A stretch of 37,883 bases of DNA from contig CANQZJ010000017.1 in assembly GCA_947628315.1 (NCBI GenBank), positions 1-37,883 of the forward strand, written 5' to 3'. Positions 1 to 37,883 of this stretch are shown piece after piece (the first letter of the stretch is position 1; every line of letters begins with the position of its first letter). A program made the translations under genes and the position numbers. Below the pieces are notes generated by a model. It had not been told where the DNA came from and did not search any database. It saw only the letters and a list, made by a program, of their open reading frames with translations. Source of the stretch: an uncultured Oscillospiraceae bacterium. Its GTDB lineage: Bacteria; Bacillota; Clostridia; Oscillospirales; Oscillospiraceae.

Positions 1-240
1 ATGAACGAGCCCGCCGTCACGGAGCGCAACGGCGCCTTGCGGAATAACCCCTCCGTGGAGAATTATCTCCATGAGGCAGGGCTGGTGGCGAATGCGCCCT
101 CCGGCACTGTCTACACGGACAGCCAGGGGCATATGGTCACCAACCTGGGCGTCCACGAACACTGGAACAACTCCACGGAGAAGCTGTACAGCCGGAACTT
201 GGGAAAAAGTGAAGGGATCGAATTGATTCGCGTCGGATAA
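1..240 (+). CDS. C-terminal part of a DUF362-type protein (partial or remnant)
   Basis: The frame is open from the first base and ends at a TAA at 238-240, giving 79 residues. The tail carries the pattern GVHEHWNN followed by YSRNLG and GIEL. I recognise this as the conserved C-terminal end of DUF362-domain proteins, a family linked to Fe-S or dehalogenase-associated functions but of unproven role. Full members are several hundred residues long, so this is either the 3' end of a gene that starts outside the window or a decayed remnant. An in-frame ATG sits at base 1, but no ribosome site can be checked. About 260 bases downstream lies a terminator-like hairpin. Family recognition is from memory of the motif; the assignment is moderate. 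Confidence 0.5.
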   Translation: MNEPAVTERNGALRNNPSVENYLHEAGLVANAPSGTVYTDSQGHMVTNLGVHEHWNNSTEKLYSRNLGKSEGIELIRVG

Positions 241-499
241 AAAGACTTGATATATGCAGGACAGAGCGCGGACATGATGCTGACCGCCAAAAGCCGGGAG
301 CTTGTCTATGGCAATAGCGAATCTGTATCTCCGCCGGCAAATCATCTTTGAGCGGGTAACCACCCTTGTATAAACCCAAAAGATTTACGCTGCAAAAACT
401 TCCCCGCATAAAACAATAAGCTCACTATCGACCCAAAAAATGAACCGCCAAATCAAAGATTACGCACCCAACGCGCCACCCCATAACATCCCGCTTTAC
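241..499. other. Gene-poor stretch between the DUF362 fragment and a terminator
   Basis: I see no credible gene here. The stretch is visibly more AT-rich than the rest of the window, and no reading frame has both a plausible start with a ribosome site and family-like protein content. It may be decayed coding sequence or the flank of an old insertion; this is inference only. Confidence 0.5.
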
Positions 500-537
500 G
501 CCCCTCCGGGACCTCGTCCCGAAGGGGCAAATTTTTC
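500..537 (+). terminator. Rho-independent terminator
   Basis: A stem of GCCCCT.CGGGAC pairs with GTCCCG.AGGGGC around a short loop (500-528) and is followed by AAATTTTTC. It would end transcription coming from the left edge. Confidence 0.7.
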
Positions 538-541
538 TGAC

Positions 542-561
542 TGTGGTCATTTATGTGGTCA
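542..561. repeat. Short direct repeat TGTGGTCA x2, 12-bp period
   Basis: TGTGGTCA occurs at 542-549 and again at 554-561, one per 12 bp, about 100 bases beyond the CCA end of the tRNA-Val gene. Closely spaced short direct repeats near a tRNA 3' end can be arm-type sites of a tyrosine integrase, but no integrase is in view. Function unknown. Confidence 0.35.
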
Positions 562-618
562 GACCGAAAAAACGCAAAAATTCCCAAAATAATCCTGCGA
601 AATAAGTTCCGAAAACAG

Positions 619-654
619 AAAAATCCGGCCCGAAACTCGTGGTTTCAGGCCGGA
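619..654 (-). terminator. Terminator of the tRNA-Val gene
   Basis: TCCGGCC (624-630) pairs with GGCCGGA (648-654), and GAAAC pairs with GTTTC inside it. Read on the minus strand the hairpin is followed by a T-run, directly downstream of the tRNA. Confidence 0.8.
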
Positions 655-657
655 AAA

Positions 658-734
658 TGGTGGACGATACAGGACTTGAACCTGTGACCTCCCGCACGTC
701 AAGCGGATGCTCATACCAGCTGAGCTAATCGTCC
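658..734 (-). tRNA. tRNA-Val (anticodon GAC)
   Basis: Read on the minus strand, the acceptor arm GGACGAT (734-728) pairs with ATCGTCC (668-662), followed by discriminator A and an encoded CCA (660-658). The D arm (GCTC...GAGC), the anticodon arm TCCGC/GCGGG with loop TTGACGT, and the T arm with GGTTCAAGTCC are all present. The anticodon GAC reads the valine codon GUC. The gene has its own consensus promoter and a terminator, so it is a single-gene unit. It is intact. Confidence 0.95.
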
Positions 735-774
735 GAGTCCGGTTCGTTGGGCGCTCATCGCTCAACGGAATTGT

Positions 775-803
775 ATTATATCCGCAACCCGCCCCTTTGT
801 CAA
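775..803 (-). promoter_or_regulatory. Sigma-A promoter of tRNA-Val
   Basis: On the minus strand, TTGACA (803-798), a 17-base spacer and TATAAT (780-775) form a perfect consensus promoter about 40 bases before the tRNA. Confidence 0.9.
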
Positions 804-864
804 GGGCTTTTTCCGCGTTTTCCCGCCAAGTTGTGACGCAACTGTAAATCCTTGCGTTCAGAGG

Positions 865-893
865 TGGACTTTTCATTTTTGATGTGATATACT
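865..893 (+). promoter_or_regulatory. Probable promoter of the tagA operon
   Basis: TGGACT (865-870), a 17-base spacer and TATACT (888-893) with a TGTGA extension lie about 50 bases upstream of the tagA start. The -35 matches consensus at four of six bases. Confidence 0.55.
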
Positions 894-940
894 ACCACAA
901 AAATTGGGTTGTTATAACCCCCTGATGGGAGGACTGCCCG

Positions 941-1663
941 GTGCGGATCGACGTTTTGGGCGTCAGCTTTGACAATGTCACGCCGGATGAGGCGGTGCAG
1001 CGCGCCCTGGCCATGCTGGAGGAGAATCGCCCCCACCTGGCCGTTACCCCCAACCCGGAGATGATCCAGCGGGCGGAGAAGGATCCCGAGTTCTCCAAGG
1101 TGCTGGCGGACGCCGACCTGGTGCTGCCCGACGGCATCGGCGTCATCTACGCCGCGAAAATTCTGGGCCGGCCGCTGAAGGGCCGGGTGCCCGGCGTGGA
1201 CTTCGCCTCCGCGCTGATGGGAAAGATCGCCGGCACTGACAAGCGCCTGTTCCTGCTGGGCGCTAAGCCCGGCGTGGCGGAGGAAGCCGCGAAGCGGCTC
1301 ACCGCCCGGTACCCCGGCCTCAACATTTGCGGCACCCACGACGGCTACTTTCAGGACGACGCCCCCGTCGTTGAGGCCATCCGGGCCTCAAAGGCCGACG
1401 TGGTGTTCGTCTGCCTGGGCTTCCCCCGGCAGGAGAAGTGGATCGCCGCCCACGGGGCCGAGGCGGGCGCGAAGCTGTACATCGGCCTGGGCGGCTCGCT
1501 GGACGTGTTCGCCGGCAAGGTAGACCGCGCCCCGGAGAAGATGCAAAAGCTGGGCCTGGAGTGGCTCTACCGTTTATATAAGGAGCCGTCCCGCATCGGC
1601 CGGATGGCGAAGTTGCCCCTGATTCTGGTGCAGGCGCTGGGCGCCCGCGTGAAAGGGAAGTGA
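941..1663 (+). CDS. tagA: WecG/TagA/CpsF glycosyltransferase (N-acetylmannosaminyltransferase)
   Basis: This 240-residue enzyme belongs to the GT26 family. In Gram-positives it typically transfers ManNAc from UDP-ManNAc to undecaprenyl-PP-GlcNAc, making the linkage disaccharide of wall teichoic acid or a similar surface polymer at the inner membrane face. Visible family hallmarks are NPEMIQ, the LPDGIGV loop with the conserved Asp, the GVDF segment, CLGFPRQEKW, and the C-terminal GLGGSLDVFAGK...RAP...LGLEWLYRL...EPSR block, which in the family acts as a membrane-contacting tail. The length is normal. The GTG start is chosen because GGAGG lies 8 bases upstream. It is followed closely by a DJ-1 gene and a folate gene whose link to glycan synthesis is not obvious. 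The exact sugar specificity is inferred. Confidence 0.9.
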   Translation: MRIDVLGVSFDNVTPDEAVQRALAMLEENRPHLAVTPNPEMIQRAEKDPEFSKVLADADLVLPDGIGVIYAAKILGRPLKGRVPGVDFASALMGKIAGTDKRLFLLGAKPGVAEEAAKRLTARYPGLNICGTHDGYFQDDAPVVEAIRASKADVVFVCLGFPRQEKWIAAHGAEAGAKLYIGLGGSLDVFAGKVDRAPEKMQKLGLEWLYRLYKEPSRIGRMAKLPLILVQALGARVKGK

Positions 1664-1668
1664 CCGGC

Positions 1669-2226
1669 ATGATCTATATTTTGCTGGGCGCCGGCTTTGA
1701 AGAGGCCGAGGCCTTGGTGCCCGCGGATCTGCTTCGCCGGGCCGGTCTGCCGGTGACGCTGGCAGGAGTGGACGGGCGCACCGTCACCGGCAGCCACGGC
1801 GTCACCGTCCAGGCGGATCTGCCCGCCGCGGCGGTGACTTTGAACCCAAACGACATGCTCATGCTCCCCGGCGGGATGGGCGGCGTCTCCTCCATGGAGT
1901 GCAGCGCTGTCGCCATGAGTCTGATCCGCCAGGCCATGGCGGATCCCCAGATCTGGGTGGCCGCCATCTGCGCCGCCCCCACCCTGCTGGCCCGGGCGGG
2001 TCTGCTGCCCGCCGGTATCCACGCGGTGTGTTACCCCGGCATGGAGGGCCAGCTCTCCGCCGCCGGCGTCACCCCCGTGATGGATCGCCCGGTGGTGGCC
2101 CAGGGCCGGCTGATTACCGGCCGCGCCGCCGGCTCAGCCTTCGACTTCGGCCTCGCCATCGTGGAGATGCTGGCCGGCACCGCCAAGGCCGACGAAGTCC
2201 GCACCAAAGTCCACTACGGCGAATGA
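1669..2226 (+). CDS. DJ-1/PfpI family protein (YajL/ThiJ-like)
   Basis: This 185-residue protein starts MIYILLGAGFEEAEAL and has the DJ-1 layout. The conserved Glu of the N-terminal AGFEEAEAL segment and the nucleophile-elbow Cys at about residue 101 (VAAICAAP) match the redox-sensitive Cys/Glu pair of DJ-1, YajL and bacterial ThiJ-like proteins. These are cytoplasmic proteins variously credited with stress protection, chaperone or glyoxalase/deglycase activity, and some of those activities are disputed. The ATG at 1669 is preferred over a GTG at 1660 because AAGGGAAG sits at a proper distance. The 3' end overlaps the next gene by four bases (ATGA), so translation is probably coupled. Confidence 0.88.
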   Translation: MIYILLGAGFEEAEALVPADLLRRAGLPVTLAGVDGRTVTGSHGVTVQADLPAAAVTLNPNDMLMLPGGMGGVSSMECSAVAMSLIRQAMADPQIWVAAICAAPTLLARAGLLPAGIHAVCYPGMEGQLSAAGVTPVMDRPVVAQGRLITGRAAGSAFDFGLAIVEMLAGTAKADEVRTKVHYGE

Positions 2227-2750
2227 CGGTCTCTGAGGAAAAGGCCGCGCTTCGGCGGCAGGCCGCCTCTCTGCCAAAAGCGGAGGCCGCCGCCCTGCTG
2301 GAGCGGTTTGTGTCCCTCCCCCAGGTGGAGGGCGCCCGCACCGTACTGCTGTTTGACGGCGTGGGCGCCGAGCCCGACACCCGTCCCCTGCTCCGGACGC
2401 TGCTGGAGAAGGGCAAGCGGGTGGTCTACCCGGTGTGCCTGCCCGGCCGCCAGCTTGAACTGCGCCAGGTGAGGGCGGAATCCGATCTGATCCCCGGCAA
2501 ATACGGCATCCCCGCCCCCGGCGCGGACTGCTCCGTCGTCCCGGCGGCAGAGACAGACGCCGCCCTCATCCCCCACGTTCTCTGCGACAGGGAGGGCTAC
2601 CGTCTGGGCCACGGCGGCGGCTATTACGACCGCTTCCTGGCCGGGTTCAACGGCTTCTCCGTGTGCGTCTGCCCTGCGGAGCGGCTGGTGGAACACCTCC
2701 CCCGGGATGGATTTGACCACCCGGTGGATCTGGTGCTGACAGACGGATAG
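2223..2750 (+). CDS. 5-formyltetrahydrofolate cyclo-ligase
   Basis: This 175-residue enzyme converts 5-formyl-THF plus ATP to 5,10-methenyl-THF, returning the storage folate to the one-carbon pool. The N-terminus (EEKAALRRQAASL) has the usual basic helix, VVYPVC lies mid-protein, and the C-terminal signature YRLGHGGGYYDRFL is the ATP/phosphate-binding loop of the family. The length fits the family (about 180-200). The start is the ATG that overlaps the DJ-1 stop; an upstream in-frame extension through the DJ-1 gene is spurious. It is the last gene of the tagA operon. No clear terminator with a T-run follows, only GC-rich partial hairpins at about 2777-2805. Confidence 0.9.
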   Translation: MTVSEEKAALRRQAASLPKAEAAALLERFVSLPQVEGARTVLLFDGVGAEPDTRPLLRTLLEKGKRVVYPVCLPGRQLELRQVRAESDLIPGKYGIPAPGADCSVVPAAETDAALIPHVLCDREGYRLGHGGGYYDRFLAGFNGFSVCVCPAERLVEHLPRDGFDHPVDLVLTDG

Positions 2751-2816
2751 GCCTGTCCCCTTTCCCGCCAGAGCAGGGGGCGGAGAAGCGCCGCTCCCCC
2801 GCCCCGGTCAGGTACC

Positions 2817-2972
2817 TTAGCAGCCGCAGCCGTCGTTGCAGCCGCAGCCGTTGTTGCCGCAGCCACAGCTGTTGCCGCCCATGTTGTTACCGCAGCAGCA
2901 GCACAGAATGAGGATCAGGATGATGATCCACCAGCAGCCCCCGCCGAAACCACCATTGTTACCACAACACAT
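2817..2972 (-). CDS. 51-residue Cys/Gly-rich small membrane protein
   Basis: This minus-strand small gene encodes 51 residues. It begins MCCGNNGGFGGGCWW, continues with a short very hydrophobic run of Ile and Leu (about residues 14-23), then four consecutive Cys, then a Gly/Asn/Cys tail in which CGCG-type units repeat up to the last codon. I count 14 cysteines. GAGGTGA lies about 8 bases upstream of the ATG, which supports translation. Similar tiny CCCC-containing proteins occur in Clostridia and are often given uninformative names such as chorion-class high-cysteine protein; I know no proven function. Metal binding, a spore-coat role or membrane association are guesses. It sits alone between two plus-strand operons. 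Confidence 0.7.
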   Translation of the reverse strand: MCCGNNGGFGGGCWWIIILILILCCCCGNNMGGNSCGCGNNGCGCNDGCGC

Positions 2973-3147
2973 GATTTTGTCACCTCACATAAAATGTCCC
3001 GGTCACAGGGACCGGCTCAGACGCCGCGCCCGCTTCGATCCCGCTTTGGCGGCGCCGGAGCCGAACTCCGTTCCCGTTTCCAGGTCATACTATGCGGCGT
3101 GTGAAGAACCGGTGACACGCCGCCCGTCTACAAAGGAGTGATCCCCC

Positions 3148-4476
3148 ATGGCAGAATACGACCACAACCGCCCTCAGGGCTCCGATCAGCAGCCCGTCCG
3201 GCGGCGCAGATCTGCTCCCAGTCAGCAGTCTTACAGCCAGCGCAGTTCCGCCTCCGGCCAGCAGTCCTACAGTCAGCGCACCTCCGCCTCCGGGCAGGAA
3301 AGCTCCGGGCGGCGCGTCTCCGCCCGCAAGCGCTCCCAGCGGGCCAAACACACCGGCGGCGCCAAGGTCGCCGGAGCCATTCTGTACGTCCTGGTGGTCA
3401 TCGGCCTGGCCGGGATCATCGCCACCATGGGCTGGATCTGGGCCTGCGACCTGCTGGGTCTGAACAAGGAGTATACCTCCGTCACCATCAACGTGCCGGT
3501 GAGCTCCATGGTCGAGGTGGAGACCACCGATGACAACGGCAAGCCCGTCACCGAGACCCGGGCGGATATGGACAGCATCGTGGACGAGCTGAAGGAAGAG
3601 GGTCTCATCCAGTACAAGTGGCTGTTCAAGCTGTACGCCTGGTTTTCCCACGCCGACAGGAAGATCGTCCCCGGCACTTACGAGCTGAACACCGAGATGG
3701 ACTACCGGGCGCTGGTGGTGAATATGAGCACCTCCTCCGCTACCCGGCAGCAGATCGACGTGACCATCCCCGAGGGCTATACTCTGGATCAGATCTTTAA
3801 CCTGCTGGCGGACAGCGGCGTCACCACGGTGGAACAGCTCCAGGAGATGGCCGCCACCCACGACTACGCCTTCTCCTGGCTCAAGGGCCACGAGCCCCTG
3901 GGCGACTATCACCGGCTGGAGGGCTATCTCTTCCCCGACACCTACACCTTCTATCTGGGCGAGGATCCGCTGTACGTCATCAACAAGATGCTGGTGCAGT
4001 TCGACGCCAAGATGGACGAGTACCTGGGCACCTTCACCGAGGACAGCGAATACTCGCTCCACGACATCGTCACCATCGCCTCCCTGATCGAGAAGGAGAC
4101 CGACGGCACCGACTACGGCAAGATTTCCTCCGTCATCTACAACCGTCTTGAGAACCTGGACGCCGAGACGGTGGGCTTCCTTCAGATCGACGCCTGCCTG
4201 GTCTATATCAACGGCGGCAAGGAGCCCACCCTCGCCGACCGGGAGATCGACTCCCCCTATAACACCTACAAGTATCAGGGCCTGCCCCCCGGGCCCATCG
4301 CCAACCCGGGCATCAAGGCCCTGGAGGCCGCCATGGATCCAGAGGACACCAACTACTACTACTACGTGCTGGATCCCCACGGCGGCGAGGACGGCTCCCC
4401 CGCCCATGTCTTCGCCCACACCTTTGCGGAACACCAGGCCAACATCGACCGGATCAGCCGTGAATCCGGGAATTAA
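3148..4476 (+). CDS. mltG: Endolytic transglycosylase MltG
   Basis: This 442-residue membrane-anchored lytic transglycosylase cleaves nascent peptidoglycan strands and is thought to set glycan chain length. Residues 1-60 are a basic, Ser/Gln-rich cytoplasmic tail, followed by one membrane helix at about 70-98, a LysM-like segment (TIPEGYTLDQIF) and the YceG catalytic domain. The latter shows LEGYLFPDTYTF, the catalytic Glu of ASLIEKET at residue 315, VIYNRL, LQIDACLVY, and the SPYNTY...GLPPGPIANPG block. The start has AAAGGAG 10 bases upstream. It overlaps the following U32 gene by 17 bases. The tail carries a near-perfect 12-residue tandem repeat. Confidence 0.95.
   Translation: MAEYDHNRPQGSDQQPVRRRRSAPSQQSYSQRSSASGQQSYSQRTSASGQESSGRRVSARKRSQRAKHTGGAKVAGAILYVLVVIGLAGIIATMGWIWACDLLGLNKEYTSVTINVPVSSMVEVETTDDNGKPVTETRADMDSIVDELKEEGLIQYKWLFKLYAWFSHADRKIVPGTYELNTEMDYRALVVNMSTSSATRQQIDVTIPEGYTLDQIFNLLADSGVTTVEQLQEMAATHDYAFSWLKGHEPLGDYHRLEGYLFPDTYTFYLGEDPLYVINKMLVQFDAKMDEYLGTFTEDSEYSLHDIVTIASLIEKETDGTDYGKISSVIYNRLENLDAETVGFLQIDACLVYINGGKEPTLADREIDSPYNTYKYQGLPPGPIANPGIKALEAAMDPEDTNYYYYVLDPHGGEDGSPAHVFAHTFAEHQANIDRISRESGN
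3223..3294 (+). repeat. Two in-frame 36-bp repeats in mltG
   Basis: Codons 26-37 (QQSYSQRSSASG) and 38-49 (QQSYSQRTSASG) differ at one residue. A third, degenerate copy begins at codon 50. The repeats lie in the predicted cytoplasmic tail. Confidence 0.85.
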
Positions 4477-5680
4477 GCCGGAGCTGCTCTCCCCCGCGGG
4501 GGACATGGAGCGTCTGCAGATGGCCCTGGCCTACGGGGCGGACGCGGTATATCTGGCGGGTCCCGCCTTCGGGATGCGGGCCTTCGCCGGCAACTTCTCG
4601 GAGGAGGAACTGCCCCAGGCCGTGGCGCTGGCCCACCGGTACGGCGCCCGCGTCCACGTGACCTGCAACACCATGGCACGGAACGATGAGGTGGCGAAAC
4701 TGCCCCCATGGCTGGAATTTCTGGATTCCTCCGGCGCGGACGCCGTCATCGCCGGGGATGCTGCGGTGCTGTCTCTGTGTAAAAAGTACGCCCCCCGGCT
4801 CCAGGTGCACATGTCCACCCAGACGGGCATCACCAACTACGAGATGGCCCGGGTCTGGCACGAGATGGGCGCCAGCCGGGTGATCCTGGCAAGGGAGCTG
4901 TCCCTCCATGAGGTGGCGGAGCTGTGCGCCAGGGCCCCGAGAGGGCTGGAGGTGGAGGGCTTCGTCCACGGGGCCATGTGCGTCAGCTACTCCGGGCGCT
5001 GCCTGCTGTCCAACTACATGACCGGCCGGGACGCCACAAGGGGCGCCTGCGCCCAGCCCTGCCGCTACCAGTACGCCCTCATGGAGGAGAAGCGCCCCGG
5101 CGAATACTTCCCCGTATATGAGGAGGGCAATGAGACCTTCATCCTCAACAGCCGGGATATGTGCATGATCGACCACGTCCCTGAGCTGATGGCCGCCGGC
5201 CTCCACTCCCTGAAGATCGAGGGCCGGGCCAAGAGCGCCTATTACGCCGGCATGACCACCGCCGCCTACCGCCACGCCATCGACGCGGCGGCAGAGGGCA
5301 GACCTCTTGACCCCGTCTGGCGCTCCGAGGTGGAAAAGGTCAGCCACCGGCCCTACTCCACCGGCTTCTGGTTCGGCCAGCCGGGGCAGTACACCGGCGA
5401 CGCACGGTACGTCCGGGACTGGCAGGTGCTGGCCATGGTGGTGAGCTGTGACGACAGCGGCAGCGCCCTGCTGTCCCTGCGGAACAAGTTCGCCGCCGGA
5501 GATGAGGTGGAAGTGGTGGGGCCCGATGTGGCCGCCGTCTCCTTCACCGCCCCCATGATGACCGACGGCAGCGGCCTGGAGGTGCGGGAGGTCAAGACCC
5601 CCCAAACCCTGTTTCGCATGAAACTGCCGAGGCAGATGCCCTCCATGTCTGTGCTCCGCGCCTGCCGCCCCAATTCCTGA
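4460..5680 (+). CDS. U32 peptidase-family protein (RlhA/TrhP-like RNA hydroxylation family)
   Basis: This 406-residue protein opens with the family signature PELLSPAGDMERLQMALAYGADAVYLAG. It has the U32 signature region GFVHGAMCVSYSGRCLLS and a four-Cys set (C174, C181, C197, C201) that in this family is thought to hold an Fe-S cluster. E. coli homologues RlhA and TrhP take part in hydroxylating 23S rRNA C2501 and tRNA U34, using prephenate-linked chemistry; peptidase activity is an older label. Which RNA is the target here cannot be read from sequence. The GTG at 4460 is the only start that keeps the N-terminal motif; it overlaps mltG by 17 bases with no clear ribosome site, so coupled translation is likely. 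A strong terminator follows. Confidence 0.88.
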   Translation: MNPGIKPELLSPAGDMERLQMALAYGADAVYLAGPAFGMRAFAGNFSEEELPQAVALAHRYGARVHVTCNTMARNDEVAKLPPWLEFLDSSGADAVIAGDAAVLSLCKKYAPRLQVHMSTQTGITNYEMARVWHEMGASRVILARELSLHEVAELCARAPRGLEVEGFVHGAMCVSYSGRCLLSNYMTGRDATRGACAQPCRYQYALMEEKRPGEYFPVYEEGNETFILNSRDMCMIDHVPELMAAGLHSLKIEGRAKSAYYAGMTTAAYRHAIDAAAEGRPLDPVWRSEVEKVSHRPYSTGFWFGQPGQYTGDARYVRDWQVLAMVVSCDDSGSALLSLRNKFAAGDEVEVVGPDVAAVSFTAPMMTDGSGLEVREVKTPQTLFRMKLPRQMPSMSVLRACRPNS

Positions 5681-5687
5681 CAAGTGG

Positions 5688-5717
5688 AAAACCGCCCTCC
5701 GCGGGCGGTTTTCTTTT
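5688..5717 (+). terminator. Terminator after the mltG-U32 operon
   Basis: AAAACCGCCC (5688-5697), a 5-base loop and GGGCGGTTTT (5703-5712) are followed by CTTTT. Confidence 0.9.
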
Positions 5718-5792
5718 ATCGCGATTTTGTTGGAATAGTGGTCAAGCGGGGCCGCTATGCTTTCCTATGACCCTGGATTTGGAGAGATCGAT

Positions 5793-6917
5793 ATGAACGA
5801 TGCCAGTGTGAACCGACAATCGAAAGGCGCTTTTGCCGGATGGGTGGGAGTGGCGGTCAACCTGTCCCTATTCGCCGTCAAGCTGATCGCCGGGTTCCTC
5901 ACCGGGGCGGTGTCCGTCACCGCCGACGCCTTCAACAACCTGTCCGACGCCGTCGGCTCCCTGGTGACGCTGGCCGGCTTCCGGCTGTCCGCCCAGCGGG
6001 CGGACGAGGAACACCCCTTCGGCCATGGGCGCATCGAGTACCTGGCGGGGCTGGCGGTGTCCCTGCTGATCCTGCTGGTGGGGATCGAGCTGGGACGGGA
6101 CGCCATTTGGCAGATCCTCCACCCGGAGGAGACCGTCCTCACCGTGCCCGCCGTCGTCATCCTGGTGATCGCCATCCTGGCGAAGATCGGCCTGAACCGG
6201 TTCGACAGGTACTGGGCGAAGAAGATCGACTCCCCCGCCCTGAACGCCGCAGCAGCGGACGCCCTGGGCGACGTGCTGGCCACCGGCGCCGTGCTGGCCG
6301 GGCTGGCGCTGACCCCGGTGCTGGGCTCCTGGGTGGACGGCGCGCTGGGCCTGGTGGTGGCCGCGCTGATCCTCCGCTCCGGCTGGGCGGCGGCCAGAGC
6401 CACCGTCAACCCCCTGTTGGGCGAGCCGCCCGACCCCGCCACGGTGAAGGAGATCGAGGGGCTGATCCTCTCCCACGGGGAAATCTTGGGCATCCATGAC
6501 CTGATCATCCACGACTACGGCCCCGGCCGGCGGATGATGTCCGTCCATGTAGAGGTGCCGGAGGACTCCTCCCTGGTGGCCATCCACGCCGTGGTCGACC
6601 ACATCGAGCGGGAGCTGAAGGAGCGGTTCGGCCTGGAGGCGGTCATCCATATGGATCCGGTCGGCGCGGACGATCCCCGGCTCCGCCGCCTGAAGGAGCT
6701 GGTGGAGGCCGCCGCCAAAGAGCTCCATCCCGGCGCCACTGTCCACGACCTCCGTACCGGGGGGGACGACCGCATGGATCTGCGGTTCGACGTGGTGATC
6801 CCCTATGAGGCGGAGCTCACCGACGAGGAGATCCGCACGTCCCTCACCGCCAAATTGAAAGAGAAGGAGCCCTGCTGCCGCCCGGACATCGGGGTGGATC
6901 GCTCCAGCGTGCTGTGA
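5793..6917 (+). CDS. Cation diffusion facilitator (probable Mn/Fe-type efflux transporter)
   Basis: This 374-residue CDF protein has an N-terminal six-helix membrane domain and a C-terminal cytoplasmic domain with an extended tail. CDF proteins export divalent metals by proton exchange. The family motif HPFGHGRIEY follows TM2. The transport-site residues, by alignment with YiiP, are N48-x3-D52 in TM2 (NNLSD) and D156-x3-D160 in TM5 (DALGD). Zn exporters normally have D/H-x3-D in these places, while an Asn plus DxxxD set is typical of Mn exporters such as MntE, so Mn is the best guess. The ATG at 5793 is preferred over one at 5757 because GGAGAG lies 7 bases upstream. It is monocistronic, with no metal-responsive element recognised. 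Confidence 0.9.
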   Translation: MNDASVNRQSKGAFAGWVGVAVNLSLFAVKLIAGFLTGAVSVTADAFNNLSDAVGSLVTLAGFRLSAQRADEEHPFGHGRIEYLAGLAVSLLILLVGIELGRDAIWQILHPEETVLTVPAVVILVIAILAKIGLNRFDRYWAKKIDSPALNAAAADALGDVLATGAVLAGLALTPVLGSWVDGALGLVVAALILRSGWAAARATVNPLLGEPPDPATVKEIEGLILSHGEILGIHDLIIHDYGPGRRMMSVHVEVPEDSSLVAIHAVVDHIERELKERFGLEAVIHMDPVGADDPRLRRLKELVEAAAKELHPGATVHDLRTGGDDRMDLRFDVVIPYEAELTDEEIRTSLTAKLKEKEPCCRPDIGVDRSSVL

Positions 6918-6985
6918 AAATGCGCCGCAATTTACAATTTCGCCACCATTTCCGCTGAAAACGGGGGTAAAATGCTTCCACAGGC

Positions 6986-7014
6986 TTGCAGAGACCGTAT
7001 CAAGCAAGTATAAT
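6986..7014 (+). promoter_or_regulatory. Promoter of the two-component/htrA operon
   Basis: TTGCAG (6986-6991), a 17-base spacer and a perfect TATAAT (7009-7014) lie 40 bases upstream of the response-regulator start. The weak -35 leaves room for activation, possibly autoregulation. Confidence 0.65.
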
Positions 7015-7053
7015 AATTCTGTATGAAATTTACCGACAGAAAGGGTGTTTTCC

Positions 7054-7755
7054 ATGCCCAAGAAGGTTTTGGTCGTCGAGGACGATAAGAATATCGCCGA
7101 TCTGCTCCGGCTCTACTTAGAGAAGGAGGGAATGGAGTGCCAGACCGCCGGCAACGGCGTGGAGGGGCTGGAGAAGTTCCAGGCCTTCCAGCCCGACCTG
7201 GTGCTGCTGGACATCATGCTGCCCGGCATGGACGGCTGGGCGGTGTGCCGCAAGATCCGGGAGACCTCCAAGACGCCCATCATCATGCTCACCGCCAAGG
7301 GCGAGCTGGAGGACAAAGTCAACGGCCTGGAGATGGGCGCCGACGACTACATCACCAAACCCTTCGAGACCAAGGAGCTGCTCGCCAGAGTCCACGCCGT
7401 CCTCCGCCGCACCGGCGGCGAGGAGGAGGAACCCGCCGGCAAGCGGCTGGTGTTCGACAAGCCCAAGTCCCTGGTCATCGACCTGGACTCCTATGAGCTG
7501 CTGGTGGACGGCAAAAAGGTGGATACGCCCCCCAAGGAGCTGGAGCTGCTGTTCCACCTGGCCTCCTCCCCCAACCGGGTGTTCACCCGGAACCAGCTGC
7601 TGGACGAGGTGTGGGGCTTCGACTACTTCGGCGACAGCCGCACGGTGGACGTCCACATCAAGCGCCTGCGCGAAAAGATCGAAGACGACCCCGCCAACCC
7701 CGAACTGCTGCTGACCGTGTGGGGCGTGGGCTATAAATTCAAGGTGGCCGGCTGA
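7054..7755 (+). CDS. OmpR/PhoB-family response regulator
   Basis: This 233-residue regulator has a receiver domain (about 1-120) and a winged-helix DNA-binding domain (about 135-232). The acidic pair E9/D10/D11, the phospho-acceptor D53 (LVLLDIMLPGMDG) and the conserved Lys of ITKPFE are present, as is the trans-activation C-terminal signature RTVDVHIKRLREKI...WGVGYKF. The ATG at 7054 has AAAGGG 8 bases upstream; a GTG nine bases earlier is less well placed. Its stop overlaps the kinase start (TGATG), so the two are partners. The downstream htrA gene suggests an envelope-stress regulon, similar in layout to CssRS-HtrA, but the signal is not identifiable. Confidence 0.95.
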   Translation: MPKKVLVVEDDKNIADLLRLYLEKEGMECQTAGNGVEGLEKFQAFQPDLVLLDIMLPGMDGWAVCRKIRETSKTPIIMLTAKGELEDKVNGLEMGADDYITKPFETKELLARVHAVLRRTGGEEEEPAGKRLVFDKPKSLVIDLDSYELLVDGKKVDTPPKELELLFHLASSPNRVFTRNQLLDEVWGFDYFGDSRTVDVHIKRLREKIEDDPANPELLLTVWGVGYKFKVAG

Positions 7756-9176
7756 TGAAGACCATGTACGGACGGCAGTTCGCCGCCATGGCGGGCATGG
7801 TGCTGCTGTCCTTCCTGATGCTGGGCGCGTCCTTCGCCACCCTCAGCTACCAGTACACCATCCGGGAGCAGGAGCAGGCGCTGGATCGGAACGCCGGGTA
7901 CATCGCCTCCTTCACCTCCAACTACGTAAACGCCAACGGCGGCACCAGCTGGCAGAAGCGGGACTTTCAGGTCTATCTGTCCACCGTGGCCCAGGTGGGC
8001 GGCTCCCACATCATGATCTGCGACAACTCCGGCCTGGTGCTGTTCGCCACCAGCGGCCAGCAGGAGCTGAGCCGTCTGGAAAACCACACCCTGTCCGCCG
8101 CCCTGGTGGATCGGGTCAAAAACGGCTCCTACGCCGGCATGACCACGCTGGATGGGCTGTACAGCGAACGGCGCTATCTGGTGGGGCTGCCCATCACCAG
8201 CACTGACGGGCTCCTGCAGGGGCTGGTGCTGGTGTCCAGCGACGCCTCCCGCATCAGCGGGATCTGGAAAGAGCTGGCCGGCATCTTCCTGGTCACCGCC
8301 GTGGCGGTGGTACTCATCGCCGCCATTTTGTGCTCCTTTACCAGTATGCGGCAGTCCAAACCCATCAAGGAGATCGCCGCCGCCGCCCGGCAGTTCGGCC
8401 TGGGACAGCTGGACGTGCGGGTGGACGTGGGCAAGCGCCGTGACGAGGTGGGTGAGCTGGCCGACGCCTTCAACAACATGGCCGACTCCCTGGCCCGGAG
8501 CGAGCAGCGCCGCAGCGAGTTCATCGCCAACGTGTCCCACGAGCTGAAGACCCCCATGACCACCATCGCCGGCTTTGCCGACGGCATTCTGGACGGCACC
8601 ATCCCCCCGGAAAAGGAGAAGGACTATCTGCAGATCATCTCCTCCGAGACCCGGCGGCTGTCCCGGCTGGTGCGCTCCATGCTGGATCTGTCAAGGCTCC
8701 AGTCCGATGAGCGGGCCGCCCAGCAGCAGTTCGACATCTCGGAGACCCTGGTGCGCACCCTCATCACCCTGGAGAGCAAGGTGGACGCCGCCCAGCTCCA
8801 GGTGGATATGCAGCTGCCCGAGGAGCCTGTGCCTGTGTGGGGCGACCAGGACGCCATCACCCAGGTGTGTTACAACCTGCTGGACAACGCCATCAAGTTC
8901 TCCAGGCCCGGCGGCACCCTGGGGGTGTCCGTCACCGCCAAGGGCCCCAAGGCCACCATCGCCATCAGCAACCAGGGGGACACCATCCCCCCGGAGGAGC
9001 TGGCCCTCATCTTCGACCGGTTCCACAAGACCGACCACTCCCGCAGTGTGGATCGGGACGGCGTCGGCCTGGGCCTCTATATCGTCAAGACCATCCTCAA
9101 CAGCCACAAGGAGAACATCACCTGCACCAGCGAGGACGGTCTCACCAAATTCGTATTCACCCTGACCAGGGCATAA
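7755..9176 (+). CDS. Membrane sensor histidine kinase
   Basis: This 473-residue kinase has TM1 at about residues 8-32, an extracellular sensor region of about 140 residues with no family I recognise, and TM2 at about 175-198. It continues with HAMP, a HisKA dimerisation domain with H262 in FIANVSHELKTPMTT, and a HATPase_c domain with N-box NLLDNAIKFS, a DRFHKTD segment and GVGLGLYIVK. It should phosphorylate the regulator encoded immediately upstream. The sensor region is short and PAS/sCache-sized. The gene begins within the regulator's stop codon. The ligand is unknown. Confidence 0.94.
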   Translation: MKTMYGRQFAAMAGMVLLSFLMLGASFATLSYQYTIREQEQALDRNAGYIASFTSNYVNANGGTSWQKRDFQVYLSTVAQVGGSHIMICDNSGLVLFATSGQQELSRLENHTLSAALVDRVKNGSYAGMTTLDGLYSERRYLVGLPITSTDGLLQGLVLVSSDASRISGIWKELAGIFLVTAVAVVLIAAILCSFTSMRQSKPIKEIAAAARQFGLGQLDVRVDVGKRRDEVGELADAFNNMADSLARSEQRRSEFIANVSHELKTPMTTIAGFADGILDGTIPPEKEKDYLQIISSETRRLSRLVRSMLDLSRLQSDERAAQQQFDISETLVRTLITLESKVDAAQLQVDMQLPEEPVPVWGDQDAITQVCYNLLDNAIKFSRPGGTLGVSVTAKGPKATIAISNQGDTIPPEELALIFDRFHKTDHSRSVDRDGVGLGLYIVKTILNSHKENITCTSEDGLTKFVFTLTRA

Positions 9177-9195
9177 GAGAGGAGGGAAACGCCCC

Positions 9196-10416
9196 GTGGA
9201 CAACTATCTGTCTGACCGCTGGCCGGCCGTTTCGGAGGGGCGCTCCCTGCCCATGCCCCCCGCGCCCCGCAAATCCAGGCGGGACACGCTGCAGGTGGTC
9301 TTTCTGATCGTCGGCATCCTGCTGCTGATCGCCGCCCTGTTGCTCATCGTCTTTTTCACCTTCCGCATCGTCTATATCGTGCGGCAGGTCTCCGCCGTGT
9401 CCCGCCCCGGCCCGGAGAACACCGCCCGGCCCACTTACAGCGCCCAGCCTGAGACCCAGTGGACGCCGGAGGATCTCCCCTGGAGCTCTCCCGCGCCGGA
9501 GATCCAGCTGGCGCTGGATGGGAGGATCGGCGCGGCATTGCCCGCCAACACCATCTATAAGCGGGTACTGCCGGGGGTGGTGTCCGTTTCCGCCACCCAG
9601 AAGTACGGCTACAGCACCGGCACCGGCATCCTGGTGGAGTCCTCCGGCTACGTGCTCACCAACTATCACATCATCAACGGGGGCCTCTCCCTGGAGGTCA
9701 TGCTGCTGGACGGCGAGGTCACTTATGACGCCCGGCTGGTGGGCTATGACCGGGAGTTCGACCTGGCGGTGCTCAAGATCGATGGCCACGGTCTGCCCAC
9801 CATCCCCCTGGGCGACTCGGACAGCCTCTCCGTGGGCGACCGGGTGTACGCCATCGGCAACCCCATGGGAAATCTGTTGGGCTCCATGACCGAGGGCATC
9901 GTCTCCGCCCTGGGCCGGGACAACAGCACCAACGGCCTGACCCTGATCCAGACCTCCGCCCCGGTGAACTCCGGCAACTCCGGCGGCCCCCTGCTCAACG
10001 ACCGGGGCCAGGTGGTGGGCATCGTGTCCGCCAAGATCACCGGCATTGAGAACAACACCGTCATCGAGGGGCTGGGGCTGGCCATCCCCACCACCGACCT
10101 GCTGCCCTTCGTCAACCGCATTCTGGCCACCGGGGCCAGCTGGCGGCCCTCCATCGGCATCTCCTGCATCGTCGCCACGGTGGATGGCCGCACGGGCATC
10201 CGGATCGAGGAGCTCACTGCCGACGCCCCCCGTGACGCCGGCCTCCGCCCGGGCGACCTGATTGTGGCCGCCAATGGCACCGAGACCCCCACCCTGGCCG
10301 CCCTGCGGCGGGTGCTCTATACCGCCGGGGTGGACAGCACCATCACCTGTACCGTCCTCCGGGACGGGCAACAGCTGGAGTTCACCTTCGCCCTCATCGA
10401 CACGCTGGAGCAGTGA
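9196..10416 (+). CDS. htrA: HtrA/DegP-like membrane-anchored serine protease
   Basis: This 406-residue protease degrades or refolds damaged proteins outside the membrane. It has a short cytoplasmic tail, one membrane helix (about 33-62), a Pro/Thr-rich linker, a trypsin-like domain and a single C-terminal PDZ domain. The triad is visible as H158 (VLTNYHIINGG), D189 (REFDLAVLK) and S262 (NSGNSGGPLL). The GTG start follows GGAGGG by about 10 bases, 19 bases after the kinase stop. Position in the operon suggests that the two-component system controls it or that it modulates the sensor. The anchored single-PDZ build matches Firmicute HtrA/HtrB rather than periplasmic DegP. Confidence 0.93.
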   Translation: MDNYLSDRWPAVSEGRSLPMPPAPRKSRRDTLQVVFLIVGILLLIAALLLIVFFTFRIVYIVRQVSAVSRPGPENTARPTYSAQPETQWTPEDLPWSSPAPEIQLALDGRIGAALPANTIYKRVLPGVVSVSATQKYGYSTGTGILVESSGYVLTNYHIINGGLSLEVMLLDGEVTYDARLVGYDREFDLAVLKIDGHGLPTIPLGDSDSLSVGDRVYAIGNPMGNLLGSMTEGIVSALGRDNSTNGLTLIQTSAPVNSGNSGGPLLNDRGQVVGIVSAKITGIENNTVIEGLGLAIPTTDLLPFVNRILATGASWRPSIGISCIVATVDGRTGIRIEELTADAPRDAGLRPGDLIVAANGTETPTLAALRRVLYTAGVDSTITCTVLRDGQQLEFTFALIDTLEQ

Positions 10417-10418
10417 CC

Positions 10419-11231
10419 ATGGAACAAGACAAGATCATTGAACTGTCCGCCGCTCTCCTCAACCGGGAGCTTCCGGCGGACAGTCTCTTTGCCGGAAAGG
10501 TCACCGTGGAGCAGGTGGTGGACTCCACCAACACCCGGCTGAAAGCCCTGGCCGCCGCCGGCGCCCCCGAGGGCGCCGCCCTGATCGCCCTGGAGCAGAC
10601 CGCCGGGAGGGGTACCCACGGCCGCTCGTTTCAGTCGCCAAAGGGCGCGGGTCTGTATCTGTCCGTCCTGCTGCGCCCCCGGGCCCCGGTCGCCGAGCTG
10701 CTCACCCTCACCGGCTGGACGGCGGTAGCCGTCCGGGAGGCCATCTGGGAGGCCAGCGGCGCCCCGGCGGAGATCAAATGGCTCAACGACATCTGGCTGA
10801 ACGGCCGCAAGCTGTGCGGTATCCTGGCCGAGCTGTCCCCTCTGGGGGCGGACGGCGGCGCGGACTATGTAGTCATCGGCATGGGGATCAATCTGACCCA
10901 GACCGCCGGCCTGTTCCGGGCCCAGGGTCTGGAGGACGTGGCCGTCTCCCTGGCACAGGCGGGCTATCCCGTGGATCCCAACCGGCTGGCGCTGGCGCTG
11001 CTGAATCAGCTGGACGCCATGGCAAAGGAGTTCCCCGGGAACCGCGCAGGCTGGCTGGAGCGTTATCGGAGCCGCTGCCTGTCCATCGGCCGGCGGGTGT
11101 CCTTTGCGTGGAACGGCGCTGTCCTCACCGGCACGGCGACGGGGGTGGACGATGGGTTTGCCCTCCGGATCGCCGGGGACGACGGACGATGCTACACCGT
11201 ATCCTCCGGCACGGTGACCATGCTGAAATAA
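10419..11231 (+). CDS. birA: Biotin--[acetyl-CoA-carboxylase] ligase, monofunctional
   Basis: This 270-residue enzyme activates biotin with ATP and attaches it to the lysine of biotin carrier domains. The biotinyl-AMP loop is seen as GRGTHGRSFQSPKG, and the catalytic-core segment as IKWLNDIWLNGRKLCGILAE with the conserved Lys. There is a C-terminal SH3-like domain of the expected size. Only about 30 residues precede the catalytic core and none resemble a helix-turn-helix, so this is a group I ligase without repressor function. The ATG at 10419 has GGAG 8 bases upstream; a GTG two codons earlier overlaps the htrA stop. No biotin-dependent carboxylase gene is in this window. Confidence 0.92.
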   Translation: MEQDKIIELSAALLNRELPADSLFAGKVTVEQVVDSTNTRLKALAAAGAPEGAALIALEQTAGRGTHGRSFQSPKGAGLYLSVLLRPRAPVAELLTLTGWTAVAVREAIWEASGAPAEIKWLNDIWLNGRKLCGILAELSPLGADGGADYVVIGMGINLTQTAGLFRAQGLEDVAVSLAQAGYPVDPNRLALALLNQLDAMAKEFPGNRAGWLERYRSRCLSIGRRVSFAWNGAVLTGTATGVDDGFALRIAGDDGRCYTVSSGTVTMLK

Positions 11232-11236
11232 TACGG

Positions 11237-11273
11237 AAAACCGCCCCGCGGATGGCTCCGCGGGGCGGTTTTT
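11237..11273. terminator. Bidirectional terminator between birA and the beta-galactosidase
   Basis: A 16-bp perfect stem (11237-11252 with 11257-11272) is flanked by A-run and T-run, so it can stop transcription from both convergent genes. Confidence 0.93.
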
Positions 11274-11290
11274 GTCGCGCTTTATGGGTT

Positions 11291-14482
<3,192 letters not shown>

Positions 14483-14532
14483 TTATCCAGCCCCGGCGTG
14501 TGCCCGGATCAACGGCTGTTATCTCTGGTTCG

Positions 14533-14561
14533 ATTCTACATGATGCCGGTCATTTTTGCAA
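14533..14561 (-). promoter_or_regulatory. Promoter of the beta-galactosidase gene
   Basis: On the minus strand, TTGCAA (14561-14556), a 17-base spacer and TAGAAT (14538-14533) precede the start codon by about 75 bases. Confidence 0.6.
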
Positions 14562-14633
14562 GATTTCAGATGGATATCAGAAGCACAACAACAACAATAA
14601 ATATCCCCCCGCGCTCCGCTTCGTGATGCTGAA

Positions 14634-14694
14634 CAAAAAAACACCGACCTTTGTGTGCTTTCTGACGAAAACAGGGACAAAAATCGGTGTTTTT
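14634..14694 (-). terminator. Terminator of tRNA-Arg
   Basis: AACACCGA (14640-14647) pairs with TCGGTGTT (14684-14691) around a long, partly paired loop. On the minus strand it is followed by seven T residues. It lies just beyond the tRNA CCA end. Confidence 0.65.
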
Positions 14695-14696
14695 GG

Positions 14697-14773
14697 TGGC
14701 ACCCTCGACGCGATTCGAACGCGTGGCCTTCCGCTTAGGAGGCGGACGCTCTATCCTGCTGAGCTACGAGGGC
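14697..14773 (-). tRNA. tRNA-Arg (anticodon CCT)
   Basis: On the minus strand the acceptor GCCCTCG pairs with CGAGGGT (one terminal G-U), followed by discriminator G and an encoded CCA. The D arm, the anticodon arm TCCGC/GCGGA with loop CTCCTAA, and the T arm with GTTCGAATC are intact. The anticodon CCT reads the rare arginine codon AGG. Confidence 0.95.
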
Positions 14774-14783
14774 GTACTTTGTT

Positions 14784-14812
14784 ATTTTACCCATTTCCCG
14801 GCCGGTTGTCAA
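14784..14812 (-). promoter_or_regulatory. Promoter of tRNA-Arg
   Basis: On the minus strand, TTGACA (14812-14807), a 17-base spacer and TAAAAT (14789-14784) stand just before the tRNA. It is back to back with the cinA promoter. Confidence 0.85.
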
Positions 14813-14826
14813 TCGGTTGTTTGCGG

Positions 14827-14855
14827 TTGACGGCTCCGCCCTTTTGGGGTAAAAT
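14827..14855 (+). promoter_or_regulatory. Promoter of cinA
   Basis: TTGACG (14827-14832), a 17-base spacer and TAAAAT (14850-14855) lie 33 bases upstream of the cinA start. Confidence 0.75.
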
Positions 14856-14888
14856 AAAAGGTACTTTTCAGAAAGAGGGGCGCATCCC

Positions 14889-16145
14889 ATGAGCCACACC
14901 GTGGAACTGCTGTGCGTAGGCACGGAGCTGCTGCTGGGCAACATTCTGAACACCGACGCCCGGGATCTGAGCCGGGAGCTGACCGCTTTGGGGCTGAACG
15001 TCCGCTACCACACGGTGGTGGGGGACAACCCGGAGCGGCTGAAGGCGGCGGTGGACATCGCCAGAAACCGGGCTGACGTGATCATCACCACCGGCGGTCT
15101 GGGCCCCACCTGCGACGATCTCACCAAGCAGACGCTGGCGGAGGCCTTTGGGCTGAAGCTGGTCTTCCACCCCGATTGTGCCGCCGGGATCGAGGCGTTT
15201 TTCGCCAAAATGGGCAGGAAAATGACGGAAAACAACCTCCAGCAGGCGTATCTGCCGGAGGGCTGCGATATCCTGGACAACGCCTGGGGCACCGCCCCCG
15301 GCTGCGCGTTCCAGGCGGGGGGCAATTATGTGGTCATGCTCCCCGGCCCGCCCAGGGAGTGCATCCCCATGTTCAAGGAGCGGGCCATGCCCTGGCTGAG
15401 CCGTCTCAGCGAGGGGGTCATCCGCTCCAGGACGCTGCGGGTGTTCGGCGCGGGCGAGTCGGAGGTGGAGGCCCTCCTGCGCGACCGCATGAACGAGCTG
15501 ACCAACCCCACCCTGGCCCCCTACGCCAAGGAGGGCGAGGTGGAGCTGCGCGTCACCGCCAAGGCGGACACGGAAGAAGCGGCGGACGCCCTCATCGCCC
15601 CCATCGAGGCGGAGGTGCGCGCCATTCTGGGCCGCAAGGTCTACGGCGCGGACGTGGCCGGTCTGGAGCAGGTGGTGCTGGAGGGCCTCAGGGCGCGCTC
15701 CCTCACCATGGGAACCGCGGAGAGCTGCACCGGCGGCCTCATCGCCAAGCGGATCACCGACCTGCCCGGCTCCTCCGCCGTCTTAAAGGGCGGGATCGTC
15801 AGCTACACCAATGAGGTCAAGGCCAATGTGCTGGGCGTGTCCCGGACATTGTTGGACGAAAAGGGCGCGGTGTGCGCCGAGGTGGCGGAGCAGATGGCCG
15901 AGGGCGCCCGGCGGGTGCTGGGCTGCGACCTGGCCGTATCCGCCACCGGCGTGGCGGGGCCGGACAGCGACGACCGGGGCAATCCCGTGGGGCTGGTGTA
16001 TGTGGCTCTGGCCGCGCCTGACGGAACAGAGGTCAAAGAGCTGCACCTCAGCGGCGGCACTAACCGCCGGGATCGGGTGCGAAACCTGGCGGCCAACCAC
16101 GCGCTGGACCTGATCCGCCGCTGGCTGGAGGACCACCCCGCATAA
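14889..16145 (+). CDS. cinA: CinA: NMN deamidase / competence-damage protein
   Basis: This 418-residue two-domain protein has an N-terminal molybdopterin-binding-like (COG1058) domain starting VELLCVGTELLLGNILNTDA and including TTGGLGPTCDDLT. A C-terminal CinA/PncC domain (about 255-415) carries TAESCTGGLIAKRITD, GGIVSYTN and SATGVAGPD. The C-domain of this family removes the amide from nicotinamide mononucleotide, salvaging pyridine nucleotides; the N-domain has been linked to ADP-ribose or NAD-derivative hydrolysis. The name reflects competence-linked expression in streptococci. GAGGGG precedes the ATG by about 8 bases. In Firmicutes it often neighbours recA, but recA is not here. Followed 23 bases later by a secreted-protein gene. 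Confidence 0.94.
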   Translation: MSHTVELLCVGTELLLGNILNTDARDLSRELTALGLNVRYHTVVGDNPERLKAAVDIARNRADVIITTGGLGPTCDDLTKQTLAEAFGLKLVFHPDCAAGIEAFFAKMGRKMTENNLQQAYLPEGCDILDNAWGTAPGCAFQAGGNYVVMLPGPPRECIPMFKERAMPWLSRLSEGVIRSRTLRVFGAGESEVEALLRDRMNELTNPTLAPYAKEGEVELRVTAKADTEEAADALIAPIEAEVRAILGRKVYGADVAGLEQVVLEGLRARSLTMGTAESCTGGLIAKRITDLPGSSAVLKGGIVSYTNEVKANVLGVSRTLLDEKGAVCAEVAEQMAEGARRVLGCDLAVSATGVAGPDSDDRGNPVGLVYVALAAPDGTEVKELHLSGGTNRRDRVRNLAANHALDLIRRWLEDHPA

Positions 16146-16168
16146 TTAAAAGGAAAGGAGGCCGCGCC

Positions 16169-17365
16169 ATGAAGCGGGCTATCAAGATCATTCTCACCGC
16201 CGCCCTGTGCGTGTCCATTCTCATGGGGCTGATCGTCAGTGCCAACGGCTCCGCCGCCAGCATCTATCTGATGGCGGTGAACGACCGGCCCATGGAGATG
16301 ACGGCGGAGAACATGCCCATGTGGGCGGGCGGCGCGCTGTATGTGCCCTACACCATGTTGTCCAGCCGGGTGACCACCATCAACCTGGGCGTCAGCGCCC
16401 AATACAACTCCACCCGGCGGACGGTGCTGGTGTCCAGCGGACAGCAGGGCGTGGTATTTGACCTGCAGGCCAACAGCGCCTACGATATCCAAAACAACCC
16501 CCTGGACGTCCACGCCGTGGTGCGCAACTCCATGGTGTTCCTGCCCATCGGGTGGATCTGCGGTTACTTCGGCAATATCAACTACTCCCTCACCCCCACC
16601 CCCTACGGCACGCTGGTGCGGGTGACCAACAGCGCGGTGGTGCTCACCGACCAGGAATATGTGGGCGCGGCCAGCAGTCAGCTGGCGGACAACTACAACC
16701 GCTATCTGGCCTCCATCCAGCCCCCGGCCACCCCTGCGCCCACGCCGCGTCCCACCGCCGCCCCGTCAGTTCCCACGCCCGTCCCCACCCCCGCCGCCAC
16801 GCCTACGCCCGCCCCATCCGAGCCGCTGCCCGGTGAAAACGCCGAGGTGTCCCTGGCCTACCGCTGGGGCAATCACGGGGCGGAGGTCGCCGAATCGCTG
16901 GAGAACGCCAATCTGCGGGCGCTGTTTCTTTTCTCCCCCGACGAGCTGCCGGACAATGACGACGCGGTGCGCCGGCTGATCGCCGTGGGCCACACGGTGG
17001 GCCTCACCCTCTCCGGCGAGACGGCGGAGGACTGCCTGACCCAGGCGGAGGAGGGCTCCGCCCTGCTGGCGGCCATCGCCCGGTATCCGCTGATGGTCGT
17101 GGAGGCCCCCGCCCTGGACGAGAGCGGTCAGGACGCCCTGCGGCAGGCTGGATATATCCTTTGGGTCACCCAGGTCGACGCGGGGTATTACGGCTCCGCC
17201 TCCGCCGTGATGCGGGCGCTGTCCACCCGCTCCGCCAACCTGGTGGAGCTGACCTGTGACGAGGCGGGGCTGTCCCTTTCCCAATATCTGTGGAACTCCA
17301 TGACCACCGCCAAGTGCACGGTGCGGCAGGCTGTCCCTCCCCTGCTGGCTTCGCTGACGGGCTGA
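16169..17365 (+). CDS. Secreted protein: copper-amine-oxidase-N-like domain, Pro linker, degenerate NodB-like domain
   Basis: This 398-residue protein follows an ideal AAAGGAGG ribosome site. Residues 1-30 are a signal peptide or anchor (MKRAIKII... then a hydrophobic stretch). Residues 31-165 resemble the copper amine oxidase N-terminal-like stalk domain of Clostridia: MAVNDRPMEM..., ALYVPYTML, VFLPIGWI. About 185-222 is a Pro/Thr/Ala linker. The last 170 residues recall the back half of a polysaccharide deacetylase fold (LRALFLFSPDEL..., AVGHTVGLTLSGE). However, the metal-binding His pair is absent: the usual GHxxxxH element reads GHTVGLTL. It is therefore probably a non-catalytic, cell-wall or spore-cortex related protein. 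The domain reading is my own and tentative. Confidence 0.65.
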   Translation: MKRAIKIILTAALCVSILMGLIVSANGSAASIYLMAVNDRPMEMTAENMPMWAGGALYVPYTMLSSRVTTINLGVSAQYNSTRRTVLVSSGQQGVVFDLQANSAYDIQNNPLDVHAVVRNSMVFLPIGWICGYFGNINYSLTPTPYGTLVRVTNSAVVLTDQEYVGAASSQLADNYNRYLASIQPPATPAPTPRPTAAPSVPTPVPTPAATPTPAPSEPLPGENAEVSLAYRWGNHGAEVAESLENANLRALFLFSPDELPDNDDAVRRLIAVGHTVGLTLSGETAEDCLTQAEEGSALLAAIARYPLMVVEAPALDESGQDALRQAGYILWVTQVDAGYYGSASAVMRALSTRSANLVELTCDEAGLSLSQYLWNSMTTAKCTVRQAVPPLLASLTG

Positions 17366-17381
17366 TATCAGTTGACATAAC

Positions 17382-17416
17382 AAATCACCCGCTCTCCGTT
17401 GAGAGCGGGTGATTTT
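17382..17416. terminator. Bidirectional terminator
   Basis: AAATCACCCGCTCTC (17382-17396), loop CGTT, and GAGAGCGGGTGATTT form a 15-bp stem followed by TT. It serves the convergent secreted-protein and DHHW genes. Confidence 0.92.
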
Positions 17417-17429
17417 TCACTGTTTCCTG

Positions 17430-18590
17430 TTACATTCCCAGCTTGAACAGATTGTTGTCGCTGGAAAAGTTGGAGGCGGAGTACAGCACCAGCACCTGGT
17501 CGATGCCGTTGTCCGCCACGTACTGTTTTAAGGACATGTTGTTGTACCGAAGATCCCACAGGTGAACCTCCCCGTAGTCCAGCCCCAGGAAGGGGGCCAG
17601 GGAGTCGGAGTAGGAGTCCCGCACCACCAGCAGCTTTTTCCCGCCCTCCACCAGGGGATTGCGGAGGATACACAGGGGCTGGTTGCCCCCCAGGAACATG
17701 GAGTACTTGTCCTTGACCTCCAGCCTGGACAGGTCGTACATGGGGACGTCCACCGGCTTTCCCTCCGGGTAGCCGGTCACCTGCAGGGCCCCCTCGGGCA
17801 CCCAGGTATAGATCTCGTCCGGTTTGACCCATCCCGCCCCGGCGGAGGACCAGGTGGTGCCGTAAAAGCTGTCGGACACCTTTGTGGGCTCATAGTCCAG
17901 CACGGTGACGGAGCCGTTCATGCCGTCCGCCAGGGCCATATAGCCCTGATACGCCCCCATGGTGGTCCAGTGGTGGTCGGTGCGGTAGAACACGTCGTCC
18001 CCGGAGAGCCGGTCATATAGATTTACATAATTTATATTATCGTTAACCAGCAGCTGCGCCGCCCGATTGGTGGAGCCGTCGTCCACGTTGGGGGCGTTGG
18101 CGGGCAGCCGATCCGCCCAGACGTAGCTCTTGTCCGGCACCAGGGAGAAGTACACCGGCACGTCCACATTGTCCGCCAGCCTGTTTACATAACTAACCCG
18201 CTTGTCCAGGTCGGCGGCGGGGTTGAAGAAGGCGAACAGGGTCTGGTTATCCGTGCCGAAATAGACGCCGTTGTTCTCCTTTTTGCCCAGCAGCCGCTCG
18301 CTCCCGGCCTTGAGATGGATCCACTCGTCCCGCAGGGGGAACTGGTCGGTGACGAAGTCCTCAAAATCCTCCATGAACTCGCCGCTGAAGAAGTTGCCCC
18401 CGTTGGTGCCGTTCATCAGCCCGGGGAACTCCAGCCGGCCGATCTTGGGCTCCGGCATCTGGGCGAGGTATCGGTTCTCCTGTTCGGAGAAGTCTTTCGG
18501 ATGAGCCATGTCCCAAATCAGCCAGCCGCCGAAGCCGAAGATGAAAGCGCAGAACAGGACGGTGATAAACGCCGCGTATTTTTTACTCAT
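17430..18590 (-). CDS. DHHW-motif protein (AlgJ/AlgX-like O-acetylation partner)
   Basis: This 386-residue protein has one N-terminal membrane helix (about 5-30) and an extracellular SGNH-hydrolase-like domain. The family's namesake motif is present in FYRTDHHWTTMGAYQGY, and a later VVRDSYSDSLAPFLG segment supplies the SGNH-type Ser block. Such proteins work with an MBOAT acyltransferase to move acetyl groups onto exported polysaccharides, as in alginate acetylation; the Firmicute substrate is usually unknown. The start has GGAGG 9 bases upstream. It is the last gene of the cluster, 15 bases after the MBOAT gene, and ends at the bidirectional terminator. Confidence 0.9.
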   Translation of the reverse strand: MSKKYAAFITVLFCAFIFGFGGWLIWDMAHPKDFSEQENRYLAQMPEPKIGRLEFPGLMNGTNGGNFFSGEFMEDFEDFVTDQFPLRDEWIHLKAGSERLLGKKENNGVYFGTDNQTLFAFFNPAADLDKRVSYVNRLADNVDVPVYFSLVPDKSYVWADRLPANAPNVDDGSTNRAAQLLVNDNINYVNLYDRLSGDDVFYRTDHHWTTMGAYQGYMALADGMNGSVTVLDYEPTKVSDSFYGTTWSSAGAGWVKPDEIYTWVPEGALQVTGYPEGKPVDVPMYDLSRLEVKDKYSMFLGGNQPLCILRNPLVEGGKKLLVVRDSYSDSLAPFLGLDYGEVHLWDLRYNNMSLKQYVADNGIDQVLVLYSASNFSSDNNLFKLGM

Positions 18591-18605
18591 GTCGTCCGCA
18601 CCTCC

Positions 18606-20009
18606 TCAGAACCGGAAATAGAGGAAGGGGTTGTAGGTGCCGTCCACCAGGTAGGCAGTGGACAAAACCAGCCCCAGCAGCAGCGCCACCGGCAGGGCGA
18701 CCTTCCAGGCCTTCTCCGGCAGCTTCTTCCACAGGTTTTTGGCCAGCGGCGTGGAGGCCACGCAGGCGATGGCCAGGATGGGCAGGTAGTTGACGAAGTG
18801 ATAGAGAAAGTCCCCGTCCATGAGGCCGGCCCCGAAGCCGAACATAGCCTTCAAATAGCCGCCCAGCTGCCCGAAGTCCTCCACCGCGAAGATGGCCCAG
18901 CCCACCACGATGAGAAACAGGGCGTACACGTGGCCGATCCAGGCGGGCAGCTTCTCCAGCCGCTTCAGCAGGAAGGTCTTCTCGATGACCAGCAGCACGA
19001 AGTAGTAAAGCCCCCAGATCAGGAAGTTCCAGCTGGCCCCGTGCCAGATGCCGGTGCAGGCCCACACCACCAGCAGGTTGAAGATCATCCGGGAAACCTT
19101 CACCCGGCTGCCCCCCAGGGGGAAGTACAGGTACTCCCGGAACCAGCTCCCCAGGGAGATGTGCCATCTCCGCCAGAACTCGGTGGCGGATTTGGACAGG
19201 TAGGGATAGTTGAAGTTCTCCAAAAACTCGAAGCCCAGCATCCGACCCAGGCCGATGGCCATATCCGAGTAGCCGGAGAAGTCGAAGTAGAGCTGGAGGG
19301 AAAACGCGATGACCCCCAGCCAGGCCCCCAGGGTGGTGAGCTGGGCGGTGGGGGTGGCCTTGTACACGTCCCACAGCTGGCCGATGGCGTTGGCCAGCAG
19401 CACCTTTTTTGCCAGGCCCACCGTGAACCGCTGCACGCCGGAGGCGAACTTGTCCACCGTGTGCTCCCGGTGCTCCAGCTGCTCGTCCAGATCCTTGTAC
19501 TTGATGATGGGGCCGGCGATGAGCTGGGGGAACAGGGTGACGAAAGTGCCGAAGGTGATGATGTTCTTCTGGGTGCGGGCGTCCCCCCGGTACACGTCGA
19601 TGGTGTAGCTCATGGTCTGGAAGGTGTAGAAGGAGATGCCGATGGGCAGCGGGTGGCCCAGCACCTTCATCAGCTCGAACCCGGCCAGGGCGTTCACGTT
19701 GCCGGCGATGAAGTCCCAGTACTTGAAGAAGAACATCAGGGCCAGATTAAAGATGACCGAGGAGGCCACCGCCAGCTTGGCCCCCCGGATGTTTCCTTTG
19801 TTTTTATTCCGGGTCACCAGCATGCCGTGGGTGTAGTCGATGCCGATGGAGGCGAACATGATGAGGATATACACCGGCTCCCCCCAGCCGTAGAAGATCA
19901 GGTTGAGGATGAGCAGCACCAGGTTCCGCCATCTCAGCGGGGTGATATAGTACAGCAGCAGCACCGCGCAGAGGTAGAGGAACAGGAAGTATGGGGAGGA
20001 AAAGATCAC
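18606..20009 (-). CDS. MBOAT-family O-acyltransferase (AlgI/PatA-like)
   Basis: This 467-residue polytopic membrane protein begins MIFSSPYFLFLYLCAVLLLYY. It carries the MBOAT landmarks RWHISLGSWFREYLYFPLGG and GIWHGASWNFLIWGLYY, which includes the catalytic-site His. It takes acyl groups from cytoplasmic donors and passes them to an extracellular partner, here most likely the DHHW protein encoded next. A GTG start is used because GGAGGTGA lies 8 bases upstream and the frame opens there. A strong hairpin precedes it in the transcript. The acceptor polymer is not evident; teichoic-type or peptidoglycan-linked glycans are possible. Confidence 0.93.
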   Translation of the reverse strand: MIFSSPYFLFLYLCAVLLLYYITPLRWRNLVLLILNLIFYGWGEPVYILIMFASIGIDYTHGMLVTRNKNKGNIRGAKLAVASSVIFNLALMFFFKYWDFIAGNVNALAGFELMKVLGHPLPIGISFYTFQTMSYTIDVYRGDARTQKNIITFGTFVTLFPQLIAGPIIKYKDLDEQLEHREHTVDKFASGVQRFTVGLAKKVLLANAIGQLWDVYKATPTAQLTTLGAWLGVIAFSLQLYFDFSGYSDMAIGLGRMLGFEFLENFNYPYLSKSATEFWRRWHISLGSWFREYLYFPLGGSRVKVSRMIFNLLVVWACTGIWHGASWNFLIWGLYYFVLLVIEKTFLLKRLEKLPAWIGHVYALFLIVVGWAIFAVEDFGQLGGYLKAMFGFGAGLMDGDFLYHFVNYLPILAIACVASTPLAKNLWKKLPEKAWKVALPVALLLGLVLSTAYLVDGTYNPFLYFRF

Positions 20010-20054
20010 CGGCGTTCACCTCCAATCAAAGTGATCTGAGCGGGAACAGGGAAA

Positions 20055-20087
20055 CGGCGGGGGCCGTCGGCGCGGCGGCCCCCGCCG
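20055..20087 (-). other. Inter-gene RNA hairpin before the MBOAT gene
   Basis: A perfect 12-bp GC stem (20055-20066 with 20076-20087) with a 9-base loop sits between the DUF4358 gene and the MBOAT gene. The run after it on the minus strand is only TTTCCC, so it is a weak attenuator or an mRNA-stability element rather than a full terminator. Confidence 0.6.
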
Positions 20088-20111
20088 AACGGTCTGCGGG
20101 ACAGAACGGGA

Positions 20112-20816
20112 TCAGCCGAACCCGAGGGCCGTGGCGAAATCGCCGTCCTCAGCGGCCATGGACTCAGACATCTCGTGGACGGCCAGGATGACGTACTTGC
20201 CTCCGGTGAAGATGCGGGCGTTGTTCTCCCACTGCTCGATCATGGCGGGGTAAAAAGCACCCCCGTCGATCTGGCTGTCGATGCGCTGCTGGAAGATGGC
20301 CTTCACCGTCTCCACGTCGGCCTCGTCCTCTACCTCAACAAAGGCGAACTCACAGGCCACGCCGGTCATCATGGGGGTGTAGATCAGCCGCTGCTTCACA
20401 GGGACGGCCCCAAGGCCGGGGTACTCGTGGATCAGCCGCTCGTCGCTCATCAGATCCATGGCCGGGAACTCATACTCGCTGATGGTGGGGAACAGCTCGT
20501 CCATAAAGAAGTGCAGATCCGTGTCCCCTTCACCCACGCCGGAGGGCGGCAGGACGGTGTCGTCCGCATCGCCGGGCATCTGGGGACCGGGGCCGCCGGG
20601 CACGAAGATAGGGGGAGCGGAGGGTGCCTCGGAAGGCTCCTCGGTGGGGGCGGCGGTGGGCTCCTCGGAGGGAGTCTCGACAGGCGCCTCAGAGGGCTTC
20701 TCGGTGGCGGGAGGAACGCTGACGGGGCCGGGGCCCTGTTCCGTCTTGGGCCCGCAGGCGCACAGGCCCAGGAGCAGAGCGGCCGCCAGGGCCGGGAGCA
20801 GAACGTGCTTTTTCAT
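20112..20816 (-). CDS. DUF4358-like lipoprotein, copy 2 (with Pro/Glu-rich spacer)
   Basis: This 234-residue lipoprotein starts MKKHVLLPALAAALLLGLCACG, with a lipobox ending at C19 or C21. A spacer of about 60 residues follows, built of PSEAP/TEEP-like units, and then a globular domain. The domain contains the pattern EYEFPAM...YPGLGAV...YTPMMTG and ends in GGKYVILAVHEM, shared with the next gene upstream, so the two are paralogues. I assign DUF4358, a clostridial family of unknown function often found beside MBOAT/DHHW genes. The ATG at 20816 has AGGAGG 6 bases upstream; an earlier in-frame ATG lacks one. Likely outer-face membrane-anchored; role in acyl transfer is inference. Confidence 0.75.
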   Translation of the reverse strand: MKKHVLLPALAAALLLGLCACGPKTEQGPGPVSVPPATEKPSEAPVETPSEEPTAAPTEEPSEAPSAPPIFVPGGPGPQMPGDADDTVLPPSGVGEGDTDLHFFMDELFPTISEYEFPAMDLMSDERLIHEYPGLGAVPVKQRLIYTPMMTGVACEFAFVEVEDEADVETVKAIFQQRIDSQIDGGAFYPAMIEQWENNARIFTGGKYVILAVHEMSESMAAEDGDFATALGFG

Positions 20817-20826
20817 ATGATCCTCC

Positions 20827-21321
20827 TCACTTCTGGAGCGCGGCCTCAAAGTCGGCCTGGATGGCGTCGCAGTCGGTGTGAACCACCAGCATCATATAAT
20901 TGCCCACAGTGACCTGGCGGCAGTTGTTCACCCAGGCGTCGATGGTGTCGGGGTAGTTCATGCCCTCCTCGGTGCAGGCGGCCACCCGGGCGTCGAACAC
21001 CGCCTTGACGGCGCCGGCGGCGGAGGGGTCGGACAGCTTCACCAGGGTCAGCTCGGAGGGGGCGCCGGTCATCATGGGGGTGTAGACCTGGAACTCAGCC
21101 ACGCCGTCCAGGGCGGACAGGCCGGGATAGAACATCTCCAGCATATCCCCCTCGGCCAGCACCATGCCGGGGAACTCGTACTTCTCCATGGTGTCCTCAT
21201 AGAAGGCGGTCATATCCAGCTCGGCGTTCTGGGCGGGGCCGGGGCCGGTCTGGGTCTTGCCGCAGGCGCACAGGCACAGCGCCATCATCAGGGCAAGGGC
21301 AAGCGCGATTACCTTTTTCAT
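20827..21321 (-). CDS. DUF4358-like lipoprotein, copy 1
   Basis: This 164-residue lipoprotein starts MKKVIALALALMMALCLCACG, a classic signal with a Cys lipobox. After a short linker, it has the same domain as the next gene: KYEFPGM, FYPGLSAL, YTPMMTG, and NYMMLVVHTD near the end. It lacks the long Pro-rich spacer of its paralogue, so its domain would sit closer to the membrane. It is the first gene of the minus-strand acyl-transfer cluster, 10 bases before the second copy, with GGAGG 8 bases upstream of its ATG and a promoter further up. Biochemical function is unknown. Confidence 0.75.
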   Translation of the reverse strand: MKKVIALALALMMALCLCACGKTQTGPGPAQNAELDMTAFYEDTMEKYEFPGMVLAEGDMLEMFYPGLSALDGVAEFQVYTPMMTGAPSELTLVKLSDPSAAGAVKAVFDARVAACTEEGMNYPDTIDAWVNNCRQVTVGNYMMLVVHTDCDAIQADFEAALQK

Positions 21322-21440
21322 CTCAGATCCTCCTTATCGTTGGGGGGGGATCGGCGGCGGCTCCTTCCACCGTCATTCACTTGGACGGAGACTGCCGGGA
21401 AACGGTTCCCCGCCGAAAAATTTTCCCCACCTGCCGGGAT

Positions 21441-21469
21441 ATTGTATCACACCCCGCCGGAAAAGACAA
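21441..21469 (-). promoter_or_regulatory. Promoter of the DUF4358-MBOAT-DHHW cluster
   Basis: On the minus strand, TTGTCT (21469-21464), a 17-base spacer and TACAAT (21446-21441) with a TGTGA extension lie about 120 bases before the first gene. Confidence 0.65.
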
Positions 21470-21570
21470 CCTCGCCGGCGCAAAAAGGGAAAATTCTGTC
21501 ATGGGGGCCCTGCTTCGGCAAAGTGACAGCAAAAAAAGTGAATTTTGGGACAGTTTCGCCACTTTTTCTC

Positions 21571-21599
21571 TTGCCTTTTGGGATTCAAGCCGATATAAT
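21571..21599 (+). promoter_or_regulatory. Promoter of trmL (and perhaps the glycolytic genes)
   Basis: TTGCCT (21571-21576), a 17-base spacer and a perfect TATAAT (21594-21599) lie 24 bases upstream of the trmL start. Confidence 0.75.
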
Positions 21600-21623
21600 G
21601 TTCCGTGGTTAAGGGAGGGCATT

Positions 21624-22115
21624 ATGGTCAATATCGTGTTGGTGGAGCCGGAGATCCCCATGAATACCGGCAACATCGCCCGAACCTGCGCCGCCACCCG
21701 CAGCCGCCTCCATCTGGTGGAGCCTTTGGGGTTCGACGTCAGCGACAAGGCGGTGAAACGGGCGGGTCTGGACTACTGGCCCATGGTGGACGTGACGGTC
21801 TACCCCAGCCTGGACGCGCTGTTTGAGCGGCACCCGGAGGCGGCGGACGACCTGTGGCTGGCTACCACCAAGGCGCCCCGGGACTACTCCAGGGCCGTCT
21901 TCCGGGACGGCTGCTGGCTGTTCTTCGGCAAGGAGACCGCCGGCCTGCCGGAGTGGTTCCGCATGGCCCACTACGACCGATGCGTCCGCATCCCCATGCG
22001 GCCGGACGCCCGGAGCCTCAACCTGGCAAACTCCGTGGCCATCCTCACCTACGAGGCGCTCAAGCAGCAGGGCTTCCCCGGCTTATCCGGGGAAGGCGAG
22101 ATGGCGGAGTTGTGA
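21624..22115 (+). CDS. trmL: tRNA (cytidine(34)-2'-O)-methyltransferase TrmL
   Basis: This 163-residue SPOUT-fold enzyme methylates the ribose of nucleotide 34 in tRNA-Leu isoacceptors, using SAM. All three SPOUT motifs are clear: [16 protein letters not shown] at the start, [11 protein letters not shown] in the middle and [18 protein letters not shown] near the end, the last forming the knotted SAM site. The length equals the family norm. AAGGGAGGG precedes the ATG; the frame is open further upstream, but that part contains no family sequence and lies across the promoter. It is 68 bases ahead of pgk, with no terminator in between, so read-through into the glycolytic genes is possible. Confidence 0.95.
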
Positions 22116-22183
22116 CCCCATCCCTCTTAAAACTTGTTAGAACCCGCCCCTATCACATCGAATCGACGAAAGGAGCTTTCACT

Positions 22184-23461
22184 ATGAATTACAACAAGAA
22201 GACAGTCAAGGACATCGACGTCAGCGGCAAGAAAGTCCTCCTGCGGTGCGACTTCAACGTGCCCCAGGCCAAGGACGGCAGCGGCGCCATCACTGACGAC
22301 AAGCGCATCCGGGCCGCCTTGCCCACCATCCAGTACCTGCTGGACAACGGCGCGGCCGTCATCGCCTGCTCCCATCTGGGCAAACCTGAGCCTAACTTCG
22401 AGAAGTGGGTCAAGAAGCAGACCGAGAAGGGCAAGGATCCCGCCACCCTCACCAAGGAGAAGTGGGAGAAGTCCCTGGAGGCCCTCTGCATGGAGCCCGT
22501 GGCCAAGCGCCTGAGCGAACTGCTGGGCAAGCCGGTGACTCTGGCCGGCGACATCAACGTGGTGAACGCCGACGTCCAGGCCAAGGCCGCCGCCCTGAAG
22601 CCCGGCGAGATCATGCTGCTCCAGAACACCCGCTTCAATAAGGGCGAGACCAAGAACGACCCCGAGTTTGCCAAACAGCTGGCCAGTCTGGCCGACATCT
22701 ACGTCTCCGACGCCTTCGGCGCCGTCCACCGCGCTCACGCCTCCACCGCCGGCGTGGCCGACTATCTGCCCGCCGTCTCCGGCTTCCTGATCCAGAAGGA
22801 GCTGGACTTCATCGGCGGCGCTCTGGCCAACCCCAAGCGTCCTCTGGTGGCCATTCTGGGCGGCTCCAAGGTCTCCACAAAGATCGGCGTCATCAACAAC
22901 CTACTGGAAATTGCCGACACCGTCATCATCGGCGGCGGCATGGCCTATACCTTCTCCGCCGCCCAGGGCGGCCAGGTGGGCGACTCCCTGCTGGAGCCCG
23001 ACTGGGAGGATTACGCCAACGACATGGTGAAGAAGGCCGCCGAGAAGGGCGTCCGCTTGCTCCTGCCCGTAGACACCGTCATCGCCGACGCCTTCGCCCC
23101 CGACGCCAACTCCAAGGTGGTCAAGTCCGGCGAGATCCCCGCCGGCTGGCAGGGCCTGGACATCGGCCCCGAGACCGTGGAGCTGTACTGCAAGGCCGTG
23201 GCCGACGCGGGCACCGTGATCTGGAACGGCCCCATGGGCGTGTTTGAGTTCGACAAGTTCGCCGCCGGCACCAAGGCCGTGGCCGAGGCCCTGTCCAAGA
23301 CCAGCGCCATCACCATCATCGGCGGCGGCGACAGCGCGGCTGCCGTCCAGCAGCTGGGCTACGCCGACAAGATGAGCCACATCTCCACCGGCGGCGGCGC
23401 CTCCCTGGAGTTCATGGAGGGCAAGGAGCTGCCCGGCGTGGCCTGCCTGCTCGACGCGTAA
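22184..23461 (+). CDS. pgk: Phosphoglycerate kinase
   Basis: This enzyme makes ATP and 3-phosphoglycerate from 1,3-bisphosphoglycerate in glycolysis. The N-domain has [10 protein letters not shown], the substrate segment CSHLGKP and [11 protein letters not shown]; the C-domain has [24 protein letters not shown] and [11 protein letters not shown]. It is 425 residues, longer than the usual 390-400. The extra length is a Lys/Glu/Trp-rich insertion at about residues 71-97, right after the SHLGKP substrate loop. The start has AAAGGAG upstream. Strong codon bias towards C-ending codons suggests high expression. It leads a compact glycolytic set; the gap gene usually placed before it is absent. Confidence 0.97.
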
Positions 23462-23497
23462 AAATCTATACAACCGAACAAAGGAGTCCGAACCGCT

Positions 23498-24268
23498 ATG
23501 AATCTGAAATACCGCAAGACGATCATCGCCGGCAACTGGAAGATGAACAAGACCCTCACCGAGACCAAGGCCTTTGCCGAGGCCATCAAGCCCAACCTGG
23601 GCCGCCACAAGTGGTGCGAGGTCGTACTGTGCGTCCCCGGCGTCAATGTGAACGGCGCCGTCAAGGCTTTCCGGGACACCCGGGTGTCCATCGGCGGCGA
23701 GACCTGCCACTACGAGGCCTCCGGCGCCTATACCGGCGAGGTCACCGCCGAGATGCTCAAGGACGTGGGCGCCAAGTACGTCATCATCGGCCACTCCGAG
23801 CGCCGCCAGTACTACAACGAGACCGACTTCACCGTGAACAAGAAGGTCAAGGCCGCCCTGGAGGCCGGCCTGAAGCCCATCGTCTGCGTGGGCGAGAGCC
23901 TGGCTCAGCGGGAGCTGGGCGTCACCGAGGAGCTGATCTCCTATCAGGTGAAGGCCGCCCTGTCCGGCCTGACCGAGAACCAGGTGCGCCGCGTGGTCAT
24001 CGCCTATGAGCCCATCTGGGCCATCGGCACCGGCAAGACCGCCACCGCCGAACAGGCCGGCGAGGTCTGCACCCACATCCGCGCCATCATCCGCAAGCAG
24101 TTCGGCGCCCGGGTGGCCCGGGCCGTCACCATCCAGTACGGCGGCTCCATGAACGCCAAGAACGCGGCGGAGCTGCTGGCCCAGCCCGACATCGACGGCG
24201 GCCTCATCGGCGGCGCGTCCCTGAAGCCCGACGACTTCCTGGCCATCATCAACGCGGCCAATCAGTAA
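23498..24268 (+). CDS. tpiA: Triosephosphate isomerase
   Basis: This 256-residue TIM-barrel enzyme interconverts dihydroxyacetone phosphate and glyceraldehyde 3-phosphate. The active-site set is complete: AGNWKMN with the catalytic Lys near the N-terminus, H99 in IIGHSERR, and the catalytic E171 in AYEPIWAIGTGKTAT. The phosphate loop YGGSMN and GGASLKPDDF lie at the end. The ATG follows AAAGGAG by 10 bases. It sits 36 bases after pgk and 18 before gpmI, evidently in one transcript. Confidence 0.97.
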   Translation: MNLKYRKTIIAGNWKMNKTLTETKAFAEAIKPNLGRHKWCEVVLCVPGVNVNGAVKAFRDTRVSIGGETCHYEASGAYTGEVTAEMLKDVGAKYVIIGHSERRQYYNETDFTVNKKVKAALEAGLKPIVCVGESLAQRELGVTEELISYQVKAALSGLTENQVRRVVIAYEPIWAIGTGKTATAEQAGEVCTHIRAIIRKQFGARVARAVTIQYGGSMNAKNAAELLAQPDIDGGLIGGASLKPDDFLAIINAANQ

Positions 24269-24286
24269 TCGACGGAGGTTTTCTCC

Positions 24287-27164
<2,878 letters not shown>

Positions 27165-27177
27165 TTACAGCACAGCA

Positions 27178-27210
27178 AGAGGCCCCGGAGCCTGGCTCCG
27201 GGGCCTCTTT
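27178..27210. terminator. Terminator after eno
   Basis: AGAGGCCCCGGAG (27178-27190), loop CCTGG, and CTCCGGGGCCTCT (27196-27208) followed by TT. It also stands downstream of the convergent GGGtGRT gene. Confidence 0.9.
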
Positions 27211-27241
27211 ATCGTCATTGAATAACGGCTCGCTGCGCGGC

Positions 27242-28252
27242 TTAGAAGCGGCCGGCCTTGGCGGCCTCTTCCACGGCCACGGCCACGGAAACGGTCATAC
27301 CGACCATGGGGTTGTTGCCCGCGCCGATCAGGCCCATCATCTCCACATGGGCGGGGACGGAGGAGGAGCCGGCGAACTGGGCGTCGGAGTGCATACGGCC
27401 CATGGTGTCGGTCATGCCATAGGAGGCGGGGCCGGCGGCCATGTTGTCCGGGTGCAGGGTGCGGCCCGTGCCGCCGCCGGAGGCCACGGAGAAGTACTTC
27501 TTGCCCTTCTCGTTGCACTCCTTCTTATAGGTGCCGGCCACGGGGTGCTGGAACCGGGTGGGGTTGGTGGAGTTTCCGGTGATGGACACGTCCACGTTCT
27601 CCTTCCACATGATGGCGACGCCCTCGGTGACGTCGTTGGCGCCGTAGCAGTTGACTTTGGCGCGGGGGCCGTTGGAGTAGGCCTTGCGGAAGACCTCCTT
27701 CACCTGGCCGGTGTAGTAGTCCATCTCGGTCTCCACATAAGTAAAGCCGTTGACGCGGGCGATGATCTGGGCGGCGTCCTTGCCCAGGCCGTTCAGGATG
27801 ACGCGCAGGGGCTTCTGACGGACGCGGTTGGCCTTCTCGGCGATGCCGATGGCGCCCTCGGCGGCGGCGAAGGACTCATGGCCGGCCAGGAAGCAGAAGC
27901 AGTCGGTCTCCTCCTCCAGCAGCATCTTGCCCAGGTTGCCGTGGCCCAGGCCCACCTTGCGCTGGTCGGCCACAGAGCCGGGGATGCAGAAGGACTGCAG
28001 GCCCTCGCCGATGGCGGCGGCGGCCTCAGAGGCCTTGCGGGCGCCCTTCTTGATGGCGATGGCCGCGCCCACGGTGTAGGCCCACTTGGCGTTCTCGAAG
28101 CAGATGGGCTGGATGCTCTCCACCAGGTGGTAGACGTCGAGGCCGGCGTCCTTGGTGATCTTCTCGGCTTCCTCGATGGAAGCGATGCCGTAGCTGTTCA
28201 GGACAGCATTGATCTGGTCAATGCGTCTCTCATAGGATTCAAACAATGCCAT
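27242..28252 (-). CDS. GGGtGRT family protein (function unknown)
   Basis: This 336-residue protein begins MALFESYERRIDQINAVLNS and contains the family-defining motif GGGTGRT at residues 259-265. Other strikingly conserved-looking blocks are SIQPICFENAKWAYTVGAA, CFCFLAGHESF and the nearby AEGAIGIA. No signal peptide or membrane helix is visible, so it is cytoplasmic. The family is known only by its motif; I know no assigned reaction. A Gly-rich loop plus conserved Cys and His residues would suit a nucleotide- or cofactor-binding enzyme, but that is inference. GGAGGG lies 8 bases before the start, 14 bases after the IscU-like gene, so both are one operon. Confidence 0.9.
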   Translation of the reverse strand: MALFESYERRIDQINAVLNSYGIASIEEAEKITKDAGLDVYHLVESIQPICFENAKWAYTVGAAIAIKKGARKASEAAAAIGEGLQSFCIPGSVADQRKVGLGHGNLGKMLLEEETDCFCFLAGHESFAAAEGAIGIAEKANRVRQKPLRVILNGLGKDAAQIIARVNGFTYVETEMDYYTGQVKEVFRKAYSNGPRAKVNCYGANDVTEGVAIMWKENVDVSITGNSTNPTRFQHPVAGTYKKECNEKGKKYFSVASGGGTGRTLHPDNMAAGPASYGMTDTMGRMHSDAQFAGSSSVPAHVEMMGLIGAGNNPMVGMTVSVAVAVEEAAKAGRF

Positions 28253-28266
28253 TTGTCAGCCCTCCT

Positions 28267-28959
28267 TTATTCCTTTCTGGGGTCGATGATCTTCACCGCG
28301 TCGGCAACACGGCCATACTGGCCGCTGGCCTTCTCGTAAGCGGTGGCGGCGTCGTCGCCCTTCTTCATGAAGTCGGTCATCTTGCCGAAGTTTACGTACT
28401 TGTAGCCGATGATCTGGCCCTCCTCGTCCAGCGCGATGCCGGTGACGTAGCCCTCGGCCATCTCCAGATAGCGGGGGCCCTTGGCCAGAGTGCCGTACAT
28501 GGTGCCCACCTGGCTGCGGAGGCCCTTGCCCAGATCCTCCAGGCCGGCGCCGATGGCCAGGCCCTCCTCAGAGAAAGCGGACTGGGAGCGGCCATAGACG
28601 ATCTGCAGGAACAGCTCACGCATGGCGGTGTTGATGGCGTCGCACACCAGGTCGGTGTTCAGAGCCTCCAGAATGGTGCGGCCGGGGAGGATCTCGGCGG
28701 CCATGGCGGCGGAGTGGGTCATGCCGGAGCAGCCGATGGTCTCCACCAGCGCCTCCTGGATCACGCCCTCCTTCACGTTCAGGGTCAGCTTGCAGGCGCC
28801 CTGCTGGGGGGCGCACCAGCCCACACCGTGGGTCAGGCCGGAGATGTCCTTGACCTCTTTCGCCTTGACCCACTTGGCCTCCTCCGGGATGGGGGCGGCG
28901 CCGTGGTTCACGCCCTGGGCGACTTTACACATCTCCTCAACTTCGCGCGAATAAATCAT
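28267..28959 (-). CDS. IscU/NifU-like iron-sulfur scaffold protein
   Basis: This 230-residue protein has an IscU/NifU N-terminal-like core. Key cysteines are C49 and C56 (GWCAPQQGACKLTL, standing where IscU has its first cluster ligand), C77 in ETIGCSGMTHSA (equivalent to the IscU fGCxxxxAS block) and C106 (LVCDAINTAM). The C-terminal 110 residues are unlike IscU. It may assemble or hold an Fe-S cluster for its partner, the GGGtGRT protein. It is not next to iscS or sufBC genes, so it need not be a general scaffold. The start at 28959 has AAAGGAGT 8 bases upstream, and a promoter lies about 80 bases further up. Confidence 0.85.
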   Translation of the reverse strand: MIYSREVEEMCKVAQGVNHGAAPIPEEAKWVKAKEVKDISGLTHGVGWCAPQQGACKLTLNVKEGVIQEALVETIGCSGMTHSAAMAAEILPGRTILEALNTDLVCDAINTAMRELFLQIVYGRSQSAFSEEGLAIGAGLEDLGKGLRSQVGTMYGTLAKGPRYLEMAEGYVTGIALDEEGQIIGYKYVNFGKMTDFMKKGDDAATAYEKASGQYGRVADAVKIIDPRKE

Positions 28960-29036
28960 GTGAAAACTCCTTTCTGTGTATCGTACTGGATGGCAGGTCT
29001 CCATACAGAACAGACTTAATGAGCAGACCTAGGAAT

Positions 29037-29064
29037 ATTATACATGATTTTTCAGATTGTTCAA
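29037..29064 (-). promoter_or_regulatory. Promoter of the IscU-like/GGGtGRT operon
   Basis: On the minus strand, TTGAAC (29064-29059), a 16-base spacer and a perfect TATAAT (29042-29037) lie about 80 bases before the first start codon. Confidence 0.75.
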
Positions 29065-29087
29065 GACCTGACAATCAAAACCGGTGT

Positions 29088-29130
29088 AAAAAATTCGCCT
29101 CCCGCCGCACAATTTTCGCGGCCGGAGGCG
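29088..29130 (-). terminator. Terminator after the TSUP pair
   Basis: CGCCTCC (29096-29102) pairs with GGAGGCG (29124-29130), with GCCGC/GCGGC inside. On the minus strand it is followed by AATTTTTT. It starts at the very base after the stop codon of the TSUP gene. Confidence 0.8.
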
Positions 29131-29487
29131 TTATTTGCGGAACAGCTCCCTTGTGCCGATGACGAGCAGGAACACGCCGAAGCATTTGCGGAGCAGCTCC
29201 ACGTCCAGCGACGTGGCCAGCCACGCCGCCAGAGCGGTGCCGATAAGCCCCGCCAGGATGGCGGGAAAGAGCGCTTTTTTCTCGATATAGCCGTTTTTCA
29301 CGTGGGCGGGCAGGGCGGTGGCGGCGGTGGGCAGGAAGTACAGCAGATTGACCCCCTGGGCCAGGTTTTGGGGGACAGACACGAAGCCGGTCATATAGAT
29401 CAGCAGCAGGGAGCCGCCGCCGATGCCGAAGCCGGACAGCACCCCGGTGGCCGCCCCGGCCAGCAGGGGGATGAGCCAGTCCGTCAC
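29131..29487 (-). CDS. Half-size TSUP (TauE/SafE) permease protein, C-half type
   Basis: This 118-residue protein has about four membrane helices. It begins VTDWLIPLLAGAATGVLSGFGIGGGSLLL, where the Gly-rich motif matches the start of each TSUP half. It ends in LLRKCFGVFLLVIGTRELFRK, like the end of many full-length TauE/SafE proteins. Full transporters are about 250 residues with two such halves; they export or import sulfur-containing anions such as sulfite or sulfoacetate. The GTG start overlaps the stop of the upstream half by four bases (GTGA). With its neighbour it presumably forms one transporter. Substrate unknown. Confidence 0.85.
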   Translation of the reverse strand: MTDWLIPLLAGAATGVLSGFGIGGGSLLLIYMTGFVSVPQNLAQGVNLLYFLPTAATALPAHVKNGYIEKKALFPAILAGLIGTALAAWLATSLDVELLRKCFGVFLLVIGTRELFRK

Positions 29488-29849
29488 AGCAGCGCCCTCA
29501 CCCCGCCGTAGAGGATCAGCAGGGCGAAGACCCGGCGGAGCAGCGCCATGGACATCTGCCGGTAGACCTTCCCGCCGATGAGTCCGCCGATCAGCCCTCC
29601 CGCCAGGTAGGGCAGCGCCAGCCCGATATCCATGCTGCCCCGGTACCAGTAGATGCCGGCGGACAGGGCGCACAGCGGCGCGATGACGGCCACCGATGTG
29701 GCGAAGGCCTTCCGCTGATCCAGGCCACACTTGCCCGCCAGCATGGGCACCAGCGCCATGCCGCCGCCCCCGCCGAAAAAGCCGTTCACCAGACCGGCGG
29801 CGCCCCCCGCCGCGGCATACCACAGCTGTTTTTTCGTCTCCGTGTTCAA
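29484..29849 (-). CDS. Half-size TSUP (TauE/SafE) permease protein, N-half type
   Basis: This 121-residue protein has about four membrane helices and the Gly-rich motif GLVNGFFGGGGGMALVPML near its start, the TSUP signature. It is translated from a TTG (29849) with a moderately placed GGAAGG; no better start exists, so the start is less sure than the family. It is the first gene of a two-gene unit whose second gene encodes the other half. The two proteins are distinct, not copies, so they may act as a heterodimer. Confidence 0.82.
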   Translation of the reverse strand: MNTETKKQLWYAAAGGAAGLVNGFFGGGGGMALVPMLAGKCGLDQRKAFATSVAVIAPLCALSAGIYWYRGSMDIGLALPYLAGGLIGGLIGGKVYRQMSMALLRRVFALLILYGGVRALL

Positions 29850-29943
29850 GTCCTTCCCCGCCCTTTCCGATTTGGATTAGTATGCCTCCGGCCAGGTGCT
29901 CTATGCGCCCCCGAGGGATTTTCCCGGCCCCCGCAAAAAAGGA

Positions 29944-29972
29944 TTGCTTTTTCCCGGATCACCTGTTACAAT
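29944..29972 (+). promoter_or_regulatory. Promoter of the peptide ABC transporter operon
   Basis: TTGCTT (29944-29949), a 17-base spacer and TACAAT (29967-29972) lie 90 bases before the substrate-binding protein. The leader contains a GCCGGC-gaacc-GCCGGC hairpin at 29980-29996. Confidence 0.6.
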
Positions 29973-30062
29973 ACCCCATGCCGGCGAACCGCCGGCCACA
30001 ACTGAATACGGTTGCGAGAAATGCAGTGGAAAGCGTGAAAAACTTTCCGGAAAGGAAGCAAA

Positions 30063-31664
30063 ATGGCTCAGTTCGCAAAGAAAGCCCTTTTGCTGCTTGT
30101 CGTGTTCGCTCTGCTGCTGACCTCACTGTGCGCCTGCGCGGGAGGTACGGCGGAAAGCACCAGCGAGCCGACGGCTGCACAATCGGGCGAGTTACCCAAA
30201 ACCGATCCTCCCACCCAGGAGCCGGCAGAGCACGGGAACTCAGTCACGGTAGGTATCGCGCAGGATCTGGACAGCCTCGACCCCCACGACTCCGGCGTCA
30301 GCGCCGGCACCAGTGAGGTGCTGTTCAACATCTTCGAGGGGCTGGTGAAGGCCAGCCCCGACGGCGGAGTCACCCCCGCCGTTGCCAGTGACTATGAGGT
30401 CTCCCCTGACGGACTCACCTACACCTTCACCCTGCGGGAAGGCGTGACGTTCCACAACGGAGCACAGGTCACCATCGAAGACGTCCTGTATTCCCTGAAG
30501 CGCTGCGCCGGATCGGAGAACGAAGGTACTCCCATGATCCCGGCGTTTTCTATTGTCGGCGATATCTCCGCTGACGAGGAGGGCCATGCGGTCATTACCC
30601 TCAGCGAGCCCAACCTGGAGTTCATCTACTCCGTGGTGGAGGCCGCCGTCATCCCGGCGGATTCCGGCGATACCATCGCCACCAGCCCCGTCGGCACCGG
30701 CCCCTTCAAATTCGTCTCCTACACCCCCCAGGACAGCCTGGTGGTGGAGAAGTACGACAGCTACTGGGGCGCCCCCGCCTATCTGGACGGGGTCACCTTC
30801 CGGGTGTTCACCGGCGAGAGCAACACCAGCGCCATGGTCATCGCCCTCCAGAGCGGCGCCCTGGATCTGGTGATCCATATGCCCAGCACCTTCAAGAGCC
30901 AGGTGGAGGACGACTTCACCGTCCTGGAGGACACCATGAAGCTGGTGCAGGCACTGTACATCAACAACGCCGTCAAGCCCTTTGACGACGTCCGCGTCCG
31001 CCAGGCCATGTACTACGCCATCGACGTGCCCGAGCTGATCCAGTTCGTGTGCGACGGCGCCGGCGTGGCCACCGGCACCAGCATGTACCCCGCACAGAAG
31101 CGGTACTTCATGCCCGAGCTGGCGGAGGCCTACCCCCACGACGTGGAAAAGGCCAGGGAACTGCTGGCCGAGGCCGGCTATCCCGACGGCTTTGAGATGA
31201 CCATCACCGCCCCCAACAACTACGAGCAGCATATCCAGGCCGCCGAGGTCATCGCCGAGCAGCTGAAGGCCGTGGGCATCACCGCCCGCGTGGAGACCAT
31301 CGAGTGGGGCGCCTGGGTCAGCGACGTGTACCAGGGCCGGGACTTCGAGACCTCCGTGTGCGCCATCTCCGCCAGCGATATGTCCGCCCGGGAGATGCTG
31401 GTGCGGTACGCCTCCGACAACGGCAAGAACTTCATCAACTTCTCCGACGCGGAGTACGACGACGTGGTGGGCCGCGCCCAGACCACCCTGGACGAGAGCG
31501 AACAGATGGAGCTGTACAAGCGGGCCGAGGAGATCCTCAGCGAGCAGGCCGCCTCCCTGTGGCTGGAGGATCTGTGCGAGCTGGTGGTGATGGATCCCAA
31601 GCTGGACGGCTTCAACTTCTACTGCACCTACGTGCTGGATATGTCCACGATCCACTACAAGTAA
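30063..31664 (+). CDS. Peptide ABC transporter substrate-binding lipoprotein (DppA/OppA family)
   Basis: This 533-residue extracellular lipoprotein starts with a signal peptide and a Cys lipobox (LLLTSLCACAGG). A Ser/Thr/Pro-rich linker (about 27-60) leads to an SBP family 5 domain. Domain landmarks are LDSLDPHDSGVSAGTSEVLFNIFEGLV, LTYTFTLREGVTFHNGAQVTIEDVLYSLKR and ARELLAEAGYPDGFEM. It captures a peptide or similar ligand and hands it to the permeases encoded downstream. GGAAAGGAAG precedes the ATG. An 82-base gap with a strong hairpin separates it from the permease genes, typical where the binding protein must be made in excess. Ligand (di- or oligopeptide, nickel-chelate or opine) is undecided. 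Confidence 0.93.
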   Translation: MAQFAKKALLLLVVFALLLTSLCACAGGTAESTSEPTAAQSGELPKTDPPTQEPAEHGNSVTVGIAQDLDSLDPHDSGVSAGTSEVLFNIFEGLVKASPDGGVTPAVASDYEVSPDGLTYTFTLREGVTFHNGAQVTIEDVLYSLKRCAGSENEGTPMIPAFSIVGDISADEEGHAVITLSEPNLEFIYSVVEAAVIPADSGDTIATSPVGTGPFKFVSYTPQDSLVVEKYDSYWGAPAYLDGVTFRVFTGESNTSAMVIALQSGALDLVIHMPSTFKSQVEDDFTVLEDTMKLVQALYINNAVKPFDDVRVRQAMYYAIDVPELIQFVCDGAGVATGTSMYPAQKRYFMPELAEAYPHDVEKARELLAEAGYPDGFEMTITAPNNYEQHIQAAEVIAEQLKAVGITARVETIEWGAWVSDVYQGRDFETSVCAISASDMSAREMLVRYASDNGKNFINFSDAEYDDVVGRAQTTLDESEQMELYKRAEEILSEQAASLWLEDLCELVVMDPKLDGFNFYCTYVLDMSTIHYK

Positions 31665-31675
31665 CCGAAAAAGCG

Positions 31676-31702
31676 CCCCCACGGGTCAAAGACCCGTGGG
31701 GG
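31676..31702 (+). other. Hairpin between binding-protein and permease genes
   Basis: CCCCCACGGGTC (31676-31687), loop AAA, and GACCCGTGGGGG (31691-31702) form a perfect 12-bp stem with no T-run after it. It probably stabilises the upstream mRNA or acts as a partial attenuator so that less permease is made. Confidence 0.65.
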
Positions 31703-31745
31703 TATCCCCCTGTTTTGACATCCTCTGACGAAAGAAGGTGAGGAC

Positions 31746-32687
31746 ATGGCAAAAGCCGCCGTCAAGCGTGTTGCCTTGCTGCTGGCGACCCTGCTGCTGG
31801 TGACCCTGCTGGCCTACGCGGCCTTCTCCGTCATCCCCGGCGACCCCACCCACACCATTCTGGGGCTGGACGCCACCGAGGAGCAGATCGCCGCCCTGCG
31901 CAAGGAATTGGGGCTTGATCTGCCCGTCTGGCAGCGTTATGTAAACTGGCTCACCGACTTTCTGCACGGCGACCTGGGCAAGTCCTACAAGTTCAACATG
32001 CCGGTGGCCGACCTGCTGGCGCCCCGCGTCCAGGCCACGCTGACGCTGACCGCTGTGTCCTTCGCGCTGATCGTGGTCATCTCCATCCCGCTGGGGATCG
32101 TGGCCGCCCGGTTCCGGGGCGGTTTTGTGGACAGAGCGATCACCGTGCTCACCCAGGTCACCATGTCCATCCCCAACTTCATCATGGGCATCGGGGTGAT
32201 GTTTCTGTTCGCCCTGGTGCTGCACATCTTCCAGCCCACCTATGTGTCCCCGGAGGCGGGGCTCGCCGCCCACCTGTGGTTCATGTTCTTCCCCGCCCTG
32301 GCGGTGGCTCTGCCCAAGAGCGCCATGGCGGTGCGCCTCCTGCGGGGCGCCATCCTGGGGGAACTGGACAAGGACTACGTCCGCACGGCCTACAGCAAGG
32401 GCAACGCCACCGGGGCGGTGCTCCGGCGGCACGTGCTCCGCAACGCCATGATCCCCGTGGTCACCTTTTTGGCCATGACCATCGCCGACATCGTGGCCGC
32501 CTCCATCGTGGTGGAGCAGGTGTTCACCATCCCGGGGCTGGGTCAGATGCTCATCACCTGCATCGGCAAGCGGGATTACGCGGTGGTGCAGGCCATTGTG
32601 GTCATTCTGGCCGTGGTGGTGGTGGGCTGCAACTTCCTGGCCGACGCCCTCTACCGGGTCATGGATCCCCGGATCGACGGGAGGTGA
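31746..32687 (+). CDS. Peptide ABC transporter permease (DppB/OppB-like)
   Basis: This 313-residue inner-membrane permease has six predicted helices. The N-terminal helix contains TLLAYAAFSVIPGDP, followed by LGLDLPVWQRYVNWL and GDLGKSY, typical of the DppB subfamily. The cytoplasmic coupling (EAA) loop reads DYVRTAYSKGN...RRHVLRNAMIPVV, and a later VVEQVFTIPGLGQML is also family-specific. AAGAAGGTGAGG precedes the start. It pairs with the DppC-like permease encoded four bases after its stop. Confidence 0.95.
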   Translation: MAKAAVKRVALLLATLLLVTLLAYAAFSVIPGDPTHTILGLDATEEQIAALRKELGLDLPVWQRYVNWLTDFLHGDLGKSYKFNMPVADLLAPRVQATLTLTAVSFALIVVISIPLGIVAARFRGGFVDRAITVLTQVTMSIPNFIMGIGVMFLFALVLHIFQPTYVSPEAGLAAHLWFMFFPALAVALPKSAMAVRLLRGAILGELDKDYVRTAYSKGNATGAVLRRHVLRNAMIPVVTFLAMTIADIVAASIVVEQVFTIPGLGQMLITCIGKRDYAVVQAIVVILAVVVVGCNFLADALYRVMDPRIDGR

Positions 32688-32691
32688 CGGC

Positions 32692-33495
32692 ATGAGGAAG
32701 AACTGGTATCTCCGCATCGGCGGGGCGCTGTCCCTGCTCATGCTGATCTTCTGCGCCGTGGGGCTGTTCTGGACGCCCCACGACCCCTCCGCCATCAGCG
32801 CCGCCGACCGCTACGCCCTCCCCTCCCCGGCCCACCTGTTCGGGTGCGACGCCCTTGGGCGGGACATCTTCTCAAGGGTGCTCCAGGGGGCGGCCGCCAC
32901 GCTGACCATCGCCCTGGCGGTGCTGGCCATCGGCGCGGTGTGCGGCCTTGTCATCGGCGGGCTGTGCGGCTACTTCGGCGGCGCGGCCGACGCCATCGTC
33001 ATGCGCCTGTGCGACGCCATCGCCGCCTTCCCCAGCGTGCTGCTGGCGCTGGTGGTGATGGCGCTCACCGGGGCGGGGCGGTACCACCTGATCTTCGCCC
33101 TGGGGGTGCTGTTCATCCCCAGCTTCGCCCGGCTGGTGCGTGGGGAGTTCCTCCGCCAGCGGGATCTGGACTATGTGAAGTCCGCCCGGCTGATGGGGGT
33201 GTCCCCCCTGCGGATCGTGTTTGTCCACATCCTGCCCAACACCTTCCCGGTGCTGCTGTCGGGCCTCACCATCGGCTTCAACAACGCGGTGCTGGCGGAG
33301 GCCTCCATGAGCTTTCTCGGCATCGGCGTCACCCCCCAGGATCCCAGCCTGGGCTATATGCTCAGCGAGGCCCAGGGCTATCTGCTGAAAACCCCGTGGT
33401 ACGCGGGCTTTCTGGCCCTCACCACCATCCTGCTGATTTTGGGCGTGGGCCTGCTGGGCGAGGGCATCCGCTCGGAAACGGGGGTGGAGGCATGA
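32692..33495 (+). CDS. Peptide ABC transporter permease (DppC/OppC-like)
   Basis: This 267-residue permease starts MRKNWYLRIGG. It has LFGCDALGRDIFSRVLQGAA, the DppC hallmark, then GGLCGYFGGAADAIVMRLCDAIAAFP and the coupling loop DYVKSARLMGVSPLRIVFVHILPN. Five or six membrane helices are visible. GGGAGGTGA stands just upstream. It overlaps the ATPase gene start by four bases, showing tight coupling of subunit synthesis. Length is slightly short for the family but no motif is missing. Confidence 0.95.
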   Translation: MRKNWYLRIGGALSLLMLIFCAVGLFWTPHDPSAISAADRYALPSPAHLFGCDALGRDIFSRVLQGAAATLTIALAVLAIGAVCGLVIGGLCGYFGGAADAIVMRLCDAIAAFPSVLLALVVMALTGAGRYHLIFALGVLFIPSFARLVRGEFLRQRDLDYVKSARLMGVSPLRIVFVHILPNTFPVLLSGLTIGFNNAVLAEASMSFLGIGVTPQDPSLGYMLSEAQGYLLKTPWYAGFLALTTILLILGVGLLGEGIRSETGVEA

Positions 33496-34301
33496 TGCTG
33501 GACATCCGCGATCTGTCGGTGGTGTTCACCGACCGCAAAGAGCCCTTCACCGCCGTGGAGAAATTCAATCTCCAGATGGACGCCGGCGAGGTGGTGGGCG
33601 TCGTGGGCGAGTCCGGCTCCGGCAAGTCCATGACCGCCCACGCCCTGATGGGCATTATCCGGAACCCCCGCGCCCACATCACCGGGCAGGCGCTGTTTGA
33701 GGGGGTGGATCTGCTGTCCCTCTCCCCCAGGCAGCTCCGGGAGTACCAGGGAGACGAGCTGTCCATCATCTTCCAGGAGCCCATGACCAGCCTGAACCCC
33801 ACCATGCGGGTGGGCAGGCAGGTGGAGGAGGCGCTGCGCATCCACGGCAGGCTGTCCCCGGCGGAGCGGAAGGCCCGGGCGCTGGAGACCATGGCCCTGG
33901 CCGGTCTGCCCGACCCGGAGGCGGTGTGGAACGCCTGGCCCCATGAGCTGTCCGGCGGCATGCGCCAGCGGGCCATGATCGCCGCCGCCCTGGTGCTGCG
34001 GCCCCAGCTGCTCATCGCCGACGAGCCCACCACCGCCCTGGACGTGACCATCCAGATGCAGATTTTGGAGACCCTGAAAGACATCAACCGCAAAGAGGGG
34101 GTCGCCATCCTGTTCATCTCCCACGATTTGGCGGTGGTGCGGGCGCTGTGCTCCCGGGTCGTCGTCATGAAAGAGGGCAGGATCGTGGAGTCCGGCCCCG
34201 TAGACGAGGTGTTCCGTCACCCCAGGGAGGACTACACCAAACTGCTGATCTCCTCCCGGCCCACCCGCACCAAGCTGAAAGGGGGCGCGTCCCGTGACTG
34301 A
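33492..34301 (+). CDS. Peptide ABC transporter ATPase (DppD/OppD-like)
   Basis: This 269-residue cytoplasmic ATPase has a Walker [11 protein letters not shown]-loop [15 protein letters not shown] signature [15 protein letters not shown], Walker [13 protein letters not shown] and switch His in FISHDLAVV. It lacks the long C-terminal oligopeptide/Fe-S extension seen in many DppD proteins; the frame stops about 30 residues after the [11 protein letters not shown] strand. Two adjacent ATGs (33492 and 33495) are possible starts; the first overlaps the permease stop. It works as a heterodimer with the following gene. Confidence 0.94.
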
Positions 34302-35022
34302 GCCCATCTTCAGCGCCGCCCACCTGAACAGCTGGTACGGCAGGGGCAGGGAGCGCAAACAGGTGCTCCGGGATGTGACCCTGTCCCTCTCCCCCGGCGA
34401 GGCGCTGGGCGTCGTGGGCGAGTCCGGTTCCGGCAAGTCCACCCTGGCGAAATGCCTGCTGGGGCTGGTCACCGATGTGGAGGGCACGCTGACCGTCAAC
34501 AGCCCCCGGCCCCAGATGGTGTTCCAGGATCCCTACGGCTCCCTGAACCCCGCCAAAACGGTGGGCTGGATCCTGGAGGAACCCCTCCGGGCCGCCGGCG
34601 TCAAGGACAAAAACCAGCGCCGCCGCAGGGTGGAGGAGATGGCCGCCCTGGTGGGGCTGGGGGAAGAACATCTGTCCCGGAAACCGGCCAGGCTGTCCGG
34701 CGGCCAGCGCCAGCGGGTGGCCATTGCCGCCGCGCTGATCCAGGGCAGCCGGTTCATCGTGCTGGACGAGCCGGTCTCCGCTTTGGACGTCACGCTCCAG
34801 GCCCAGATTCTGCGCCTGCTGGCCGACCTGAAGGAGCGGCTGGGGCTGTCCTATCTGTTCATCTCCCACGACCTGGCCGTGGTCTATCAGCTCTGCGACC
34901 GGGTGGCCGTCATGACCGGCGGCGAGATCGTGGAACAGGGGGACGTGGACGACATCTACGACCACCCCCAACACGACTACACCAAAAAGCTGCTGGCGGC
35001 CTCCCTGGCGCTGGACGGCTAA
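34294..35022 (+). CDS. Peptide ABC transporter ATPase (DppF/OppF-like)
   Basis: This 242-residue ATPase has Walker [19 protein letters not shown]-loop [12 protein letters not shown], signature [15 protein letters not shown], Walker [13 protein letters not shown] and [16 protein letters not shown]. The N-terminal LNSWYG element and the C-terminal [17 protein letters not shown] match OppF/DppF. It starts at a GTG that overlaps the previous gene by 8 bases, preceded by GGGGG. The family's usual C-terminal extension is short (total is about 80 residues less than E. coli DppF). It is the last gene of the operon, and a strong terminator follows. Confidence 0.94.
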
Positions 35023-35034
35023 ACAATGGCATAC

Positions 35035-35072
35035 AAAAGGCGTGGTTTTCTCACGAAAACCACGCCTTTTTT
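35035..35072. terminator. Bidirectional terminator after the ABC operon
   Basis: AAAAGGCGTGGTTTTC (35035-35050), loop TCAC, and GAAAACCACGCCTTTT form a 16-bp stem followed by TT. It also serves the convergent DUF4015-like gene, whose stop lies 15 bases away. Confidence 0.95.
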
Positions 35073-35086
35073 CGCATTTGATCAAT

Positions 35087-36166
35087 TCAGCTTTTCCAGC
35101 CCGCACCGTCCGGGAGCACGATCCGCGCCTGGGCGTCCCCCATGCCGGCGGCGGTGAGGAGGGCGGCGTAGTCGGTGTCGTCCCACTGGGGAGCGGGCAG
35201 CCACACCCGCCGGGCGTACCGCGCCAGCAGCGCGGCGGTGACGCCGCTGTTCAGATTTCCGCCCCGAACCACATCCTCGTCGGTTCGGACGGACAGAAGG
35301 GCGTCAGTGGGCGCCAGCGCCGCCTCCACCTTGGCGTAGAAGGCCGCCACCGGGGTGGAGAGATCCTCAGGGCGGTTGCCGTCCCGGGTCAGGGTGTCCA
35401 GGCTGCCGGAGTCCGGGAAACCGGAGGAGTCCAGCACGATCTCGTCAAAGCCCATGTCCGCCAGCTCCCGGCACAGGGCGGCCAGATAGTCCCCCGCGGC
35501 GCCGCTCACCGGGCTGACCCAGCCGACGCCGTCCCCGTCCGCCCAGGGCTCACCGGAGGTATCCAGCAGCGGGCTGGCCCCGCTCCGGGACAGCGCCTGA
35601 TCCCGGAAACACTGCACCCGGGCGATCAGATACAGGCCGCCGTCCGCCGCCAGGGCGGAGACGGCGTCGGACACCGAGGAGTCCGCGGCGTTGGCCTGGA
35701 GGACGGCGGCCAGCTCCGTTTTGGACTGCCACGCCAGCGCGCCGGAGGCGGCCTTCATCTCCACCACCACGGCGTTGGCCTGGGCGTCTGCCGCCATCTG
35801 GACGGTCTGGCCGCCCGCCAGCTGCTCCGGGGTGATCTCCACCGCCCGGATAGGCTCCGGCGCAGGGAGGAAAGCGGGAACAGAGGCGGTGGCCGCCGGG
35901 TCGGTCACCACCACCACGGGGTCGTCCACCACCACCGGGTCGGAGGGGATGACCGGAGCGGGGCTGCTCTCCCCCACCCAGGGCGGGCGGAACTGGGGGC
36001 CGTTTTCGGTGTACTCCATGTACTCCCCCATGAAAAAGAGCACAAAGACCACGCCCGCCAGCAGCACCGCCGCCAGCAGTACGATCAGCACCTTGAGAAA
36101 AGTGCTGCTTTTGCCCTTGTCCCCCCGGTAGCCCTGGTATCGGTACCCGTCGTCCCGCCTGGCCAT
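35087..36166 (-). CDS. Membrane-anchored DUF4015-like (putative glycoside hydrolase-like) protein
   Basis: This 359-residue protein has a basic cytoplasmic tail, one membrane helix (about 23-46), a Pro/Val/Asp linker (about 60-105) and a globular domain. The domain has a TIM-barrel-like pattern: NAVVVEMKAASGALAW, LYLIARVQCFRD, GVGWVSPVSGAAGDYLAALCRELADMGFDEIVLDSSGFP. This resembles DUF4015, a putative glycoside hydrolase family in Firmicutes, but is shorter and diverged. In DUF4015 the segment normally reads FDEIQFDYVRFP; here the DY is changed to DS. Catalysis is therefore doubtful. The ATG at 36166 with GGAGGGG upstream is preferred over an earlier ATG. Sits between an ABC operon and bofA; role unknown, envelope-related at a guess. 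Confidence 0.65.
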   Translation of the reverse strand: MARRDDGYRYQGYRGDKGKSSTFLKVLIVLLAAVLLAGVVFVLFFMGEYMEYTENGPQFRPPWVGESSPAPVIPSDPVVVDDPVVVVTDPAATASVPAFLPAPEPIRAVEITPEQLAGGQTVQMAADAQANAVVVEMKAASGALAWQSKTELAAVLQANAADSSVSDAVSALAADGGLYLIARVQCFRDQALSRSGASPLLDTSGEPWADGDGVGWVSPVSGAAGDYLAALCRELADMGFDEIVLDSSGFPDSGSLDTLTRDGNRPEDLSTPVAAFYAKVEAALAPTDALLSVRTDEDVVRGGNLNSGVTAALLARYARRVWLPAPQWDDTDYAALLTAAGMGDAQARIVLPDGAGWKS

Positions 36167-36276
36167 GTCGCCCCTCCAAAACGGTTTTCCCGTCAAATCT
36201 CAACAGGGATATCATACCACAGGCAGGCCGCATTTGCCAGCGGGGGCGCCCTGTTTTTTGTAAACTTTTTTGGGTC

Positions 36277-36534
36277 TCAGCGCACCGCCCACTGGGTCAT
36301 CAGCAGCAGGGCGAACCCCGGCGCCCCCAGCGCCCCCAAAACCAGCCCGTTCAAGAGGTTGACCCCCAGCTGCACCCCCAGAAAACCGCTGACGTTCTGG
36401 AACAGCCACAGAAAGATCAGCCCCACCCCGGAACGGGCCAGCAGCCCCAGCAGGGCGGACAGCGGCCTGCGGAACAGCACCGCCGCCAGGGCGAGGACTG
36501 CCAGCCCCGCGCCCATGAGCGCCGGCTGGTTCAT
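36277..36534 (-). CDS. bofA: BofA-family protein (pro-sigmaK processing inhibitor)
   Basis: This 85-residue protein is almost all hydrophobic, with two or three membrane helices. It ends in LGVNLLNGLVLGALGAPGFALLLM, the conserved BofA block (GxN...G.LG.PG...LL). In B. subtilis BofA sits in the mother-cell/forespore membrane and holds the SpoIVFB protease inactive until the forespore signals. GGAGG lies 8 bases upstream. It overlaps the stop of the upstream DUF2508 gene by four bases. The same pair (yaaL-bofA) adjoins recR in Bacilli. Presence suggests spore formation, though some BofA homologues occur in non-sporulating Clostridia. Confidence 0.88.
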   Translation of the reverse strand: MNQPALMGAGLAVLALAAVLFRRPLSALLGLLARSGVGLIFLWLFQNVSGFLGVQLGVNLLNGLVLGALGAPGFALLLMTQWAVR

Positions 36535-36773
36535 AGCCGCCCCTCCTTCCGGGCGTCCAGCCGCTTCATCTGCCGGACGTAGTAGGCGTACCGGCTCTGG
36601 AGGGCGTTGATCTCATACACGCAGGCCTCCACCAGGTCGGGGTCGCTGTAGGTGTTGAACTGGGAGTAGGCGCAGTTGAGCAGGTTCCGGGTCTGCCGCA
36701 GGCCCTCCATCAGCTCTTCCCGCTCTGTCGTGTCTGAAGCCGCCCGCCGCCGTCCGAACGTGGTCTGTGTCAT
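36531..36773 (-). CDS. yaaL: DUF2508 (YaaL) family protein
   Basis: This 80-residue soluble protein matches DUF2508: LRQTRNLLNCAYSQFN, then SDPDLVEACVYEINALQSRYAYYVRQMK. It is helical, of unknown function, and the family is routinely paired with bofA. The start at 36773 is preferred over an upstream in-frame ATG because GGAGGTGA lies 6 bases before it and the DUF2508 fold starts near there. Translation is coupled to bofA through an ATGA overlap. Confidence 0.88.
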   Translation of the reverse strand: MTQTTFGRRRAASDTTEREELMEGLRQTRNLLNCAYSQFNTYSDPDLVEACVYEINALQSRYAYYVRQMKRLDARKEGRL

Positions 36774-36799
36774 CGGTGTCACCTCCGTACCACACTGTA

Positions 36800-36814
36800 T
36801 GTCCAGTTTGGACA
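36800..36814. promoter_or_regulatory. Perfect 6-bp palindrome, possible operator
   Basis: TGTCCA (36800-36805), GTT, and TGGACA (36809-36814) make a perfect inverted repeat in the gap between the divergent yaaL-bofA and topoisomerase genes. It could bind a dimeric regulator or simply be a small hairpin. Confidence 0.3.
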
Positions 36815-36863
36815 AATATTCCAGCGGATATACCGGCGGGGGCGGAAACGCCCGTTCCATCGC

Positions 36864-36893
36864 TTGACAGAAGGGCGGTTTTCGGGTTATACT
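36864..36893 (+). promoter_or_regulatory. Promoter of the ParE/GyrB-like gene
   Basis: A perfect TTGACA (36864-36869), an 18-base spacer and TATACT (36888-36893) lie 127 bases before the start codon, leaving a long leader. Confidence 0.8.
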
Positions 36894-36933
36894 GTTAAAT
36901 CAGTAAAATCCCGGCTTGATTACAGGTTTTTGT

Positions 36934-37002
36934 GCCGGTATCCGGCAATTTCCCCGGCGCGCCGCCTGTTTTTGACGACTTTTGTTTCAAAGGCGGCGCC
37001 GG
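36934..37002 (+). promoter_or_regulatory. Structured mRNA leader: two hairpins before the ribosome site
   Basis: GCCGG-tat-CCGGC (36934-36946) is followed by a larger stem, CCGGCGC(GC)CGCC-type pairing of 36954-36966 with 36992-37002 around a 25-base AT-rich loop. The stem ends 7 bases before the GAGGTG ribosome site. No T-run follows, so it is not a terminator. It may affect translation or mRNA life. Confidence 0.45.
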
Positions 37003-37020
37003 AGCATCTGAGGTGTTTCC

Positions 37021-37883
37021 ATGGCGAAGTCCACTTCCAAAAAACAATACGGCAACGAGTCCATCTCCGCCCTGAAGGGGGCCGACCGGGTGCGGAAACG
37101 CCCCGGCGTCATCTTCGGCTCCGACGGGCTGGAGGGCTGCGAGCACGCGGTGTTCGAGATCCTCTCCAACGCCATCGACGAGGCGAGGGAGGGCTACGGC
37201 GATCTGATCACCGTCACCCGGTACCAGGATAAGTCCATCGAGGTGGAGGACTTCGGCCGGGGCTGCCCCGTGGACTGGAACGAGGCGGAGGGCCGGTACA
37301 ACTGGGAACTGGTGTTCTGCGAGCTGTACGCCGGCGGCAAGTACAAGGACGGCGAGGGGGACAACTACGAGTACTCCCTGGGCCTCAACGGTCTCGGCAC
37401 CTGCGCCACCCAGTACGCCTCCGAGTACTTCGACGCGGTGATCCACCGGGACGGCTTTGAGTACACCCTCCACTTCGAGAAGGGCGACCCCACCGTCCCC
37501 CACGACAAGTTCCTGCAAAAGGCCCCCTATACCGGCAAAAAGACCGGCTCCAGGTTCCACTGGAAGCCCGACCTGGAGGTGTTCACCGACATCGACATCC
37601 CGGTGGACTACTACCTGGACGTGATGAAGCGCCAGGCGGTGGTCAACGCCGGGGTGACCTTCCGGTTCCGCAACCAGGTGGGGGCCAATAAGTTCGAAAC
37701 CACTGAGTTCAAATATGAGAACGGCATCGTGGACTACGTCACGGAACTGGCGGGGGAGAATCCCCTGACCCAGCCGGTGTTCTGGCAGGCGGAGCGGAAG
37801 GGCCGTGACCGGGAGGACAAGCCGGAGTATAAGGTGAAGCTGTCGGTGTCCTTCTGCTTCTCCAACACGGTGCAGGTCATCGA
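37021..37883 (+). CDS. Type IIA topoisomerase ATPase subunit (ParE/GyrB-like), 5' part
   Basis: The first 287 residues are visible; the gene runs off the right edge. The GHKL ATPase motifs are present: FEILSNAIDEAREG with the catalytic E46 and Mg-binding N50, VEDFGRGCPVDW, and the ATP-lid SLGLNGLG, which replaces the usual SGGLHGVG. The subfamily with GNESISALKGADRVRKRPGVIFGSDG at the start is widespread in Clostridia and is annotated as GyrB or ParE. It occurs in addition to normal gyrase and is probably a topoisomerase IV-like enzyme that untangles or relaxes DNA. GAGGTG lies 6 bases before the ATG. The partner A subunit is expected downstream, outside the window. Confidence 0.9.
   Translation, partial: MAKSTSKKQYGNESISALKGADRVRKRPGVIFGSDGLEGCEHAVFEILSNAIDEAREGYGDLITVTRYQDKSIEVEDFGRGCPVDWNEAEGRYNWELVFCELYAGGKYKDGEGDNYEYSLGLNGLGTCATQYASEYFDAVIHRDGFEYTLHFEKGDPTVPHDKFLQKAPYTGKKTGSRFHWKPDLEVFTDIDIPVDYYLDVMKRQAVVNAGVTFRFRNQVGANKFETTEFKYENGIVDYVTELAGENPLTQPVFWQAERKGRDREDKPEYKVKLSVSFCFSNTVQVI

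Follow-up and report, generated by a model that had tools for sequence, protein, structure and literature searches.

Organization of the locus

The window, a stretch of 37,883 nucleotides from an uncultured Oscillospiraceae bacterium (contig CANQZJ010000017.1 of assembly GCA_947628315.1), encodes on its minus strand a two-gene cluster in which an IscU-like gene (28267..28959, 230 aa, starting with ATG at 28959) is followed by a GGGtGRT gene (27242..28252, 336 aa) that matches the Pfam family PF14057 with an E-value of 6.1e-191. The ORF coordinates leave 14 bases between the stop of the IscU-like gene and the start of the GGGtGRT gene, just as the initial annotation had it. Each gene has a probable ribosome-binding site on the same strand: AAAGGAG (28967..28973) for the IscU-like gene and AGGAGG (28261..28266), within the 14-base gap, for the GGGtGRT gene. 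The single consensus promoter that had been claimed for the pair was found as a sigma-70-like site, TTGAAC-16-TATAAT (29037..29064, minus strand), with a 10/12 match; two sites of such quality are present in the region, versus a mean of 0.3 after shuffling. The shared terminator that had been claimed fares less well: a strong 15-bp hairpin does lie between the convergent GGGtGRT and enolase genes (about 27177..27209, no strand assigned; folded region -46.6 kcal/mol, z -7.2), but it is absent from the output of the terminator scan, lacks a T-run behind it on the minus strand and could just as well belong to the enolase gene. An Rfam search of the window returned two tRNAs only.

Upstream of the pair, A+T-rich 8-mers of the TGAGAAAA/TGCGAAAA type turn up repeatedly, in as many as 23 of 92 regions, versus a shuffled maximum of 12, the control being a single-letter shuffle and many of the 92 loci being related; no regulator site was identified among the recurrent 8-mers of these regions. 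The next gene upstream of the pair (29131-29823, in a stretch of about 29131-29849) is presumably TauE-like and has only a 39% match in a same-genus genome.

The GGGtGRT protein

The protein encoded by the second gene is a full-length member of PF14057, aligning to profile positions 1-327 of 327 with 633.9 bits (the curated cut-off is 27 bits). The GGGTGRT motif occupies residues 259-265 of its 336 (27458..27478, minus strand) and the CFCFLAGHESF stretch residues 118-128, both as originally noted. Among 115 proteins with at least 300 residues aligned, the invariant residues include His104, His125, Glu126, Glu132, Asp159, Glu210, Glu218, His236, Asp269, Asp282, Asp290 and His302. No cysteine is invariant among these 115 proteins, and the GGGtGRT protein is therefore no obvious client for an Fe-S cluster.

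In the structure model the GGGtGRT loop sits in a low-confidence stretch (residues 259-288), and the Foldseek matches of the model are middling and scattered. Kinship with carbon monoxide dehydrogenase/hybrid cluster (prismane) protein or with phosphofructokinase, suggested by weak Foldseek matches, is doubtful, small profiles of 17 and 12 sequences having shown no relation (hhalign probabilities of 0.25% and 0.35%); the lone PDB match, to soluble guanylyl cyclase (E 0.39 with the GGGtGRT profile, 0.0076 with the single sequence), was taken as chance, and the BFVD structure search returned nothing at E 0.001 or better. No assigned function for the GGGtGRT family was found in the open-licence literature searched. 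The description of the pair as an undescribed system was nevertheless too strong, as PF14057 exists and the pair is listed in an iron study of Bacteroides, although no function is given there. What is added here to PF14057 is an obligate partner, a set of invariant residues and a link to iron.

Occurrence of the two genes as a pair

The initial annotation had proposed a census of how often the two genes are adjacent and whether either occurs alone. The phylum was sampled with 299 genomes, evenly drawn at a completeness of at least 90 except for the window's own genome (77% complete), which is one of them. The GGGtGRT search detected 20 genes in 19 of the 299 genomes, and an IscU-like gene is directly upstream at all 20 of these loci. 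A profile of the IscU-like protein matched 76 of the 299 genomes. Full-length matches number no more than 20 (E 4.5e-125 or better), all of them paired; after a gap down to E 3.8e-8 there follow partial matches, which are taken as ordinary scaffolds. A scan of named genomes found at least 586 stretches encoding relatives, of which the best 80, nearly all from Lachnospiraceae and their relatives, were kept. The partner gene is located approximately 4 to 263 bases upstream in 79 of these best 80 of at least 586 loci (some cut by a contig end), and at the lone exception (L061) there are just 46 bases of contig ahead of the GGGtGRT gene. In the window's own family the GGGtGRT gene occurs in 9 of 41 genomes, with the partner at all 8 loci besides that of the window. 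Another locus of this family (L235 in genome G303) has no more of the GGGtGRT gene than an end of 28 residues.

Beyond the phylum, a plasmid collection contained ten records with GGGtGRT matches, and the partner gene is present in nine of the nine plasmid- or phage-labelled records examined, a small set made up of eight of those ten and one phage-labelled record (H12, L163). Five of the nine belong to Bacteroidota, one to Collinsella (Actinomycetota), one to Vibrio and one to Subdoligranulum (Bacillota), and one is an unassigned fecal record. The earlier proposal of a system in anaerobic Firmicutes thus has to be widened, the pair being also in Bacteroidota, Actinomycetota and Vibrio records, and adjacency in a single lineage, which had been named as an outcome that would speak against a two-protein system, was looked for and not found: the pair occurs in four phyla. 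Identity to the window among the aligned rows is at least 62% for the IscU-like protein and at least 64% for the GGGtGRT protein. Throughout the sample the pairing is obligate, and it is already visible in existing annotation.

A looser explanation is that the genes are neighbours only through common descent or as parts of a mobile cassette, with two proteins that do not cooperate. The pair does seem to have entered the window's genome together (see below), but its neighbours vary while the pair itself persists in records of four phyla, and conservation is much the same in both proteins (mean column identity 74 and 77%); such an explanation is very improbable. Since the pair has been kept together in bacteria of four phyla, it is very likely that the two proteins work as one unit. 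Within up to 8 kb around the best 80 of at least 586 named loci, no other constant neighbour gene was found, the commonest neighbour clusters after the pair being present at 25 and 22 of the 80; as these surroundings vary apart from the pair, they do not point to a pathway.

Several loci have features of their own. In Parabacteroides the two genes are separated by a hypothetical ORF of 63 residues (L156:5800-5991) that by eye looks membrane-like, and they are followed by a nitroreductase family gene. Genome G190 contains two pairs (L016, L020), the second of which is strongly diverged (62-64% identity to the window) and is possibly a functional offshoot.

History of the pair in the window

In quick 50-row trees both genes group with Lachnospiraceae-type copies (an 18-row set, SH-aLRT 99), and in both trees the window's pair falls away from eight copies of its own family. 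Trees in which the own family and the window were held together are rejected (AU p 9.4e-8 for the GGGtGRT gene and 7.3e-4 for the partner). The window's enolase is 86% identical to that of a same-genus genome (G065), a single contig of which matches the enolase region of the window at 84% and 30.2-35.0 kb at 74%; the GGGtGRT gene is absent from G065, in which other ORFs follow the enolase gene. Given the tree placement and a G065 genome without the pair at the matching region, the window's pair most likely arrived jointly by transfer. A chimeric assembly is a less likely source of the odd phylogeny of the pair; a foreign contig is unlikely as the cause, because the flanks match a single G065 contig.

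In Bacillota and Bacteroidota, tyrosine-recombinase elements of several types seem to use the 3' end of the GGGtGRT gene as an integration hotspot, with signs of an integration site at L021-L039, L076, L160 and L235. On several IMG/VR contigs, a GGGtGRT gene is represented by no more than approximately its final 40 to 70 codons. A repeat of the 3' end occurs in Phocaeicola (L160: 6820-6993 and 9125-9318; 196 bases, 96% identity) and on the contig of L026/L035 (233 bases, 98% identity). Ten candidate integrases, picked from next to complete or incomplete copies, all belong to the PF00589 tyrosine recombinases (Pfam) and differ in their further domains. A narrow text search of open-licence literature gave no match for GGGtGRT together with an attachment site and an integrative element.

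Iron response and expression

In a table of the iron-dependent stimulon of Bacteroides thetaiotaomicron, BT0173-BT0174, annotated as a GGGtGRT protein and NifU, are listed at -2.7 in a row that gives no function, and the accompanying text names BT0174 as downregulated (PMC10434189); the same two families are adjacent there, the likeness to the window's pair being one of annotation. In C. pasteurianum the level of the GGGtGRT protein was higher with iron by factors of 7.1 (early phase) and 2.2 (late phase), as the columns of a flattened table read, and the passages of that report that concern the GGGtGRT protein do not mention the partner (PMC5395762). In these accounts, GGGtGRT expression is thus higher with iron in two phyla. 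Two other reports describe both families moving in the same direction: a GGGtGRT protein (DFSSTS7063_01431) and a NifU N-terminal protein (DFSSTS7063_01432) with adjacent tags, both down (PMC12014591), and one GGGtGRT and one NifU-type protein, both lowered (PMC13041051).

The GGGtGRT protein is present in published rumen and human gut proteomes, and its high expression in vivo is reported for Bacteroides, Megamonas, Megasphaera, Succinatimonas and Blautia (PMC11204068). A "nitrogen-fixing protein NifU" with an abundance of 0.28 to 1.72%, among the top 25 rumen protein families (PMC6043501), is likely to be the IscU-like family of the pair, judging by the Parabacteroides annotation. A virulence-factor screen of C. 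innocuum lists GGGtGRt among its hits without a mechanism where it is named (PMC9942572); this was given no weight.

An expression pattern of this kind could be that of a store or buffer of Fe-S or iron in anaerobes, filled when iron is plentiful, with a role like that of the IssA thioferrate store (PMC5524996), which it resembles, compared by description, in the idea of iron-sulfur storage alone. The higher GGGtGRT levels with iron in two phyla and the high expression in gut anaerobes would suit such a store, but the many invariant polar residues of the GGGtGRT protein seem more like those of an enzyme, and storage is regarded as improbable.

The IscU-like protein

The structure model of the IscU-like protein, which is weak (mean pLDDT 62.6, pTM 0.43, with residues 124-163 of low confidence), contains an N-terminal IscU fold (residues ~40-124) and an extra beta-rich C-terminal domain (~150-216). 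Structure comparison of the model recovers the NifU_N/IscU fold for residues 40-124, with SufU structures among the matches. The protein has cysteines at positions 11, 49, 56, 77 and 106, of which the initial annotation had grouped the last four as an IscU-like set. In an alignment of 110 rows (from genome and plasmid loci, restricted to proteins with 200 or more aligned residues), Cys49 (28813..28815), Cys77 (28729..28731) and Cys106 (28642..28644, all minus strand) are invariant in 110/110, but Cys56 leaves the set, as it is replaced by Ala in 2/110 (Vibrio L159 and Persicobacter L161). Also invariant in the 110 rows are His44, Glu73, Glu89, Glu98, Asp103 and Asp107. In the IscU-fold domain of the model, Cys49 comes after the first strand, Cys77 ahead of the first long helix and Cys106 immediately ahead of the final helix; we take these to be the places of Cys37, Cys63 and Cys106 of IscU. 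Secondary structure, together with the anatomy of IscU, suggests the equivalence of Cys49 and Cys106 to IscU cysteines; for Cys77 the profile, in which it aligns with a Gly-Cys of ISCU, points the same way.

Key features of E. coli IscU are Cys37, Asp39, Cys63, Cys106 and the LPPVK chaperone-binding motif (PMC7585200). The IscU-like protein resembles the IscU/NifU N-terminal domain (PF01592) in the fold of residues 40-124, in its profile match and in a cysteine triad at comparable places of the fold; unlike IscU and NifU, it has neither the CxD aspartate nor the LPPVK loop, and it comes with an extra C-terminal domain and an obligate partner gene. No acidic residue lies between Cys49 and Cys56 in 19 aligned rows, a C-x-D string occurs anywhere in the protein in 4/110 rows, and the exact string LPPVK occurs in 0/110. 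The spacing from Cys77 to Cys106 is 29 residues, versus 43 from the second to the third cysteine of E. coli IscU. The window's protein scores 20.2 bits against NifU_N (Pfam), below the 22-bit cut-off; all 19 aligned members match NifU_N at E up to 10 (best 7.2e-6), and six copies in other genomes are narrowly above the cut-off. Its scores against the NCBIfam equivalogs are all below the cut-offs (IscU, 19.9 versus 192.4 bits; clostridial NifU, 23.4 versus 187.9; SufU, 18.2 versus 92.5), and PHROGs gave a weak NifU-like match only. As the hallmarks of an IscU scaffold are present only in part, the protein is not counted among the IscU/NifU scaffolds, although it may work like a scaffold nonetheless. 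Of the original Fe-S scaffold claim, the IscU-type fold and the cysteine triad stand; the missing CxD aspartate and LPPVK loop, scores far below the IscU, NifU and SufU cut-offs, and the presence of another NifU_N protein in 18 of 19 carrier genomes do not favour it.

The IscU fold, the cysteine triad and the strict pairing could all be accounted for by a dedicated Fe-S scaffold or carrier for one client, either the GGGtGRT protein or a GGGtGRT-dependent enzyme; the Collinsella pair (L158), which follows sufB, sufD, sufS and sufU at a distance of approximately 2 kb that includes a transposase, agrees with this, and the pairing and iron response suit a scaffold plus client equally well as a complex. 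The loss of the CxD aspartate, the absence of LPPVK from all 110 rows, a GGGtGRT protein with no invariant cysteine, and an expression in gut anaerobes that appears to exceed the need of a single-client scaffold weigh on the other side, so that a dedicated scaffold is a serious possibility but somewhat unlikely. Alternatively, the protein might hold zinc and carry persulfide sulfur as SufU does, for use by the GGGtGRT protein. The triad and the fold family shared with SufU would allow this, but with no CxD-type aspartate, a SufU model score so far below its cut-off and no third constant gene in the best 80 of at least 586 named loci, a sulfur carrier is quite improbable.

Other Fe-S machinery of the carrier genomes

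Besides the pair, 18 of the 19 carrier genomes encode another protein with a strong NifU_N match (E 6.8e-17 or better; counted together, unsorted among IscU, NifU and SufU), and the window's own genome is one of them (C163, E 3.7e-49). The sole carrier without one (G247) has a SufBD match; SufBD is present in 13 of the 19 carriers and was not found in the window's incomplete genome. Because separate NifU_N proteins are present in 18 of 19 carriers, the pair most likely adds to the housekeeping Fe-S system rather than replacing it. An [FeFe] hydrogenase is found in all 19 carriers, but this co-occurrence says little, as 239 of the 299 genomes have one anyway.

Predicted role of the pair

The best reading, with a probability of approximately 0.4, is that the two proteins are one functional unit, a stable complex that uses a metal centre of its own. 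The obligate pairing in the sample, the cysteine triad, the IscU-type fold and the absence of CxD and LPPVK are direct observations on which this reading draws; published accounts contribute the higher GGGtGRT levels with iron in two phyla and the detection of both proteins together. In the predicted complex, the two proteins would be in physical contact, most likely stably; the IscU-fold subunit would hold a metal or Fe-S centre through Cys49, Cys77 and Cys106, and its extra C-terminal domain would keep it on the GGGtGRT protein. The alpha/beta part of the GGGtGRT protein may bind a small ligand, perhaps one with a phosphate group, close to the invariant glycine-rich loop. The centre would be used within the complex instead of being passed to a general pool of clients, and more of the complex would be made when iron is plentiful.

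A more far-reaching form of this reading, rather unlikely as it stands, is that gut anaerobes have in this pair an abundant, previously undescribed two-subunit Fe-S enzyme or sensor: an IscU-type scaffold would have changed from a carrier of clusters into a permanent cofactor-bearing subunit, and the GGGtGRT protein would be the founder of a new catalytic or ligand-binding family. For gut anaerobes from several phyla, high expression of the GGGtGRT protein is reported, yet it has no function in the publications considered here; a constant partner in every complete case examined, three invariant cysteines and iron-linked expression turn it into a biochemical system that can be tested. If the IscU fold is indeed a fixed cofactor subunit of the pair, this would be a new use of the scaffold fold.
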